From positions 1-64,000 of the forward strand of contig JAAEZI010000016.1 in assembly GCA_018222915.1 (NCBI GenBank): 64,000 bases of DNA, given 5' to 3'. Each line of letters begins with the position of its first letter. The stretch's first letter is position 1. The notes below the pieces were generated by a model. That model was not told the origin of the DNA. It saw nothing but the letters and a program-made list of their open reading frames with translations, and ran no database searches. Positions 1-64,000 of the stretch are shown here, piece after piece. This stretch comes from Algicola sp. GTDB lineage: Bacteria; Bacteroidota; Bacteroidia; Flavobacteriales; Flavobacteriaceae. A program made the translations under genes and the position numbers.

Positions 1-1202
1 GTTTAGGTTTAGTGATTTTAGGAGTTGGACTTTTAAAACCTAATATATCAACTATGGTTGGAGGACTTTATAGAGAGGGTGATATAAGACGAGATAAAGG
101 CTTTAGTATTTTTTATATTGGTATCAATCTAGGTTCGTTGTTAGCTACCCTCATTGTTGGACTAGTCGTAGCAGAATGGGGCTGGCATGCTGGTTTTGGA
201 CTTGCCGGAATCGTAATGCTATTAGGATTGGTTAATTATATCATAGGTCAAAAGTATTTGGTTCATGTTGGAAATTTTACGCCAGATAAGAATGATCCTA
301 ATGAAATATCATATGGAAAACTCTACGGAAACTTATTCTCGTCCTCTAAGCAGTTGATGTTTACGGTCATTTTATTAATTGCGTCACTTTATGGATGGTA
401 TGAATTAGGTTATGGCTATGGCTTGTTGTTCATATTTTTAACTGCCATAGCGGCACTTCTAATGATGATATACAAAGAACTAGAATCTCAAGTCTTTAAA
501 GATAGATTTATGGTGTTGCTACTATCATTTATCATGGTGATTATTTTTTGGGGTGCGTTTGAACAAGCAGGAGGTTTAATGAATTTATATACAGAAACGA
601 ATACAAGAAGAGTACTCTTCGGATGGGAAATTCCAACTGTCATGTTTCAGAGTTTAAATGCTGGTTTCATAATTATTTTCGCCACAATCGTCGCCAGTAT
701 CTGGGCAAAACGACAGTTAAAGGGAAAGGAAGCCTCATCACTCTTTAAAATGGCATTAGGGATTATAATAATGGGATTTGGATTTTTATTCATGGTATTT
801 GCTGCAATGGAGTTTGAAAATTCTGGATCCTCAAGCATGATCTGGTTAGTATTGGCGTATTTATTTCATACGATTGGGGAACTTTGTATTTCTCCAGTAG
901 CACTATCATTTATAACGAAATTAGCACCAGTAAAGTACGCATCTTTAATGATGGGAGTTTATTTTGCTGCAACAGGATTAGGAAATAAGGTGGCAGGAAT
1001 TGTAGGTGAGTCGGCATCCGAGTATGGTGAGTATGCGATTTTCTTTGGAATTCTGATTTTTACTGTCGTTGTTGGTGCCCTATTTATAGTATTGTTAAAA
1101 CCTTTAAAACGATTAACTCATGGCGCTGAAGATAATGAACGTGAGATGCATAATGACGAGACCGAAGGATTTGAATTAGCAGATCCAGATCTTAACGATT
1201 AA
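1..1202 (+). CDS. POT/PTR-family peptide:H+ symporter, 5'-truncated by the window edge
   Basis: This is a proton-coupled oligopeptide transporter of the inner membrane (POT/PTR branch of the MFS) that takes up di- and tripeptides. The frame is open from base 3 with no start inside the window, so the N-terminal helices and the ExxERFxYY motif lie outside. The visible part has the family block GLLKPNISTMVG followed by FYIGINLGS, about eight further hydrophobic segments, and the late conserved block GELCISPVALSF. The C-terminus is a charged acidic tail. A second, complete paralogue follows 70 bp downstream after a hairpin, which suggests tandem duplication with separate transcripts. The family is certain; the substrate is inferred from the family. 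Confidence 0.9.
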   Translation, partial: LGLVILGVGLLKPNISTMVGGLYREGDIRRDKGFSIFYIGINLGSLLATLIVGLVVAEWGWHAGFGLAGIVMLLGLVNYIIGQKYLVHVGNFTPDKNDPNEISYGKLYGNLFSSSKQLMFTVILLIASLYGWYELGYGYGLLFIFLTAIAALLMMIYKELESQVFKDRFMVLLLSFIMVIIFWGAFEQAGGLMNLYTETNTRRVLFGWEIPTVMFQSLNAGFIIIFATIVASIWAKRQLKGKEASSLFKMALGIIIMGFGFLFMVFAAMEFENSGSSSMIWLVLAYLFHTIGELCISPVALSFITKLAPVKYASLMMGVYFAATGLGNKVAGIVGESASEYGEYAIFFGILIFTVVVGALFIVLLKPLKRLTHGAEDNEREMHNDETEGFELADPDLND

Positions 1203-1215
1203 TATAAATCTTATC

Positions 1216-1245
1216 AACCCTTACATTTTCCAAATTGTAAGGGTT
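1216..1245 (+). terminator. Probable intrinsic terminator between the two peptide transporter genes
   Basis: A perfect 10-bp inverted repeat (AACCCTTACA / TGTAAGGGTT) with a 10-nt loop lies 14 bp after the stop of the first transporter. The run after it (actctttt) is only partly T-rich, so termination may be incomplete and read-through into the second transporter is possible. Confidence 0.6.
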
Positions 1246-1272
1246 ACTCTTTTCTAACTAAACATGTAATTT

Positions 1273-3057
1273 ATGAGTACAGATATCGAAAACCTATTTA
1301 AAGACAAAGTCATAGGACATCCTGCAGGATTATTTGTGATATTTTTTACCGAAATGTGGGAGCGTTTCTCATTTTATGGTATGCGAATTTTATTGGTGCT
1401 ATTTCTTACGGCACCTATCATAAGTGATAACCCAGGTTGGGAATGGCCAAGAGAACATGCATTGTCCTTAATTGGTACTTATGGTGCCTTGTTGTATTTA
1501 ACACCGATATTGGGAGGATGGCTTGCCGATAAATATACAGGTTATAAATGGGCTGTGATTATTGGCTGTTTCATAATGATGTTGGGGCATGCTGCAATGG
1601 TGATTGAAACACCATGGTCTTTATATTTAGGATTGGCATTATTGATTGTCGGAACTGGGTTTTTTAAACCGAATATGACCTCAATGATTTCTGAAATGTA
1701 TAAAGGTAAAGAGTCTAAAAAAGATGGTGCTTATACCATTTACTACATGGGTGTCAATGCTGGTGCTTTTTTTGGGATGATGCTCTGTGGCTATTTAGCA
1801 GAAAACATAGGTTGGAGTTATGGATTTGGCTTGGCAGGTATTTTTATGTTATTGGGACTGATTCAATTTTGGTTGGCCAAAGATTTATTTGGTCAAATCG
1901 GAGAAAAACCAACTAAAGTTCATGAAGTAGAATTACCTCAAAACATCAATGAGGAATCTCCTAAGGAACATGTTGTTGATGAGACTACAGAAAAACTAAA
2001 TCCTTTTACAATGTTGGATAAAGTGTTAATAGCCTTGTCGTCATTGGGAGGCTTATTATATTTATTCAATGATCCATTGTCGACGATTGGAGATGTTGAT
2101 TTATTGCCTTTTTCCGTTGGTGGATTAAATGGTTCTAACACAACAATTTTAGTAGCCTTAGCACTTTTTTTGTATCTAATTATTTCCAGAATATCACGCT
2201 ACTCAAAAATTGTAAGGGATCGGATTATAGCTGTGTCAGTGTTTGGTATTTTCACGGTGTTTTTCTTCGCGGCATTTGAACAATCATTAGGATCGATGAC
2301 TTTGTTTGCTAGAGATTATACAGAAAGAGCTTTAACGGGAAGCTCAGCCACTATTTTTAAAATTATTGATTTGATTTTAACAGTAGGTCCATTAGCAATT
2401 ATTACTTGGGTGCTCTATTTGCTTTTTAAGAAAACCTATTCAAAAATTCCTTACTCGAATATTATACTAGCAATTTCGTTTGCATTTTTGTGGTATATCG
2501 TATTTTATAAAATAAACAATGAGTTTAGTAAAGATGCAACTGAAGTACCTGCATCATGGTTCGGAATTTTAAACTCCTTTTTCATTATTACTTTAGCTCC
2601 ATTCTTCTCTAAATGGTGGGAAAGTAAATACAACCCAAGCGCTGCTATGAAATATGGTATCGGACTGATTCTTTTAGGTCTTGGGTTCGGCATTTTGGTG
2701 TTTGGGACCTTGGGAATCCCACAAGGCGCTAAAACAGCTTCAGTGAGTATGATATTTTTAATATTAGCCTATTTGTTCCATACTATGGGAGAGTTATGTA
2801 TTTCTCCAGTTGGTTTATCTTACTTGAGTAAATTAGTTCCAGGCCGAATGATTGGTTTTATGTTTGGTATTTGGTATTTGGCAATTGCAATTGGTCAGAA
2901 GTCTGCTGGCAAAATGGGAGGAATGATTGATAAAATTACGCAAGAGTATTCTTTGAGCACGTTTTTCTTAATCTTTACCTTGGTGCCTGCGGCAGTTGGT
3001 CTAATTTCAATGATATTAAATCCATTACTCAAAAAACTTATGCATGGTGTACGATAA
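1273..3057 (+). CDS. POT/PTR-family peptide:H+ symporter, complete
   Basis: A 594-aa inner-membrane peptide transporter that couples di-/tripeptide uptake to the proton gradient. The N-terminus carries the POT signature ExxERF (E-M-W-E-R-F-S-F-Y-G near residue 27), then GTGFFKPNMTSM and a YYMGVNAGAFFG block. About 14 hydrophobic segments are visible, with a hydrophilic, Glu-rich cytoplasmic loop around residues 205-240. The late block GELCISPVGLSYL is shared with the upstream paralogue. The ATG start is preceded by AT-rich sequence without a clear Shine-Dalgarno, as is usual in Bacteroidota. A strong hairpin follows the stop. The family call is secure; peptide chain-length preference cannot be read. 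Confidence 0.93.
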   Translation: MSTDIENLFKDKVIGHPAGLFVIFFTEMWERFSFYGMRILLVLFLTAPIISDNPGWEWPREHALSLIGTYGALLYLTPILGGWLADKYTGYKWAVIIGCFIMMLGHAAMVIETPWSLYLGLALLIVGTGFFKPNMTSMISEMYKGKESKKDGAYTIYYMGVNAGAFFGMMLCGYLAENIGWSYGFGLAGIFMLLGLIQFWLAKDLFGQIGEKPTKVHEVELPQNINEESPKEHVVDETTEKLNPFTMLDKVLIALSSLGGLLYLFNDPLSTIGDVDLLPFSVGGLNGSNTTILVALALFLYLIISRISRYSKIVRDRIIAVSVFGIFTVFFFAAFEQSLGSMTLFARDYTERALTGSSATIFKIIDLILTVGPLAIITWVLYLLFKKTYSKIPYSNIILAISFAFLWYIVFYKINNEFSKDATEVPASWFGILNSFFIITLAPFFSKWWESKYNPSAAMKYGIGLILLGLGFGILVFGTLGIPQGAKTASVSMIFLILAYLFHTMGELCISPVGLSYLSKLVPGRMIGFMFGIWYLAIAIGQKSAGKMGGMIDKITQEYSLSTFFLIFTLVPAAVGLISMILNPLLKKLMHGVR

Positions 3058-3082
3058 TCGAATAAATGCGTTAAAATAACTT

Positions 3083-3110
3083 AAAATGCACCAACTTAGG
3101 TGCATTTTTT
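3083..3110 (+). terminator. Intrinsic terminator after the second peptide transporter
   Basis: A perfect 10-bp stem (AAAATGCACC / GGTGCATTTT) with a 6-nt loop runs directly into a T-run. It overlaps the first in-frame ATG (3086) of the next gene, which is one reason to place that gene's true start at 3146. Confidence 0.85.
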
Positions 3111-3145
3111 GTAAGTTCGGAATAACTTTTGCAACAAATCATATT

Positions 3146-3703
3146 ATGAAAAAAACAGTATTATTTATAGCAGTCGTACTGATGGTATCCGTCGCTGCAA
3201 CGGCACAAATGGCCAATGAGATTAATTGGATGACTTTGGAGGAGGCATTAGCGGCTCAAAAGAAAAAGCCTAAGAAAATAATGATGGACGTCTATACTAA
3301 TTGGTGTGGCCCTTGTAAAATGTTAGATAAAAACACCTTCCACAATCAGGATGTTGTGTCCTATGTCAACAAACACTTTTATGCGGTAAAATTTAATGCA
3401 GAAGGAAATTCAGAAGTAACCTACAAAGGAGAATCTTATGCAAACCCAAACTATAAAGAGGAATTAAAAAATAGACGTAATAGCGTGCATCAACTTTCGC
3501 GAAAGTTAGGCGTGAGAGCGTATCCAACAATTGTATATTTTGATGAAAAAGGGGACGTGATTCAACCTATTAGTGGTTATATGAAACCACAACAAATTGA
3601 ATTGTATTTAAAGCTGTTTCAAACAGACGACTATAAAAATATCAAGACTCAACAAGAGTTTAACGACTATTACAAATCTTTCAAAGCTGAATTTCAAGAA
3701 TAA
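3146..3703 (+). CDS. Secreted thioredoxin-fold protein (thioredoxin_7/DsbD-gamma-like)
   Basis: A 185-aa exported thioredoxin-like protein. The start is placed at ATG 3146, giving a clean Sec signal peptide (MKKTVLFIAVVLMVSVAATA, cleavage near AQ). The ATG 60 bp upstream lies inside the preceding terminator hairpin and would add 20 residues that do not look like a signal sequence. The redox motif WCGPCK is intact and the cis-proline is visible in RAYPTIVYF. Such proteins keep periplasmic cysteines reduced or pass electrons from a DsbD-type protein. It stands alone, with its terminator buried in the convergent comEC gene. The fold is certain; the partner is unknown. Confidence 0.9.
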   Translation: MKKTVLFIAVVLMVSVAATAQMANEINWMTLEEALAAQKKKPKKIMMDVYTNWCGPCKMLDKNTFHNQDVVSYVNKHFYAVKFNAEGNSEVTYKGESYANPNYKEELKNRRNSVHQLSRKLGVRAYPTIVYFDEKGDVIQPISGYMKPQQIELYLKLFQTDDYKNIKTQQEFNDYYKSFKAEFQE

Positions 3704-3710
3704 CAGCCTT

Positions 3711-5750
3711 TTAAAATTTAACAATAAATGCTCCCTTTTCACCTGTATAGTGAAAAGGGAGCTGTTTTTTTAGACAACTAGAACGCCATCTATTTACATA
3801 GGATTTGTAATTGCTAGCGTCTGCAATAATCATCTTAGGATTAATAGAATCAATTAAGCGCTCTAGATTTATTTTTGGTGAATTTGTTAATAAGATATAA
3901 TCTGGTTGAAAGCTTTTAGTGTGATATACCCCTAAACTATCAACTACCAAAATCAGCGTATCCTTGACTTTAAAGATGTGTTCAAGGTTTTGATATTCAA
4001 TAGTGTCTATGAAGTTAGAAACACGGTAATTAGCCAGCATCATATTTCTCGTGGCAAGTGTACTATCTAAGTTGTGAAATATTGTAAGATGATGATCGTG
4101 TTTTTGAGCCATGATCGTGTGCCGACTTTTATGAAAAATGATGAATTCTCGAGATCTCGTCTGGTGTCTTATGTATATCGAGACACTTTGGAATAATAAG
4201 ACACTGAGAAGTAAATGTCTTAAAGATCGATAATCTCTACGCTTTTGAAACATGATTAAAGCTAATAGTATGATGTAGCTTGCGATGACTTGAAAAATAT
4301 GAATTGATATATCTTTAAAAAGAAAGGCTTCTTGCAAAGATACCCAAGACACCAATGTATTCATGGTCTGAATGATCAGTCCGTAGAATTGAGCCAAAAT
4401 TTCAGGAAGTAGATGTGTGATTGCCAAAAGAATGACAAGGATGCCAAATCCTAAGATGAAACCTAAAAATGGAATAATGGCTAGATTCGAAATAAAAAAT
4501 AACCCAGGGAATTGATGAAAATAATAAAGACTTATGGGTGCAACACCTATTTGAGCGGCCAAAGTCACGGTTGTTATATTCCAGAAATAATCAACAATTT
4601 TCCATTGAGGTTTCCAAGTTTGGTATAAAATGGGTTGTATGGAAACAATGGCTAAAACGGCTAAATAGCTCATTTGGAAGCCAACCTCAAACAAGAGCAT
4701 AGGCCTAAATAAGAGAAGTAATAAAATAGAAAATGCCAAGGTGTTGTAAATGTTAGTAGGTCTTCTTAAGTGCATGCTCACTGCAATAATGCTGAACATG
4801 GTTACGGCTCGGGTAACTGAAGGTGATAAACCTGCTACAATCGCAAAACACCATAATATGAGTACGATGATACAGGCTTTAAATGTTTTGCCATGCTTCA
4901 CTCTTTCCAATGGACGTAATAGATAATTGAGAAGCCATAAAATAATACCAATATGAAGACCCGAAACTGCTAGAATATGAATGGCACCAGCATTAGCATA
5001 AGATTCGTAAGTTCTTTTGTCAATATCCTGACGCTGTCCGAGGAGTAGTGCATTAATGATGGCCAGTTCACTTTCTGCGAAATTATATGATTTCAGTTGC
5101 GTATTTATGTGGTGACGGAAAGTTTCTGCATAGCCTAGAAGTGTATGAGTTGTTGTTGATATTGTTAGTAGTTCATTAGGTCCAAGAGTGATTTGATTAT
5201 AAATGTATTGTCGCTCTAAATAACTTTTATAGTTGAACTGATCTGGATTGAGAGGCGGATTAATTGTTTTAAGTTCGGCTTCAGTGAACAGCACATCATC
5301 AACCTTGTAATGTCTCGTAAGGGAGTCACGTTTAATGTTAACTAATAGTTTTCCACATATTTTTATTCGGTCGACTTCGAGAAGCTCTACAATATATTTT
5401 TCGTGGTAAGTGGAAGGCTTTAGACGTTCTCTAATCTTAAAGATCATCGAATGATTAGCGTCAATTAAGAGATTGTCGTGTTGACTGTAATGGGTCTTAA
5501 AGTTTTTTTGATTGTGGAGGTTATAGGAACAAATACCGAGAATTACTGCTAGTGAGAATGTAAGAATACCAAAACTCACCTGCCTTTTTAAGTTGTGTTG
5601 CGCTCTTTTATAATCGATAAATAAGAACAGGAGAAGGACTAAAGCAACAACTAATGTGTGCGTATTTGGAATCGAATGCCAATGTGCAATTGCTATTCCA
5701 ACGACCAAACAAATGGTCAATTTAATGACTATAAAATTAAGAGGTTTCAC
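3711..5750 (-). CDS. comEC: ComEC/Rec2-family DNA-uptake channel protein
   Basis: A 679-aa inner-membrane protein of the ComEC/Rec2 family, which moves single-stranded DNA into the cytoplasm during natural transformation. The N-terminus has two hydrophobic segments and the OB-like DUF4131 region. The Competence domain follows with the family landmarks ALLLGQRQDIDKRTY and HILAVSGLHIG (about residues 235-270) and then about eight more membrane helices. After about residue 540 a soluble tail of about 140 residues replaces the long metallo-beta-lactamase domain of Bacillus ComEC, and I see no HxHxDH motif in it. It is the last gene of the surE-lpxB run. Whether the strain is competent cannot be judged here. 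Confidence 0.88.
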   Translation of the reverse strand: MKPLNFIVIKLTICLVVGIAIAHWHSIPNTHTLVVALVLLLFLFIDYKRAQHNLKRQVSFGILTFSLAVILGICSYNLHNQKNFKTHYSQHDNLLIDANHSMIFKIRERLKPSTYHEKYIVELLEVDRIKICGKLLVNIKRDSLTRHYKVDDVLFTEAELKTINPPLNPDQFNYKSYLERQYIYNQITLGPNELLTISTTTHTLLGYAETFRHHINTQLKSYNFAESELAIINALLLGQRQDIDKRTYESYANAGAIHILAVSGLHIGIILWLLNYLLRPLERVKHGKTFKACIIVLILWCFAIVAGLSPSVTRAVTMFSIIAVSMHLRRPTNIYNTLAFSILLLLLFRPMLLFEVGFQMSYLAVLAIVSIQPILYQTWKPQWKIVDYFWNITTVTLAAQIGVAPISLYYFHQFPGLFFISNLAIIPFLGFILGFGILVILLAITHLLPEILAQFYGLIIQTMNTLVSWVSLQEAFLFKDISIHIFQVIASYIILLALIMFQKRRDYRSLRHLLLSVLLFQSVSIYIRHQTRSREFIIFHKSRHTIMAQKHDHHLTIFHNLDSTLATRNMMLANYRVSNFIDTIEYQNLEHIFKVKDTLILVVDSLGVYHTKSFQPDYILLTNSPKINLERLIDSINPKMIIADASNYKSYVNRWRSSCLKKQLPFHYTGEKGAFIVKF
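3730..3771 (+). terminator. Strong intrinsic terminator of the thioredoxin-like gene, inside comEC coding sequence
   Basis: A perfect 13-bp stem (GCTCCCTTTTCAC / GTGAAAAGGGAGC), 7-nt loop, followed by a T-run on the plus strand. It lies 26 bp after the plus-strand stop but within the last codons of the minus-strand comEC gene. On the minus strand no T-run follows, so it should act only on plus-strand transcripts. Confidence 0.85.
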
Positions 5751-5789
5751 CTCTCTAATATAGTAAATATTCTATATATAGAAAATATA

Positions 5790-6308
5790 CTACATTATTC
5801 GTCTCGCCTGCACATAGGCTAGGTACCAATAGCGTTCAGATAATGTGGACGTGATAACTCCTTTACTAGTCGTAGAATGAATAAATTCAACATAACCTGG
5901 CCTCACTTTAGTAACAATAGCGACATGGTTGATTCTTCTACTATTTTTTTTAGTAGCAAAAAATAAGAGATCACCTTCCAAAACTTCCTTGACATCAACC
6001 CAATCTCCTCGCGTAGATAGGTCGGCAGTAGTTCGTGGTAATAAAATATCTTCTTTCTGAAAAGCTGTTACAACAAGACCAGAACAGTCCATACCTCGTT
6101 TGGTTGTGCCACCATATTTATAACGGGTACCTTGAAACGATTTGGCATAATCAATAATATTTTCTATCGTTTTTGACGTTGCACTAGTTGTCGTTCTTGG
6201 ATGTTTCGCTGTATGTGTTGTTTTATTTTTTTTAGTAACAATACCTTTGGAAGATTTACAATTTGCAAAACAAAGACACAAGGTAAAAAGTAGAATGATT
6301 TTTTTCAT
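5790..6308 (-). CDS. NlpC/P60 (C40) peptidoglycan endopeptidase lipoprotein
   Basis: A 172-aa cell-wall hydrolase that cleaves peptide stems of peptidoglycan. The N-terminus is a lipoprotein signal with the lipobox FANC (Cys17), so the protein is probably anchored in a membrane facing the periplasm. A Lys/Thr-rich linker leads to the NlpC/P60 domain from about residue 45. The catalytic triad is visible: Cys75 in MDCSGLVV, His128 in INHVAIV and His144 in EFIHST. It lies between comEC and lpxB on the same strand, 39 bp upstream of comEC, so a shared transcript is likely. The enzyme family is secure; the exact bond cut is inferred. Confidence 0.9.
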   Translation of the reverse strand: MKKIILLFTLCLCFANCKSSKGIVTKKNKTTHTAKHPRTTTSATSKTIENIIDYAKSFQGTRYKYGGTTKRGMDCSGLVVTAFQKEDILLPRTTADLSTRGDWVDVKEVLEGDLLFFATKKNSRRINHVAIVTKVRPGYVEFIHSTTSKGVITSTLSERYWYLAYVQARRIM

Positions 6309-6383
6309 GTATAAGAAATAATGTCTAAAAATAAATAAATATGATTGCTGCGCTCTACAATAACGTAGGGGTTTTCAACAATC

Positions 6384-7493
6384 TTATTTACAACTATCAT
6401 AGATTAAGGTGGCTGTATTTTCACTGGCGCCTTTACCACCGAGCTTTTTCTCTAAATCATAATAGTCTATAAAGAATTTAATACGTTGATCTTCATCGAG
6501 AATTTTAGTGAGTTCTTTTTTAAGACGTTTTTTGTTGAGATCTCCTTGAATGAGTTCAGTGACGACCTCACGATCCATGATTAAATTAACCAACGAAATA
6601 TACTTCAGAGTTATAATGCGCTTTGCAATTTGATAAGAGATACTATTAGCTTTATAGCATACCACTTGAGGAACTTTAAATAAAGCCGTTTCTAAGGTTG
6701 CCGTGCCTGAAGTGACTAAGGCTGCCGTTGAGACGCTTAATAAATCATAGGTTTTATTATTGATGAAGGCAACATTATGCTGCTTGATAAAACCTTCATA
6801 GAAACTGAAATCTTGACTGGGTGCTCCAGCTATTACAAATTGATAATTGGGGAAATCTTCAACAAGACTTAACATGACATTCAGCATCTTATTTATTTCC
6901 TGTTTCCGACTGCCCGGAAGTAAGGCAATAATTGGCTTGTCATTAAGCTTGTGTGTTTGCCTAAATGTCTGTTCATCAACTTGAACCCTGTCTGATATGG
7001 CATCAATAAGTGGATGACCAACAAAATGTACCTCATAATTATAGGATTTGTAAAATGCCTTTTCAAATGGAAGAATTACGTACATGGCATCAATATCGCG
7101 TTTGATTTTTTCTACGCGATTGGCTCTAGAAGCCCATACCTGAGGTGAAATATAATAATGAGTTTTATAATGATGTTCTTTTGCCCATTTTGCGATACGC
7201 AGGTTAAATCCTGAATTGTCAATGAAAATTATAACGTCAGGCTTAAATTCTTCAATATCATTTTTGCAGAACTTTATCAAGCCAAGGATTTTCCTTAAGT
7301 TTAAAATCACTTCGGCAAATCCCATAAAAGACCGCTCTTTATAATGTTTAACCAAAGTGCCACCAACAGACTGCATCAGATCGCCACCCCAAAATCTGAA
7401 TTCTGCATTGATGTCTTTATTTTGCAATGCTTTCATCAAATTGGAGCCATGTAAATCTCCAGAGGCTTCGCCCGCAATGATATAATATTTCAT
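6384..7493 (-). CDS. lpxB: Lipid-A-disaccharide synthase
   Basis: A 369-aa GT19-family enzyme that joins UDP-2,3-diacylglucosamine and lipid X to form the lipid A disaccharide, acting at the inner face of the cytoplasmic membrane. The N-terminal nucleotide-binding block GEASGDLHG is at residues 8-16. Further landmarks are FIDNSGFNLRIAKWAK, HYYISPQVWA, LPGSRKQEI and the donor-site region TSGTATLETALFKVPQVV. Length and motif order match the family. It starts 2 bp after the stop of the 95-aa membrane protein gene, so it is translated from the same message as surE. Its presence confirms a Gram-negative outer membrane. Confidence 0.95.
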   Translation of the reverse strand: MKYYIIAGEASGDLHGSNLMKALQNKDINAEFRFWGGDLMQSVGGTLVKHYKERSFMGFAEVILNLRKILGLIKFCKNDIEEFKPDVIIFIDNSGFNLRIAKWAKEHHYKTHYYISPQVWASRANRVEKIKRDIDAMYVILPFEKAFYKSYNYEVHFVGHPLIDAISDRVQVDEQTFRQTHKLNDKPIIALLPGSRKQEINKMLNVMLSLVEDFPNYQFVIAGAPSQDFSFYEGFIKQHNVAFINNKTYDLLSVSTAALVTSGTATLETALFKVPQVVCYKANSISYQIAKRIITLKYISLVNLIMDREVVTELIQGDLNKKRLKKELTKILDEDQRIKFFIDYYDLEKKLGGKGASENTATLIYDSCK

Positions 7494-7495
7494 AG

Positions 7496-7783
7496 TTAAA
7501 CAAATCTAACAATAATGGTTAGGATAGCCACTACAACAGTTGCAATAAGTACGCCTTTAGCAATGATATCTTGATTACGCTTAATAAACAAAAAAAACGC
7601 AGCTAAGTTTAAAAGTGCACCCATACTCATTAATTTTGTAAATACGCCTGTATGCAACGCAATATCTAAAGAATTGATGATAGAGTTTCCTTTGCCAAAA
7701 ACTAAAAGTACAATGGCTAATCCGATGGCACTAGCAAGTAGGCCAATGATTATGCCTTTTAGTAGGTGTTGGTTATTTTTCAT
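7496..7783 (-). CDS. Small membrane protein of unknown function between surE and lpxB
   Basis: A 95-aa protein with about three hydrophobic segments (about residues 8-28, 47-67 and 74-93) and a short hydrophilic N-terminus. I do not recognise a named family. Its start overlaps the end of surE by 11 bp and its stop lies 2 bp before lpxB, so it is translationally coupled to both. The position suggests a role linked to envelope or lipid metabolism, but this is only a context argument. Confidence 0.8.
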   Translation of the reverse strand: MKNNQHLLKGIIIGLLASAIGLAIVLLVFGKGNSIINSLDIALHTGVFTKLMSMGALLNLAAFFLFIKRNQDIIAKGVLIATVVVAILTIIVRFV

Positions 7784-8552
7784 TAAATTCCCAAGTATTT
7801 AAATGTTGGATGCTGTGGTGCGCTGTTAAATCAAATTGAATGGGAACTACAGATACATAACCATTTTCTAAAGCCCACTCATCGGTATCCTCACCGTGAT
7901 CTAAATTAACAAATTTCCCTGTTAACCAATAATAGTCTTTACCATATGGGTTTTGACGTTTGTCAAATTCTTCCTCCCAATTCGCCTTCGCTTGCCTACA
8001 GATTTTAATACCTTTTATGTCTTTTTTTTCCAACTTAGGAAAATTAACATTGAGAACTGTGCCATTGTCCAATCCATGCTCCAAGGCATTCTCAGCAATG
8101 GTCTTTACAAAGGGTTTACAAGGTTCAAAATTGGCACTCCAATTATAATCGCATAATGAAAAACCAATAGCGGGAATCCCTTCAACACCAGCCTCAATAG
8201 CAGCACTCATGGTGCCAGAATAGATGACATTTATGGAAGAATTAGAACCATGGTTAATACCAGAAACACATAGGTCTGGACGTCTTTTTAGTATTTGTTT
8301 GACACCTAGTTTTACACAATCTGCAGGCGTCCCTGAACAACTGTATTCCTCTTGAGGTCCTTCATCGATAGTGACGTTCTCAATATGTAGTGTAGAGTTT
8401 ATGGTAATGGCATGACCCATACCACTCTGAGGGCTATCAGGAGCGACCACAACAACATCGCCAATAGTGTTCATCACGTCAATAAGTGCTCTGATTCCAG
8501 GAGCGGTGATGCCATCGTCATTTGTCACAAGAATTAGCGGTTTTGTAGCCAT
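7773..8552 (-). CDS. surE: 5'/3'-nucleotidase SurE
   Basis: A 259-aa metal-dependent phosphatase that removes phosphate from nucleoside monophosphates. The N-terminal metal site is visible as VTNDDGITAPG (Asp-Asp pair near residue 13), followed by VVAPDSPQSGMGHAIT and the third metal-binding block SGINHGSNSS. The length matches the family. It opens the minus-strand run surE-(95 aa)-lpxB-NlpC-comEC, and a TAnnTTTG box lies just upstream. The surE/lpxB neighbourhood is common in Bacteroidota. Confidence 0.95.
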   Translation of the reverse strand: MATKPLILVTNDDGITAPGIRALIDVMNTIGDVVVVAPDSPQSGMGHAITINSTLHIENVTIDEGPQEEYSCSGTPADCVKLGVKQILKRRPDLCVSGINHGSNSSINVIYSGTMSAAIEAGVEGIPAIGFSLCDYNWSANFEPCKPFVKTIAENALEHGLDNGTVLNVNFPKLEKKDIKGIKICRQAKANWEEEFDKRQNPYGKDYYWLTGKFVNLDHGEDTDEWALENGYVSVVPIQFDLTAHHSIQHLNTWEFNEK

Positions 8553-8577
8553 ACGTTTAAGGTGTTTGATTTAAAGA

Positions 8578-8585
8578 CAAAAATA
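8578..8585 (-). promoter_or_regulatory. Putative -7 promoter element of the surE operon
   Basis: On the minus strand this reads TATTTTTG, an exact match to the Bacteroidota -7 consensus TAnnTTTG, about 26 bp before the surE start codon. No TTG is found at the expected 17-23 nt upstream, so only half of the promoter is supported. The 180-bp gap to the divergent protease gene must hold promoters for both directions. Confidence 0.4.
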
Positions 8586-8732
8586 GATAAACTGCCATGA
8601 ATTTCCTATGTTTATAGGTTTAACAAAAAATTAGTAGCGCATGATTTTAATGGCATGATTTTTTCTGTTACATTAGTAAAAATTATAAAATTAGCCCTAT
8701 TTTACATGACTAAAGAATTAATTTCTTGTTAA

Positions 8733-10931
8733 ATGCGTGTTATAATTAAAACAATGAAAAATATGATGAAGAGGAATTATAAACTGCTGCTACTAGTGTT
8801 ACTCTTAGCCTTTGCCTCATGCAGTTTTACGACTAAAAAATTTCAAGACCCGAATAAAGATAAGCTCCTAATTCAGCTTATAACCTATGTATTGGAACAA
8901 GGACATTTTAACCCACAAGACATAAATGATGGCTTTTCTGAGGAAGTTTTCAATGATTATCTTGAGCAACTAGATCCGTTTAAGCGCTATTTTTATGCGT
9001 CGGATATCAAGGAATTTGAAGCGTATAAAGACCAGTTAGACGATCAAATTAAAGCGTATGATATTACATTCTTTAATATCACCCACGATCGCCTTTTAAA
9101 GCGCATTGCTGAATCTAAAAATATTTACAAAGAAGTTTTAGCAAAACCTTATGATTTTTCTATAGCGGAAGAGTTTTCTACAGATTATGATAATCTTGGC
9201 TATGCGTCGTCAAAAAAAGAAATGAAAGAACGTTGGAGAAAACAATTGAAGTTTTCAACCATAGCTAATTTCGATGATTTATTAGAAGATCAGAAAAATG
9301 CTAAAAAGCAAAATTTAATCGACAACGACGGTTCTGAAACGATTAAAAAATCACTCGTAAATAAAACGAAGAAAGAACTTGAAAAAGATGCTAGAGATGC
9401 CACAAAAAGATCATTGGATGAGCTCTATGACTTTATAGATGACAGACAGCGTAAAGATTGGTTTGCAGTTTACATAAATGCTATTGTTGAAGAGTTTGAT
9501 CCACATACATTTTATTTTGCACCAGAAGACAAAGACCGTTTTGATGTTGCTATGTCTGGTAATTTCGAAGGCATTGGTGCGAGACTTCAGAAAAAAATGG
9601 ATGCCATTATCGTTAATGAAATTATTAGTGGTGGACCAGCTTGGAGACAGAATCAATTAGAAGTTGGTGATCAAATTATAAAAGTGCGTCAACAGAATGA
9701 AGATGAGCCTTTAAATATAGTGGGAATGCGTCTTGATGATGCTATCAAATTCATTAAAGGACCAAAAGGTACCAAAGTCACACTAACCTTGAAAAAAGTG
9801 GATGGTACAATTGAAGATATCACTATTACCAGAGATATCGTTGAATTAGAAGAAACTTATGCCAAATCGTCAACAGTAATTAAGGATGGTAAAAAATTCG
9901 GTGTGATCAATCTTCCGAAATTTTATGTAGATTTCGAAGATTACAACAAGCGTAATGCGGCTTCAGATATTCGATTAGAAATTGAAAGGCTAAAGGCTGA
10001 AGGAGTCGTAGGTTTGGTACTTGACTTAAGAAATAATGGTGGTGGATCCTTGCAAACGGTCGTTGATATGGGTGGTTTGTTTATCGAAGATGGACCCATT
10101 GTTCAAGTGAAGACCTCAGGAGAGCCTAAAGAAGTTTTAAGAGATAAGGATAAGTCAATCGTTTGGGATGGTCCGCTCGTGATATTAGTCAATGAATTAT
10201 CAGCGTCAGCTTCAGAAATTTTAGCAGCTGCCATGCAAGATTATAAGCGTGCCATTATCATAGGTAGTAAGCAAACTTATGGAAAAGGAACCGTTCAAAA
10301 TGTATTGGATTTAAACAGAATGGTGAGATCTAACAGTAATGGCGATATGGGAGCTTTAAAGTTTACGACGCAAAAGTTCTATAGAATTAATGGTGGTTCA
10401 ACACAATTGGAAGGTGTGAAAAGTGATGTCGTTGTCCCAGATCGTTATAGTTATATAAATATTGGAGAAAAAGATCAGGAAAACCCATTAGGCTGGGATA
10501 AGATTGATGCCGTAGATTATAGCCTATGGGGAAGTTATTATGACTATGACACGACGATTGAAAAGAGTAAAAAGCGAATGGCTAACAATGAGCAGTTGAA
10601 ATTAATCGATGCTAATGCGCAATGGGTTAAAAAAATTAGAGATAGAGAAATCTATTCTTTGAATTATGAAGCATACAAAAAGGCTCTTGAAAATAACGAA
10701 GAGGAATCTAAACGTTTTGAGAAAATTTCAGACTATAAGACGAATTTAACTTTTGAATCATTGCCATATGAATTAAAGCTCATGGATAAAGATTCCATAC
10801 TCAAGGAAAAGCGTGAGCGCTGGCATGTCAGTTTAAGTAAGGATGTGTATATTGAAGAAGCATTAAACGTTCTTAATGATCTTAAAATGACCTATGAAAT
10901 AAAAAAAGTAGCCTCATCAGTAAAAAATTAG
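8733..10931 (+). CDS. Carboxy-terminal processing protease (Prc/Tsp-type, S41) lipoprotein
   Basis: A 732-aa periplasmic serine protease that trims or degrades envelope proteins from their C-termini. The hydrophobic signal ends in the lipobox FASC (Cys30 from this start), predicting membrane anchoring; ATG 8754 gives a more usual n-region and may be the real start. An N-terminal helical region leads to a PDZ domain (about residues 275-360) and the S41 domain (about 385-560). The catalytic dyad is probably Ser492 in NELSASASEI and Lys518 in TYGKGTVQ. A C-terminal helical part (about 600-732) matches the long Prc/Tsp form. It is followed after 1 bp by the permease gene, so the two are co-transcribed. 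Confidence 0.93.
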   Translation: MRVIIKTMKNMMKRNYKLLLLVLLLAFASCSFTTKKFQDPNKDKLLIQLITYVLEQGHFNPQDINDGFSEEVFNDYLEQLDPFKRYFYASDIKEFEAYKDQLDDQIKAYDITFFNITHDRLLKRIAESKNIYKEVLAKPYDFSIAEEFSTDYDNLGYASSKKEMKERWRKQLKFSTIANFDDLLEDQKNAKKQNLIDNDGSETIKKSLVNKTKKELEKDARDATKRSLDELYDFIDDRQRKDWFAVYINAIVEEFDPHTFYFAPEDKDRFDVAMSGNFEGIGARLQKKMDAIIVNEIISGGPAWRQNQLEVGDQIIKVRQQNEDEPLNIVGMRLDDAIKFIKGPKGTKVTLTLKKVDGTIEDITITRDIVELEETYAKSSTVIKDGKKFGVINLPKFYVDFEDYNKRNAASDIRLEIERLKAEGVVGLVLDLRNNGGGSLQTVVDMGGLFIEDGPIVQVKTSGEPKEVLRDKDKSIVWDGPLVILVNELSASASEILAAAMQDYKRAIIIGSKQTYGKGTVQNVLDLNRMVRSNSNGDMGALKFTTQKFYRINGGSTQLEGVKSDVVVPDRYSYINIGEKDQENPLGWDKIDAVDYSLWGSYYDYDTTIEKSKKRMANNEQLKLIDANAQWVKKIRDREIYSLNYEAYKKALENNEEESKRFEKISDYKTNLTFESLPYELKLMDKDSILKEKRERWHVSLSKDVYIEEALNVLNDLKMTYEIKKVASSVKN

Positions 10932-10932
10932 A

Positions 10933-12027
10933 ATGAGTAAATCAGGTGACTCATTATCAAAACTTGCGCTCCGAAAGTTTAAAAAAAACTTTTGGGGCGT
11001 TTTGAGTTTTTGGGTCATCGTTAGTATTGGTTGCTTATCACTATTCGCATATATCATCGCTCCAGATGATTCGCAGAACGCCAATCAAATGCATTTGTCT
11101 ATCCATTCGCAAAAGCCTGGTTTCAAAGTGCAAATGTTGTTCGTGCCAAGCGAGTCTGAACAAAAGCAAAGTTTTATTTCAGACATCTTATTTGGTAAAA
11201 AGCATGACGAATTAGAAATTCCAATTTCTGAGCATACCATAAAAAATGATACCTTGTTTTATACGGAATTTGCATCAGATGGATTGATAGGTGCTGAAAA
11301 ATTTATAGCGCTCAAAGACTATGCGCGCACAGATTCAAAACCTTATGTTGCCGAAAAAGCATTCTTGTTTGGTACCGATAAATACGGTCGCGACTTATTG
11401 AGTCGCGTCCTAGTAGGTTCTAGAATCTCATTTTCTATCGGATTTATTGCCGTGTTCATTTCACTAGTTATTGGGATTTTCATGGGAAGTGTGGCTGGTT
11501 ATTTTGGAGGTAAAATAGACGCACTAATAATGTGGGTCATCAATGTGACATGGTCCATACCCACCTTACTATTGGTGATTGCCATTACACTGGCCCTTGG
11601 GAAAGGGTTTTGGCAAGTGTTTATAGCAGTGGGTTTAACCATGTGGGTTGAAGTAGCAAGAGTTGTAAGAGGGCAAATAATGAGTGCTAAGGAAATGCAA
11701 TATGTGACTGCGGCAAAGGCTTTAGGCTTTCATCATTTTCGCATTATTACGAGGCATATTTTACCAAATATCACAGCGCCAATAATTGTCATTTCTGCTG
11801 CAAATTTTGCAGCTGCTATATTGATTGAAAGCGGACTTAGTTTTTTAGGTATTGGAGCGCAACCTCCAATGGCAAGTTGGGGAGCTATGATCAAAGATCA
11901 TTATAATTATATCATTCTAGGGAAGCCTTACTTAGCAATAATACCGGGACTTTGTATTATGATTTTAGTTATGGCCTTTATGCTTATTGGAAATGCTTTA
12001 AGAGATGCTTTGGATGTGAAATCTTGA
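10933..12027 (+). CDS. ABC transporter permease, DppC/OppC-like, with a large periplasmic insert
   Basis: A 364-aa binding-protein-dependent permease of the dipeptide/oligopeptide type. The first helix (about residues 20-45) is followed by a soluble segment of about 85 residues before the DppC landmark FGTDKYGRDLLSRV. Five more helices follow, with the EAA-type coupling loop at AAKALGFHHFRIITRHILPN. The insert makes it about 60 residues longer than E. coli DppC. No permease partner, ATPase or binding protein is nearby; only the processing protease precedes it, at 1 bp. The pairing with a tail-trimming protease suggests peptide uptake or recycling, but this is inference. Confidence 0.85.
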   Translation: MSKSGDSLSKLALRKFKKNFWGVLSFWVIVSIGCLSLFAYIIAPDDSQNANQMHLSIHSQKPGFKVQMLFVPSESEQKQSFISDILFGKKHDELEIPISEHTIKNDTLFYTEFASDGLIGAEKFIALKDYARTDSKPYVAEKAFLFGTDKYGRDLLSRVLVGSRISFSIGFIAVFISLVIGIFMGSVAGYFGGKIDALIMWVINVTWSIPTLLLVIAITLALGKGFWQVFIAVGLTMWVEVARVVRGQIMSAKEMQYVTAAKALGFHHFRIITRHILPNITAPIIVISAANFAAAILIESGLSFLGIGAQPPMASWGAMIKDHYNYIILGKPYLAIIPGLCIMILVMAFMLIGNALRDALDVKS

Positions 12028-12028
12028 C

Positions 12029-12640
12029 TTATGATCGAAGCGCTTCAATTTCGTCATTAGTCGATGCAATGAATTCTAATACATCCTCTCTTCCCATAGT
12101 CCTGGAAGAAGATGTTACGAAGTAGTTTGGTAGTTCTTCCCAGCTCTTTAGAAGCTCTTGACAATAATCTTCAACATGTTTTTCAATAGCCTTTGGTTTT
12201 AATTTATCAGCTTTAGTGAAAATAATTGAAAATGGAATTTGACTCAAACCGAGATATTCCATGAATTCTAAATCTACTTTTTGAGGCTCATGCCTAATAT
12301 CAACCAGAACAAAAGCAGAGACCAGTTGTTGCCTTTTTTCGAAATAATCAGTGATGAATTTTTGAAATTTCCTTTTAGCAGTTTTTGAAACTCTAGCATA
12401 ACCATAACCCGGTAGATCCACCAAAAACCAATTTTTATTGATTAAGAAATGATTGATAAGCTGCGTTTTACCTGGTCTACCTGAAGTTTTAGCTAAATTT
12501 TTATGATTGGTGAGCATATTTATTAATGACGACTTACCCACATTACTTCGACCAATAAAGGCGTATTCTGGTAGCTGATTCTTAGGGCATTTAGCCACAT
12601 CAGAGTTGCTCACTATAAATTCAGCAGTTTTGATAATCAT
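12029..12640 (-). CDS. engB: Ribosome biogenesis GTPase EngB/YsxC
   Basis: A 203-aa TrmE-Era-EngA-EngB family GTPase needed for assembly of the large ribosomal subunit. All G motifs are present: G1 GRSNVGKSS (about residues 30-38), G2 region around KTSGRPGKTQ, G3 DLPGYG, G4 TKADK and G5 TSS. Length fits the family. It ends 1 bp from the convergent permease gene and is the last member of the minus-strand run with the hydrolase, 28 bp downstream of that gene. Confidence 0.95.
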   Translation of the reverse strand: MIIKTAEFIVSNSDVAKCPKNQLPEYAFIGRSNVGKSSLINMLTNHKNLAKTSGRPGKTQLINHFLINKNWFLVDLPGYGYARVSKTAKRKFQKFITDYFEKRQQLVSAFVLVDIRHEPQKVDLEFMEYLGLSQIPFSIIFTKADKLKPKAIEKHVEDYCQELLKSWEELPNYFVTSSSRTMGREDVLEFIASTNDEIEALRS

Positions 12641-12668
12641 ACCAGGTCTTGAAAATTAAAGATCACAC

Positions 12669-13433
12669 CTAAAACTTCTTGTCTGTTAGCCAGCCGTTAA
12701 GTATTTGATTGAATTTTTCCGGATGTTCCATCATAGCAGCGTGACCACATTTATCAATCCAAAACAGGTCGGAATTAGGTAAAAGTTCATTAAATTCTTC
12801 GGCCACTTCTGGCGGTGTAACGGTATCATTTTTACCCCAAATAATACACACTGGCAAGGTCATTTTCGGTAGGTCCTTAGCCATGTTATGGCGAATCGCG
12901 CTTTTAGCAATGGCTAATGTTTTAATCAATTTGTTTCTGTCGTTTACAGTTTCATAAACTTCATCAACTATCTCTTTTGTAGCGACTTCCGGGTCATAGA
13001 AGACTTCTTGTGCTTTTTTCTTAATAACTTCGTAATCACCTCGTTTCGTGTAACCGCCACCCATAGCACTTTCATAGAGTCCAGAACTCCCTGTAATGAT
13101 TAATGCTTTTACCTTTTTGGGATAAAGTTTTGTATGGTAAAGTCCTATGTGTCCACCAAGAGAGTTCCCAAGCAAAATAACATCATCAAATCCTTTGAAT
13201 TCGATAAAGTCATGTAAATATTTGGCAAAGCTTTTGACGTTGGTTTTAAGCAATGACATGGTATAAATAGGCAACTCTGGAATCAGCACTTTATAACCTC
13301 TTTCGCTGAAATAATCTGTCACGGCGTCAAAGTTACTAAGTCCTCCCATTAAGCCATGTAGCACAATTATTGGCGTGCCTTCTCCAACTTCAATATACCT
13401 ATAGTCTCTCTCTTTTTTTAAACGGTGCGCCAT
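12669..13433 (-). CDS. Alpha/beta-fold hydrolase
   Basis: A 254-aa alpha/beta hydrolase with no signal peptide, so probably cytoplasmic. The oxyanion region is HGLMGG near residue 26, the nucleophile elbow is GNSLGGH (Ser about residue 93), the acid is probably Asp in WGKNDTVTPP, and the base is His in CGHAAMMEHPE. The substrate cannot be read; esterase or C-C hydrolase are both possible. It sits 8 bp after a 34-aa membrane peptide gene and before engB. Confidence 0.9.
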   Translation of the reverse strand: MAHRLKKERDYRYIEVGEGTPIIVLHGLMGGLSNFDAVTDYFSERGYKVLIPELPIYTMSLLKTNVKSFAKYLHDFIEFKGFDDVILLGNSLGGHIGLYHTKLYPKKVKALIITGSSGLYESAMGGGYTKRGDYEVIKKKAQEVFYDPEVATKEIVDEVYETVNDRNKLIKTLAIAKSAIRHNMAKDLPKMTLPVCIIWGKNDTVTPPEVAEEFNELLPNSDLFWIDKCGHAAMMEHPEKFNQILNGWLTDKKF

Positions 13434-13441
13434 GTAATTAG

Positions 13442-13546
13442 TTAGTCATTTTCGTCAAAAACAAATATAGGTAATTCAATTAAAACAACAGCATAAATAA
13501 TAAATGTGAGAATCAAACTTGATGCTAAGATGTTAACAATGTTCAT
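13442..13546 (-). CDS. Candidate 34-aa single-span membrane peptide
   Basis: A short reading frame that begins MNIVNILASSLILTFIIYAV and ends in an acidic FDEND tail. About 22 consecutive residues (positions 5-27) are hydrophobic, enough for one membrane span with the acidic end outside the helix. A purine-rich GGAGA lies about 7 nt before the ATG, which is unusual for this genome and supports translation. The stop is 8 bp before the hydrolase start, so it would be the first gene of that operon. I do not recognise the family and cannot exclude a chance frame in AT-rich DNA. Confidence 0.45.
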   Translation of the reverse strand: MNIVNILASSLILTFIIYAVVLIELPIFVFDEND

Positions 13547-13650
13547 GGGAATTCTCCGCTTAAATTTATGTATTTGATTATAAAGGACTTATAGGTTCTA
13601 ATAGTGCATACATAACGTACTAAATAGAATGAAAATATAAAATTATCAAC

Positions 13651-13680
13651 AAAAGTGGGATGAAGTGGTAAATTGTGGTA
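13651..13680 (+). promoter_or_regulatory. Putative MraZ operator: three GTGG repeats at 10-bp spacing
   Basis: Three direct repeats, AAAAGTGGGA, TGAAGTGGTA and AATTGTGGTA, place GTGG at 13655, 13665 and 13675, exactly one helical turn apart. Known MraZ operators are short G-rich repeats with the same 10-bp phase upstream of mraZ. They lie 10 bp before the -7 box, where a bound MraZ would block the promoter, so autorepression is the likely role. Confidence 0.7.
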
Positions 13681-13690
13681 AAATTTTCAA

Positions 13691-13698
13691 TATATTTG
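13691..13698 (+). promoter_or_regulatory. -7 promoter element of the mraZ/dcw operon
   Basis: TATATTTG is an exact match to TAnnTTTG, 34 bp before the mraZ start codon. A TTG at 13673-13675 lies 15 nt upstream, slightly closer than the usual 17-23 nt, and falls inside the third GTGG repeat. Confidence 0.6.
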
Positions 13699-13732
13699 AA
13701 TCTTAATCGTTACAGTAAGTAAATCAATCATT

Positions 13733-14200
13733 TTGAACCCTTTAATCGGAACATACGAGTGTAAAGTTGATGCCAAAGGAAGGCTGATGCTTCCAGCTGC
13801 TATCAAAAAGCAGTTGCTACCGATGTTACAAAATGGGTTCGTGCTGAAACGAGCAGTCTTTCAACCGTGCTTAGAACTTTATCCTATGAGCGAATGGGAA
13901 ACGCTGATGCAAAAGGTGAATAAGCTTAACCGATTCAAAAAGAAAAATAATGACTTTATCCGTCGCTTTACGGCTGGTTTAAAACAGGTTGAAGTAGATG
14001 CTGCTGGACGTTTATTGATACCAAAAGATTTGGTGGCTTTCTCAGGTATTAAGAAAGACATTGTTGTGGCTTCGGCTATTAACATTATTGAAATTTGGGA
14101 TAAAGATAAGTATGAGCAAGCCATAGATGACGCGACAGGAGATTTTGCTGATTTGGCGGAAGAAGTAATGGGACAAGATGATGACCATGGTATATCATAA
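13733..14200 (+). CDS. mraZ: Transcriptional regulator MraZ
   Basis: A 155-aa DNA-binding protein and first gene of the division cluster. Two SpoVT-AbrB-like beta-strand domains are visible by their DxxGR motifs: GTYECKVDAKGRLMLP (about residues 6-21) and VEVDAAGRLLIP (about 86-97). The frame has no ATG between the upstream in-frame stop (13697) and the family N-terminus, so the start is TTG 13733. The C-terminus is acidic. MraZ represses its own operon in other bacteria, and three matching repeats lie upstream. It overlaps rsmH by 23 bp. Confidence 0.93.
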   Translation: MNPLIGTYECKVDAKGRLMLPAAIKKQLLPMLQNGFVLKRAVFQPCLELYPMSEWETLMQKVNKLNRFKKKNNDFIRRFTAGLKQVEVDAAGRLLIPKDLVAFSGIKKDIVVASAINIIEIWDKDKYEQAIDDATGDFADLAEEVMGQDDDHGIS

Positions 14201-15083
14201 ACCGGTATTGTTAAAAGAAACAGTTGATGGCTTAAATATTAAGCCCAATGGCGTTTATGTGGATGTGACGTTTGGTGGAGGTGGTCATAGTTCTGAGATA
14301 ATGAATCGCCTTGGTCCTCAAGGGAAACTTATTGCGTTTGATCAAGATAAAGACGCCTTATCTAACGCTATTTCTGATGAACGGTTTACTTTGATTAATG
14401 AAAATTTTAGGTATATCAAACGCTTTTTGAGGTTTTATGGTGTGAAGGAAGTTGATGGAGTGCTTGCTGATTTTGGCGTGTCATCACATCAATTTGATGT
14501 CGCGGAACGCGGATTTTCAACAAGGTTTGAAGCCGACTTAGATATGCGTATGAATCAGGATGATAAGTTGTCGGCCTATCATGTGATTAATGATTATGAC
14601 GAGGAGCAAATTAAGCAAGTATTGTTGCAATATGGAGAATTGAGACAAGCACCTGCTATGGCCAGAGTTATAGTTGACGCAAGGAAAGAATCAGCAATAA
14701 AAACAAGTGAACAACTAAAAAAAGTGCTAAACCGCTTTTTAAATCATAAGAAAGAAAATAAAGTATTAGCACAAATTTATCAAGCTATTCGGATAGAAGT
14801 AAATCAGGAAATTGAAGCATTAAAAGAGTTTTTACAGCAAACGCCCGAGATATTAGTCAAGGGTGGACGCCTCAGTTTAATCTCGTATCATTCCTTAGAG
14901 GATCGTTTGGTGAAACGCTACATCAGAAATGGCTTGTTTGAAGGTGAGCCTGAGCGTGATGTCTTTGGGAATTTTGAAGTGCCGTTGAAAAAAGTAGGAG
15001 GTCTCATCGTTCCAACAAAGGAAGAGATTGCTGAAAATAATAGAGCTAGAAGTGCAAAACTGCGAATTGCTGAAAAATTATGA
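14178..15083 (+). CDS. rsmH: 16S rRNA (cytosine-1402-N4)-methyltransferase RsmH
   Basis: A 301-aa SAM-dependent methyltransferase (formerly MraW) that modifies C1402 in the ribosomal decoding centre. The SAM-binding block is VDVTFGGGGHS near residue 29. Other landmarks are DGVLADFGVSSHQFD, RGFSTRFEADLDMRM, the insert ending in AIRIEVNQE, and LISYHSLEDRLVK. ATG 14187 (MVYHKPVLL) is an alternative start 9 bp downstream. The gene overlaps mraZ at its start and ftsL at its end by the ATGA quartet, so it is translationally coupled on both sides. Confidence 0.96.
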   Translation: MMTMVYHKPVLLKETVDGLNIKPNGVYVDVTFGGGGHSSEIMNRLGPQGKLIAFDQDKDALSNAISDERFTLINENFRYIKRFLRFYGVKEVDGVLADFGVSSHQFDVAERGFSTRFEADLDMRMNQDDKLSAYHVINDYDEEQIKQVLLQYGELRQAPAMARVIVDARKESAIKTSEQLKKVLNRFLNHKKENKVLAQIYQAIRIEVNQEIEALKEFLQQTPEILVKGGRLSLISYHSLEDRLVKRYIRNGLFEGEPERDVFGNFEVPLKKVGGLIVPTKEEIAENNRARSAKLRIAEKL

Positions 15084-15397
15084 AAAAGAATCTGTACGGC
15101 ATTTTAAGAGGTAAATTCTTGGTTAGTGATGACTCTTTTAAGAATTGGAGAATCATCATTTTCATATCAGTATTAGCAATAATCATGATCGCAAGTTCTC
15201 ATAGTGCAGATAAAAAAGTTTATGAGATTGCTAGGCTTAAAAATGAAGTCAAGGAGTTACGATCAGCCTTTGTTGATGGTAGATCAAAATTGATGCGGCT
15301 CAAAATGGAATCATCAATTACCAATAAAGTAGCAGAGAAAGGAATCAGGATTTCAGAGATTCCACCGAGAAAAATAAAAGTTAAATCACAACACTGA
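15080..15397 (+). CDS. ftsL: FtsL-like cell-division protein
   Basis: A 105-aa bitopic membrane protein: about 25 cytoplasmic residues, one hydrophobic segment (about residues 26-42) and a periplasmic helical stretch rich in heptad-like spacing (about 48-85). This is the topology of FtsL, which joins the FtsQ-FtsL-FtsB complex that activates septal peptidoglycan synthesis. Sequence identity in this family is low, so the call rests on topology and position between rsmH and ftsI. The start overlaps the rsmH stop by 4 bp. Confidence 0.85.
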   Translation: MKKNLYGILRGKFLVSDDSFKNWRIIIFISVLAIIMIASSHSADKKVYEIARLKNEVKELRSAFVDGRSKLMRLKMESSITNKVAEKGIRISEIPPRKIKVKSQH

Positions 15398-15401
15398 GAA
15401 G

Positions 15402-17402
15402 GTGGCAACAACCGAAACCAACATATTAAACAGATTGTATTTCGTAGCTGGCAGTATGTTTGTCTTTGCGCTCGCTGTCGTATTCAAGTTGTGTACGATT
15501 CAGTTTGTGCAAGGTGATGCATATCGAAGTCTCGCTGAGGAACGTATTGTTAAAAATGTTGAAATTCCTGCGAATAGAGGAAATGTCTATTCTGCTGACG
15601 GAAGTCTGTTGGCTACCTCCATTCCAAAATATGATATCCGATTGGATGCCATACAACCTAAACAAGAAGTGTTTAATGAGTTAATTAATGATTTGGCAGA
15701 TTCATTGTCTAATTACACTGGAAAATCTTCGAGTTTTCATCGTCAATCTATCAAAAAAGCCAGAAAAGATAAAAACCGGTATTTTCTTCTAGCCAGAAAT
15801 ATTAGTTACTCCGACTATATTAGACTGCGAAATTTTCCAATGTTGGAGTTGGGAGCTATTAAAGGAGGTTTAATTGTTGAGCAAACGACTAGACGTGAAC
15901 ATCCCATGGGTGGTATCGCCGAACGGTCTATTGGTTATGAGCGTTTTGATGAAGACGGAAATGTCTCTAGAGCAGGTATTGATGGTGCTTTTGGCGCAAA
16001 ATATCTGCGTGGAGAAAATGGTAAGCGTTTAAAGCAAAAAATAGGAAATGGTCAATGGAAGCCCATTGTAGACTATAATCAAGTCGAGCCTCAAGACGGT
16101 TATGATGTATACACAACAATTGACGTCAATATTCAAGATATTGCTCATCATTCATTGTTGGGTCAGCTTGAGAAATATGAAGCCGAACACGGCTGTGCTG
16201 TTGTGATGGATGTCGAGACAGGTGAAATTAAGGCCATCACTAACTTAGCGAAAACCAGTAAAGGTAATTATTACGAAAAGCGTAATTACGCCGTTTGGGA
16301 GTCACATGAACCAGGTTCTACTTTTAAAGTTATGGCTTTAATGGCTGCCCTAGAAGATAGAGTGATTGATACTTCTACAATAGTTGATACAAGAAATGGT
16401 TCTAAAATGTTTTATGGTAGAACGATCAGAGATTCTAAAGGTCATGGAAAGATTTCAGCTGCGAGAGCTTTAGAAGTGTCTTCAAATATTGGATTGGCAA
16501 CTTTAATAGATGATCATTACGCGAAACAACCTAAGAAATTCATCAATCGATTAAAAAGCTGGCATCTCGATGATACACTCGGTGTATCTATTAAAGGTGA
16601 AGGTAAGCCAGTAATACCAGAACCTGGCGATAAAATATGGAGTCGGAATGCTTTGCCCTCTATGGCTTATGGCTATAACTTACAAATGACGCCTTTGCAA
16701 ACATTGACCTTTTATAATGCCATTGCGAATAATGGTGAAATGGTGAAACCAAGATTTATCAAATCGGTTAAAGAATTTGATAAGGAAATTGAAGTGTTTG
16801 AGAAGGAAGTCATCCATCAGAAAATATGTTCTGATAAGACCTTAGGAGAAATCAGAGATATCCTAAAAAATATAGTCATCCGAGGCACAGGTCAGCGTAT
16901 GTACTCAGAGAATTTTTCTATGGCTGGTAAAACAGGGACGGCTAGAACTAATTACAATGATTTTGAAGAGTGGTTAAAGGATAAAAAGTATATCTCTTCT
17001 TTTGCTGGGTATTTTCCTGCAGACGCTCCGAAATATTCTTGCATCGTAGTGATTCATGAACCTAGCACCAAAGTGGGTTATTATGGCGCAGATGTTTCAG
17101 GTCCCGTATTTAAAAGAATAGCACAAAAAATATATACAGAAACACCTCTTATAGATGAAGTGGAGTCACTTGAGATTGTGAATTCGAAAGTCGACAAGGA
17201 TTTTGAAGCCTATTATGAAACGGCTCAAACATACAAAACCATCATGCCAAATGTGGTTGGATTACCAGCTATGGATGCGTTGGCGCTTCTGGAAAATATG
17301 GGACTTAAGGTAAAACTGCAAGGTGCAGGCACTATTAAGGAACAGTCTGTCCCTAAAGGAATTAAAGTGAAACCCAATCAAATCATACGCCTAAGCTCAT
17401 AA
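15402..17402 (+). CDS. ftsI: Septal peptidoglycan transpeptidase FtsI/PBP3 with a C-terminal PASTA domain
   Basis: A 666-aa class B penicillin-binding protein that cross-links septal peptidoglycan. One N-terminal anchor (about residues 14-32) leads to a dimerisation domain (about 55-215) and the transpeptidase domain (about 235-590). Active-site motifs are STFK at 306-309, SSN at 360-362 and KTG at 510-512. Residues about 605-666 form a single PASTA domain, giving the SpoVD-like architecture usual in Bacteroidota and absent from E. coli FtsI. The start is GTG 15402, 4 bp after ftsL. The stop overlaps the murE start by one base. Confidence 0.95.
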   Translation: MATTETNILNRLYFVAGSMFVFALAVVFKLCTIQFVQGDAYRSLAEERIVKNVEIPANRGNVYSADGSLLATSIPKYDIRLDAIQPKQEVFNELINDLADSLSNYTGKSSSFHRQSIKKARKDKNRYFLLARNISYSDYIRLRNFPMLELGAIKGGLIVEQTTRREHPMGGIAERSIGYERFDEDGNVSRAGIDGAFGAKYLRGENGKRLKQKIGNGQWKPIVDYNQVEPQDGYDVYTTIDVNIQDIAHHSLLGQLEKYEAEHGCAVVMDVETGEIKAITNLAKTSKGNYYEKRNYAVWESHEPGSTFKVMALMAALEDRVIDTSTIVDTRNGSKMFYGRTIRDSKGHGKISAARALEVSSNIGLATLIDDHYAKQPKKFINRLKSWHLDDTLGVSIKGEGKPVIPEPGDKIWSRNALPSMAYGYNLQMTPLQTLTFYNAIANNGEMVKPRFIKSVKEFDKEIEVFEKEVIHQKICSDKTLGEIRDILKNIVIRGTGQRMYSENFSMAGKTGTARTNYNDFEEWLKDKKYISSFAGYFPADAPKYSCIVVIHEPSTKVGYYGADVSGPVFKRIAQKIYTETPLIDEVESLEIVNSKVDKDFEAYYETAQTYKTIMPNVVGLPAMDALALLENMGLKVKLQGAGTIKEQSVPKGIKVKPNQIIRLSS

Positions 17403-18865
17403 TGGTACAACTAAAAGACATATTGTATAAGGTTACTATTAATGCAGTGGTTGGAAGCACGAGTATTGAAGTGGGAGCACCTCAATTTGATTCACGCCTT
17501 ATTGACAATGGCGATGTGTTTGTGGCTATCAACGGGACGAAGGTTGATGGACATGATTTTATAGATATAGCCATTAATAAAGGTGCGATTGCGATCGTGT
17601 GTGAAAAACTACCATCCAATTTAAAAGATGGCATGACCTATATTGAAGTTGAAAGAGCCAATCAGGCATTGGCATTTATGGCTTCTAACTTTTATGGAAA
17701 TCCTTCTGAAAACTTAAGATTGGTCGGAGTGACTGGAACCAACGGTAAAACGACGATTGTCACCTTACTTTATCAATTGTTTAAGAATGCAGGTTATAAA
17801 GTTGGCCTGTTGTCAACAGTGAAAATCATGGTGGATAACACCGAATACAAAGCAACACATACGACTCCTGATTCACTAACGATTAACAAGTACTTAAAAT
17901 TAATGAATGATGAAGGTGTGGAGTTTTGCTTTATGGAAGTGAGCTCACATGGCATTCATCAAAATAGAACAGATGGTTTGCAATTTGCAGGTGGCATTTT
18001 TACAAATATCTCTCATGACCATTTAGATTATCACAGCACGTTCGCAGAATATAGAGATGTTAAAAAATCATTTTTCGATCACTTACCCAAGAGTGCTTTT
18101 GCTTTGGTTAATATCGATGATAAAAATGGCTTAGTCATGCTACAAAATACGGTAGCTAAAAAATACACTTATGCTTTAAAGACATATGCCGATTTTAAAG
18201 CCCAAATACTTGAAAACGAGTTCAGCGGATTACTTCTTAAATTAAATGAAGCTGAGTTATGGACCAAACTAATAGGGAATTTCAATGCCTATAATATCAC
18301 AGCTATCTATGGTGCTGCAGAATTACTCGGATTGGAGAAGGTTGAGATTTTGAGATTGATTAGTGAACTAGAAAGCGTGAGCGGAAGATTCCAGTATCTC
18401 ATTTCTGAAGATAAAATTACAGCGATAGTTGATTATGCTCATACGCCAGATGCACTCAAAAACGTGCTTGAGACTATCAATAGCATACGTACTAACAATG
18501 AAGATTTAATTACCGTAGTTGGATGTGGTGGTGATAGAGACAAAACCAAACGCCCAAAAATGGGGCATATCGCTTCAGCTTTGAGTACCAAGGTGATTTT
18601 TACTAGTGATAATCCGCGAAGTGAAAACCCAAATACAATTATTGAAGATATCGAGAAAGGTGTAGAGCCTCAAAATTTTAAAAAAACGATGTCCATTGTT
18701 GATAGACGACAAGCCATAAAAACGGCTTGTCAATTGGCAAATTCAAATGACATCATATTAATCGCAGGCAAAGGTCATGAAACCTATCAAGAAGTCAATG
18801 GAGAACGATTGGATTTTGATGATTATAAAATAGTAGAAGAATATTTAAAGCAGTTACAGAAATAA
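17402..18865 (+). CDS. murE: UDP-MurNAc-L-Ala-D-Glu:meso-diaminopimelate ligase
   Basis: A 487-aa Mur ligase adding the third stem-peptide residue in the cytoplasm. The ATP loop GTNGKTT is near residue 111, followed by THTTPDSL, the EVSSHG block and [10 protein letters not shown]. Near the C-terminus the DNPR motif (in [10 protein letters not shown]) is the known marker for meso-diaminopimelate rather than lysine, so the wall is predicted to be DAP-type. The final AGKGHETYQ block is intact. It follows ftsI with a one-base overlap and precedes mraY by 1 bp. Confidence 0.96.
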
Positions 18866-18866
18866 T

Positions 18867-20108
18867 ATGTTGTATTACCTTTTTGATTATTTAGAACAAC
18901 AGTTTCAAATTCCTGGAGCTTCACTTTTTGGGTTTATCACCTTTAGAGCTGCGATAGCCATCATTTTGTCATTACTCATATCTACCATTTTTGGAAAACG
19001 AATTATTCGGTTTCTTCAAAAGAAACAAGTAGGTGAAACCATTAGAGATTTAGGACTGGAAGGTCAAGTTGAAAAGGCTGGCACACCAACCATGGGAGGT
19101 ATCATCATTATTCTAGCAACTCTCATTCCAGTGGTCTTATTGGCCAAGCTCGAAAATATATACATCATTCTTCTGATTGTGACCACCGTTTGGATGGGAA
19201 CTATTGGGTTCATAGATGATTACATTAAAAAATTCAAGAATAACAAGGAAGGTTTGAAAGGACGTTTTAAAGTTCTTGGGCAAGTAGGTTTAGGAATTAT
19301 CGTTGGTACCACCATGTATTTTCACAATGACGTTACCATTAAAGAGAAGCTTCCAATACAGCAACAAAGAGTACTGTTGGCTGAAAATCCGGATATTTCT
19401 CCTGCGCAATTGTTTGAAGACGAAGAGAAGTCTACGAAAACAACCATTCCATTTGTCAAGGGTAACGAATTTGATTACGCCAATTTGATTACCTGGATTA
19501 ACCCGTCGTTAGCAAATTATGCATGGGTGATTTTTATACTGGCAGCCATATTTATCATCACGGCCGTATCTAATGGCGCGAACTTAACGGATGGTATTGA
19601 TGGTTTAGCCGCTGGGACTTCAGCTATCATCGTGCTTACTTTAGGGATCTTTGCTTGGGTATCTGGTAATATCATATTCTCAGATTACCTAGACATTATG
19701 TACATCCCTCGTGTGGAAGAAATTACTATTTATATCGCGGCATTTGTAGGTGCATTGATTGGGTTTTTATGGTACAATACATATCCAGCTCAAGTGTTTA
19801 TGGGAGATACAGGGAGTTTGACCATAGGTGGTATCATTGCCGTTATTGCCATTGCAGTAAGAAAGGAATGGCTCATTCCAGTTTTGTGCGGGATTTTCCT
19901 TGCTGAAAATTTATCAGTCGTGATGCAGGTGAGCTATTTTAAATACACAAAGAAAAAATTTGGTGAGGGGAGACGCATATTTAAAATGTCGCCCTTACAT
20001 CATCATTATCAGAAATCAGGGTATCACGAAAGTAAAATTGTCACGCGATTTTGGATCATAGGTATCCTTTTAGCAATTATTTCAATTGTGACCTTAAAAA
20101 TCAGGTAA
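18867..20108 (+). CDS. mraY: Phospho-MurNAc-pentapeptide transferase
   Basis: A 413-aa polytopic enzyme that loads phospho-MurNAc-pentapeptide onto undecaprenyl phosphate to make lipid I. Landmarks are GTPTMGGI (about residues 72-79), [26 protein letters not shown] and SPLHHHYQ. It is about 50 residues longer than E. coli MraY because of a soluble, charged insert at about residues 155-205, between two helices, as is found in other Bacteroidota. It sits directly between murE and murD with a 1-bp gap before it and none after. Confidence 0.96.
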
Positions 20109-21440
20109 ATGAAACGATTGGTTGTTCTTGGTGGAGGCGAAAGTGGCGTGGGTACTGCGCTCTTAGGAAAGGCGAAAGGATTTAAAGTATTCGTTTCTGA
20201 TAGTGGAAAAATAAAGGAAACATATAAAGACGTTCTTATACATAATGAGATTGAATTTGAAGAGTGTACGCATTCAGAGGAAAAAATTCTAAAGGCCACA
20301 CTGGTGATGAAGAGTCCGGGAATTCCAGATAAGGTTGCTTTAATTAAAAAGATTACAGCACAAGGCATTCCGGTAGTTTCAGAGATTGAATTTGCAGCAA
20401 CTTATACTAAAGCTACAATCGTGGGAATCACTGGGAGTAATGGAAAAACCACTACAGCGAGTTTAACGCATCATGTGTTGAGCCAAGAATTAGAGGTGGG
20501 TTTGGCCGGAAATATAGGCGATAGTTTTGCGAAGCAGGTTTTAGAGAAAGATTATGCCAATTATGTTCTGGAGATAAGCAGTTTTCAATTAGATGGTATC
20601 ATCGATTTTAAGCCAAATATTGCCGTATTAACCAATATTACACCCGATCATTTGGATCGCTATGATTATGATTTTGAAAAGTACATCGCTTCAAAGTTCA
20701 GAATAGCAGAGAATCAAACTAAGGCAGACTATTTTATATATGATGCTGACGATCCTGTTATAGTTGAATGGTTGAAACAACATCCAGTTCAATCCACATT
20801 ATTGCCATTTTCATTGACAAAGGTCATCGAGAATGGCGCGTATTTAGATAATAATAAAATTAAAGTAACAATAGATAACAATCAGATAATTATGCCGACA
20901 GCAAATTTAGCATTAGAGGGAAAACACAATATTAAGAATGCCATGGCTGCTACCACAGTCGCGCACTTACTAAAAATTAGAAAGCAAACCATTCGTGAGA
21001 GTTTAGAAAATTTCCAAGGTGTAGAACATCGGCTGGAGCATGTCCTTAAAATTAATAAGGTACAATACATTAACGACTCCAAAGCCACCAATGTGAATGC
21101 TACCTATTATGCGTTAGAAAGTATGGATACACCAACCGTTTGGATTGTGGGTGGTACGGATAAAGGGAATGATTATCAGGAGCTCTATCAGTTTGTTAAC
21201 GAAAAAGTAAAAGCCATCATTTGTTTAGGTGTTGATAATGAAAAGTTAATGAAAAATTTTGGTGGAATGGTTGATATCATAGTCGAAACACAATATATGA
21301 GTGAAGCCGTTAAAATCGCTTATAAAATCGCTCAAGCTGGCGATAGTGTCTTATTATCTCCTGCTTGTGCCAGTTTTGATTTATTCGAAAACTACGAAGA
21401 CAGAGGGCGACAATTTAAAGAGGCCGTAAGAAATTTATAG
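20109..21440 (+). CDS. murD: UDP-MurNAc-L-alanine:D-glutamate ligase
   Basis: A 443-aa Mur ligase that adds D-glutamate as the second stem residue. An N-terminal Rossmann-like block VVLGGGESGVG binds the UDP substrate. The ATP loop is GITGSNGKTTTAS (about residues 105-117), followed by EISSFQLD, TNITPDHLDRY and the late NDSKATN and LLSPACASFDLF blocks. The start abuts the mraY stop with no gap. Confidence 0.96.
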   Translation: MKRLVVLGGGESGVGTALLGKAKGFKVFVSDSGKIKETYKDVLIHNEIEFEECTHSEEKILKATLVMKSPGIPDKVALIKKITAQGIPVVSEIEFAATYTKATIVGITGSNGKTTTASLTHHVLSQELEVGLAGNIGDSFAKQVLEKDYANYVLEISSFQLDGIIDFKPNIAVLTNITPDHLDRYDYDFEKYIASKFRIAENQTKADYFIYDADDPVIVEWLKQHPVQSTLLPFSLTKVIENGAYLDNNKIKVTIDNNQIIMPTANLALEGKHNIKNAMAATTVAHLLKIRKQTIRESLENFQGVEHRLEHVLKINKVQYINDSKATNVNATYYALESMDTPTVWIVGGTDKGNDYQELYQFVNEKVKAIICLGVDNEKLMKNFGGMVDIIVETQYMSEAVKIAYKIAQAGDSVLLSPACASFDLFENYEDRGRQFKEAVRNL

Positions 21441-21452
21441 ACTAGTAACATC

Positions 21453-22646
21453 GTGCAAGCACTATTTAAAAACATAAAGGGCGATAGGTTAATTTGGGCA
21501 ATAGCAGCGCTATTGGCTATTTTTTCATTCCTACCAGTGTATAGTGCAGCCAGTAATTTGGCTTATGTTGGTGGCACAGGAAATACATTTGGTTTTTTCC
21601 TAAAACACTTTATGCATTTGTTTTTAGGGTTCGCTATCATGTATGGCGTTCACAAAATACCGTATCGCTATTTTAGAGGCTTATCCATGATCATGATTCC
21701 TATTGTTTTGGTATTATTGGTGGTAACCATGCTACAAGGTACTACCATAGATGGTGCAAATGCGAGTCGGTGGATTCAAATTCCTTTCGTAGGGATGTCT
21801 TTTCAAACGTCCACGTTGGCAGCGGTAGTGTTGATGGTATATGTAGCTAGATATTTATCGAAAATACAAGATAAAGAAGTCACATTTGTTGAAACATTAT
21901 TACCGCTTTGGGCACCTGTATTCTTTATTTTGATATTAATCCTTCCTGCCAATTTTTCCACGACGGCTATTATATTTTTAATGGTGATGATGTTGGCTTT
22001 TATTGGAGGTTGTCCCATCAAATATTTAGTTGTTGTCATTGGAAGTGGTATTGTAGCGCTTACGATGTTTATTTTGGTTGCTAGAACCTTTCCTACTATT
22101 ATGCCTAATCGTGTTGATACTTGGATGAGCAGAATTGAAAATTTTGCGAATGGCGAAGATACAGAAGCCGATTATCAAATTGAGAAGGCTAAAATTGCCA
22201 TTGCATCTGGAGATGTATTTGGTAGAGGACCAGGAAAAAGCCAGCAGAAGAATTTCCTTCCTCAATCATCCTCAGATTTCATTTTTGCGATTATCATAGA
22301 AGAGTATGGTCTTCTAGGAGGTTTATTTTTATTAGCACTTTATTCATGGTTGCTATTTAGAATCGTTATTGTGTCTCAAAAGTCGGACACAGTTTTCGGA
22401 AAACTACTAGTGCTTGGTGTAGGTTTGCCAATCATTTTTCAAGCACTTATAAATATGGCAGTGGCTGTGGAGTTATTCCCAGTAACAGGCCAGACATTAC
22501 CACTTATAAGTAGTGGTGGAACGTCCATTTGGATGACCTGTTTGGCTATAGGTATCATTTTAAGTGTAAGTGCGAAACGCGAACAATTAAAGGAACAAGA
22601 AATACAAGAAGATAACCCATTGGAAATTTTAAGCGAAACCATATAA
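21453..22646 (+). CDS. ftsW: Septal peptidoglycan polymerase FtsW (SEDS family)
   Basis: A 397-aa polytopic SEDS glycosyltransferase that polymerises lipid II at the septum together with FtsI. About ten membrane segments are visible. SEDS landmarks include GANASRWI, a large periplasmic loop at about residues 215-270 with [20 protein letters not shown], the following EEYG, and the late [10 protein letters not shown]. The start is GTG 21453, 12 bp after murD; no upstream ATG fits. Position in the dcw cluster separates it from the elongation paralogue RodA. Confidence 0.93.
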
Positions 22647-23743
22647 TGAGTCACTATAAAATCATATTGTCTGGTGGTGGAACAGGAGGTCATATTTATC
22701 CTGCAATTGCGATTGCCAATGAGCTTAAATCTCGTTTTCCACAAGCCGAATTTTTATTCGTGGGTGCATCAGATCGTATGGAGATGGAAAAAGTCCCTCA
22801 AGCTGGATATGAGATTGAAGGATTATGGATCTCTGGTATTCAGCGTAAACTCACCTTAAGCAATTTGGCTTTCCCATTTAAATTGGTAGCGAGTTTATTA
22901 AAATCAAGAAAAATAATCAATACGTTTCAACCAGATGTGGCTATTGGAACAGGAGGCTACGCCAGTGGTCCGCTATTAAAAACAGCCGTGTCAAAAGGAG
23001 TGCCTAGTTTAATTCAGGAGCAAAACTCTTTCCCTGGTATTACCAACAGGTGGTTGTCTAAGAAAGTCGATAAAATATGTGTGGCATATGATGGTCTCGA
23101 GAGCTTTTTTCCTAAAGAGAAAATCATTTTAACAGGAAATCCTATTCGCAAGGATTTATTACAAATTAAAAACAAGGAAATTGAAGGAAAGGACACCTTC
23201 TCCTTAATTCATAGCAAACATACCCTTCTTGTTTTAGGTGGTAGTTTAGGGGCTAGACGAATTAATCAGTTCATTGAATCTAGGTTAGAATTTTTCAAAT
23301 CAATGAATATCCAAGTGATTTGGCAATGTGGCAAACTCTATTATCAGCAATATAAAAATTACAACGATTTGGAACATGTCCAAGTACATGCATTTTTAAA
23401 TCAGATGGACATGGCTTATGCCGCGGCTGATGTCATCGTATCACGTGCAGGTGCCAGTTCAGTTTCTGAATTATGTGTGGTTGGAAAACCTGTGTTATTT
23501 ATCCCATCACCAAACGTGGCTGAAGACCATCAAACAAAAAACGCCAAAGCTATCGCAGATAAAAATGCTGCCATACTTATTAAGGAAAGTGATTTGGAAA
23601 CAGCGTTTGACGCAACGTTTTCTGAATTGATGAATTCAAGTGAAAAACAAGAGTCGTTAAGTCAGAATATTAAAGCATTGGCTTTAGAGCATGCGACCAG
23701 TCATATTGCAGATGAAGTTGAAAAACTATTAAGAAATAAATGA
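22646..23743 (+). CDS. murG: UDP-GlcNAc:undecaprenyl-PP-MurNAc-pentapeptide GlcNAc transferase
   Basis: A 365-aa GT28 peripheral membrane enzyme that converts lipid I to lipid II. The N-terminal acceptor-site block [12 protein letters not shown] is at residues 9-20, followed by [11 protein letters not shown] and [14 protein letters not shown]. The donor domain has [22 protein letters not shown] and [10 protein letters not shown]. The start overlaps the ftsW stop by one base and the end overlaps murC by 4 bp. Confidence 0.96.
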
Positions 23744-25092
23744 ATTTAGAGCAAGCACATAATGTTTATTTTATTGGCATCGGAGGAATCGGTATGAGTG
23801 CCCTTGCTCGTTATTTCAAGGCGAAAGGCTTAACAGTTGGTGGTTATGATAAAACAAAAACGGAGATAACCGATGCGCTTTCAGACCTTGGAATTTCTAT
23901 TCATTATGAAGACAATATCGCATGTGTGGATCACACATTTTTGGATAAGAATAAGACCATGGTGGTCTATACACCTGCCATCCCTAAAAGCCACAAAGAA
24001 TTACATTATTTTCAATCGGAAGGCTTTGATGTAAAAAAACGTTCTGTTGTTTTGGGAGAAATAACAAATCTCACATTTTGTTTGGCGGTTGCAGGAACAC
24101 ATGGAAAGACCACGACAACAAGTATACTCGGACATTTACTAAATGAATGTGATGTTGAAGTCACGGCTTTTTTAGGTGGAATTAGTGAAAATTATGATTC
24201 AAATCTGATTATTAATGGCACGGAAGTCACAGTCGTTGAGGCCGATGAATTTGATCGTTCGTTCTTAACACTGTCTCCTGATTATGCTTGTATTACATCT
24301 ATGGATGCGGATCATTTAGATATCTATGGTGATGCCTCATCACTAACGGCATCTTTTGAAGCCTTTTCAAAAAAGCTAAAGCCAAATGGTAAATTGTTTG
24401 TGAGAAATGGACTTCCTATTAAAGGAATCACCTATGGAATAGAGGATGATTCGGATTATTCAGTAAAAAACTTAAAAATAATAAATGGTAGCTATGTGTT
24501 CGATGTTAAAACACCGCATAGACTATTGGAAAATTTCAAATTTAACCTACCTGGTAGACACAATCTGTCGAATGCATTAATAGCCTTGGCGATGTCTGTA
24601 GAATATGGCCTCCCTCAGCCGCAGCTCGCCAAAGCTTTAGCATCCTATAAAGGGGTGAAGCGCAGATTTACCTATCAAATAAAAAGTGACGATTTAGTGT
24701 TTATTGATGATTATGCCCATCATCCAGAAGAAATCAATGCGGTTCATCAAGCTGTAAGGGAAATGTATCCTGACAAAAAGGTGTTAGCGGTATTTCAGCC
24801 ACATTTGTTCAGCAGAACAAAAGATTTCGCGATGGAATTTGCTAAGGCGCTTTCAAAATTCGATGATATTATATTACTGGATATCTATCCAGCACGTGAA
24901 TTACCCATGGAAGGAGTGACGTCACAATGGTTACTTGATAAAATTGAAAACCCCAATAAAAAGCTTGTTGAGAAGTCTGATTTGGTGGCAAATATAAAAG
25001 CGTCGGATGCCTTTGTAGTCTTGACTATTGGAGCAGGAGACATTGGAGAAGAAGTGAAACATATTAAAAAAGCATTGAGTCTTGCGAGTTAA
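23740..25092 (+). CDS. murC: UDP-N-acetylmuramate:L-alanine ligase
   Basis: A 450-aa Mur ligase that adds L-alanine, the first stem residue. The N-terminal nucleotide block is [13 protein letters not shown], the ATP loop is [11 protein letters not shown] (about residues 118-128), and [31 protein letters not shown] and the late GAGDIG follow. The ATGA overlap with murG and the TTG start of ftsQ inside its 3' end show tight coupling. Confidence 0.96.
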
Positions 25093-25801
25093 TTATGGTT
25101 ACATAAAAGTTGGGTTATTACTACTGCTAGTGGTTTTTCTTTATGCCTTTTCATCGGTACGAAATTCTGCTAGGAAAGTGGGATTGCCTGATATTAAATT
25201 CGTGGGAGATGATAATCTTTTTATTACTCACGAGACTGTTAGTAAATTGTTAATACAAAATCAAGAGAGCGTTACGAATAAGCCTAAAGATATTATAGAT
25301 TTGAATCGATTGGAATCTGCCCTAAACTCCAATCCAATGATCAAGGAAGCGCAAGTGTTTATGAGTGTTGAAGGCTTGGTTACCGCTGAAATTGAACAAA
25401 AAAAACCTATTGCAAGAGTAAGTACAAATGCCTCTTATTACATTGACGAGACAGGTTCGTTTATGCCTTTGTCAACAAATTATACGGCACGTGTGCCTTT
25501 AGTTACTGGATTTGTAGAGAAGAATGATTTGGAAAATGTATATGCTGTTGCCGAGAAAATTCAGGATGATGAATTTTTATTGAAACATGTTGTTGAGATT
25601 CATCAAAATCAGGACAAAACCATTGATTTAAAATTAAGGTCCCATGATTTTAGTATCCATTTGGGAACCTTAAAGTTATTGGATAAAAAAATTAACAATC
25701 TAAAAGCGTTTTATAAAAAAGCGATGGAAGATGGTATGCTTGATAAGTACAAGCTAGTGAATTTAAAATTTGACAAGCAAGTGATTTGCACCAAAAAATA
25801 A
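25082..25801 (+). CDS. ftsQ: FtsQ/DivIB-like cell-division protein
   Basis: A 239-aa bitopic protein: a very short cytoplasmic end, one membrane segment (about residues 8-24), a POTRA-like region (about 36-105) and a C-terminal beta domain. This matches FtsQ, the scaffold that binds FtsL and FtsB. The frame is closed by a stop at 25076 and contains no ATG before the membrane segment, so TTG 25082 is the only plausible start; it overlaps murC by 11 bp. Sequence conservation is low, and the call leans on topology and position. Confidence 0.85.
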   Translation: MRVNYGYIKVGLLLLLVVFLYAFSSVRNSARKVGLPDIKFVGDDNLFITHETVSKLLIQNQESVTNKPKDIIDLNRLESALNSNPMIKEAQVFMSVEGLVTAEIEQKKPIARVSTNASYYIDETGSFMPLSTNYTARVPLVTGFVEKNDLENVYAVAEKIQDDEFLLKHVVEIHQNQDKTIDLKLRSHDFSIHLGTLKLLDKKINNLKAFYKKAMEDGMLDKYKLVNLKFDKQVICTKK

Positions 25802-25804
25802 GTG

Positions 25805-27145
25805 ATGGAGAATAATAAAATTTCAGTTGGACTGGACATTGGAACCACAAAAATTGTGGCTATGATTGGTCGGAAGAATGAATATGGCAAAGCCGAAATT
25901 TTAGGGGTTGGAAAATCCAAAAGTTTAGGAGTTCATAGAGGTGTGGTCAATAATATAACGCAGACAATTCAATCTATTCAGCAAGCTGTTCAGGAAGCAG
26001 AAGCTGAAGCAGGAATGAAGATTGAAGATGTGACCGTTGGTATTGCTGGTCAGCATATTCGTAGTTTGCAGCATAGCGATTATATTACTAGAGCGAATTC
26101 AGAATTAGTTATTGATGAAGATGATATTGATCGATTAATCAATCAAGTTCACAAGCTAGTCATGTTACCAGGTGAAGAAATTATTCACGTCTTACCGCAA
26201 GAATACAAAATTGATGGGCAAGCTGAAATTAAAGAGCCTATCGGGATGTATGGTGGTCGATTAGAAGCTAATTTTCATGTGGTTGTAGGGCAAGTTTCTT
26301 CCATTCGCAATATTGGTCGCTGTGTTAAAAGTTCGGGATTAGAGTTGGAAGGTATTACGCTGGAACCCTTAGCATCAGCTAATGCGGTATTAAGTCAGGA
26401 AGAAAAAGAAGCAGGTGTTGCTTTGATTGATATTGGAGGTGGTACGACAGATTTGGCAGTATTCAAAGATGGCATAATTAGACACACAGCTGTTATTCCT
26501 TTTGGAGGTAATGTGGTGACAGAAGATATAAAAGAGGGATGCTCAATAATTGAGAAACAAGCCGAATTATTAAAAGTAAAATTTGGTTCGGCATGGCCAG
26601 GGGAAAACAAGGATAATGAGATTGTGTCTATCCCAGGATTACGAGGTAGAGAACCTAAGGAAATAACCTTAAAGAATTTATCCAAGATCATTCATGCGCG
26701 TGTGGTTGAAATTATAGAACAAGTCTATGTTGAAATTAAAAACTACGGCCACGAAGAGCAAAAGAAAAAATTAATTGCAGGAATTGTATTAACTGGAGGT
26801 GGTAGCCAGTTAAAGCACTTGAAGCAATTGGTGGAATATATTACTGGAATGGATACTAGAATTGGGTATCCTAATGAGCATTTAGCAGGAAACAGCGATG
26901 ATGATATCGCAAGTCCTTTATTCGCAACGGCCGTAGGTTTAGTGATGGATGGTCTCAAGCGACAAGAACGCAAGCGTGTAGAAAAAGAAGTAGAGGAGAT
27001 GGAACAAGAAGCTTTGGAGGAACAAACCGAAGCCTTTGCCAACCAAGAGGAGGTTGTTGAAGAACAACTTCCAAGAAAAGAGCGCAAAACGTTTTTGGAT
27101 AAATTAACAGAACGCGTAAAAGATTTTTTAGATAACGCAGAATAA
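25805..27145 (+). CDS. ftsA: Cell-division actin homologue FtsA
   Basis: A 446-aa actin-fold ATPase that tethers FtsZ to the membrane. Phosphate-binding blocks are GLDIGTTKIVAMIG near the N-terminus and DIGGGTTDLAVF; the adenosine block is VLTGGGSQLKHL. The domain order includes the FtsA-specific 1C/SHS2 region (about residues 85-165). A Glu-rich linker follows, and the C-terminus ends in a basic-amphipathic stretch (FLDKLTERVKDFLDNAE) fit for membrane binding. GTG 25802 directly precedes ATG 25805; the ATG is preferred. ftsZ follows after 79 bp that hold a stem-loop. Confidence 0.95.
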   Translation: MENNKISVGLDIGTTKIVAMIGRKNEYGKAEILGVGKSKSLGVHRGVVNNITQTIQSIQQAVQEAEAEAGMKIEDVTVGIAGQHIRSLQHSDYITRANSELVIDEDDIDRLINQVHKLVMLPGEEIIHVLPQEYKIDGQAEIKEPIGMYGGRLEANFHVVVGQVSSIRNIGRCVKSSGLELEGITLEPLASANAVLSQEEKEAGVALIDIGGGTTDLAVFKDGIIRHTAVIPFGGNVVTEDIKEGCSIIEKQAELLKVKFGSAWPGENKDNEIVSIPGLRGREPKEITLKNLSKIIHARVVEIIEQVYVEIKNYGHEEQKKKLIAGIVLTGGGSQLKHLKQLVEYITGMDTRIGYPNEHLAGNSDDDIASPLFATAVGLVMDGLKRQERKRVEKEVEEMEQEALEEQTEAFANQEEVVEEQLPRKERKTFLDKLTERVKDFLDNAE

Positions 27146-27155
27146 ATAACATAAG

Positions 27156-27186
27156 TATCTCCGATTGGGTAGGACTATCGGAGATA
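27156..27186 (+). promoter_or_regulatory. Stem-loop between ftsA and ftsZ
   Basis: A perfect 10-bp inverted repeat (TATCTCCGAT / ATCGGAGATA) with an 11-nt loop, ending 38 bp before the ftsZ ATG. No T-run follows, so it is not an ordinary terminator. It could stabilise or process the ftsZ part of the mRNA, or bind a dimeric protein as DNA. The role is unknown. Confidence 0.6.
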
Positions 27187-27224
27187 TTGGGGAAAATAAT
27201 TATAAATACAGTAAAAGAAATTTT

Positions 27225-29162
27225 ATGAGCAACAACAATGAGTTAGGCAACATTGCATTTGATTTACCAAAAAACCAATCCAACGTCATTAAAGTGATTG
27301 GAGTTGGTGGAGGAGGAAGCAATGCCATTAATCACATGTTTTTACAAGGGATTAAAGGTGTTGATTTTGTCATTTGTAATACAGATGCCCAAGCACTGCA
27401 AAACAGTGGTGTCCCGAACAAAATCCAATTAGGAGTCAATTTAACCGAAGGTTTAGGTGCAGGTGCCAACCCAGATGTGGGAGAGCAAGCTGCCTTAGAA
27501 AGTTTAGAAGATTTACGTCGCATGCTAGATACCAATACGAAAATGGTATTTATTACAGCTGGTATGGGTGGTGGAACTGGAACAGGAGCAGCACCTATTA
27601 TTGCTAAACTGGCAAAAGAACTAGATATTTTAACTGTGGGAATTGTCACTATGCCTTTTCAATTTGAAGGGAAGACGAGAAACGAACAGGCACAGAAAGG
27701 TGTAGAAACCCTTCGTGCTCATGTCGATTCTCTTGTGGTAATTAACAACAATAAATTGCGTGAAGTCTACGGAAACCTCGGTTTCAAAGCAGGATTTTCT
27801 AAAGCGGATGAAGTCTTATCTACGGCCTCCAGAGGTATCGCAGAAGTCATTACGCATCATTATACGCAAAACATCGATTTACGTGATGCTAAAACGGTTC
27901 TTAGTAATAGTGGAACAGCTATTATGGGATCATCAACGGCTTCAGGAAAAACAAGAGCTCAAGAGGCTATCATGAAGGCATTAGACTCACCGTTGTTAAA
28001 TGATAATAAAATCACAGGAGCCAAAAACGTATTGTTGCTTATCGTTTCTGGATCTCAAGAGATTACTATCGATGAAATTGGTGAAATCAATGATCATATT
28101 CAGAATGAAGCTGGACACGGCGCGAATATCATTATGGGTGTTGGAGAGGATGAATCTCTTCAGGAATCTATTTCTGTGACCATCATCGCCACAGGTTTTG
28201 ATATTGACCAACAGCATGAAATTTCCAATACGGAACAAAAAAAGGTGGTACATGCTTTAGAAGAAGATCGCAATGACGATGTGATTGTAAAGGAGAATGA
28301 TCCTGCGATTATTACGCCTGATATTATACTTGAAAATGAAGAAGATAAGGCGCCAGATGTTGTCATTCATACCTTAACAGATGATGAAGATGTCGAAGCG
28401 ACGAATGCCATGGATACAGATCTCATTACAACAACAGATATCATTAGAAATATCAACGTGGTTTATGACGAGGTATTAGATCATTTGACGTCCAACACAG
28501 AGGATTTCATTATTACACCTATTCAAGAGCAAAAGGAAGAAATCACGGAAGAAGTAGAGGAAGAACAAATTACTTTAACTTTTGACTTGCCATTATCGTC
28601 AATGTCTGACAATGACGATGAGGCATCAGTGGAAGAAGAAAAGACCATATTTTCACTTGAGGAAGCAGATGACTTAAAATCTATGGAAGTTAATGAACAT
28701 GTTGAGATTATTCCAGTGACTGAAGCTAATGAAGAAGGTGAAAAGCGTTATGCACTCGATGATTTTATGACCTATGAGTCTGCTATGAATGAATCAGCGA
28801 AAGTGCAAACAAAGCAAGAAGTAGAAGAAGAGATTGTGTTCGAAAAGAAGACCATCGAAACAGAGACTCATGAGGAGCCAACAAGTGATGAAATTGACCC
28901 AATGAACAGTCCGATTTCAGATTTATTGAAAGAGCGAGCTGATGAAAGACGACGTAAAATGAAAGATTTCAATTACAAGTTCAATACGGCAAAAATAGAT
29001 GAAATTGAAAAAGAACCTGCCTATAAAAGACAAGGTGTGAATTTAGAAGATGCACAGCATTCTTCAGAAACCAACGCTTCTAGAACATCGGTGACAACTG
29101 ACGACAACGATGATATTCAATTAAGAAGTAATAATTCATTTTTACACGACAACGTAGATTAA
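27225..29162 (+). CDS. ftsZ: Cell-division GTPase FtsZ with a long acidic C-terminal linker
   Basis: A 645-aa tubulin-like GTPase that forms the division ring. The start is ATG 27225 (MSNNNELG); the in-frame ATG 60 bp upstream lies beside the ftsA-ftsZ hairpin and adds non-conserved residues. The GTPase core spans about residues 20-326 with GGGGSNAINHM and the tubulin signature GGMGGGTGTGAAP (about 113-125). A very acidic, low-complexity linker of about 300 residues follows, and the protein ends in LRSNNSFLHDNVD, the C-terminal peptide expected to bind FtsA. E. coli FtsZ has 383 residues, so the linker is about six times longer. A strong terminator follows. Confidence 0.96.
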   Translation: MSNNNELGNIAFDLPKNQSNVIKVIGVGGGGSNAINHMFLQGIKGVDFVICNTDAQALQNSGVPNKIQLGVNLTEGLGAGANPDVGEQAALESLEDLRRMLDTNTKMVFITAGMGGGTGTGAAPIIAKLAKELDILTVGIVTMPFQFEGKTRNEQAQKGVETLRAHVDSLVVINNNKLREVYGNLGFKAGFSKADEVLSTASRGIAEVITHHYTQNIDLRDAKTVLSNSGTAIMGSSTASGKTRAQEAIMKALDSPLLNDNKITGAKNVLLLIVSGSQEITIDEIGEINDHIQNEAGHGANIIMGVGEDESLQESISVTIIATGFDIDQQHEISNTEQKKVVHALEEDRNDDVIVKENDPAIITPDIILENEEDKAPDVVIHTLTDDEDVEATNAMDTDLITTTDIIRNINVVYDEVLDHLTSNTEDFIITPIQEQKEEITEEVEEEQITLTFDLPLSSMSDNDDEASVEEEKTIFSLEEADDLKSMEVNEHVEIIPVTEANEEGEKRYALDDFMTYESAMNESAKVQTKQEVEEEIVFEKKTIETETHEEPTSDEIDPMNSPISDLLKERADERRRKMKDFNYKFNTAKIDEIEKEPAYKRQGVNLEDAQHSSETNASRTSVTTDDNDDIQLRSNNSFLHDNVD

Positions 29163-29195
29163 TAGCAAATTTAGTTTAGTGTTTCACACTTTGTT

Positions 29196-29233
29196 AAACC
29201 CGAAAGGATGAGATATACCTTTCGGGTTTTTTT
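29196..29233 (+). terminator. Intrinsic terminator of the dcw operon after ftsZ
   Basis: A perfect 12-bp stem (AAACCCGAAAGG / CCTTTCGGGTTT) with a 10-nt loop and a run of Ts, starting 34 bp after the ftsZ stop. It separates the dcw operon from yqeY. Confidence 0.93.
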
Positions 29234-29310
29234 ATGTCACAATGTTATCGAGTCATGGCAAATAACAGGACTTTTTTTATATCTTCGCAGTGCAATTTAA
29301 ATCAGGTGTT

Positions 29311-29763
29311 ATGAGTTTACAAAATGACGTTATGGCTGCCATGAAAACAGCGATGAAGGAAAAGGATCAAGTGGCTTTAGAAGCTTTAAGAGCTGTCAAA
29401 TCAGCCATACTTTTAGCTAAGACTTCCTCAGGAGGTGGTGAAGAATTGACGGAGGAGGAAGAACTAAAAATTCTTCAGAAGTTAGTCAAGCAACGTAAAG
29501 ATAGTGCGGCTATTTATTTAGAACAGGACCGAAAGGATTTAGCATTGCCAGAAATTGATCAAGCAGAAGTCATTAGCCAGTTTTTACCTGAAGCTTTGAG
29601 CGAAGAGGAAATTGAAAAGGTAGTGGTTATGACCATCGATCAAATTGGTGCTGAAGGCATGAAAGATATGGGTAAAGTGATGGGTATTGTCAACAAGGAA
29701 TTGGCTGGTCAAGCGGATGGTAAAACGATTTCAAATATTGTCAAGGCAAAATTAACGGAATAA
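29311..29763 (+). CDS. GatB/YqeY domain protein
   Basis: A 150-aa helical YqeY-family protein, homologous to the tRNA-binding tail domain of the GatB amidotransferase subunit. Start ATG 29311 (MSLQNDVMAAMK) fits the family; the GTG 21 bp upstream is too close to the probable promoter (TATCTTCG at 29280-29287, one mismatch from TAnnTTTG). The central block KLVKQRKDSAAIY and the C-terminal DMGKVMGIVNKELAGQADGKTIS are typical. The function is not established; a tRNA-linked role is suggested by homology. Its stop is only 7 bp before a tRNA-Arg gene, so the two probably share a transcript. Confidence 0.9.
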   Translation: MSLQNDVMAAMKTAMKEKDQVALEALRAVKSAILLAKTSSGGGEELTEEEELKILQKLVKQRKDSAAIYLEQDRKDLALPEIDQAEVISQFLPEALSEEEIEKVVVMTIDQIGAEGMKDMGKVMGIVNKELAGQADGKTISNIVKAKLTE

Positions 29764-29770
29764 GCATACT

Positions 29771-29844
29771 GGCCTCGTAGTTCAACTGGATAGAATATCA
29801 GATTTCGGCTCTGAGGGTTGGAGGTTCGAATCCTCTCGAGGTCA
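29771..29844 (+). tRNA. tRNA-Arg (anticodon TCG)
   Basis: A complete cloverleaf of 74 nt. The acceptor stem pairs GGCCTCG with CGAGGTC (one G-T), the D arm is GTTC...GAAT, the anticodon stem is TCAGA/TCTGA with loop TTTCGGC, and the T arm is GGAGG-TTCGAAT-CCTCT. Positions 34-36 read TCG, decoding CGA and probably other CGN codons as arginine. The discriminator base is A and the CCA end is not encoded. Confidence 0.95.
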
Positions 29845-29851
29845 CTATAAT

Positions 29852-29903
29852 AAATCCAAACTGTAAATTAAGATTTCTTGATTTGATGGTTTGGATTTTT
29901 GTT
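29852..29903 (+). terminator. Probable terminator after tRNA-Arg
   Basis: A 10-bp inverted repeat (AAATCCAAAC / GTTTGGATTT) separated by a 27-nt loop and followed by a T-rich run. It begins 8 bp after the tRNA. The long loop makes it weaker than the ftsZ terminator, but no other candidate exists before the next gene. Confidence 0.6.
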
Positions 29904-29981
29904 TTTATTCTTGGTAGTCATCATGACGATTTCATAGTTTCTTATAAAAATCTAGATTGTTTTTTTCATTATATTTAAGGA

Positions 29982-30839
29982 ATGATTTTAGCCCTAATTC
30001 AAGAAGAAGGCATCTCACCTATACTTCAAACTGTTTTGTTAATCATTTTTATGCTTGGTATGGTAGCCATTGTGCTTTCTCGTTTCTATGTATTTTTTGA
30101 GGAACAATATGCCATGCGTATGAAGCGTCCATTTTTCGTTCATTTTTATCTCTTTAAAAAGACCTTGAATAAATCGGAAAGACGAGTTTTAAATCAGCGG
30201 TTTGGGTTCTATCAAAAATTAAATCATATTCAGAAAAAACGATTTGAACATAGAGTAGCGAGGTTTCTATCTAAAAAAGAGTTTATCGGACGAGAAGGCT
30301 TTATAATGACTGATGAAAGTAAGGTGTTGATAGCAGCTACAGCCACGATGCTAACCTTTGGTTTTAGAAATTATAACATTGATCTCGTTGAAACTATTAT
30401 TGTGTATCCTGCTGCTTTTTATTCTCATTCAAATGAAACTTATCATAAAGGAGAATTAAATCCAAAACTACGAGCGCTAGTATTGTCTTGGGAAGATTTT
30501 GTACATGGCTATGATATTGCACGAGATAATTTAAATTTGGGTATCCATGAGTTTACACACGCCATTCACATAAACAGTTTGCAAAGCACCGATGTAAGTG
30601 CCTTAGTATTTAAAAAGTCTTTTGAGGAACTAACAGATTTGTTAACTGCCGAACAGGCATTAAGGCAAAAATTAATCGCTTCTAAATATTTTAGACCTTA
30701 TGCTTTTACCAACCACTATGAATTTCTTGCTGTCATCGTAGAGACCTTTATTGAAACTCCAGATGATTTTAAGCAACAATTTCCTAGGATTTACAAGAAA
30801 ACTAAGGAAATGCTAAATTTTACCTTTGCGGATTATTAA
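29982..30839 (+). CDS. MtfA-like zinc metallopeptidase (M90 family), membrane-anchored
   Basis: A 285-aa protein with one N-terminal membrane segment (about residues 10-35) and a soluble domain. The zinc motif HEFTH lies at 189-193 within GIHEFTHAIHIN. A downstream acidic cluster in EFLAVIVETFIETP (about 245-258) is the usual place of the third zinc ligand in this family. E. coli MtfA is a peptidase that binds the glucose repressor Mlc; here no PTS or Mlc gene is nearby, so that role should not be assumed. It is monocistronic and ends 5 bp from a convergent gene. Confidence 0.85.
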   Translation: MILALIQEEGISPILQTVLLIIFMLGMVAIVLSRFYVFFEEQYAMRMKRPFFVHFYLFKKTLNKSERRVLNQRFGFYQKLNHIQKKRFEHRVARFLSKKEFIGREGFIMTDESKVLIAATATMLTFGFRNYNIDLVETIIVYPAAFYSHSNETYHKGELNPKLRALVLSWEDFVHGYDIARDNLNLGIHEFTHAIHINSLQSTDVSALVFKKSFEELTDLLTAEQALRQKLIASKYFRPYAFTNHYEFLAVIVETFIETPDDFKQQFPRIYKKTKEMLNFTFADY

Positions 30840-30844
30840 TGCAA

Positions 30845-31426
30845 CTACAGTTTGAATACAACGTAAGCCATGTATTGAAAATGGTTGTTGTCAAATCTAT
30901 TGTCTTTGTGGTTAAATGCGAATTTTCCAACACCCTGAAGGCTTAAGCCAATAGTTGGGCTTACCCAAATGATGCCTCCTAGAACCAAATTAGCTGAGGT
31001 GTTTATTTCATCAACGGAGAAAATACCGAGTCCTCCACCAGTGTACAAATCAATCCATAAAGTTTCTGGGAATAACTCATCAGAAAAGTAATATTTTAAA
31101 TAAGTATTGGTTGAAAAGTAACTAAATGCTTCTGGCAGCGAGCCATTATCGATTGTAGATGTGATTTTAAATCTGTTCAATGTAAAATCCTGCTCTATTG
31201 ATAAATTTCTAGACCATCGTCTTTGAACTGCCACTGCAAAAGGACGGTTAAATTCGAATTCACCCAGTTTCGCAAATGGATTTCTAGTTCCTAAACTTCC
31301 AACAGCGTTTACACCAACATTTATCGTCCATGATTCGATGCTTCTATAGGCTCTTTTAGTTAATTGGGCCTGGCCATCAAAACTAAATAGAGCTACTAAA
31401 CATAAGAATAAAATTGCCTTTTTCAT
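30845..31426 (-). CDS. Outer-membrane beta-barrel protein of unknown function
   Basis: A 193-aa secreted protein. The start is placed at ATG 31426, which gives the Sec signal MKKAILFLCLVALFSFDGQAQ; an ATG 24 bp upstream only adds residues before it. The rest alternates polar and aromatic residues in short strands and closes with HFQYMAYVVFKL, a terminal-strand pattern ending in hydrophobic residues, as in small OmpA/OmpW-like eight-strand barrels of Bacteroidota. No OmpA peptidoglycan-binding domain is present. It lies 80 bp downstream of the nucleotidyltransferase gene on the same strand, so it may or may not belong to that transcript. Confidence 0.7.
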   Translation of the reverse strand: MKKAILFLCLVALFSFDGQAQLTKRAYRSIESWTINVGVNAVGSLGTRNPFAKLGEFEFNRPFAVAVQRRWSRNLSIEQDFTLNRFKITSTIDNGSLPEAFSYFSTNTYLKYYFSDELFPETLWIDLYTGGGLGIFSVDEINTSANLVLGGIIWVSPTIGLSLQGVGKFAFNHKDNRFDNNHFQYMAYVVFKL

Positions 31427-31506
31427 AAGTAATATAATGTGTAAATTCAAAGGTATGTTTTGAATAAATATATTGCAAATATACCTTAAAGTTATAATTT
31501 TTTGAG

Positions 31507-32577
31507 TTAACCCTTAAGGAATTTCGCTTTTAATTCCTTAAATATGCGTCTTCTGTCTTCATAAACCGCAAATCTATAATTTTTATTGCTAAGGAAGGTG
31601 CTCAATCGAGAAGGAATTAGACGCATATAGGCATTCCATGATAATAACGTCTTTCTTACATTGTTACGGGACTTTGAATGAAGTCGCGATTGGAAGCGTT
31701 TGAGCTTTTTAAGGTTAAAATTAGCCGTTTTAAATATATCAAATAGGAGGCTGTGAAGCGTCATATAAGAAGTGATCACCTTTTCGTTGTAATTTTGATT
31801 GAGTTCTGGATGGTGATGAATAAGTACTATTGAATCATAGGCGCTTCGCATTCCTAACTTCGAGTAATAGTGGCCTTCATCATTAATTTGAAAATTAAGA
31901 ATGTTATGTAAGAATAGGTCTTTGTTACTAGGAATAGGAATACGCTCTTTGAATTGTTTGTTCTTTAAAATGGAAGGACTCAATAAATAGTCAGAAACTG
32001 GTTTGTTTAAAACATATTTATGAAGTTCTATGGCACATAGTCCATCCTCTTTAGCCAATCGATCTAAATGTTTGTGCTCGAAAAAACCCGACTTTAGTCC
32101 AGATCTCTTTTCGATATATCCATGGTCTTTTAGGAGTTGATAGGCGCTTTGAATATGGTCGTGCTTGACAAGAATATCAATGTCTCCAAGCATGCGTTCT
32201 CCTAGATGCTCATAATAACCACTTACAAGCATTGCTGCACCTTTTAAGAAAGTATAGTCAATATGCTCCTTGTTAAAAATATCGGATATCGTTTGTATAT
32301 CTATTAATAAGTCTTGGTTGCGATTTGTATTGATCGCTGTGAGTTGTTCTAAATAGTTTTCTAACTCTTTTGGTATATATTCTAATAGGTTCTTTTGTTG
32401 TAGTCTGGCAAAAACGGTGGTTAAAATAAGGTGGTCACTGGCTATCACTACTAAAGCATCCCAATCGATATCTTCGGAAACAATTTGATGTTTTAATGTT
32501 TCCGTAGGATAATCAAAACTAAGAATGTCTGCAATTAAATGTAAACTGTCTTTGTATGTGTTTAGGTTCTTTGCCAA
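31507..32577 (-). CDS. Nucleotidyltransferase-family protein (NTP_transf_5-like)
   Basis: A 356-aa protein of the uncharacterised nucleotidyltransferase family found in exopolysaccharide and peptide natural-product loci. The polymerase-beta-like core is visible: LKGAAML at about 111-117, an Arg in GERML, then GDIDILV (131-137) with the metal-binding Asp132 and Asp134. A basic C-terminal half, rich in Lys/Arg, follows. In some lasso peptide clusters (paeninodin/pseudomycoidin type) a member acts on the phosphorylated peptide. Here it lies 51 bp downstream of the HPr-kinase-like gene on the same strand, matching that arrangement. Substrate unknown. Confidence 0.85.
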   Translation of the reverse strand: MAKNLNTYKDSLHLIADILSFDYPTETLKHQIVSEDIDWDALVVIASDHLILTTVFARLQQKNLLEYIPKELENYLEQLTAINTNRNQDLLIDIQTISDIFNKEHIDYTFLKGAAMLVSGYYEHLGERMLGDIDILVKHDHIQSAYQLLKDHGYIEKRSGLKSGFFEHKHLDRLAKEDGLCAIELHKYVLNKPVSDYLLSPSILKNKQFKERIPIPSNKDLFLHNILNFQINDEGHYYSKLGMRSAYDSIVLIHHHPELNQNYNEKVITSYMTLHSLLFDIFKTANFNLKKLKRFQSRLHSKSRNNVRKTLLSWNAYMRLIPSRLSTFLSNKNYRFAVYEDRRRIFKELKAKFLKG

Positions 32578-32628
32578 AATTATATCATTCTAAGCCAAAA
32601 ATAAGGAAAGTATCTATTTACTTGTTCT

Positions 32629-33762
32629 TTAAGCGTCAAATAGTGACTTAAACTCAGCGATGGCATAATCATTGTCACTGTAGTCGAGTTGGAAGTAGGT
32701 GACAGATTTTAACCACTCTAAAAATCTGAAGGCATGATCTTGGTGCGGAGAAACCCACGAGTCTGGTATGAGTGTCTCTAGTGCTTTTTCAGCTGAAGTT
32801 TGCTCAAGCAATGAAGGTTTACTAGGTGCATACTTAACAGATACTATTTTACGACATGGTAATTTCGTATGGCCTCCTTTGATCTCGGAAATGGGAGGCA
32901 CATATTTAATGGGGATATTTTTAGTCCCATTTTTATAGGTGGTTAAATTTTCAAAGCCTTTTATTTTAGCCGACAACATATTGAAAGCACCTTGCTTCAC
33001 TGAAATCGCTGCAGGAAAAGCATACAACATCGCGTCCTCATAAAATGGTGTGAAGTCATCTGCTAAGACGTCAAAACCTTCAGCCATGAGCAAGGCAGTT
33101 AAGGTGCTTTTTCCATTGCCAGAGTTCCCAATGATCATAATGGCTTCTTTGCCATTACTAACTGTAGATGCATGGAATGAAGCCACCCAATTATCAGTAG
33201 AGGTTTCGTGAATCAAATTGGTGAATTCCATGGCGAATTGGCCCTGAAGAAAATGGTATTGATCTACACTGTAACTTTTCACATGTTGCTTGTTTTTGCA
33301 CATATGAAGCCTATCATCTAGCTGAAAAATATCAAATACAGTATTTACTGAGTTTGATGGCGTTACTTGAAGGTGTTCTAGAGGTGGATGGAACAATCGC
33401 AAGATGGCTTCCGAACCAAAATTTATAGTGATCGTGGTGCCCTGAATTTGATAGTCTTTGGAAATCATCGGGTCAGGAATGGTATCAATCTTGGCGTGTG
33501 TGGTTTTGATATCCTCGATACGATTGGCCTCTTCTAAAAAGTTTGAAATTTCATTAAAGAGCTTGAATGACGTTGCTTCATCAATGTTTAGTGTAATTTG
33601 AAGCTGGTCAGTAAAAGTTGTTTTATCGTCAGCACTGAGAAAGACCTCAATGAGTCGATACACGTTTTTGGATACCACGGTATATCTATTCGAAACTTGA
33701 AACCATAAAACTACAGTGTCATCAAGTTCCATTACATACTTCGGAGTGAGATCCGTTTTCAA
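32629..33762 (-). CDS. HPr-kinase-like ATP-binding protein with a PqqD-like N-terminal region
   Basis: A 377-aa protein with a clear HprK-type P-loop core: FHASTV (about 196-201), Walker A GNSGNGKST (212-220) and the metal/catalytic pair in VLADDFTPF (about 232-240). True HPr kinases phosphorylate a PTS carrier, but no PTS gene is seen here. Related kinases in peptide loci phosphorylate a serine of a precursor peptide. Residues 1-90 (with SKNVYRLIEVF and a following helical stretch) resemble the small PqqD fold that binds leader peptides; this is a weak, fold-level impression. It starts 10 bp after the stop of a 53-aa secreted peptide gene and is followed by the nucleotidyltransferase. Confidence 0.85.
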   Translation of the reverse strand: MKTDLTPKYVMELDDTVVLWFQVSNRYTVVSKNVYRLIEVFLSADDKTTFTDQLQITLNIDEATSFKLFNEISNFLEEANRIEDIKTTHAKIDTIPDPMISKDYQIQGTTITINFGSEAILRLFHPPLEHLQVTPSNSVNTVFDIFQLDDRLHMCKNKQHVKSYSVDQYHFLQGQFAMEFTNLIHETSTDNWVASFHASTVSNGKEAIMIIGNSGNGKSTLTALLMAEGFDVLADDFTPFYEDAMLYAFPAAISVKQGAFNMLSAKIKGFENLTTYKNGTKNIPIKYVPPISEIKGGHTKLPCRKIVSVKYAPSKPSLLEQTSAEKALETLIPDSWVSPHQDHAFRFLEWLKSVTYFQLDYSDNDYAIAEFKSLFDA

Positions 33763-33772
33763 AATATCTTAA

Positions 33773-33934
33773 TTAATCAAAAGGGTTTCCTCCTGGATCA
33801 GGTGGAGAAGATGCGTGTGCCTTTTTTGGATTCAAAATAAGAAATGTACCCACAGCTGTAAGTGCTGCGTACTTGCCCATTTTTTTCATGGCTTCCTTAC
33901 GAGTAATTTGATTCTGAGGACTATTTCTTTTCAT
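33773..33934 (-). CDS. 53-aa precursor-like peptide with signal-type leader and Ser/Pro/Gly core
   Basis: A short gene read directly on the minus strand. The N-terminus begins MKRNSPQNQITRKEAMKKMG, whose TRKEAMKK resembles a twin-arginine signal n-region with RK in place of RR. A hydrophobic stretch (AALTAVGTFLIL) and a c-region NPKKAHA follow. An AxA-type cleavage after AHA would release the 12-residue peptide SSPPDPGGNPFD, which has two serines as possible phosphate acceptors. An exact TAnnTTTG box lies 18 bp before the ATG, and the HPr-kinase-like gene starts 10 bp after the stop. The ordered leader, promoter and operon position argue that it is real; its function is inferred. Confidence 0.75.
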   Translation of the reverse strand: MKRNSPQNQITRKEAMKKMGKYAALTAVGTFLILNPKKAHASSPPDPGGNPFD

Positions 33935-33951
33935 TAGAATTTTTAATAGGT

Positions 33952-33959
33952 CAAAAATA
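33952..33959 (-). promoter_or_regulatory. Putative -7 promoter element of the peptide/kinase/nucleotidyltransferase cassette
   Basis: On the minus strand this reads TATTTTTG, an exact TAnnTTTG match 17 bp before the ATG of the 53-aa peptide. No TTG is found at the usual distance upstream, so the promoter may need an activator. Confidence 0.45.
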
Positions 33960-34263
33960 AATAAAATATTGTTATTTGGTCGTATAATTGATTTTAATTT
34001 CTATAAAACCGCCTAGATTATAACAATTTTTTAAGATTTATTTTGATTGTTGTTTGTGATTTATATCGTGTTCTTTAGTTTATCTACGAGTGAATGATTA
34101 GTTCGGTTTTTCAAAACTAGACCATCTTCACGTAGACTATCTTCTTGATTGTTGTTTGTTTGATCGTGCGTTCTTTTAACCAAGATAAAAAATCTTCTTG
34201 ATAGTGACGTTTATTTTGTATCCTACACGTTACAATTCATGTGTTAGTGTCAAAGAAATCATT
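33960..34263. other. Non-coding gap with a duplicated 15-bp element
   Basis: About 300 bp upstream of the peptide cassette with no convincing gene. The 15-mer TTGATTGTTGTTTGT occurs at 34043-34057 and 34145-34159, each followed by a similar tract ending near ATCGTG and TTCTTT, so a segment of about 35 bp is imperfectly duplicated 102 bp apart. On the minus strand a frame from TTG 34183 to the stop at 34061 could encode 40 hydrophilic residues, but it lacks an ATG and an obvious ribosome site. The repeats may be operator sites for the cassette or traces of an older duplication. Confidence 0.4.
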
Positions 34264-34298
34264 AAAAAAGCACACGATGACGTGGCGTGTGCTTTTTT
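34264..34298 (-). terminator. Bidirectional-looking terminator after the T9SS cargo gene
   Basis: A perfect 13-bp stem (AAAAAAGCACACG / CGTGTGCTTTTTT) with a 9-nt loop, flanked by an A-run and a T-run, so it can work on either strand. It lies 29 bp beyond the minus-strand stop of the large secreted protein and separates that gene from the peptide cassette. Confidence 0.92.
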
Positions 34299-34327
34299 TC
34301 TTTATGTGAACCTCAAAAGGTTACCAT

Positions 34328-37300
34328 TTACTTAATAATGACTTTTACAGATTTCTGTTGAGCTTTATCAGAAATTTTCACGACATACACACCTGCATTT
34401 ACATTTGATATATCTATTTGATTGTTTAAGGTATTCGAATCCAATGCCACACTCATGATTACGCGACCTTGTACATCATAGATCTCAGCAACAGAAGCAC
34501 TGTTTAAACGTCCTTTGACAAACAATGCCTTTGGCGATTTAGTGGTGTAAATTTGAATACTACTGAAGTCTTCATCTGGTGTAGACAGGGCATCTTCAGA
34601 TACTCGAAGGAAAAAGCGTCCTGTGCCAGATAAATCTGTTGTTGGTGTGAATACATAGTCTGACGTATTGAGTAAAGTCATGGTGTTGGTAAGCGTATCT
34701 TCTAAATACACAGAAACTGACTCCGGAATATTCGCTTCCAAAATACTAATCGTAAGTTGCTCACCTTGGTTAGCATCCACTCCTAAAGGAAATACCGTGT
34801 TGTTAAGTCCAGAGTATGCCACAGATTGAGCTGCTAGATTGAGTCCTTCATTAGCTTCAACTAAATGCGAATACAATGCAAAATCAGGAATTGTATTTCC
34901 GAACAAAGCTGAGTCATATCCAGGATCCATACCTAAGCTAGCATTATCATTAAAATAGATATCTGTCTTAGAGGTAGCGGTATCAGTTGTCATTTGTAAT
35001 TTTAAATGCGCGAGGTTGTCAAGATCGGACACTCTTCCAACAATAAAATCATCATTCGTACCAATAGTTCGCATACTAGGCTCAAAGGCAATCGTTCCAC
35101 CTCCTGTGATAGAAGACACAAAGAAACCTTGTCCAGGTGCAATTTTAGCTGTTGGATTAGCATCTGCATACGCTTGATTCCATACAACAAATCCGTCTAA
35201 CACATCACCATCGTATCCATAGACTCCAAAATTAGCAGGATTAAATGCGCTCGAATTCGCTGCAAGAAAATCTGTTAATAAGATATAGGAAGGATAAGGA
35301 TTGCCAATGAGATTAAACGTGTTACTTGACCCAACCGAAATAGGAACAAATTGGGTGGTAGTGGCTACATCTCCTAAGAACTCAAAAGTTGAACCTGTTG
35401 CTTCAGTAGACGCACTTCTATAACCTATTCCTGCTTGAATAACTGATGCGTCATCTGCTGCCGTATAATTGATGTATTCATTCGTGTTATTGTCAAATGG
35501 ACCAAATAAGAAAGAAGGTACACCGTCAATAGTTCCAGAAGGTAAATCAGGATTAGCCGTTCTGAATGCCAAAAATGTTTGATCAGGACTAGTAACAGGT
35601 GCCGAAATTAAATCATTCGATCCAGTAGTAGATCCTGTTGGAGCTATTTGGTTGACGTGTCTGTTATAGATTACTTCTCCTTGTGCATTACCTCCAGTAA
35701 TTAAACTAGAATAAGAGGTAGAAACAGAGTTCAATTCTAAGGTCCCGAAGTTTACCAAACCAGAAACAGAAGTAATAGATTGTCCTGCACTTACGGTTGC
35801 GGTTGCTGCATCACTGATGTATAAGTTGTTGACTTCAATATCGGTTCCTACGATGTAAGTACCATCTAGAACATAGGCGTTTTCAGTGCCTGTGGTATCA
35901 GATGGCGGATTAGGTGACCATCCGTTATCCACATATAAAAGACCATCAAACACACTGATAAGTTTAAAATTATCAAATCCTGAGAAGCCAGTACTACCGT
36001 TGTCTCTAATACTCACTTCTAATGCTATTGTAGAAAGGGCATCTGGGATGTCAATAGTTACTGTGCCTTGATCTGTATCAATGGCTCCGCCACCATCTAC
36101 AAGAAATACGTAAGGTTGCGGTACACCATCATAGATGAGTCGATATTTGGCGTCGTCCACATCATTTCCATAACCGTCAACGTCCCAATCAAAAGAAAGT
36201 TTGACGTTTTCAAAATTGCTAACATCGATGGGATCAAGTGCTAGCGTTGCAAAATCCGAAGTACCATTCTCGCCTTCGTCATTTAAATCATTTTCACCAA
36301 AAATATTATTTGAGAACGACGGATTATCTATAGGTGCTGCATCAGCGATATCTATAATCCCATAGTAGCCATCAACGGCCCAACCATTATCAAATAAGGC
36401 AACATCGTTAGTGTAAGTCCACTCAGGAGTTGCACCGTCAAAGTTTTGTTGAGCAATAGTGATGATTGGTCCATCCACATCAAAAGGATTACTTATGGCT
36501 GGACTTAAACCACCACCAAAAGCTAAAATGGTGGTAACGGTTTCTTTTTCTGTAAAAACAATGGTATTAAGTATGGCTGTGCCATTTAACATTGTGTAAT
36601 CAATAATTCCTGGTTCCATAGAGCCACTAGATACAACAGATACTGTCCCATTGTAATCCAAATCTTGGTTACTATTGGCGTCTACTGCATATACTACTGG
36701 AGACGGTGTCATTATTTCAAATTGAAACGTGTCAACAGGTTCTTGATTGAATATCAAGGCGTCTGCAATGACTTCAATTCTGTTATCATCAGCCACAATA
36801 GGTGTTTGTGCACCACCTGCATCAAAAGCAAGAAATACTGATCCAGTCGATCCATCTGCCGTCGCAGATGCTATGGTGAGTTGAATTTGATCATTATCTG
36901 TAACTGCCGTTTTAAAGGTGGCATAAATATCAAATGTTTTTGAACTGTCATCTGCAGCGGTTATTCCAGAAATATCCATAAATGACGTCATTTCTGAAAC
37001 GGTTGTTACTTCAGAAACATTCGTCGTGCCATCAAAAATAGCTAAAGCTGCAATATTTGAGCTGTTAGCGACAGTAAACTCAAGGTCTGATAAAGTCGTA
37101 CCAAGCGCATCTGGATCTGTTAAATCGTCTCCGCCATCTTGAACTGAGAATTCACCAATTTTAATGGCATTCGTCGTAGTTAAACCAGAAGTTGCACTGT
37201 AAGATAAGTAGTCAATATTGTCCGTTGGATCAAATGCCGTTGCCACAATGTTAGACTCGGTGCTATTAGGTGTGACAGCATTAATGGTACCACTCATTCT

Positions 37301-37876
37301 GATACCAGGCAATGCCACGCCGTATGCAGACCAACTTGGTTCTTGACGTACCCTTAACCAACTCCCATTGGTGAGTGCTCCCCAAGCATAAAGTCTAAAT
37401 GTAATAGTACCTGCAGTTCCAGAATTAATACTTAACCCAGTAAGATTCGTGATCTGAGGTGTTGAAGGCGGTAAAGTTTGCGTACCGCCAACTGGAATTC
37501 CAGCTGTTGCAAAATTATCTAAGCTGTAAAACAATTGCCAGTTTGCAGGCCCTTCAGAATTCCGTCTTAACCTAATATCTATGGATTGTATTTCGATATC
37601 GTTGGTTGCACTCGCTGTAGTAGACCACTGCATGTAGTCGTTTCCAGAAATAGCTTCTGCTAATGAGGTCCCAACCCAACTGTTGGAAGTGAAATCTGTT
37701 CCTGCTCTTAGAACGACACCTGATCCTCTTGTAATTCCTACAGAAGAAATAGAAGGATCATTTCCTGTTGCGGTCGGTCCGACAATATTGGCTCTATCAA
37801 TAGTGACTATTGGGCCTTGGGCAAAACTGAATATAACGAAAAGCGTCGCTAAAACTGTTAAGTAGATGTTTTTCAT
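34328..37876 (-). CDS. Large secreted protein with T9SS type A C-terminal sorting domain
   Basis: A 1182-aa extracellular or surface protein. It begins with a Sec signal (MKNIYLTVLATLFVIFSFAQ). The N-terminal part (about residues 25-205) looks like a beta-sandwich of a kind common in flavobacterial secreted proteins, and the whole chain is rich in Asp, Thr, Ser and Gly, with many beta-strand stretches and no catalytic motif that I recognise. The last 80 residues form a T9SS type A sorting domain, with IYDVQGRVIMS, INAGVYVVKI-like spacing (VNAGVYVVKISD) and a basic end KSVKVIIK. The sorting tail directs export by the gliding/secretion machine. Adhesin or binding role is possible; function unknown. 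Confidence 0.88.
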   Translation of the reverse strand: MKNIYLTVLATLFVIFSFAQGPIVTIDRANIVGPTATGNDPSISSVGITRGSGVVLRAGTDFTSNSWVGTSLAEAISGNDYMQWSTTASATNDIEIQSIDIRLRRNSEGPANWQLFYSLDNFATAGIPVGGTQTLPPSTPQITNLTGLSINSGTAGTITFRLYAWGALTNGSWLRVRQEPSWSAYGVALPGIRMSGTINAVTPNSTESNIVATAFDPTDNIDYLSYSATSGLTTTNAIKIGEFSVQDGGDDLTDPDALGTTLSDLEFTVANSSNIAALAIFDGTTNVSEVTTVSEMTSFMDISGITAADDSSKTFDIYATFKTAVTDNDQIQLTIASATADGSTGSVFLAFDAGGAQTPIVADDNRIEVIADALIFNQEPVDTFQFEIMTPSPVVYAVDANSNQDLDYNGTVSVVSSGSMEPGIIDYTMLNGTAILNTIVFTEKETVTTILAFGGGLSPAISNPFDVDGPIITIAQQNFDGATPEWTYTNDVALFDNGWAVDGYYGIIDIADAAPIDNPSFSNNIFGENDLNDEGENGTSDFATLALDPIDVSNFENVKLSFDWDVDGYGNDVDDAKYRLIYDGVPQPYVFLVDGGGAIDTDQGTVTIDIPDALSTIALEVSIRDNGSTGFSGFDNFKLISVFDGLLYVDNGWSPNPPSDTTGTENAYVLDGTYIVGTDIEVNNLYISDAATATVSAGQSITSVSGLVNFGTLELNSVSTSYSSLITGGNAQGEVIYNRHVNQIAPTGSTTGSNDLISAPVTSPDQTFLAFRTANPDLPSGTIDGVPSFLFGPFDNNTNEYINYTAADDASVIQAGIGYRSASTEATGSTFEFLGDVATTTQFVPISVGSSNTFNLIGNPYPSYILLTDFLAANSSAFNPANFGVYGYDGDVLDGFVVWNQAYADANPTAKIAPGQGFFVSSITGGGTIAFEPSMRTIGTNDDFIVGRVSDLDNLAHLKLQMTTDTATSKTDIYFNDNASLGMDPGYDSALFGNTIPDFALYSHLVEANEGLNLAAQSVAYSGLNNTVFPLGVDANQGEQLTISILEANIPESVSVYLEDTLTNTMTLLNTSDYVFTPTTDLSGTGRFFLRVSEDALSTPDEDFSSIQIYTTKSPKALFVKGRLNSASVAEIYDVQGRVIMSVALDSNTLNNQIDISNVNAGVYVVKISDKAQQKSVKVIIK

Positions 37877-37949
37877 AGCAAAATATTATTATTTTTCTGT
37901 TTTTATTTGCTTTTTGATACAAACAAAAACGTAAATTCTTATGGGATGT

Positions 37950-37957
37950 CAAATATA
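37950..37957 (-). promoter_or_regulatory. Putative -7 promoter element of the T9SS cargo gene
   Basis: Reads TATATTTG on the minus strand, an exact TAnnTTTG match, about 74 bp before the start codon. No TTG is present at the normal distance upstream. Confidence 0.4.
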
Positions 37958-38104
37958 CTAAAAGATATTAGGATTAGTGTAAATTGACTAAAATTTAAAG
38001 ACTTAAGTCTATAAGATGTAATAATTTTCTTACCAAAACTATGGAAGTCCTTTATTGAGTTACAAATAATCTAATTATCATTAGAGGACATCTTTTATTT
38101 GGAA

Positions 38105-38112
38105 TATATTTG
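38105..38112 (+). promoter_or_regulatory. Putative -7 promoter element at the head of the exopolysaccharide locus
   Basis: TATATTTG matches TAnnTTTG exactly, 39 bp before the GTG start of the flippase gene. A TTG at the expected upstream distance is missing, so the -33 half is not supported. Confidence 0.45.
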
Positions 38113-38150
38113 ACGACTTAAACTAGTTTTACCCCAAAATATATCACTTA

Positions 38151-39593
38151 GTGTCTGAAAAATCGTTAAAAAAACAAGTTGTTAGTGGCTTAGCATGGAG
38201 AGGAAGTGCTGATATTGCTCAGCAGATCTTACAGATTGTTTTTACCATCATTTTGGCGCGACTTTTAACGAGAGGAGATTTTGGTTTGGTGGCTATGGCT
38301 CTTATAGTCAATCGCTTTGTGAAAGCCTTAACGAGTATAGGTTTTGGAGCCGCCATCATTCAGAGTCAAGAAATCACCAAAGGACAAATTTCTGCGATAT
38401 TTTACATACAGTTAGCACTGAATATTCTATTGACAACCATTGTTTATTTTTGCTCTGGTTTAGCGGCTGCATTTTTTGAAGAGCCTGGATTGGAACCTGT
38501 GATTCAAGCATTGGGATTTGTTATTGTATTGCAAACATTTCAGTTTCCTAATATTCTTTTGCGTAAGCGCATGGACTTTAAAGGGTTTTCAATAGCCGAG
38601 ATTACGTCAATGGTACTTTCAAATATTATTGCAATTATCATGGCACTTTATGGTTTTGGCGTTTGGTCCTTAGTTTGGAGATTAATCATCCAAAGAATTC
38701 TTTTTGGCGCTCTATCTTTTTATTTCGGCAAGTGGTTGCCTACGAAACCAGAATTTAAAGGGATCAAACCATTTTTTAATTTTGGAATAAATATGTTGGG
38801 TGCTCACATCGTGTATTTCTTTGCAGAAAACATGATTGGTTTACTCACTGGCCGATTTTTAGGTAAAGAAATCATGGGATTATTTAATATAGCCTACAAT
38901 TTGGCTATTGTACCTGCGACTAAAATACAGTCTGTACTCACAAATGTCCTAACACCAGGATTTTCGAAATTGCAATATCATGTTGAAAAATTTAGGACTA
39001 ATTATACTAAAGCACTTAACCTAACCTCATTACTCTTTATTCCTTTTATGGTCATGCTGATGGCGATCAGTAAAAACTTGATTCCCACATTTTATGGTGA
39101 TAAATGGCAAGAAGCAGGTAATTATTTATTGATTTTGGCCGTAGTCGGTTTATTAAGAGGCTTATCTCATATATTGAGGAGTGCGATCATTGCTAAAGGA
39201 AAGTCACGTGTCATATTCATCTCTACCATAGTTGAAGTTGTAGGGTCATTGCCTATCATGTATCTTTTAATGCAAGACTATGGCATTTATGGATTAATAC
39301 TAGGATATTTAATAGGAGCTATGTTTGGTTGGATATATACTTCTGTGCATTATAATAAGATATTGGAACAAAGAAATGCAGCTTTATCAGCCATAAAAGA
39401 GGCTATATTTATAGCAATAGTCATATTCGTCCCTGTTTATGGTATCAATTATTTAGGCGTGAATGCGTCTTTAGGTTTGGTAATTCAATTGATCTTAGGG
39501 TCCGTTATTTTTGTGGTGACATTGAGACAATTGAAACGAGACCTTTTTGAGCAATTACTTTTGAAATTAAAAATTAAGAAAGTAAATAACTAA
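38151..39593 (+). CDS. Wzx-like polysaccharide repeat-unit flippase (MOP superfamily)
   Basis: A 480-aa polytopic membrane protein of the WzxC/TuaB-type polysaccharide transporter family. About 12-14 hydrophobic segments are visible. N-terminal landmarks are SGLAWRGSADIAQQ and IILARLLTRGDFGLVAMA, typical for the group. It should flip lipid-linked repeat units to the periplasmic face of the inner membrane. The start is GTG 38151, with no ATG nearby. It opens the plus-strand exopolysaccharide locus, which also holds a Wzy-like polymerase and Wza/Wzc-like export proteins, so a Wzx/Wzy-dependent route is likely. Confidence 0.9.
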   Translation: MSEKSLKKQVVSGLAWRGSADIAQQILQIVFTIILARLLTRGDFGLVAMALIVNRFVKALTSIGFGAAIIQSQEITKGQISAIFYIQLALNILLTTIVYFCSGLAAAFFEEPGLEPVIQALGFVIVLQTFQFPNILLRKRMDFKGFSIAEITSMVLSNIIAIIMALYGFGVWSLVWRLIIQRILFGALSFYFGKWLPTKPEFKGIKPFFNFGINMLGAHIVYFFAENMIGLLTGRFLGKEIMGLFNIAYNLAIVPATKIQSVLTNVLTPGFSKLQYHVEKFRTNYTKALNLTSLLFIPFMVMLMAISKNLIPTFYGDKWQEAGNYLLILAVVGLLRGLSHILRSAIIAKGKSRVIFISTIVEVVGSLPIMYLLMQDYGIYGLILGYLIGAMFGWIYTSVHYNKILEQRNAALSAIKEAIFIAIVIFVPVYGINYLGVNASLGLVIQLILGSVIFVVTLRQLKRDLFEQLLLKLKIKKVNN

Positions 39594-39607
39594 TTATTGA
39601 AGTTTTT

Positions 39608-40594
39608 ATGTATCAGGTAACCCTTCTGGATAAGACATCGAAAGACCAAGTAGACCAATGTTTGGACTTGTTGTTAACAAGTTTTCAGGGAGATTTGGAT
39701 TATTTTAAATGGAAGCATGATTTAGAGGGTCAATATCATTTGGAAGAGTATACGTTTTGTATTTTTCAGGATCAATTATGTATTGCTACCACGCAAGTGA
39801 TTGTGCATCAAATGTTCGTTTCGGGTCATACACATCGATTTGGACTTCTTTGTGATGGTGCTACGCATAAAGATTATAGAAGGTTAGGATTATTTGAAAA
39901 ACTGCTCAGTCACATCAACCAATTCAGTCAACAACATAATATCGATTTCGTCTATAGTACTGGTAATAAAAAATCAAGAAAAGCACTTTTTAAATTAGGC
40001 TTTGAAGACTTTTTTACAACACTGAAAGCTTCCAAACGTATCAGATATAATCATCCGCTTTTAATATTATATAATCTGACAAAATTAGCGATCGTAGGTT
40101 TATCGTTGCCAAAAACGCATGCTGTCAAACCTATTACTTTAGATGATTATGCCAACTTCTACGCACAGCATAAAGGGGACATTGAGATATCATTCGATAA
40201 AAATAGCGACTATTTGAAATGGCGGTTGGATGAAACTACAGGAACTTATCATGTGTATGGTATTTTTAACGATGCCGATATGGTTAGCGGTGTTGTCGTT
40301 TTAAAAATCACGGATAATCGTTTATATATTATGGATTTATTAGCATCCAATTCTAAGGATATTGATAGCTTGTTAACGTATGTAGACGCCGTAGCAATTA
40401 ATCACAAAGCCATTCATAAAATAAATGCCTCACACAATAATTTTGCAGCCTATAAAAACCAATTAATCTCGCACAAATATGACATGTCGCATCAAGATAA
40501 TAGTGCATTAATTTATATTACAAATCCAGATTTTAAATTGTCTAATTTGTACCTTGAGAACATGCATTACATGAGAATTGATAAAAATGAATAA
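39608..40594 (+). CDS. GNAT-family N-acetyltransferase
   Basis: A 328-aa protein whose N-terminal half has the acetyl-CoA-binding core of GNAT enzymes: LLCDGATHKDYRRLGLFEKLLSH (about residues 80-102, with the R/Q-x-x-G-x-G/A-like turn) followed by YSTGNKKSRKALFKLGFEDF. The C-terminal half may be a second, degenerate GNAT domain. In this setting it probably acetylates an amino sugar or a peptide side group of the polysaccharide, but the acceptor is unknown. It lies 14 bp after the flippase and its stop overlaps the deacetylase start by 8 bp. Confidence 0.8.
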   Translation: MYQVTLLDKTSKDQVDQCLDLLLTSFQGDLDYFKWKHDLEGQYHLEEYTFCIFQDQLCIATTQVIVHQMFVSGHTHRFGLLCDGATHKDYRRLGLFEKLLSHINQFSQQHNIDFVYSTGNKKSRKALFKLGFEDFFTTLKASKRIRYNHPLLILYNLTKLAIVGLSLPKTHAVKPITLDDYANFYAQHKGDIEISFDKNSDYLKWRLDETTGTYHVYGIFNDADMVSGVVVLKITDNRLYIMDLLASNSKDIDSLLTYVDAVAINHKAIHKINASHNNFAAYKNQLISHKYDMSHQDNSALIYITNPDFKLSNLYLENMHYMRIDKNE

Positions 40595-41597
40595 AAAAAA
40601 ACCAAATATATATTTAGCAGTCACCATAGATACCGAGTGTGATAAAGGGAAAAAATGGAAGTTAAAACAGCCTTTAACCTTTAAAAATATTTATAATGGT
40701 GTGGTGCACAGTCTGCAACCAATTTTTGATAAACATCATGTTAAGGCGACTTATTTATTAAGTCCTGAAATTATGAGGGATGAAAAATCCGTAGACGTTT
40801 TTAAAAGTTTTGGAGATTCTGTTGAATTGGGAACACACCTTCATGCGGAGTTAATTGAGCCTCAAGCTAATTTTGAGTGTACCAACACAAGTCATTTTCA
40901 AAATGATTTTTCTCCAGAAGTAGAAAAAGCCAAATTGGAAAATTTGACCACTTTATTTAAAGACACCTTTGGATATCAACCCTTATCCTTTAGAGCAGGT
41001 CGATTTGGAATTAGTGCAGATACACTAAGTTTTCTTCAAGAGTTAGGTTATACGGTCGATAGTTCCGTGACACCTGATATGAAATGGACGAACCAAGTTA
41101 GTGGTAATGTTGCCAATTTTTTTGGTACGCCTTATCAACCATATTATCCGTCAAAAACTGATTTCCGAAGGAAAGGAGATATGGAAATATTACAAGTTCC
41201 CGTCACTGTTATGAACCATAAGTTGTCCAACTTACCTTTGTGGCTTAAAAGAGGCATAAAATTAAATAAGTCCTATGAGCATGTTGTTTTTAATTATGCC
41301 ACTAATTTTTCTAAACCGCAATGGTTACGACCTACCTACTCTGATGTAGAGACCATGATGGATCTTACACATCGATATTTAAAAGTGACTAACGACAATG
41401 ACCTATTTTTATGCATCATGTTTCATAGTAACGAGTTTGAAATTGATATGAGCCCCTACAGTCTTGTCCAATCGCAAATTGATAAAATCATTGATAGGTT
41501 AGACAGTTACCTCGATTGGCTTATTAAAACTTATCATGTGGAAGGTATCGGACTTTCTGAATTCAAGGATGTATTCGATAAGAAACAATTAAATTAA
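40587..41597 (+). CDS. Polysaccharide deacetylase-like protein (WalW type)
   Basis: A 336-aa cytoplasmic NodB-fold protein. The metal site is suggested by VTIDTECDKGKKW near the N-terminus and ELGTHLHAELI (His-x-His). The block SFRAGRFGIS is common to this branch, and a late LCIMFHSNEFEIDMSP holds another His. The start is ATG 40587; an in-frame TTG 9 bp upstream is less likely. Members in exopolysaccharide loci are thought to deacetylate sugar precursors. The gene overlaps the GNAT gene by 8 bp, so acetylation and deacetylation functions are coupled. Confidence 0.8.
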   Translation: MNKKKPNIYLAVTIDTECDKGKKWKLKQPLTFKNIYNGVVHSLQPIFDKHHVKATYLLSPEIMRDEKSVDVFKSFGDSVELGTHLHAELIEPQANFECTNTSHFQNDFSPEVEKAKLENLTTLFKDTFGYQPLSFRAGRFGISADTLSFLQELGYTVDSSVTPDMKWTNQVSGNVANFFGTPYQPYYPSKTDFRRKGDMEILQVPVTVMNHKLSNLPLWLKRGIKLNKSYEHVVFNYATNFSKPQWLRPTYSDVETMMDLTHRYLKVTNDNDLFLCIMFHSNEFEIDMSPYSLVQSQIDKIIDRLDSYLDWLIKTYHVEGIGLSEFKDVFDKKQLN

Positions 41598-41604
41598 GTT
41601 GAAG

Positions 41605-42525
41605 ATGCAAAGAAGAGACATTATTCATATTGGATACTTCAAAACAGGAACAACTTGGTTTCAACAAGTGTTCTTTCCAAAAGTGACGAACACGGTTTTT
41701 AGTAATCAAGCCAACGCATCTTTAGATGATAACCTGATTATAACAAGACCTTACGACTTCTCTGCTGAAAAGACCTCGAGGGATGTACATGAGCTGTTTT
41801 CTGAACAACATAAGGACACACTAGTGTTGTCAAGAGAACGTTTATCAGGACATCCATTTACTGGTGGTTATGATGCGAAAGTCATTGCCGACAGACTCAA
41901 AGAAACGTTCCCAAGTGCTACCATTGTCATTTTTATAAGAGAACAAAGACAGGCGATTGTTTCAACTTATAAAGAATATGTGAAAAGAGGTGGAACGGCA
42001 CCTTTTGAAAAATGGATTTTCACTCATGAGAGAACAATTCCAAGTTTTCAATTAGATTACTTTAATTATCACAAGCAAATCAATTACTATATCAAGTTAT
42101 TTGGTAAATCTCATGTGAAAGTTTATGCTTATGAAGATTTTAAGGACAATGCTAAACAGTTTTTAAAACAGTTTGCTGAAGATTTGGCGCTAGAGGTAGA
42201 TCTTTCAGCATTTGATTTTAATAAAAAAGTCAATAAAGGCTTTTCAACCAAATCGCTAAATCTTATTAGATGGTCTAATCAGTTTTCAAAAAACAAAAAC
42301 TTAAACCCTTATCCGGCAATTAAAATTCCTTTTTTAAGATTTCTTATTGAAAAGCTCTGTAAAACTTTAGATGGCATGTTTTATAATCAAAGAAATACTA
42401 GTTTTTTAAAACCAAAGACCTTGGCTAGAATCAATCATTTATTTGGTCCAAGTAATCATGAGCTCAATCAATTGCTTGATCTAGATTTGGAAAGTAAAGG
42501 GTATAACTGCAATAACAATAATTAA
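41605..42525 (+). CDS. Sulfotransferase (PAPS-dependent), first of two
   Basis: A 306-aa sulfotransferase-fold protein. The PAPS phosphate-binding loop is at the N-terminus in IGYFKTGTTWFQQ, the second PAPS block is around LVLSRERLSGHP and TIVIFIREQRQAIVSTYKEYVKRGG, and a KxYAYEDFKDN segment follows. It should transfer sulfate from PAPS to a sugar of the polysaccharide. No PAPS synthesis gene is in the window. The ATG 41605 is chosen over an in-frame TTG 6 bp upstream. It lies 7 bp after the deacetylase gene. Confidence 0.85.
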   Translation: MQRRDIIHIGYFKTGTTWFQQVFFPKVTNTVFSNQANASLDDNLIITRPYDFSAEKTSRDVHELFSEQHKDTLVLSRERLSGHPFTGGYDAKVIADRLKETFPSATIVIFIREQRQAIVSTYKEYVKRGGTAPFEKWIFTHERTIPSFQLDYFNYHKQINYYIKLFGKSHVKVYAYEDFKDNAKQFLKQFAEDLALEVDLSAFDFNKKVNKGFSTKSLNLIRWSNQFSKNKNLNPYPAIKIPFLRFLIEKLCKTLDGMFYNQRNTSFLKPKTLARINHLFGPSNHELNQLLDLDLESKGYNCNNNN

Positions 42526-42537
42526 GATTTACGAAAG

Positions 42538-43689
42538 ATGCTAAATGTTGGTTTTATTACAAATAATCACTACCCTAGAATGGGAGGTATGGAATATTGC
42601 ACCCATTTTTTGGCCAAACATTTAAATGAGATGGATGCTATTCAAGCTTCCGTGGCTTGTGGTACATTAAGAGGTGTGCCTCCAGATTTCGAATACCCAT
42701 ATCCTTGCTATCGCGCAAAGAGCTTCTCTTTTTTAACGCCATGGTTAGCTCAGAAGAACCGAGAACAATTGGTAAAGAAGGAAAAGATTCAAGTATTTCA
42801 CGGCCAAATGTTACATGGTGGTGGTTATGATGCCATGCGTTTAAGTCAGCAATTTGACTTGCCATTTGTAGCACAATCCCATGGGGCAGACGTTCAAACT
42901 GTATCGGAAATAATCTATGGAGCTCTCAACGACAGTGCCAAGAAGCATCAAATAAAAGAGGTGTTGAAAAATGCGGATAGGCTTATTGCTGTGAGTAGTT
43001 TAAACAAACAACATATGGTAGATCTTGGTGCGCAACCAGATCGCATTGACGTCGTATTCAATGGGATTGCAATCAAAGAGATGAACGCGATTCCGTTTCA
43101 TGACCTCAGACCTCAATTGGGTTTGAAACCCGAAGATTTTGTCCTCATTTCTGTAGGTCGGAATAAGCCAATAAAACGCATGGAAATGCTATTTGAAGCT
43201 TTAAAAAAATTAAAAGATTATACATCGATTAAATGTATGTGTGTGGGACCAAAACAGCATCTTGAAACTTTAGCACAAAAATATGGTGTCACTGATAAGG
43301 TGGTTTTAGTAGGTTCCATTCCTGAGAATCATGATTTTAATGATGAACCGCCTTACCCAGATTTGATTAATGCTTACAGGTCAGCCAATGTATTTGTGTC
43401 CTGTTCATACGTTGAAGCTTTTAGCTGTGCAACAGCAGATGCTTTAGCCTGTGGAATTCCTGTTATTATTGGTAAATGCCATGGTGTTAAAGATGTTGTC
43501 AAAGATGGAGAAACAGGCTTGGTCATGCAGAAGGAGTCTGCAGATGAGCTCGCACAACTCATTTTACAACTCTATGAGGATAGGAGCGCACTAAAATCTA
43601 ATGAAGAACAAATTAAACATTCAATAGCTCATTTGTCATGGGAGCATATTTCCAAACAAATGGCTCATATATACAAAGCTCTAAAATAG
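42538..43689 (+). CDS. GT-B glycosyltransferase (GT4 type)
   Basis: A 383-aa GT4-like enzyme. The N-terminal acceptor domain has the GGMEYCTHFLAKHL block after a first beta-strand; the donor domain begins at ISVGRNKPIKRMEML and contains the E(x7)E-type donor site in SYVEAFSCATADALACGIPVI. It should add one sugar to the lipid-linked repeat unit at the inner face of the cytoplasmic membrane. Donor and linkage cannot be read. It starts 12 bp after the sulfotransferase gene. Confidence 0.88.
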   Translation: MLNVGFITNNHYPRMGGMEYCTHFLAKHLNEMDAIQASVACGTLRGVPPDFEYPYPCYRAKSFSFLTPWLAQKNREQLVKKEKIQVFHGQMLHGGGYDAMRLSQQFDLPFVAQSHGADVQTVSEIIYGALNDSAKKHQIKEVLKNADRLIAVSSLNKQHMVDLGAQPDRIDVVFNGIAIKEMNAIPFHDLRPQLGLKPEDFVLISVGRNKPIKRMEMLFEALKKLKDYTSIKCMCVGPKQHLETLAQKYGVTDKVVLVGSIPENHDFNDEPPYPDLINAYRSANVFVSCSYVEAFSCATADALACGIPVIIGKCHGVKDVVKDGETGLVMQKESADELAQLILQLYEDRSALKSNEEQIKHSIAHLSWEHISKQMAHIYKALK

Positions 43690-43690
43690 G

Positions 43691-44425
43691 ATGAAACGAC
43701 TTTTTAATGTATTAAAAGAAATCTATGTCTGGTATTTCCCTAAAAAAGAAGCCAAGGTCTTCTGTATAGGGATGCATAAAACAGGAACCACGTCTCTGGC
43801 GAAAGCTATGTCTATTTTAGGTTTTAAAGTGGTGGATTACCCTTCGGTGCGTTTAATTGGATCACGATTCATGTGGTTTAGAGGAACACAACTGGATGAT
43901 TACAATTGTTTTACCGATGCGACAGTCATACCATTATATAAGCGTTTAGATAAAAAGTTTCCCAAGGCTAAATTTATTCTCACAACGAGAGATTTGGATT
44001 CATGGTTAGAGAGTTGTTCTAAATGGCCTAATTTCAACAGAGACAATGTTGTTGGTAAGCGAAAAATATATAGAGAACGCGTCCTTGGAGCTAAAACGTA
44101 TCAAAGAGAAATTTTCCAAAAGACCTATGAGGCACATCATAAGGACGTTTACGAATATTTTAAAAACAGACCTGACGATTTGTTAGTTTTAGATATTTCT
44201 AGTGAGAATAAATGGCAACATATTTGTGATTTTCTAAAGGTCTCACAACCAAACATGTCGTATCCACATTCCAATGATGGCGCTGCAAAAATCAAGATAA
44301 AAACCATTATTCATGAGCTGAATTTACCTTCGGAAAAAGTATCGGAAGTGCATCAACACTTTATTGATAAGACCGAAGTCACTAAAGACGATGTGATTAA
44401 CTATTTAAAAGTTTCCGAAGAATGA
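43691..44425 (+). CDS. Sulfotransferase family protein, second of two
   Basis: A 244-aa protein with the PAPS loop in GMHKTGTTSLAKAMSILGFK (about residues 28-47) and the second nucleotide block FILTTRDLDSWLESCSKW. It is shorter than and only distantly similar to the other sulfotransferase in this locus, closer to the sulfotransfer_4-like branch. The N-terminal KEIYVWYFPKKE is aromatic but not a full membrane span. It sits 1 bp after one glycosyltransferase and overlaps the next by 4 bp, so it belongs to the same transcript. A second sulfate position is the simplest reading. Confidence 0.82.
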   Translation: MKRLFNVLKEIYVWYFPKKEAKVFCIGMHKTGTTSLAKAMSILGFKVVDYPSVRLIGSRFMWFRGTQLDDYNCFTDATVIPLYKRLDKKFPKAKFILTTRDLDSWLESCSKWPNFNRDNVVGKRKIYRERVLGAKTYQREIFQKTYEAHHKDVYEYFKNRPDDLLVLDISSENKWQHICDFLKVSQPNMSYPHSNDGAAKIKIKTIIHELNLPSEKVSEVHQHFIDKTEVTKDDVINYLKVSEE

Positions 44426-45552
44426 AGATTGCAGTTTTAGCTCAGTTTTTTTTGGGTGATGAAACGGCACCCGTTAATGGGTCGTTGGTGCAATTATATA
44501 ACTTGTCCAAGGCGCTGTCGATGAAGGATGTTGAGTTGCATTATATCTGTGCAACCAAACGTCAAAAAAACATCGAAATAGAAATTATTGAGGGTATTCA
44601 TGTCCATTGGATTATAATGAAAGAAGGCATTTTTGAATGGAAACGCTTAATGCCTCTATATCAAAATCAATTGAAAAACATCCAGCCCGATGCCTTGTAT
44701 GTGAGGGGACGAAATGTCTTGCAATACGTGGCAGGAACCTATGCTCGTAAACATGATAAAATATTCGTTTGGGGAACGAATGGCGACGATAGCGCAGAAT
44801 CATGGAAAAATGTGAAGCGCTTAAAGCAAGCTCCCAAATCCTTACTTAAAAAAGCCGTATTATATCCATTGAAAGCCTGGGAAGATCACTATATTAATCG
44901 AGGTATGAGACTACCAGATTACATTGTGAATCAAAATACAATTCAAAAAGAACAGACTTCTAAATTATTGAAACGTGAAGGCCTTGTTTTAAATAGTTAT
45001 TATTTGGCGTCATCGGAAACTGATGAGGTGGTCAAAAATCAGGTGTTATGGATGGCGAGGTGGTCCAAGGAAAAACAACCAGAATTATATCTTGAAATGG
45101 TTTCTAAGTCTGAACATTCAGATATTGAGTTTGTGATGGCTGGTGGTTACAGCGATCATGATAATGCCTTAGTTGATAGAGCTAATAATTTAGGCATAAA
45201 AGTACCTGGAAAAATCGATTATGGAAACGTGAATCATTATTTTGCCAAATCTTTATTATTTGTAAATACAAGTTATAGAGAAGGGGTCTCAAATACGTTT
45301 ATTGAGGCCATGTTACAGGGAGTTCCAGTACTCTCCTTAAACTCAAATCCTAATAATTGGCTAACGGAATACAATATAGGATTTTGTGCTGATGGCGATT
45401 TAAAACGATTAATAGCTCAAATGAATAGACTTTTAAAGAATAAGGAAGAATTAAAACAAATGGCTGATGATGCCAAATCTTTTGCCAAACATCAGTTCTC
45501 AAATGATACCATCATAGACGATTATTTAAAATTATTTAATGGCGATGCGTAA
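44422..45552 (+). CDS. GT-B glycosyltransferase, tandem paralogue A
   Basis: A 376-aa glycosyltransferase with a GT4-like C-terminal donor domain: VLWMARWSKEKQPELYLEMV, FVMAGGYSDHDNALV and the donor site NTSYREGVSNTFIEAMLQGVPVL with both Glu residues of E(x7)E. The gene overlaps its upstream neighbour by ATGA and the next gene by 14 bp. The next gene is clearly related in the same blocks, so the pair arose by tandem duplication. Confidence 0.87.
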   Translation: MKIAVLAQFFLGDETAPVNGSLVQLYNLSKALSMKDVELHYICATKRQKNIEIEIIEGIHVHWIIMKEGIFEWKRLMPLYQNQLKNIQPDALYVRGRNVLQYVAGTYARKHDKIFVWGTNGDDSAESWKNVKRLKQAPKSLLKKAVLYPLKAWEDHYINRGMRLPDYIVNQNTIQKEQTSKLLKREGLVLNSYYLASSETDEVVKNQVLWMARWSKEKQPELYLEMVSKSEHSDIEFVMAGGYSDHDNALVDRANNLGIKVPGKIDYGNVNHYFAKSLLFVNTSYREGVSNTFIEAMLQGVPVLSLNSNPNNWLTEYNIGFCADGDLKRLIAQMNRLLKNKEELKQMADDAKSFAKHQFSNDTIIDDYLKLFNGDA

Positions 45553-46717
45553 AGGAAGTAGTATTGTTTTTGCCATGCCATGGCATATTACAGAAAGAGG
45601 AGGAGGTGCTGAAGTGCAAGCGAATTATCTCTCTCAAGAATTGGCGAAACGCGGATTCAAGGTCTCCTACATTTGTCAGACCATCGAGCCTAACAAGGTA
45701 GATACCGTCGAAACTATTGGTCAAGTTTCTGTGTATTGGTTGAGACCTTCAGGTCGCTTTCCTTGGCGAGATCAAAATAAGTATCTAGCTCCTTTAAGAG
45801 AGATTCAACCTGATTATATATTACAACGATTATCTTCAAATGTTAGCTATGTGTTAGGCAATTTTGCCAAAAAGAACAAGTGTCAGTTCATCTGGGTGTG
45901 CACAGATAATATGTCGCCATTTAAGGATTTTCATCAGGCAAAATTCAAGAAGTATTTCTCTGTAAAAAAGTTAGGGTTTTTAAAATACAATGTATTCCTG
46001 ATGAATGCCAAAATCATGGATTGGTATCGAAATAAGGGTATGAGCCATGTCGATTTAGCCTTACATCAAAATAAGACACAAAAAGCCTTATTGAAAAAAG
46101 AATTTGGATTAGACTCCCAAAAGCTCATTTCTGGACATCCTGAGCCACAACGTACTTTGGAAGCCAACGAACGATTTCAAAAAAAGACCATATTGTGGTG
46201 TGCCAATTTTGGAAGACATAAGCGACCAACTATGTTTGTAGAGTTAGCCAAGCGTTTAGAGCACACAGATTATAACTTCATAATGGTAGGAGGACATAGC
46301 GATAAAGCCTATGTGGCTTCCATTCTTAAAGACGCACCAAATGATCTAAAAACCACTGGGCATTTATCATTTGATGATGCTTTAAATTATTTTTCTGAAG
46401 CAAGTATCTTTGTCAATACATCCGCTCCTGGTGGTGATGGCTTTCCTAATACTTATATCCAAAGTTGGTTGAGAGGCGTTCCTGTTATCAGTTTTGGATT
46501 TGATCCTGATCATGTGATTGCTCAAAACAACTTAGGAACGGTAGTAGATAATGTAGATGAAGCCATGATAGCGATTGAGCGATGGCTGTCGAGTGCACCT
46601 GAATATGTCAAAAAATCCAATGCCATTGTTGATTTTGCTAAATCACATTATACCATTGAAAAATTAACAGATAGTTTTCTAGAATTAATAGCGACGATAG
46701 ATGCCAAAAATTTGTAA
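45539..46717 (+). CDS. GT-B glycosyltransferase, tandem paralogue B
   Basis: A 392-aa glycosyltransferase related to the gene before it. Matching blocks are ILWCANFGRHKRPTMFVELA, NFIMVGGHSDKAYV and NTSAPGGDGFPNTYIQSWLRGVPVI. The N-terminus has AMPWHITERGGGAEVQANYL, a glycine-rich acceptor loop. At the donor site the E(x7)E pair reads Asp and Gln, unlike paralogue A, so donor choice or activity may differ. It overlaps the next glycosyltransferase gene by 17 bp. Confidence 0.87.
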   Translation: MAMRKGSSIVFAMPWHITERGGGAEVQANYLSQELAKRGFKVSYICQTIEPNKVDTVETIGQVSVYWLRPSGRFPWRDQNKYLAPLREIQPDYILQRLSSNVSYVLGNFAKKNKCQFIWVCTDNMSPFKDFHQAKFKKYFSVKKLGFLKYNVFLMNAKIMDWYRNKGMSHVDLALHQNKTQKALLKKEFGLDSQKLISGHPEPQRTLEANERFQKKTILWCANFGRHKRPTMFVELAKRLEHTDYNFIMVGGHSDKAYVASILKDAPNDLKTTGHLSFDDALNYFSEASIFVNTSAPGGDGFPNTYIQSWLRGVPVISFGFDPDHVIAQNNLGTVVDNVDEAMIAIERWLSSAPEYVKKSNAIVDFAKSHYTIEKLTDSFLELIATIDAKNL

Positions 46718-47774
46718 AGTACTTCATGTGGTGAACTTATCATCATTTGGAGGGATTCAGAAATTGATTTTGGATCTCTCTGAAGAGCTGAATACCCTCG
46801 GAAATATTCAATGTCAGATGTTAGCGACTCATGAAGTTGATGTCGATAAAGAGACACTACCCACTAATGTGAATATCATTAAGGTACATCATTTACCTTT
46901 TTTTAAGCGTATCAGTGTCATCTTCAAAATAATGAAAACTACAGACATTATTCACTTTCACGGGCCATATACGTTGTATCAAGCCATAGGTTTGTTCTCT
47001 AGAAAAAAGGTGGTGTATACAGAGCATAGTACTTTGCAAGTTGCCAACATAAAAAACTCCATAAAACATCTCATTCAAAAGCGAATCTTCGGGAAGTTTT
47101 ATCTGGAATTTATTAATATGGTCATTTTTATTTCGGAATGGATAAAAAGCGATCTTAATCTCAATAACAAAAATCAATTGGTAATTTACAATGGTTTGTC
47201 TTATAAAGAGCCAAAGGTGGAAGTGCATCAAGATTTTATTTTGACGATTGCTGCAAGACTCGTGCAAAAGAAACGCGTGCATTTAGCAGTAGAGCTCATG
47301 CACCTTTTAAAAGATGATCCGTCCATTAAATTGCATGTCATTGGTGATGGTAAAGAACTTTCAAATTTGAAGTCAATGGCAGGAGATTTATTAGATAAAA
47401 CGGTTTTCTTCTTAGGTTACAAGGAAAATGCCTATGATATCATCGCTTCTTCCGATTTGTATCTCATGACGACAGATATGGAAGGTTTTGGGTTAGTCAT
47501 TCTTGAGGCCATGATGAGCGAGACCCTAGTTTTAGCCTTGGCTGATTCTGGTGGTCCTACTGAAATTTTACAACAAGACTTTCCGTCACTTGTAGTGGAT
47601 GATGTTGAGGCCATGGCGAATGCTGTGCGCTATTGGAAGAATCATCCCACAGAGAAAGTCAACGTAGAAAAAGATTTGAAACAATTGTATTTTGAAAAAT
47701 ATACAATAGAAATAATGACAAAAAAATATGCGGAAGTATATTTGAATTTAGCTAATAGTGGAAAACACAACTGA
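46701..47774 (+). CDS. GT4-family glycosyltransferase
   Basis: A 357-aa GT4 enzyme. The N-terminal loop FGGIQKLILDLSEELN, the middle YTEHSTLQ and the donor-domain start LTIAARLVQKKRVHLAVELM are typical. The donor site TDMEGFGLVILEAMMSETLVLA has an intact E(x7)E. It should add a sugar to the repeat unit. It overlaps both the preceding gene (17 bp) and, if a GTG start were used, the following asparagine-synthetase-like gene. Confidence 0.9.
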   Translation: MPKICKVLHVVNLSSFGGIQKLILDLSEELNTLGNIQCQMLATHEVDVDKETLPTNVNIIKVHHLPFFKRISVIFKIMKTTDIIHFHGPYTLYQAIGLFSRKKVVYTEHSTLQVANIKNSIKHLIQKRIFGKFYLEFINMVIFISEWIKSDLNLNNKNQLVIYNGLSYKEPKVEVHQDFILTIAARLVQKKRVHLAVELMHLLKDDPSIKLHVIGDGKELSNLKSMAGDLLDKTVFFLGYKENAYDIIASSDLYLMTTDMEGFGLVILEAMMSETLVLALADSGGPTEILQQDFPSLVVDDVEAMANAVRYWKNHPTEKVNVEKDLKQLYFEKYTIEIMTKKYAEVYLNLANSGKHN

Positions 47775-47778
47775 TTTT

Positions 47779-49467
47779 ATGAAAGGTATTCCAAGTTTTA
47801 TAGGGTGTGTTCGACGGAATTCGAGTCCAAAAAAATCTCATTTAAAAGGGATGAACACCATTTTTGATCATGGTGATTTTACGTTATTGACCACGCATTC
47901 GAATGATTCAGAACTGAGAACATTTCATCATTCTGATCAGTCTTTTTTATGGACTGGTGGATTAGACTTAGGAAGTGATTTTAATTTGACATCTTTCGAT
48001 CATCACAATGCGGATCACAAATTCGTTTATGTCTCATACACTAATAATACCCTTGAATTACATACCGATCATTATTCTAAAATCCCTTTAGTTTACGCCC
48101 TACATGATAACAACCTTTATTTTTCCAGTTCATTGGAATTGTTGTTGAAATATATAGGCGGCGAAAAAAAACGCATTAACAAAAACGGTCTGTTATTCTA
48201 TTATAATTTTGGATTTACGGCGTTTGAGCATATGTTGTTGGAAGATGTAAAATCTTTGGCAGGCGGACAAACTTTAAAGTATGCGAATGAAGAGTTGCAA
48301 ATTGAGAGTTATTACACGGTTTACAACAATCAAGCCTATAGTTCTAAGAGTTTAGAGGATCACATGGCCCTAATTGATAAGTCCCTTTTAGATGCTACCC
48401 AATCTACTCTAGAACCTTATGAACACATCGGTATCGCCTTAAGTGGAGGCGTAGATTCAGGATATTTGGCACAAAAAATTAGTGAGTGCGGCAAGTCGTT
48501 TAATGCGTATACCTTAGGGTTTAAAGATGATTATAACGAGTTTGAACGTGTTGATTATTTATCTAAACGTTTGAATTTTACGACTAAGAAAATTATTTTA
48601 AGTCCGGAGGATATTGTAACTAACTATCTCGAGGCTAGTAAACATGCTAGTTTTCCTGTTGGATTTAATAATTCGATTCTGAATTTTATTTATAAGGAAG
48701 CACACAGCGATGGTGTGTCCATTATGTTTGATGGTGATGGTGCTGATCGTCTTTTTTTGGGCATGAATAAATATGTGCAACTAAAAAAAATATTGAAATT
48801 CTATGCTATGCATAAAGCATGTCATACCCATCACCTTATGGCAAAACTGTTAAAGATCATAAAGCATCCAACAGCTCAAAAACTGCGCTTTTACTTTGAA
48901 AAATTCAATAAAAATTTTCAGTTTTATGGAGAACGTAAATTGCCTAATAGTTTGGTGTATGATGAGGACTTCGAAAACTTGTTACATGATATTGCATTAC
49001 CAAAAGAGTTAAAATTGATAAATCATCCGATTGATAAATGGTTGTTTTTCTCTTTTTTCAGTGTGTATTATACACCCACATTTTTCTTTCATACGCCTTA
49101 TGAGTTACAAATAAAACAAGGCATAGTTTCAAACCCACAATTTTGGTCTGATGATTTGGTGAATTTAGCTTTGACTATTCCTGTAGATCAAAAACTACGT
49201 GGAAATACAACCAAACTAGTGTTGCGTGAGGCTGCACAACAGAAAATTGATGATGGTTATTGGAATTTATCCAAAATTGGTCTTCAGAATTCTTACAGTT
49301 ATCTCAAGCAATCCGATCTTGGTAAGAATTTTATAGCGGAACAAGTTAAAGAAATAAAAAAAGGAGAAGCATATCACGAATTAAGGGAAGCCATGCCAGA
49401 CAAAACTATTGATGCAGAACGCTTAATACCATTTCATATTTGGAATGAAAATATGTCGCAAATATGA
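47779..49467 (+). CDS. Asparagine-synthetase-like ATP-dependent ligase lacking the N-terminal catalytic Cys
   Basis: A 562-aa protein with the AsnB fold. The synthetase domain is intact at its PP-loop (ALSGGVDSGYLA, SGGVDS at about 222-227) and at IMFDGDGADRLFLGM. The N-terminal glutaminase-like domain begins MKGIPSFIGCVRR, without the Cys at position 2 that releases ammonia from glutamine. It may use free ammonia or an amine, or form another amide. In polysaccharide loci such proteins are thought to amidate uronic acid carboxyls; related enzymes without the Cys also close lasso peptide rings. A GTG 21 bp upstream is an alternative start. Confidence 0.85.
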   Translation: MKGIPSFIGCVRRNSSPKKSHLKGMNTIFDHGDFTLLTTHSNDSELRTFHHSDQSFLWTGGLDLGSDFNLTSFDHHNADHKFVYVSYTNNTLELHTDHYSKIPLVYALHDNNLYFSSSLELLLKYIGGEKKRINKNGLLFYYNFGFTAFEHMLLEDVKSLAGGQTLKYANEELQIESYYTVYNNQAYSSKSLEDHMALIDKSLLDATQSTLEPYEHIGIALSGGVDSGYLAQKISECGKSFNAYTLGFKDDYNEFERVDYLSKRLNFTTKKIILSPEDIVTNYLEASKHASFPVGFNNSILNFIYKEAHSDGVSIMFDGDGADRLFLGMNKYVQLKKILKFYAMHKACHTHHLMAKLLKIIKHPTAQKLRFYFEKFNKNFQFYGERKLPNSLVYDEDFENLLHDIALPKELKLINHPIDKWLFFSFFSVYYTPTFFFHTPYELQIKQGIVSNPQFWSDDLVNLALTIPVDQKLRGNTTKLVLREAAQQKIDDGYWNLSKIGLQNSYSYLKQSDLGKNFIAEQVKEIKKGEAYHELREAMPDKTIDAERLIPFHIWNENMSQI

Positions 49468-50588
49468 GTCGTCAATCTTCACATAATAAGACATTGCATG
49501 TGTTGTGGTTGGCACCAAATTTCAACCATTACAAAGCCAGATTTTTAAATCATTTGGCAGAAGACAAAACCGTGAATTTAACCATATTGTCAGGGACTGG
49601 ACGCGAAAATATGGGTGATCAAGAGATTGAAGAAAATTGGCGTTTTAAACATGTGAAATTGGATGTGAGTAAAAGGGATTTTGGAAAATCTCAACGGGTT
49701 AAACAGCATCTTAAGCGTATGTTTGCCGAGTTTGATTGGATCTTATTACCTGCCGAGAAGAAGAATCTACCTTTGTTTTTATATGTTTTGAAATTAAGAC
49801 GTCAGCACAGCAAGGTGCAACTCTTTTCTTATAATCACGCTAAATTAAAATCAAAGCAGAGTCTACTCAGTTTTTTAGATCGTTGGTTAAGTAAGTTTTT
49901 TAATAAACATTTGGACCGCGTTATTTTTTATAATGAAAATGCTTGTCAACAAGCGGTTGCGCAAAATTTGATTTCATCTGAAAAGGCGTTCTGGGCCAAC
50001 AATACGGTAGATGACACAGAAATTGCAAAACACTATCAATTTGAATTGCCACCGGAAAAACCATTGACATTACTGTTTATAGGAAGGCTAATAGCCTCAA
50101 AGCGAATTTCAGATGCCATCGTGTATTTTCAAGCATTACAAGAACACTTCCCTCAGTTACAATTAGAAATTATTGGTGACGGACCGGAACGTTCTATTGT
50201 AGAGACTGCTATGGCGACAAATGCCCATATTAATTGGCACGGAACTTTGGTAGATGAAGCTGACATTGCTCCCATAATGAAAAAAGCGACCTTAGTATTT
50301 GTTCCTGGATTGTCTGGTCTTTCTATTAATCATGCTTTTGCTTATGGTAGACCGTATATCACATTGACAGCGGATAAACATGGGCCGGAATTGAGTTATT
50401 TGGATCATGGTAGCAATGGTTATGTACTTGATGATCATTTGGAAAAAGATGTTGCCAAACTTGCGAGCATATTAAAAGATAGAGACCAAATAGTTACCTT
50501 ATGTAACAATGCTTATGATAAAGGTAAAATGCTGTCTGTTGAGCAGTGGGTAAAACAACTAAAGTCGAGTTTATTATATGAAGGATAA
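49464..50588 (+). CDS. GT-B glycosyltransferase (GT4 type)
   Basis: A 374-aa enzyme. The N-terminal strand VLWLAPNFNHYKARFLNHLA resembles the acceptor loop of GT4 enzymes that lack the glycine-rich motif. The donor domain starts at LLFIGRLIASKRISDAIVYF and includes EIIGDGPER. The donor site PGLSGLSINHAFAYGRPYI has no E(x7)E pair, with Ser and His at those places, so it is a divergent member. The ATGA overlap with the previous gene and 11-bp overlap with the next show operon membership. Confidence 0.85.
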   Translation: MSRQSSHNKTLHVLWLAPNFNHYKARFLNHLAEDKTVNLTILSGTGRENMGDQEIEENWRFKHVKLDVSKRDFGKSQRVKQHLKRMFAEFDWILLPAEKKNLPLFLYVLKLRRQHSKVQLFSYNHAKLKSKQSLLSFLDRWLSKFFNKHLDRVIFYNENACQQAVAQNLISSEKAFWANNTVDDTEIAKHYQFELPPEKPLTLLFIGRLIASKRISDAIVYFQALQEHFPQLQLEIIGDGPERSIVETAMATNAHINWHGTLVDEADIAPIMKKATLVFVPGLSGLSINHAFAYGRPYITLTADKHGPELSYLDHGSNGYVLDDHLEKDVAKLASILKDRDQIVTLCNNAYDKGKMLSVEQWVKQLKSSLLYEG

Positions 50589-51744
50589 AAAACAGCGCAT
50601 ATTATTTATTGGACCAACACCTCCACCATACTCCGGTCCAGAGTTGAGTATGCAACAGTTTTTAGAATCTAAAGCCTTAAATGACGCTTTTGAAATCCAT
50701 TTCTTAAAAACCAATTTTAGAACAGACAATACAAAGAAGGGAAAGTTGGATTTTTCCATGCTCACCAATTTTTTCATTTACTTCTCAAAATTATTCAAGT
50801 TACTTGTATTTAAAAAGCCTGACTGTGTTTATTATCCTATTACGCCAACGCAAATAGGTTGGATAGGAAGAGATGTTTGGACCATTTTAATGAGCAAGTT
50901 ATTTGGTGCTAAAGTGATCATTCATTTACGTGGCAGTCATTTTAAACTCAATTTTCAACAATTTAATAGCGTTATTAAAAAATTAGTAGGCTATAGCTTG
51001 TCGAAAGTGGATTGTGGTATTGTACAAGCCAATTATCTTAATGATCAATTTGAACCCTACTTACCGAAAGAAAAGATGGCTGTACTTTATCAAGCTATGA
51101 ATGTTGAAGAGTACACGTCTGAGTTTGATGATGAGGTAGACAATGGAAAAATTTTAATAATGGGCCACATGACGAAAGCCAAGGGATATACTGATATTTT
51201 AAAAATTATTCCTCAAATTTGTCAAGAATTTCCAGAAGCCAGATTTTATTTCGCAGGAAATATAAGAAAGGGTGAACGCGGCGTTTTTTATAACCAATTT
51301 ACAGGTGATAAAATAGCATATGAAGATCCTTTTGAAGCGGAAGCACAAATTTTGAATTCTGAATATAAAGACCATTATGTCAACTTAGGAATCATTAGTG
51401 GTGCCGATAAAATGACACATTTAAGAACGACCGATATCTTTTTGACGGCTTCCTATTCTGAAGGATTTTCAAGATCACTTTTGGAGGCGATGTCGATGGG
51501 TAAACCAGTGGTGTATACACCTGTTGGCGCGCATCGGGAAGTTTTTGAAAATGGCGTTAATGGCTATGCTTGCATTCCAGGAAATTTAGAGCAACTTGAA
51601 GATGCTTTGAAACGACTTTTAGCAAATAAAGAAAAACGCCGAAGTATTGGTGCCTTTAATAGGGACTATGTCGTTTCGAATTTTTCAATTGAAAAAATCG
51701 CTAATGATTTTAAGCAAATCATTTTAAATACCGTAGCAAAATGA
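50578..51744 (+). CDS. GT4-family glycosyltransferase
   Basis: A 388-aa enzyme with an N-terminal FIGPTPPPYSGPELSMQQFL loop, a central IIHLRGSHFKLNF block, and a donor domain from ILIMGHMTKAKGYTDILKII. The donor site SYSEGFSRSLLEAMSMGKPVVY keeps both Glu residues. It is the last of the six GT-B enzymes in the locus, and overlaps the acyltransferase gene by 4 bp. Confidence 0.9.
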   Translation: MKDKKQRILFIGPTPPPYSGPELSMQQFLESKALNDAFEIHFLKTNFRTDNTKKGKLDFSMLTNFFIYFSKLFKLLVFKKPDCVYYPITPTQIGWIGRDVWTILMSKLFGAKVIIHLRGSHFKLNFQQFNSVIKKLVGYSLSKVDCGIVQANYLNDQFEPYLPKEKMAVLYQAMNVEEYTSEFDDEVDNGKILIMGHMTKAKGYTDILKIIPQICQEFPEARFYFAGNIRKGERGVFYNQFTGDKIAYEDPFEAEAQILNSEYKDHYVNLGIISGADKMTHLRTTDIFLTASYSEGFSRSLLEAMSMGKPVVYTPVGAHREVFENGVNGYACIPGNLEQLEDALKRLLANKEKRRSIGAFNRDYVVSNFSIEKIANDFKQIILNTVAK

Positions 51745-52199
51745 AAATCATCATCCGAAAAATTATCCATTATTTAGGTAATGTATTACGATTTATGCAC
51801 ATGTCATTTCTACGTGCTTCTGGGGCATCTATCGGTAAGAACACAATGATAAGCCTAGGCGCTAAAATTGATGTGCGTCGTGGTAAGGTTACGATTGGTG
51901 ACCATTGCTTAATTACACACGGATGCTATATATTGTCTCATGATGGTGCGGCGCATATTATAAATCCAGACGATAATGGTACGGGATACGTGACCATTGG
52001 AGATCATGTGTTCATTGGCGTAAATACCGTGGTTATGCGGAATGTGACTATTGGAAGCCACGCAATTATAGGTGCAGGATCAGTGGTTAATAAGGATATT
52101 CCTGAAGGTGTTGTTGCCGCAGGTAACCCGATAAAAATTTTAAAAACCTTGGAAAAACCTTATAGGCCACTACCAAAAAAGCATACGGACGTTACATGA
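51741..52199 (+). CDS. Left-handed beta-helix O-acyltransferase
   Basis: A 152-aa hexapeptide-repeat acyltransferase. The repeats are visible as GASIGKNTMISLGAKIDV, GKVTIGDHCLITHGCYI, GYVTIGDHVFIGVNTVVMRNVTIGSHAIIGAGSVV and a final PEGVVAAGNPIKI, with the catalytic-type His in HGCYILSHDG. It probably acetylates a hydroxyl of the repeat unit. Both ends overlap neighbours by the ATGA quartet. Confidence 0.9.
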   Translation: MKIIIRKIIHYLGNVLRFMHMSFLRASGASIGKNTMISLGAKIDVRRGKVTIGDHCLITHGCYILSHDGAAHIINPDDNGTGYVTIGDHVFIGVNTVVMRNVTIGSHAIIGAGSVVNKDIPEGVVAAGNPIKILKTLEKPYRPLPKKHTDVT

Positions 52200-53425
52200 T
52201 ATTAGTGCCATTGCTTATATTATTCACGATGGTCGTGGCGAAGCTTCAAAAAGGAGTATATGCTTCTTTTTTGTTTTTAGTAGCGACCAAATCCATAATG
52301 GATGCCTTTTGGGAATTCAAGTTTGGACCATTATCTATGTTGTCTATTCAAGGTGTTTTAATACCTGTATTGTTTTACAAAATTATTTTAACCAGAAAAG
52401 TCATTCCCAAATCTTGGTTGAGCACAGCAAAAATATATATAGTAGCCTTATCCTTAGGTCTTATTTGGTCCATTGCCGTCAATCCGATGGGAACTTTAGA
52501 AAACCTCATTTTAAGTGTGAATATTTATATCGGATTTATTCTTATTCCACTGTTAGTTCATGATCAGAAACGATTAAAACAATTTCTAATTGCGATTATG
52601 ATCTGTGGTATATTCCCTATCTTGGTTAGTATGTATCAACTTCAAACAGGAGTTGTGTTTCAGGACAGAGAGACCGTTGGTCTTACGCGTTATGTTGGCT
52701 TTTATCACGACGCATTTCCTGTAAGATTTTACGGCTTAATGACTCTGTTTTCTGTGTTATTATACCAATCCACATTCAAGATTGAAGGCCTGTTTATGAA
52801 ACTATTTCTCCTGCTTCTTACGGCTGGAGCATTTGTTTCAATTTATGCGGTTTTCAGCAAGGCTGCTGTTGGTATTATGGGACTTTGGATGGTTTTGTTA
52901 CTGGTATTCTCGAAATCTAAGATCAAACAAGCCTTCTCCATAATTATAGGTGTTGCCGTGATTTTTTTGGTTTTTGGGGATGCCGTCTATGATAATTTGG
53001 AACAGTTGTTTAGTAAGGAAGTGGGCTATCAATCAGGTGAGGTTAAAGATGCGAGATATACACTCGCGGGAAGAGGCTACATTTGGGAGAATTATTGGCG
53101 GTTTTGGACAGATCAACAAAGTTTAATATTTCAATGGATAGGTGATGGGATCACAAGACCCGTTCATAATGAGTACTTGAGAGTGCTTATGGCAAATGGG
53201 ATCATAGGTGTGCTCTTTTTAGTTGTTTTTATTTTTAGAAATATAGCGAATACCTTTAAAATGCATAAAAAGCTCAAGGTATTTGGTATGATGCTGATAG
53301 GAATGTACATTGTAGATAGCATAGGTTTAGTTCCAGGGGTCTATTATTATTATAATATTTTAGTTTGGGGTATCTTTGGCGCTCTGTTATTAAAACCTCA
53401 ATTATTCATTAAAAAAACAGTATAA
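52196..53425 (+). CDS. O-antigen ligase/Wzy-like polymerase
   Basis: A 409-aa polytopic membrane protein with about ten hydrophobic segments and a large periplasmic loop at about residues 270-330. The loop holds GRGYIWENYWRFW and DGITRPVHNEYLRVLMANG, the His-containing pattern of the O-antigen ligase/polymerase family. In this locus it most likely polymerises repeat units (Wzy role) in the periplasm, because flippase, export lipoprotein and co-polymerase are all present and it is the only candidate. Confidence 0.88.
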   Translation: MILVPLLILFTMVVAKLQKGVYASFLFLVATKSIMDAFWEFKFGPLSMLSIQGVLIPVLFYKIILTRKVIPKSWLSTAKIYIVALSLGLIWSIAVNPMGTLENLILSVNIYIGFILIPLLVHDQKRLKQFLIAIMICGIFPILVSMYQLQTGVVFQDRETVGLTRYVGFYHDAFPVRFYGLMTLFSVLLYQSTFKIEGLFMKLFLLLLTAGAFVSIYAVFSKAAVGIMGLWMVLLLVFSKSKIKQAFSIIIGVAVIFLVFGDAVYDNLEQLFSKEVGYQSGEVKDARYTLAGRGYIWENYWRFWTDQQSLIFQWIGDGITRPVHNEYLRVLMANGIIGVLFLVVFIFRNIANTFKMHKKLKVFGMMLIGMYIVDSIGLVPGVYYYYNILVWGIFGALLLKPQLFIKKTV

Positions 53426-53429
53426 ATAA

Positions 53430-55568
53430 ATGCAACAACTTACTCAAAAGCTAGGCTCTGGCGATATGATCATTCAAGAGGTTCCTTATCCTCAATTAGG
53501 TAAGGGCATGGTAATCGTTAAAAACCATTATTCGATTATCAGTGCAGGAACTGAAGGATCTACTGTCGTTGCGGCACGAAAAAGCTTGATTGGTAAAGCT
53601 AAAGAACGACCACAACAGGTGAAGCAAGTGATTGATACCTTGAAAAAACAAGGTCCTATTCAGACGTATCGCGCTGTCATGAAAAAATTAGACGCTTATT
53701 CTCCATTAGGCTACAGTTGTGCTGGTGAAGTCATTGAAGTGGGTGAAGATGTTACAGCCTTCGAAATTGGCGATAAGGTCGCTTGTGCAGGTGCAGGTTA
53801 TGCGAATCACGCCGAAATTGTTTCAGTACCTGTCAATCTTTGTGTCAAATTGGAAGCAACTGCTAATCTCAAAGATGCAGCATATAATACATTAGGCGCT
53901 ATTGCTATGCAAGGTGTGCGTCAGGCAGATTTAAGACTGGGTGAATCTTGTGTGATTATTGGCTTGGGGCTTCTCGGACAATTGGCAGCTTTAATACTGA
54001 AAGCTTCTGGAGTTAGGGTTATTGGAGTAGATGTTTCTGATGCCGCAGTAAAGCAATCTTTAGAAAATAATGTCGTCGATTTAGGTCTTACGAGAAGTGC
54101 CACAGGTATTGAAACACAGATACAAGAATTTACAAATGGCCATGGTGCAGACGCGGTCATCATTGCAGCAGCAACGTCAAGTTTGGATCCTATAAATTTT
54201 GCTGGTGCCATTGCTCGTAAAAAAGGAAAGGTGGTTGTTTTAGGTGCTGTGCCAACTGGTTTTGATCGGGACCCTTATTGGTATCGAAAAGAGCTGGAAT
54301 TGAAAATGGCATGCTCTTACGGACCAGGACGCTATGATTTAAATTACGAGGAGAAAGGTATTGATTATCCGTTACCGTATGTGCGTTGGACAGAAAAGCG
54401 TAACATGGAAGCCTTTCAAATGTTGATTGCAACGAATCAAATTAATATTGATTACCTCACAACGCATGAGTTTGATTTCGAAAACGCTAAAGCCGCTTTT
54501 GATTTAGTGGTTTCTAAGACAGAACCATTTACGGGAATTGCTCTCAAATATGATAGTGCCAAACCAGCTGAAAAAACAAAGATTAGCACATCTGATACAG
54601 AGAAACTCGGAGAAATCAATATATCGTTTATAGGCGCAGGTAGTTATGCTCAAGGGAACTTATTGCCTAATATTCCAGAATCTGATAAGGTCGGTCGAAT
54701 TGGAGTTCTTACAAACACAGGAACCACATCCAAACGTGTCGCTGAAAAATTTAAATTTCAATTCTGTGCCACTGAAGAGGCCGATATTTTAAATGATAAA
54801 ACAAATACCGTCTTTGTGGCGACCAGACATGATTCCCATGGTCCATACGTATTAAAAAGTTTAGAAGCCGATAAGCATGTTTTTGTTGAGAAACCTTTAT
54901 GTTTAAAAGCATCGGAATTGACCAGCATTATTGAAGCTCAAACAAAAGCTAATAAAGCTGTGATGGTTGGTTTTAATAGGCGTTTCTCACCCTTGTCTGT
55001 CAAACTAAAATCGGCTTTTGGAAACCATCCCATGACGATGATTTACCGTATAAATGCTGGTGCGATTCCGTCAGATAATTGGATTCAGGATTTAGAGATT
55101 GGAGGAGGTCGTGTTTTGGGTGAAGTCTGTCACTTCATAGATTATTTAACGTTTCTTAATGGTAGTTTGCCCATCAAAATATCAGCAACGGCTCTACCAG
55201 ATGCTAAGCAATTAAATGATACGCTCAATATTTTAATTCAATTTGAAAATGGTTCTTCAGGTGTTATTGGTTATTATGCTAATGGATCTAAATCGATGAC
55301 AAAGGAGTATGTTGAAGTGTTTTCTGCAGGTTTATCTGCAACTCTTAACGATTTCAAAGAATTGAGAATCTATGGGAAAGGGAAACCGAAAAAGAAGAAA
55401 TTATTTAATCAGAATAAAGGACAAAAGGAAATGGTTGCGGCATTTGTAAATGGATTGCTTAAAGATGGAAATCCGCCAATAGCATTCGAAGAAATTGTCG
55501 CTGTCACTAAAGCGTCTTTTAAAGTATTGGAATCAATAAAAAGTGGAGGAGCACAAGTTGACATATAA
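53430..55568 (+). CDS. Bi-domain oxidoreductase: zinc-type alcohol dehydrogenase fused to Gfo/Idh/MocA
   Basis: A 712-aa fusion. Residues 1-365 are a medium-chain dehydrogenase: PLGYSCAGEVIEVGEDV, CAGAGYANHAEIV, the Rossmann loop IIGLGLLGQLAA and a second ADH-like lobe. The usual catalytic Cys/His zinc ligands are not all evident. Residues about 385-712 are a Gfo/Idh/MocA oxidoreductase with IGAGSYAQGN, the EKPLCLKASEL lysine motif and GEVCHFIDYL. Such fusions are often found beside heparinase-like genes in polysaccharide loci. Here the next gene codes for a different alpha/alpha barrel protein. A sugar-oxidation or epimerisation step on a lipid-linked or nucleotide sugar is plausible. Confidence 0.88.
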   Translation: MQQLTQKLGSGDMIIQEVPYPQLGKGMVIVKNHYSIISAGTEGSTVVAARKSLIGKAKERPQQVKQVIDTLKKQGPIQTYRAVMKKLDAYSPLGYSCAGEVIEVGEDVTAFEIGDKVACAGAGYANHAEIVSVPVNLCVKLEATANLKDAAYNTLGAIAMQGVRQADLRLGESCVIIGLGLLGQLAALILKASGVRVIGVDVSDAAVKQSLENNVVDLGLTRSATGIETQIQEFTNGHGADAVIIAAATSSLDPINFAGAIARKKGKVVVLGAVPTGFDRDPYWYRKELELKMACSYGPGRYDLNYEEKGIDYPLPYVRWTEKRNMEAFQMLIATNQINIDYLTTHEFDFENAKAAFDLVVSKTEPFTGIALKYDSAKPAEKTKISTSDTEKLGEINISFIGAGSYAQGNLLPNIPESDKVGRIGVLTNTGTTSKRVAEKFKFQFCATEEADILNDKTNTVFVATRHDSHGPYVLKSLEADKHVFVEKPLCLKASELTSIIEAQTKANKAVMVGFNRRFSPLSVKLKSAFGNHPMTMIYRINAGAIPSDNWIQDLEIGGGRVLGEVCHFIDYLTFLNGSLPIKISATALPDAKQLNDTLNILIQFENGSSGVIGYYANGSKSMTKEYVEVFSAGLSATLNDFKELRIYGKGKPKKKKLFNQNKGQKEMVAAFVNGLLKDGNPPIAFEEIVAVTKASFKVLESIKSGGAQVDI
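55545..55550 (+). promoter_or_regulatory. Shine-Dalgarno-like GGAGGA deciding the TTG start at 55558
   Basis: GGAGGA with a 7-nt spacer to TTG 55558. Strong Shine-Dalgarno sites are rare in this window, and this one lies within the 3' end of the preceding gene, which favours the TTG over the GTG at 55543 that would lie on top of it. Confidence 0.5.
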
Positions 55569-56763
55569 AGTAACATCCAGTTTTCTCAAGCTTAAAACTT
55601 ACTGTGAGGTTGAAAAGTTGAAGGGATGGGATCCTTATGACGGACTTAATTCCAAAGTTTTTCAAGCCTTACCTCTGAAGCATTGGGACTTAGCTAGACT
55701 TGCCTGGATTCAAGGATTTAAAAGAAGTCCGATTAATTTCAGAACATTACTTTTAGTTCCTAAGGAACATAATGCTAAAGGCGTGGCCCTTTTTTTATTA
55801 GGCTATTGCAGATTGTATCGACTGGCAGAACATGGCATAGAAGACTTTGGGACGAAGGCTGAGCTTTTGGAACAAATCAAAGAGGTGTCTAAATTGTTAC
55901 TGAGCCTAAGAAGTAAAGGTTATTCTGGATCAGCTTGGGGCTATAACTTTGATTGGCAAGCCAGACGCTTATTTTTGTTTCCAAAACATACTCCAACCGT
56001 TGTAGCGACTTGTTTTTGCGTTGAAGCATTGTTAGAAGCTTTCGAAATTACTAAAGATGAAACACTACTAAAAGAAACCTTATCTGCTGCTAATTTTGTG
56101 ACGAATGACTTATCTCGAACACCACATGGTGACGGTATTATATTTTCTTATAGTGTCAAGGATGGGAATAACACGGTCATTAATGCCTCGTTATTGGGTG
56201 CAAAAATATTGAGCTATTCGTACAAGTACACAAAAAATAAAGCACATGCCGATTTAGCAAAAAAAGCTGTGGTGGCTGCATGCGACTTACAAGAGGCTGA
56301 TGGGTCGTGGATTTATGGATTACTTCCGGTACAGTCTTGGAAAGACAGTTTTCATACCGGATTTAATTTGGATGCCATAGCAACATACCAATTATGCACT
56401 AATGATAAAAGTTTTCAATCATGCATTGATAAAGGTGTGGCCTATTATATTAAGCATTTCTTTGAGCCTAATGGGATGCCGAAATATTACAATCACAAAA
56501 CCTATCCGATAGATATTCACTGTCCGGCACAAGTGATAGTCACGCTTTCTAAACTCGAAAAGTTTGATGAAAATAAAGAATTGATAGATCAGGTTTTGGA
56601 TTGGACCATAACCAATATGCAGCATAAGAAAGGCTATTTTTATTATCAATTGAAAAAAGGAATAAGTTCTAAGATTTCATATATGAGATGGAGCAATGCT
56701 TTTATGTTTAATGCCATGGCACATTACTTATGGCGCACAAAACTTGAAGATCATGGAGTCTAA
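55558..56763 (+). CDS. Alpha/alpha-toroid (six-hairpin-like) protein, probable polysaccharide-modifying enzyme
   Basis: A 401-aa protein built of helical hairpins, with repeated aromatic blocks such as GSAWGYNFDWQARR, TVVATCFCVEALLEA, DGSWIYGLLPVQSW and SFHTGFNLDAIATYQ. This is the pattern of alpha/alpha-barrel enzymes (lyase, epimerase or prenyltransferase-like), often misnamed. No signal peptide is seen. TTG 55558 is chosen as start because GGAGGA lies 7 nt before it; GTG 55543 is the other option. It overlaps the bi-domain oxidoreductase by 11 bp and WecG/TagA by 11 bp, so it works with them. The substrate is unknown. Confidence 0.75.
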   Translation: MTYKVTSSFLKLKTYCEVEKLKGWDPYDGLNSKVFQALPLKHWDLARLAWIQGFKRSPINFRTLLLVPKEHNAKGVALFLLGYCRLYRLAEHGIEDFGTKAELLEQIKEVSKLLLSLRSKGYSGSAWGYNFDWQARRLFLFPKHTPTVVATCFCVEALLEAFEITKDETLLKETLSAANFVTNDLSRTPHGDGIIFSYSVKDGNNTVINASLLGAKILSYSYKYTKNKAHADLAKKAVVAACDLQEADGSWIYGLLPVQSWKDSFHTGFNLDAIATYQLCTNDKSFQSCIDKGVAYYIKHFFEPNGMPKYYNHKTYPIDIHCPAQVIVTLSKLEKFDENKELIDQVLDWTITNMQHKKGYFYYQLKKGISSKISYMRWSNAFMFNAMAHYLWRTKLEDHGV

Positions 56764-57451
56764 ATCGTTAAATGGCGTCATAACGTTTGCACCGAAATCT
56801 CGTGAAGAATTAATGTCTTATGCCTTTGAACATCATAAAATTATGGTAGCTGTTAATGCTGAAAAGATTCTACACGCTACAGAAGAAAGTCGCGAATTGA
56901 TTAACCGAAACCTAGGCTATCCAGATGGCATTGGTGCCGTTTGGGCCTTGAAGAAAAAAGGCGTTAAAAACGTAGTGAAAATACCAGGTTGTGAATTGTG
57001 GTTAGATGTAGTTAAAAGCTATTACAAGACAAAGTCCTTTTATTTGATAGGTGGCAAACAAGCCATTATTGAAGCCACAGTAAAGCAGCTTAATGAAGAC
57101 TATCCAGGAATACATATTTGTAATTTTAGGAATGGTTATATTCGTTCAGAAAAGGAGGAACAAGAATTGATTGCTAATATCAAATCACATGGTCCAGACG
57201 TCGTGTTTGTCGCTATGGGCTCTCCAAAGCAGGAACAGTTAATGGAACGTATCCAACAAACACATCAAGCGGTTTACCAAGGGTTGGGCGGAAGTTTTGA
57301 TGTCTATACAGGTCATGTCAAACGTGCTCCAAAATGGTGGGTTGAGCATAATCTCGAATGGACATATCGCTTATTGAGTCAGCCTTCGAGAATCAAACGT
57401 CAAATTCATTTAGTGCGTTTTTTTGTTAATTTGCACCTCAATCGTTATTAA
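56753..57451 (+). CDS. WecG/TagA/CpsF-family glycosyltransferase (GT26)
   Basis: A 232-aa GT26 enzyme that adds a ManNAc- or ManNAcA-type sugar to a lipid-linked GlcNAc in related systems. Landmarks are VNAEKILHA, NLGYPDGIGAVWALK, IPGCELW, FYLIGGKQ, FVAMGSPKQEQLM and GLGGSFDVYTGHVKRAPKW. The start is ATG 56753, which overlaps the previous gene by 11 bp; earlier in-frame starts would read through its coding sequence. Beside a WecB-like epimerase gene, a UDP-ManNAc donor is the natural guess. Confidence 0.9.
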   Translation: MESKSLNGVITFAPKSREELMSYAFEHHKIMVAVNAEKILHATEESRELINRNLGYPDGIGAVWALKKKGVKNVVKIPGCELWLDVVKSYYKTKSFYLIGGKQAIIEATVKQLNEDYPGIHICNFRNGYIRSEKEEQELIANIKSHGPDVVFVAMGSPKQEQLMERIQQTHQAVYQGLGGSFDVYTGHVKRAPKWWVEHNLEWTYRLLSQPSRIKRQIHLVRFFVNLHLNRY

Positions 57452-57474
57452 ACGCATTACTAATAAAATTCAAT

Positions 57475-58563
57475 ATGTATAAAGTTACCATTATCGCTGG
57501 AGCGAGACCTAATTTCATGAAGATTGCACCCATTATTCATGCGATACAAACGACTCAGGAAACTATAGATTATAGATTAGTTCATACAGGACAGCATTAT
57601 GATAAAAACATGTCTGGTAGCTTTTTTGAGCAATTAGAAATTCCTGAACCACATGTGAATTTGGAGTGTAGTGGAGGGTCACAAGCCGAACAAACCGCTA
57701 ATATCATGGTTGCATTCGAAAAGGAGCTGTTAGCAAATCCTGCTGATTTAGTGTTGGTTGTTGGTGATGTCACTTCAACGATGGCTTGTGCATTGGTGGC
57801 TCAAAAACTACATACAAAGGTTGCTCATGTCGAAGGCGGTATTCGCTCTGATGATTGGAGCATGCCAGAAGAAATTAACAGATTGGTGACAGACAGTATT
57901 ACGAATTATTTTTTCACGACTTCGGAAACAGCGAACTCCAATTTAAGAAAAAGCGGTGTGGCGGATGATCAGATATTTTTTGTCGGAAATACCATGATAG
58001 ACACCTTATTAAAGCAGCGACCTAACTTTAAGCAACCTGCTGTATGGAGCGAACTTGACTTAAAAGCGAAAAACTATATAGTGATGACGCTACATAGACC
58101 AGCCAATGTGGATGAAGAATCACAACTTAAAGCTATGATTGATGAAATCATAGCTCATTCTGAAAACTTACCCTTGGTTTTTCCTGTGCATCCACGTACC
58201 GCTAAAATTTTAGAAAAATTGCATGTTAATCATCCTCGATTACACATGATTGAGCCGTTGAGTTATCTAGAGTTTAATTATTTGGTAGAAAAGGCGAAGG
58301 CTGTGATTACGGATTCCGGTGGCATCACAGAAGAAGCTTCAGTACTTAGAGTGCCATGCTTAACTTTAAGAGATAATACAGAACGACCAGAAACTATTAC
58401 CCTTGGCACAAATGAATTGGTGGGAACCAAACCCGAACAATTAAAACCTTATTTAGACCGTCTTTTTAACAACGAATGGAAAGAAGGTCAAGACATTCCA
58501 TTGTGGGATGGACAAACTTCAAAACGAATCATTGAGAATTTGAAAGCCCATGTTATCAAATAG
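57475..58563 (+). CDS. wecB: UDP-N-acetylglucosamine 2-epimerase
   Basis: A 362-aa non-hydrolysing epimerase that interconverts UDP-GlcNAc and UDP-ManNAc. Landmarks are GARPNFMKIAPII, TGQHYDKNMSG, HVEGGIRSDDWSMPEEINR, MTLHRPANVD, PVHPRT and TDSGGITEEAS. Length fits the family. It supplies UDP-ManNAc to the WecG/TagA-like enzyme encoded 23 bp upstream. A further promoter follows it, so it may end the main transcript. Confidence 0.93.
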   Translation: MYKVTIIAGARPNFMKIAPIIHAIQTTQETIDYRLVHTGQHYDKNMSGSFFEQLEIPEPHVNLECSGGSQAEQTANIMVAFEKELLANPADLVLVVGDVTSTMACALVAQKLHTKVAHVEGGIRSDDWSMPEEINRLVTDSITNYFFTTSETANSNLRKSGVADDQIFFVGNTMIDTLLKQRPNFKQPAVWSELDLKAKNYIVMTLHRPANVDEESQLKAMIDEIIAHSENLPLVFPVHPRTAKILEKLHVNHPRLHMIEPLSYLEFNYLVEKAKAVITDSGGITEEASVLRVPCLTLRDNTERPETITLGTNELVGTKPEQLKPYLDRLFNNEWKEGQDIPLWDGQTSKRIIENLKAHVIK

Positions 58564-58640
58564 TTACGAAATTGATAATTGTTAAATGAGTTAAGCATAT
58601 ACCGAATGAAGTTAAAGGTATTACTGTATTAATTCGTATC

Positions 58641-58668
58641 TTGCAAGCCGTAATCTAAACTATATTTG
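58641..58668 (+). promoter_or_regulatory. Promoter upstream of the WecA-like gene
   Basis: TTG at 58641-58643, a 17-nt spacer and TATATTTG at 58661-58668. Both halves and the spacing match the flavobacterial TTG-N17-23-TAnnTTTG consensus, the best match seen in the window. The expected start site leaves a leader of only about 8-10 nt before the ATG at 58683. Confidence 0.65.
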
Positions 58669-58682
58669 GTTACTTTTTTTTT

Positions 58683-59819
58683 ATGATTCAAACTTTGATA
58701 GATAACTTTAATCCAGAGAATAGACCATTTGTGTGGTTGGTTTCTGCATTTGTGTTGGCCTTTGTTATTGCATACCAAACGTTTCCTACAATCTTATATG
58801 TGGCGAACAAAAAACACTTGATGGATGAGCCTGATAGTAGAAGTATGCATTCTAGAAGAACACCAACGTTAGGAGGAATAGGCATATTTTTCAGTATCGT
58901 TGTAGTTATGACTTTAGTGGGTGCTATGCTTAACACAAAGGTCTTGCTATTGGTGATGGGAGCCTTAACTATCTTGTTTTTTCTTGGTCTAAAGGATGAC
59001 TTAACCGTATTGTCTGCACGTAAAAAGTTTCTGGGACAACTCTTTGCGGCTCTATTGTTAATTGTTTTTACAGATACACGAATTATTGGATTTTCTAAAA
59101 TATTAGATGTCGACGTTTTGCCGTATTGGATATCTATCTTTTTTACGCTTTTCGTATATATATTAATCATCAATGCGTATAATTTAATTGATGGTGTTGA
59201 CGGGCTAGCAGGTAGTGTGGCTCTGTTGGTTAGCGCTGTTTTTACAGTACTTTTCTATAATTCAGGAGCCTTGAGTTTAGCAACGATATCCGTGGCGTTG
59301 ATTGGTGCTTTGGTAGCTTTTCTAAGACATAACTTTTCTAGGGAACATAAAATATTTATGGGTGATACAGGATCTATGATTGTGGGATTCCTTTTAGCAT
59401 TCTTCACTATAAGTTTTATCTGTCAGTCTCAAATAAATGTCAATTCTGAATATTTCAGAGCCTCGCCAGCTTTAGCTATTGCCATGTTGTTTTACCCACT
59501 CATGGATACACTCAGGATTTTTGTTATTAGAATTATGGTGTTGAAAAAGAGTCCATTTGAGGCCGATCAAAATCACATACATCACAAATTTATTAAAGTA
59601 GGTTTTTCACACGTGCAAACAACGTTAATGGTAGTAATCATCAACTTACTCATTATATTTATTGCCTTTAACATGCTACACCTTAACTTAAACACACAAA
59701 TTGGTTTGTTGTTTATTTACGGTTCACTCTTATATTATCTGCCTTTCTTTTTTAAACGAGGTTTTGCTAGACAAAAAAAAAAGTTGAAGCCTAGTATTTC
59801 TAAACCAAATCAAGTCTAA
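58683..59819 (+). CDS. WecA/TagO-like undecaprenyl-phosphate HexNAc-1-phosphate transferase
   Basis: A 378-aa polytopic enzyme that starts repeat-unit synthesis by moving a HexNAc-1-phosphate onto undecaprenyl phosphate. Landmarks are DEPDSRSMHSRRTPTLGG, GLKDDL, NLIDGVDGLAG, HKIFMGDTGSM and the HIHH motif in DQNHIHHKF. About ten membrane segments are visible and the C-terminus is basic. GlcNAc-1-phosphate fits the WecB and WecG/TagA genes upstream. It has its own good promoter, so the initiating and export genes form a second unit. Confidence 0.92.
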   Translation: MIQTLIDNFNPENRPFVWLVSAFVLAFVIAYQTFPTILYVANKKHLMDEPDSRSMHSRRTPTLGGIGIFFSIVVVMTLVGAMLNTKVLLLVMGALTILFFLGLKDDLTVLSARKKFLGQLFAALLLIVFTDTRIIGFSKILDVDVLPYWISIFFTLFVYILIINAYNLIDGVDGLAGSVALLVSAVFTVLFYNSGALSLATISVALIGALVAFLRHNFSREHKIFMGDTGSMIVGFLLAFFTISFICQSQINVNSEYFRASPALAIAMLFYPLMDTLRIFVIRIMVLKKSPFEADQNHIHHKFIKVGFSHVQTTLMVVIINLLIIFIAFNMLHLNLNTQIGLLFIYGSLLYYLPFFFKRGFARQKKKLKPSISKPNQV

Positions 59820-59825
59820 GCCAAC

Positions 59826-59855
59826 TTTGAGTTTGCATTAAATAGATTATCTTTA
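59826..59855 (+). promoter_or_regulatory. Promoter of the export lipoprotein and tyrosine kinase genes
   Basis: TTTG at 59826-59829 and TATCTTTA at 59848-59855, an 18-nt spacer; one mismatch from TTG-N17-23-TAnnTTTG. The ATG of the export lipoprotein lies 25 bp after it. It overlaps the upstream in-frame TTG, supporting the ATG start. Confidence 0.55.
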
Positions 59856-59880
59856 CAGCTTGATTCAAGAAAATAAATTT

Positions 59881-60642
59881 ATGAAAATTAAGGGTCTCCT
59901 ACTTATCGCATCTTTAGTGATGATGTCATGTGCTTCAAAAAAAGAAATTCTCTATTTACAGGATGCTGATCAGAATGATTCATCAACTATAAGTTATCAA
60001 AATGCGACCATTCAACCCAATGATATTCTTAAAATTTCAGTTGAAAGTTTAGTGCCAGAGGCTGCAATTCCTTATAACAGAGGATTAGGAAGTGGTTCAC
60101 AATCGTTGACTGTTGAATTATTGAAACTTCAAGGTTACCTCGTGAAAAATAATGGCACCATCAATTTTCCTATTTTGGGACAAATTCCCGTTGCTAATTT
60201 GACAACATTTGAAATTGAAGAGAAAATAAAATCGATTTTGGTAGAAGGTGGTCACTTAAATAATCCTACTGTGGATGTGCGTCTTGTAAATGCCAAAGTA
60301 ACTATTTTAGGAGAAGTGAAGTCTCCAGGAACTTATACATTCACTGAACAAAACATTACCATTTTACAAGGATTAGGATACGCTGGAGATTTGACTATTA
60401 ATGGAAAACGAGAAGATATTATCATAACAAGAGATGTAGATGGTGTTCGTAAAATATCACATATCGATTTAACTTCTACCGATTTTATGAATAGTGAATT
60501 CTATTATATTAAACCTAATGATGTTATTATAGTTAACCCAAACAATCCAAAAGTGAAATCCGCTGGATTTGTCGGAAATGTCAGTATCGTACTAACGATT
60601 ACGTCGCTAGTTTTAAGTTCAATCGTTTTACTTAGTCGCTAA
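59881..60642 (+). CDS. Wza-like polysaccharide export lipoprotein
   Basis: A 253-aa outer-membrane export protein. The signal ends in the lipobox VMMSC (Cys16), followed by a Poly_export domain with QPNDILKISV, an SLBB-type region around VTILGEVKSPGTYTFTEQN, and IKPNDVIIVNP. The C-terminal IVLTITSLVLSSIVLLSR is a hydrophobic helix, comparable in place to the membrane-crossing helix of Wza. The start is ATG 59881. It lies 2 bp before the Wzc-like gene, its working partner for export. Confidence 0.92.
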   Translation: MKIKGLLLIASLVMMSCASKKEILYLQDADQNDSSTISYQNATIQPNDILKISVESLVPEAAIPYNRGLGSGSQSLTVELLKLQGYLVKNNGTINFPILGQIPVANLTTFEIEEKIKSILVEGGHLNNPTVDVRLVNAKVTILGEVKSPGTYTFTEQNITILQGLGYAGDLTINGKREDIIITRDVDGVRKISHIDLTSTDFMNSEFYYIKPNDVIIVNPNNPKVKSAGFVGNVSIVLTITSLVLSSIVLLSR

Positions 60643-60644
60643 TC

Positions 60645-62978
60645 ATGGATACGTCAAACAATAATAATCAGTTCAATTTTGCCGAAGATAGTGGTGTGGA
60701 TATTAAACAGGAATTTCTCAAATATCTGAGATACTGGCCTTGGTTTGTCTTGTCACTTGTTATGGCACTTATAGGTGCTTATGTGTATTTGAGATTTGCA
60801 CCACGCATCTACCAGACAACAGCTAAAATGAAAATTTTAGATGAATCTGAAGGGCTCGAATTACCCACTTCCGCATTCGTTTTTAAAAGGGTGAATATCA
60901 ACCTAGAGAATGAAATAGAGATTTTGACATCCTATCTCATTCTTGAACAAGTTGCCATGGATTTGAAATTGAACACCCGCTTTTATGAAGAAGGGACGAT
61001 TCAAACGGCACAAATTGCTGAATTGCCATTTTATTATGAACAAATCATTCATCCCGACAGTATCACTTCTGGGATGTCTTATAGCATAGTGGTCAATCAA
61101 AATAATTTTGAAGTCACAAATCAAAAAACAGAAAAGACGTTTCAGTTTAAAAACCACGATAGCAGTGCCACTGAAAATAACTTGCCATTTAAGATCCACT
61201 TGAGCAATAAAATGACATTGAGTAGAATTAATGGTAAAAAGTACATTATAAAGTATGGCCCACTGAAAGCGGCAGCACTATCCTTAAAATCTCGAATAAA
61301 AGTGGAACCTGTTGGTGAGCAAAGTGACTTACTAAAAATGACTATAAAAGGGGAGAGCAAAGAGCGTTCAGAATGGATATTGAATAAATTGATGGATGTC
61401 TTCAATAAAGATGGCATTAATGATCGACAATTAGTTTCTAAACGCACATTAGCGTTTATAGATGATCGCTTCGTGTATCTAGCTAAAGAATTAGATTCCA
61501 TAGAAATTGATCGTAAGGAATTCAAACAGCGTAATAATTTGGTAGATTTAACAGCTGATGCCGAATTAGGCTTGCAGCAACGATCTAAATCGGATGAGGA
61601 AGTTTTCCAAATAGAAAACCAATTAGCTATTGCTCAACTCATACAAGAAGCTTTAAATTCGAATGCTACTGATGGCCTTTTGCCAGCTAACATAGGATTA
61701 GATAATGGGAATATTAATTCCTTGATTAATGCTTATAATACAGCGATATTGGAAAGAGATAAATTGGTGAGTTCTGCAGGTGAGAACAACCCAACGGTTG
61801 CCTTAGCTCAGTCGAAAATAGAGGATTTAAGATCCAATATCACACAGTCACTTAGATCTTACAACCAACAACTGAAAGTATCTCAAAGTCAGCTGCAAGG
61901 TCGTAATCAACGCTTTGTTGGACAGGTGTCACAGATTCCAGAAAAGGAGAAGTTATTACGAGCTATAGAACGGCAACAAAAAATAAAGGAAAGCCTTTAT
62001 CTCTTATTGCTTCAGAAGCGAGAAGAAGCGGCCATTAACTTAGCTATTACAGAGCCATCTATTAAGGTTGTGGATTATGCCATTTCAGGTTCTGGTCCAA
62101 TTTCACCTAAATCCAATATTGTATATGCAGGCGCTTTATTGGGAGGTCTTTTAGTCCCGTTCGGAATTTTTTATCTCCTATTTATGCTGGATACTAAAAT
62201 TCATGGTAAGGAAGATGTGTCTAAGGTAAGTATCAAAGTGCCAATCATTGGTGAAATACCAGATATCAAGAAAAAGGATGCGCAAGTTTTTGAAAGTCCG
62301 AATGACCGTTCAGCTTTGGCGGAATCTTTTAGAATATTAGGCTCCAATGTTAATTATCTTTTACCGGTCAAAGAAACCGATAAAGGCAGCGTTATTTACT
62401 GTACCTCTACTATTAAAGGAGAAGGTAAAACGTATATTAGTATTAATTTGTCATTGGCCTTGTCTAGCTTGAATAAGAAAGTACTTTTAATTGGCGCCGA
62501 TTTAAGAAATCCGCAAATTCATGCACATATTAAAGCTGCAGACAAAAACTCACCTGGATTATCAAATTATTTGCATGAATATGGTTTTGATTGGAAACAA
62601 AGTCTTGTAAAAGGTTTTGGTCAACATGAGAATCATGATATTCTCCTCTCAGGAAGTATTCCACCTAATCCGTCTAGTTTATTAACCAATGGGAGATTTA
62701 CCGAGTTGATCAAGGAGGCCAGAGAGTTGTATGATTATATTGTCGTTGATACAGCTCCAACGATTTTAGTAACAGATACTATGCTTATTTCGCAATTGGC
62801 GGATGTCACAGTGTATATAGCCAGAGCGAATTTTACAGATAAAAAGCTCTTGAATTTCTCCAAAGATTTGTATGAATCTGGGAAGCTAAAAAATATGGCT
62901 TACGTTGTTAATGGCGTTGGAAATAACCGATCTTATGGTTATAACTATGGGTACAATTATGGTTACGGAAGCAAATAA
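60645..62978 (+). CDS. Wzc-like polysaccharide co-polymerase and tyrosine autokinase
   Basis: A 777-aa inner-membrane protein. The N-terminal Wzz domain has TM1 at about 31-49; a periplasmic coiled-coil region and the GNVR block lead to TM2 at about 493-515. The cytoplasmic BY-kinase domain has Walker A KGEGKT (591-596), Walker A' VLLIGADLRNP (613-623) and Walker B-type YIVVDTAPT. The last 14 residues hold six tyrosines (SYGYNYGYNYGYG), the autophosphorylation cluster. It controls chain length and export together with the Wza-like protein. The gene ends at the base before the convergent rpe stop. Confidence 0.94.
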   Translation: MDTSNNNNQFNFAEDSGVDIKQEFLKYLRYWPWFVLSLVMALIGAYVYLRFAPRIYQTTAKMKILDESEGLELPTSAFVFKRVNINLENEIEILTSYLILEQVAMDLKLNTRFYEEGTIQTAQIAELPFYYEQIIHPDSITSGMSYSIVVNQNNFEVTNQKTEKTFQFKNHDSSATENNLPFKIHLSNKMTLSRINGKKYIIKYGPLKAAALSLKSRIKVEPVGEQSDLLKMTIKGESKERSEWILNKLMDVFNKDGINDRQLVSKRTLAFIDDRFVYLAKELDSIEIDRKEFKQRNNLVDLTADAELGLQQRSKSDEEVFQIENQLAIAQLIQEALNSNATDGLLPANIGLDNGNINSLINAYNTAILERDKLVSSAGENNPTVALAQSKIEDLRSNITQSLRSYNQQLKVSQSQLQGRNQRFVGQVSQIPEKEKLLRAIERQQKIKESLYLLLLQKREEAAINLAITEPSIKVVDYAISGSGPISPKSNIVYAGALLGGLLVPFGIFYLLFMLDTKIHGKEDVSKVSIKVPIIGEIPDIKKKDAQVFESPNDRSALAESFRILGSNVNYLLPVKETDKGSVIYCTSTIKGEGKTYISINLSLALSSLNKKVLLIGADLRNPQIHAHIKAADKNSPGLSNYLHEYGFDWKQSLVKGFGQHENHDILLSGSIPPNPSSLLTNGRFTELIKEARELYDYIVVDTAPTILVTDTMLISQLADVTVYIARANFTDKKLLNFSKDLYESGKLKNMAYVVNGVGNNRSYGYNYGYNYGYGSK

Positions 62979-63641
62979 TTAGCTATTTGAAATCGTCCTT
63001 AAATGTTTGATGGTTTCAGTTTGATTGTCACTTTTAAAAATGTAGCTACCAGCTACTAATACATCTGCTCCAGCTTCAACAAGTGCTTTCGCATTTTTAT
63101 CAGTTACGCCACCATCTATTTCTATTCGGGTATCTAAGCCCTGCGCGTTGATCATTTGGCGTAATTTTTTAACACGATTATAAGTCATGTCTTCAAATTT
63201 TTGACCACCAAACCCAGGGTTAATTGACATTAAAAGGACCATATAACATTTTGGTAAAATATCTTCAAGTACAGATATCGGTGTCGTTAGATTTAATACA
63301 ACACTTGGCTTACAGCCTGCATTTTCTATTTGGGTTAGTGTTCTGTGCAAATGAACAGTGGATTCGTAATGAACCGAAATGATATCCGCTCCAACATTGG
63401 CGAACTCTTCAATGTAACGTTCAGGTTTTTCAATCATCAAATGGACATCCAATGGTTTCGTTGCATGTTTTTTTATAGCTTGAATGACTGGCATTCCGTA
63501 GGAAATATTAGGAACAAAGTGCCCATCCATCACATCAATATGGAACCAGTCAGCATCACTGTTGTTAACCATTTCTACATCGCGCTGGAGATTGCCAAAA
63601 TCGGCAGCTAAAATTGAAGGAGCTATTAATGTTGTAGCCAT
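62979..63641 (-). CDS. rpe: Ribulose-phosphate 3-epimerase
   Basis: A 220-aa TIM-barrel enzyme of the pentose phosphate pathway interconverting ribulose 5-phosphate and xylulose 5-phosphate. Landmarks are IAPSILAADFGNL, HIDVMDGHFVPNISYG, DVHLMIEKPERY, MSINPGFGGQKF, EIDGGV and the phosphate-binding GADVLVAGSYIF. Length fits the family. It has an exact TAnnTTTG box upstream and abuts the end of the Wzc-like gene with no spacer. Confidence 0.96.
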   Translation of the reverse strand: MATTLIAPSILAADFGNLQRDVEMVNNSDADWFHIDVMDGHFVPNISYGMPVIQAIKKHATKPLDVHLMIEKPERYIEEFANVGADIISVHYESTVHLHRTLTQIENAGCKPSVVLNLTTPISVLEDILPKCYMVLLMSINPGFGGQKFEDMTYNRVKKLRQMINAQGLDTRIEIDGGVTDKNAKALVEAGADVLVAGSYIFKSDNQTETIKHLRTISNS

Positions 63642-63667
63642 AAGATATCTGTTGGATTAGTTTTGGG

Positions 63668-63675
63668 CAAAGATA
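63668..63675 (-). promoter_or_regulatory. -7 promoter element of rpe
   Basis: Reads TATCTTTG on the minus strand, an exact TAnnTTTG match, 26 bp before the rpe ATG. A TTG lies only 10 nt upstream, too close for the usual -33 element. Confidence 0.5.
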
Positions 63676-63721
63676 ATTAAAAAAACAAGTTTACTTGATT
63701 GGAATGATATCGAGATATTAT

Positions 63722-63756
63722 AAAAAAATGAACCCAGAGTAATCAGCTCTGGGTTC
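63722..63756 (-). terminator. Intrinsic terminator of the sigma factor gene
   Basis: A perfect 10-bp stem (GAACCCAGAG / CTCTGGGTTC on the plus strand) with a 7-nt loop. On the minus strand it is followed by a T-run (the A-run at 63722-63728). It lies 78 bp after the stop of the sigma factor gene and before rpe. Confidence 0.85.
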
Positions 63757-63834
63757 TTTCATCAATCAAAAAACGAACAGTTATGTGTAACTGTTTGTTA
63801 CTGTAATTTAGTCGTAATAATTCGTATTTAATTA

Positions 63835-64000
63835 CTAGCCTAAATAGGTTTTTAATATTTTACTTCGAGACGTATGTTTCAATCTACGAATCGCTTTTTC
63901 TTTAATTTGTCTCACACGCTCACGAGTTAAGTCAAAAGTTTCTCCAATTTCTTCGAGAGTCATAGGGTGTTGGTTACCTAGACCGAAATACAGGCGAATA
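63835..64000 (-). CDS. rpoD: Housekeeping sigma-70 family factor (RpoD-like), C-terminal fragment
   Basis: The last 54 codons of a sigma factor whose 5' part lies beyond the window. The translated end has [20 protein letters not shown], the region 4.2 helix-turn-helix that reads the upstream promoter element, then [18 protein letters not shown] and the final KTYLG. The pattern is that of group 1 sigma factors; Bacteroidota RpoD is short and lacks region 1.1. The gene symbol is inferred from this C-terminus only. A terminator follows. Confidence 0.88.

Follow-up and report, generated by a model that had tools for sequence, protein, structure and literature searches.

A candidate RiPP-like phosphopeptide gene set, with an RRE-like domain on its kinase, paired with type IX secretion cargo genes in flavobacteria

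Organization of the locus

The window, i.e., the whole stretch of 64,000 nucleotides of an Algicola sp. contig that was analyzed, contains a small peptide gene followed by genes for an HprK-like kinase and a nucleotidyltransferase (NTase) homologue (Table 1). The three reading frames were confirmed on the minus strand where the sequence-only reading had placed them, with spacings of 10 bp and then 51 bp; the single TAnnTTTG box that it reported ahead of the unit was seen by eye in all 17 of the upstream regions of the genus that were printed. That reading had named a lack of conservation of the peptide beside the enzymes as evidence against itself; instead, the peptide-kinase-NTase order is kept in 20/20 loci fetched from other genomes of the genus. 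At these loci, identity to the window proteins is 77-96% for the peptide, 41-52% for the kinase and 34-54% for the NTase. The conserved order, the higher identity of the peptide compared to that of the enzymes, and the low nonsynonymous relative to synonymous divergence described below together indicate that the unit is more than a chance arrangement.

Table 1. Features of the locus, with positions in the window.
Feature	Position	Strand	Basis
Small conserved protein with signal-like N-terminal sequence, downstream neighbor of NTase	30845-31450	-	
NTP_transf_5 (PF14907) nucleotidyltransferase homologue	31507-32577	-	PF14907 profile
HprK-like kinase (377 aa) carrying an RRE-like domain at its N terminus	32629-33762	-	profiles and predicted structure
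HprK-type catalytic domain, kinase residues 190-377	32632-33195	-	alignment and structure comparison
Predicted RRE-like domain of kinase, residues 1-80, with three strands followed by three helices	33523-33762	-	predicted structure
53-aa precursor peptide gene	33773-33934	-	ORF; conserved in genus loci and other genera
Ser43 codon of peptide, proposed phosphorylation site	33806-33808	-	near-invariant hydroxyl residue
TAnnTTTG promoter-like box of peptide-kinase-NTase unit	33952-33959	-	sequence
Terminator-like hairpin between cargo gene and peptide gene	34264-34299	no strand	sequence only
T9SS type A cargo protein, 1182 aa, directly upstream of peptide gene	34328-37876	-	TIGR04183

The small protein downstream of the NTase adjoins it in 20/20 fetched genus loci. 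It has no Pfam or NCBIfam match, and its sequence allows the guess that it is possibly an outer-membrane barrel. No transporter was identified by Pfam or NCBIfam among the five genes at 30845-37876, and no recurring exporter was recognized in the neighborhood clusters, as judged without individual profile searches. A plasmid search returned 17 records with 21-27% identity. A role in anti-phage defence was considered and rejected, as the kinase, the NTase and the downstream protein all lacked a PADLOC match (E up to 0.001).

The precursor peptide

The window peptide consists of a leader, ITRKEAxKKMGKYAALTAxGTFxxLNPKKA, and a tail, HASSPPDPGGNPFD. The peptide also occurs in other genera, and across the peptide alignment the leader is near-invariant (consensus ITRKEAxKKMGKYAALTAxGTFxILNPKKAQA) and the tail is variable. 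The leader resembles a signal peptide, with a basic N-region, a hydrophobic stretch YAALTAVGTFLIL, and a c-region NPKKA followed by Q or H. It should be noted that the hydrophobic region is conserved far beyond what a signal peptide needs; therefore, it could also stay in place as a membrane anchor.

Of the 53 residues, the conserved Ser is number 43; it opens the tail, in the context AQxS or AHxS, and is not C-terminal. This position is Ser in 65 and Tyr in 1 of 66 scorable peptides, a count in which the L198 row was corrected by hand and scored Ser, and from which the L101 and L103 frames were left out because they end too early, with in-frame stops at the G172 and G315 places. The single Tyr peptide comes from a genome (G303, 89% complete) in which neither enzyme was found. 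For 17 of the 21 peptide genes of the genus, the pN/pS ratio is 0.14 (mean pN 0.077, mean pS 0.560), excluding L026, the peptide of which is identical to that of L025, and L034, L038 and L041, which differ in length. These values indicate strong purifying selection on the peptide, which in the genus extends to tail residues 40-53 (pN 0.038 vs pS 0.429).

The kinase and the nucleotidyltransferase

The assignment of the second gene as HprK-like held, on profile matches below their cut-offs and on structure. The kinase scores 19.2 bits against Hpr_kinase_C (cut-off 33.3) and 64.6 bits against HprK-related kinase A (TIGR04352, HprK_rel_A; cut-off 200), the latter match being confined to residues 195-374. 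TIGR04352 is nonetheless the best curated family for this domain, and is matched by 28/28 aligned kinases at E up to 1 (best 1.4e-23). In the predicted structure, residues 88-377 clearly adopt the HprK/PEPCK fold, and the catalytic domain aligns with 1ko7_A at Z 11.9 (126 aligned residues, 3.0 A). H197, K218, D235 and D236 are invariant in all 28 aligned kinase rows; for lasso kinases, the His-Lys-Asp-Asp set has been reported to be catalytic (PMC9266682).

The N-terminal 80 residues are predicted to form a separate domain (model pLDDT 86) with a PqqD-like winged-helix fold. The top six rows of a Foldseek search with this domain were lasso B1 RREs (best E 0.014), and among its best matches are lasso B1 proteins in structures with bound leader. 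The Z scores are 8.4 for 6jx3_B (78 aligned, 2.5 A), 7.6 for 5v1u_A and 7.4 for 5v1v_A. For this tool, best Z scores of 7-8 are common without true kinship; in the fold comparison, just 1 of 999 chains reached Z 8. These modest scores suggest that the kinase N terminus folds like a RiPP recognition element (RRE), and such a domain on the kinase strengthens the interpretation of the locus as a peptide-modification system. At the profile level, the 10 Pfam families that match the kinase of the window (E up to 1) do not include PqqD (PF05402), which is also not matched in genome G000 at E up to 1e-5. Neither the RRE-like fusion nor the T9SS cargo gene upstream had been mentioned in the sequence-only reading.

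The third gene was correctly recognized as NTP_transf_5-like: it scores 111.8 bits against PF14907 (cut-off 31.2). Eight of its residues, K112, G113, R128, D132, D134, H170, E184 and H186, are invariant in 21 rows. When the PDB was searched by sequence with the alignment of the NTase, a single row came back, a fumarate hydratase at E 0.069.

Distribution and co-occurrence

Of 23 genomes from the genus, 21 have the kinase; kinase, peptide and NTase were all not found in the other two (G011 and G016). Among 299 genomes of the family, 28 have kinase and peptide, one has the kinase only, four have the peptide only, and 266 have neither (Fisher p 5.5e-34). Regular occurrence of the kinase without the peptide, which would have spoken against the proposed system, was thus not observed: 28 of the 29 kinase genomes have the peptide, and in the remaining one (G069) the contig begins just ahead of the kinase gene, which starts at base 39, and a search of the rest of the genome found no peptide. 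In the peptide-only genomes (G157, G295, G303 and G315; 82-92% complete), neither kinase nor NTase was found; likewise, no kinase was found in a further peptide genome (G404, 66% complete), and no NTase in G088 and G172 (82-87% complete). Among 395 genomes of the phylum, the five with a full-length kinase match are the same five that have a strong peptide match. This count does not include 25 further genomes matching the kinase profile at E 1e-8 to 1e-16, where the matches begin at residue 174 or beyond and are mostly short ones around the P-loop. Weak peptide matches in G173 and G298 (E 0.006-0.007; frames unlike the family) and one in G699 (E 5.6e-4, inside a 304-aa frame) were treated as chance.

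The expectation that the peptide always adjoins the two enzymes stands for the genus, in all 20 fetched loci, and does not hold elsewhere, where the enzymes are sometimes encoded apart from the peptide. Two genomes (G387 and G511) each have six peptides and one kinase-NTase pair. In G399, cargo, kinase and NTase genes lie together with no peptide between them, and the peptide is on another contig; G144 has a stand-alone kinase-NTase pair adjoined by polysaccharide genes. The enzyme genes can be located away from the peptide genes, and one pair can serve as many as six peptides. Kinase remnants lie next to intact second peptides at four loci (L195, L198, L200 and L201), as expected if one kinase suffices.

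Pairing with T9SS cargo genes

In the window, the protein encoded immediately ahead of the peptide scores 42.6 bits against TIGR04183 (T9SS type A; cut-off 23). The same tail lies directly upstream of 52 of 59 other peptides with a same-strand neighbor, a count made at E up to 0.01 so that not all cases necessarily exceed the TIGR04183 cut-off. By comparison, T9SS tails make up about 0.6-2.4% of genes in six genomes, with gene number estimated from genome size. An in-house tail profile was built from the cargos at these very loci and, therefore, is not independent evidence; the 52/59 count is. One further upstream gene (L103) has a type B tail. Three peptides (L081, L086 and L093) have no T9SS cargo ahead, and two FolD matches upstream of peptides are attributed among these three. 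The seven non-matches would then comprise L103, L081, L086 and L093, the L198 and L201 peptides with their kinase remnants, and L088 or L202. The partner cargos are of diverse types, including LRR, YDG, fn3/galactose-binding, M43 protease and lamin tail proteins. In G387 and G511 together, 11 of 12 peptides lie directly behind a T9SS cargo gene. Peptides number only 1-6 per genome, against 14-88 T9SS tails. The hairpin that separates the cargo gene from the peptide gene in the window (GCACACG-N9-CGTGTGC, with A/T runs) counts against coupling of the two genes; a promoter and terminator scan that allowed loops of up to 8 found nothing above shuffles and did not report it.

Comparison with known systems

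The closest parallels that we compared are the linear polyphosphorylated peptides (LPPs) of Bacillota (PMC13381572, Nat Commun 2026), which, like paeninodins, are described there as restricted to Bacillota and of unknown biological role. Both LPPs and the present system have a short precursor with a fixed N-terminal leader and a variable tail; an HprK-like kinase and an NTP transferase are encoded with the precursor; an RRE (RRE-like here) is present, there is no cyclase, and the genes are often next to capsule loci. By analogy, the acceptor Ser near the new N terminus, in AQS of LppA, may correspond to that in AQxS/AHxS here. The differences are several. The LPP RRE is a discrete protein, LppB, whereas here the predicted RRE-like domain is the N-terminal part of the kinase and the peptide-kinase-NTase unit has no separate RRE gene; the SipW-like signal peptidase and MsbA-like exporter of LPP loci are not among the five genes at 30845-37876 by Pfam or NCBIfam; the leader consensus here differs from the LPP leader motif YxxPxVLxHQxIxFETxxS; and the host here is a member of Bacteroidota, in which the peptide genes pair with those of T9SS cargos.

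The paeninodin and pseudomycoidin systems (PadeK, PsmK and PsmN; PMC9266682) likewise combine a His-Lys-Asp-Asp HprK-like kinase, an NTase homologue and a Ser acceptor, which is putative here. They differ in that the acceptor Ser is C-terminal there and at the start of the tail here, in that their RRE is discrete and not fused to the kinase, and in that no B2 protease or cyclase is encoded among the same five genes here. The claim of a distinct system, smaller than that of lasso peptides, is upheld; the sequence-only interpretation as a whole is partly supported.

Proposed mechanism and alternative explanations

We consider that the locus probably encodes a RiPP-like system that makes a linear phosphopeptide and is linked to type IX secretion. 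In this scheme, the kinase would bind the conserved peptide leader through its own RRE-like domain and phosphorylate the conserved Ser with which the variable tail begins, and the NTP_transf_5 enzyme would next attach a hexose or a nucleotide to the phosphate. Because the leader has the shape of a signal peptide, the modified peptide is proposed to be exported and cleaved by the ordinary signal peptidase I; in this genome, the mature product would be about 12-14 residues long, and the Bacteroidetes Q-rule would favor a 14-mer rather than a 12-mer. Outside the cytoplasm, the peptide would cooperate with the T9SS-secreted surface protein whose gene precedes its own. This interpretation draws on the T9SS pairing, the joint occurrence of peptide and kinase, the conserved gene order, the selection on the peptide and the constancy of its Ser, together with the predicted HprK and RRE-like folds. 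Against it stand the genomes with a peptide in which kinase or NTase was not found, the arrangement in G399, the three peptides that do not follow a cargo gene, the modest RRE scores, the unusual conservation of the hydrophobic region and the hairpin in the window. A tentative and rather improbable extension is a general T9SS accessory system in which a central RRE-kinase/NTase pair decorates the Ser of the co-encoded peptide with either a phospho-sugar or a phospho-nucleotide; after export, the peptide would be covalently or tightly bound to selected displayed cargo as an anchor, cap or glycan link.

A sub-case of the main interpretation, unlikely on present evidence, is that the modified peptide serves the cargo as a structural partner or as an anchor, the Ser phospho-sugar tying the surface protein to capsule or LPS. 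The cargo-peptide pairing holds whatever the cargo type, and polysaccharide genes (nucleotide-sugar epimerase, UDP-sugar dehydrogenase and NusG-like genes, identified in L137 and elsewhere assigned through similarity clusters) lie beside several cassettes and the G144 pair. PsmN is reported to put a hexose on phospho-Ser (PMC9266682), and P. gingivalis cargo, the same class of surface protein, to be linked to LPS via a seryl-bearing sugar (PMC13086638); the abstract of the latter mentions no such peptide, kinase or NTase, and the connection would be ours. On the other hand, the scarcity of peptides relative to T9SS tails speaks against an anchor, the conserved unit has no glycosyltransferase, and no glycan genes were noticed by name, unprofiled, around the G387 and G511 kinase pair. 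It is likewise improbable that the product is a free secreted signaling or antagonistic phosphopeptide, with the T9SS gene as its target, receptor or hitch-hiking neighbor. Fixed leaders with variable tails, several peptides per kinase and a patchy distribution are shared with other RiPPs; however, the purifying selection on the tail within the genus is unusual for an antagonistic peptide, and neither a transporter among the five genes nor a recurring exporter nearby was recognized.

Still less probable is that the substrate of the kinase and NTase is a glycan or the cargo itself, the small protein being a membrane-bound adaptor or regulator. The hydrophobic region of the leader could form a transmembrane helix, and HprK-like and NTase homologues are known in polysaccharide loci (PMC13381572); however, the predicted RRE-like domain of the kinase, the conservation of Ser within an otherwise variable tail, and the occurrence of the sole Tyr peptide in a genome where the enzymes were not found all argue against such a role. 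A remnant lasso cluster, using the Asn_synthase homologue at 47758-49464 as cyclase, is hardly credible and was rejected for want of an adjacent cyclase or B2. The kinase and NTase families are common to paeninodin-type clusters and the window does contain this homologue, but it scores 48.2 bits against a lasso cyclase cut-off of 525, belongs to a polysaccharide operon that lies some 14 kb from the cassette, and does not recur near it, with no match in 20 genus loci (E 0.01) or in 35 loci of the family sample (E 1e-5). No B2-like gene was seen beside the cassette, and the Ser is not C-terminal.

Significance

No T9SS-linked HprK/NTase peptide system was found among the matches listed in a search of open-licence literature (titles and abstract starts). 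To our knowledge, a RiPP-type modification serving protein secretion or surface anchoring, and not a free natural product, would be the first of its kind. The predicted RRE-kinase fusion may offer a one-protein model for leader-guided peptide phosphorylation. A parallel flavobacterial system, with peptides mostly encoded directly behind T9SS surface proteins, provides a genetically testable lead on the role of such phosphopeptides, and T9SS surface display may thereby gain a new component. Together, these observations point to a new peptide modification system at the cell surface of marine flavobacteria.

Results

Re-reading of the ORFs placed the three genes of the cassette exactly where the sequence-only reading had put them, and the TAnnTTTG box reported before the peptide gene was recovered as well; by eye, it is present upstream in 17/17 printed genus loci. 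In the Pfam search, the nucleotidyltransferase (NTase) matched PF14907 (NTP_transf_5) with 111.8 bits against a cut-off of 31.2. In profile searches, HPr kinase models matched the kinase only below their own cut-offs.

Features of the cassette and its surroundings in the window
Feature	Position	Strand	Remark
Peptide ORF, 53 aa	33773-33934	-	ORF reading
Kinase ORF, 377 aa	32629-33762	-	10 bp after peptide ORF
NTase ORF, 356 aa	31507-32577	-	51 bp after kinase ORF
TAnnTTTG box	33952-33959		sequence reading
T9SS cargo	34328-37876	-	directly upstream of peptide
Conserved protein, 201 aa	30845-31450		follows NTase
Large exopolysaccharide/capsule region	38151-62978		divergent from cargo-peptide cassette
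Asn_synthase homologue, 569 aa	47758-49464		within polysaccharide operon

The kinase was found in 21 of 23 genus genomes. In the two kinase-less genomes (G011 and G016, both 99% complete) neither peptide nor NTase was found. The gene order, i.e., type IX secretion (T9SS) cargo, peptide, kinase, NTase and small conserved protein, was the same in 20/20 fetched loci of other genus genomes, with the cargo recognized by its similarity to that of the window. The small protein, which has relatives in several other loci, gave no Pfam or NCBIfam match. Identity to the window protein across the genus is 77-96% for the peptide, 41-52% for the kinase and 34-54% for the NTase. The peptide ORF is a genuine gene and strongly constrained, tail included: for 17 of the 21 genus peptide genes, mean pN was 0.077 and pS 0.560, and for residues 40-53 the values were 0.038 and 0.429. 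In some genus loci (L027, L034 and others), a row of T9SS cargo paralogues lies upstream, and only the last adjoins the peptide.

Beyond the genus, the peptide profile matched 34 of 299 sampled family genomes at E up to 0.01 (two of these matches, in G173 and G298, look like chance) and the kinase profile matched 29; both occurred together in 28 (Fisher p 5.5e-34). The sole kinase-only genome is G069; its kinase lies at base 39 of a contig, and no peptide was found when this genome was searched a second time. In the four peptide-only genomes (G157, G295, G303 and G315, 82-92% complete) neither kinase nor NTase was found. In the phylum sample (395 genomes), full-length kinase matches (E below 1e-120) and strong peptide matches were confined to the same five genomes, all from the window's own family. 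Seven of 246 genomes matched in the order sample, and the peptide occurred in two genomes of other families of the order: G399 has the kinase too, and none was found in G404 (66% complete). The kinase thus follows the peptide and is not a general-purpose enzyme located here by chance; the co-occurrence shows that precursor and enzymes form one system, as had been proposed from the window alone. Of the 29 family-sample genomes with the kinase, 25 have the NTase as its neighbor by our own count; in G076 and G170 the NTase gene lies elsewhere, and none was found in G088 and G172.

The peptide search took in 57 partly non-independent loci (33 from the family sample, 10 from the order sample and 14 further titled contigs) and yielded 68 peptides (E up to 1e-9), distributed over 56 loci; locus L091 has a degenerate peptide only. 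A same-strand gene lies directly upstream of 59 peptides; of the remainder, four follow another peptide, four are at a contig end and one has an opposite-strand neighbor. The T9SS type A sorting domain (TIGR04183) was detected in 52 of the 59 upstream genes at E up to 0.01. In six of these genomes, roughly 0.6-2.4% of all genes carry a T9SS tail, with gene number estimated from genome size. When peptide starts are set by the profile, 27/59 gaps between upstream gene and peptide measure at most 40 bp. In L103, a broken peptide frame follows a type B cargo. The exceptions to the pairing are L081 (an Lcl_C-like neighbor, below cut-off), L086 and L093 (a FolD-like neighbor) and L090 (opposite strand). 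The cargo domains are diverse, including LRR, YDG, fibronectin/galactose-binding, M43 metalloprotease and lamin-tail domains, and two cargos match a T9SS nuclease family weakly.

The pairing also holds where the enzymes are elsewhere: genomes G387 and G511 each carry six peptides over three contigs and a single kinase-NTase pair on a further contig, and 11 of these 12 peptides lie directly behind T9SS cargo (own tail profile), the twelfth following another peptide. The association of peptide and T9SS cargo is established at the genetic level. Two loci, L080 and L102, have the order cargo-peptide-cargo-peptide-kinase-NTase. In four others (L195, L198, L200 and L201) a second peptide is next to kinase remnants; these decayed copies between intact peptides are partial cassette duplications.

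Several arrangements were observed besides. The L081 peptide is flanked by two related Lcl_C-like proteins, and upstream of it, at 4080-6000, five successive related ORFs, all of 119 aa, form a regular array. In L176 (9420-13016, genome G399) cargo, kinase and NTase are grouped without an intervening peptide; the one found in this genome lies at the edge of a different contig (L170). A divergent, possibly decaying peptide (L202, 7757-7903) lies beside a kinase-NTase pair in Lutibacter sp. HS1-25.

In the window, a polysaccharide operon of opposite reading direction directly adjoins cassette and cargo. In the large exopolysaccharide/capsule region, a few genes were scanned by profile (acetyltransferase, sulfotransferase) and the others were named from sequence reading. 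The Asn_synthase homologue scored under the lasso cyclase and amidotransferase cut-offs in profile searches. Other cassettes, as well as the stand-alone kinase-NTase pair of genome G144, have nucleotide-sugar epimerases, UDP-sugar dehydrogenases and NusG-like proteins at their flanks.

The peptide leader, ITRKEAxKKMGKYAALTAxGTFxILNPKKAQA, is near-fixed across genera, whereas the tail is variable, with a length from few to about fifty residues. Ser occupies the position of Ser43 of the window peptide in 65 of 66 scorable peptides, with one row corrected by hand and two truncated frames left unscored. The single Tyr is in L089 (9611-9742), from the peptide-only genome G303 (89% complete). The leader resembles a signal peptide, with a basic start, the hydrophobic stretch YAALTAVGTFLIL (mean hydropathy 1.94) and then NPKKA, followed in the peptides as parsed by Q in 53/66 and by H in 9. 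Bacteroidetes signal peptidase I often cleaves before Q (the Q-rule), according to the available parts of PMC5837995 and PMC10653852, and the leader may be cleaved by this rule.

The AlphaFold2 model of the kinase (pLDDT 92) has a predicted fold of the expected HPr kinase/PEP carboxykinase superfamily: residues 88-377 align with PEP carboxykinase 6v2l (Z 13.3, 276 residues, 5.0 A) and residues 190-377 with HPr kinase 1ko7_A (Z 11.9, 126 residues, 3.0 A). H197, K218, D235 and D236 are invariant in 28/28 kinases; lasso-peptide kinases have a conserved His-Lys-Asp-Asp set that is essential by mutation (review PMC9266682, available part). Residues 1-92, modelled alone (pLDDT 86), form three strands and then three helices. 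For this part, the six highest-ranking Foldseek rows are RiPP recognition elements (RREs) of lasso B1 proteins, five TbiB1 chains and one chain of a second B1, all taken from entries that contain a bound leader peptide (best E 0.014). A second structure comparison was headed by 6jx3_B (Z 8.4, 78 residues, 2.5 A), 5v1u_A (7.6) and 5v1v_A (7.4); RRE-bearing RiPP enzymes and PbtF came next, at Z 5-6. These scores are modest, with one row reaching Z 8 and the tool cautioning that Z 7-8 is common without kinship, but it counts in favor of an RRE match that all seven rows with Z of at least 5 are RiPP proteins. The Pfam search listed no PqqD match for the window kinase. The kinase looks like an RRE-like domain fused to an HprK-type kinase.

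Discussion

We propose the following steps: (i) the kinase would bind the leader through its own RRE-like domain, as the predicted fold supports; (ii) it would phosphorylate Ser43, as its family, its catalytic residues and the invariance of the Ser suggest; (iii) the NTase, by analogy with PsmN of the pseudomycoidin cluster, may put a sugar or nucleotide on the phosphate; (iv) the peptide would be exported and cleaved via its leader, judging from the leader anatomy; and (v) it may work with the T9SS cargo. PsmN attaches one or two hexoses to pseudomycoidin at its phosphorylated Ser, or may nucleotidylate this residue first (PMC9266682, available part).

The nearest described system, as far as the available text of PMC13381572 goes, is that of the linear polyphosphorylated peptides (LPPs) of Bacillota, which has a like enzyme set and a similarly placed acceptor Ser (AQSNWK in LppA). 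Unlike the LPPs described there, the flavobacterial unit has neither a discrete RRE nor a SipW-like peptidase or exporter, and it differs in leader motif, phylum and T9SS partner. By these defining features, the flavobacterial system is not an LPP member; we class it as a variant of phosphopeptide RiPP that would work like the LPPs. The same text reports that LppN seemed inactive in a heterologous host, that LPPs occur in Bacillota only and that they have no known role. Among the matches listed in literature searches, there was no description of a flavobacterial T9SS-linked peptide-kinase-NTase system.

The cassette noticed in the sequence-only reading is real and conserved; its interpretation as a compact peptide-modification system is supported in part, and is extended here by the coupling to T9SS. 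Most surprising is this coupling, which makes the role of such peptides a directly testable question.
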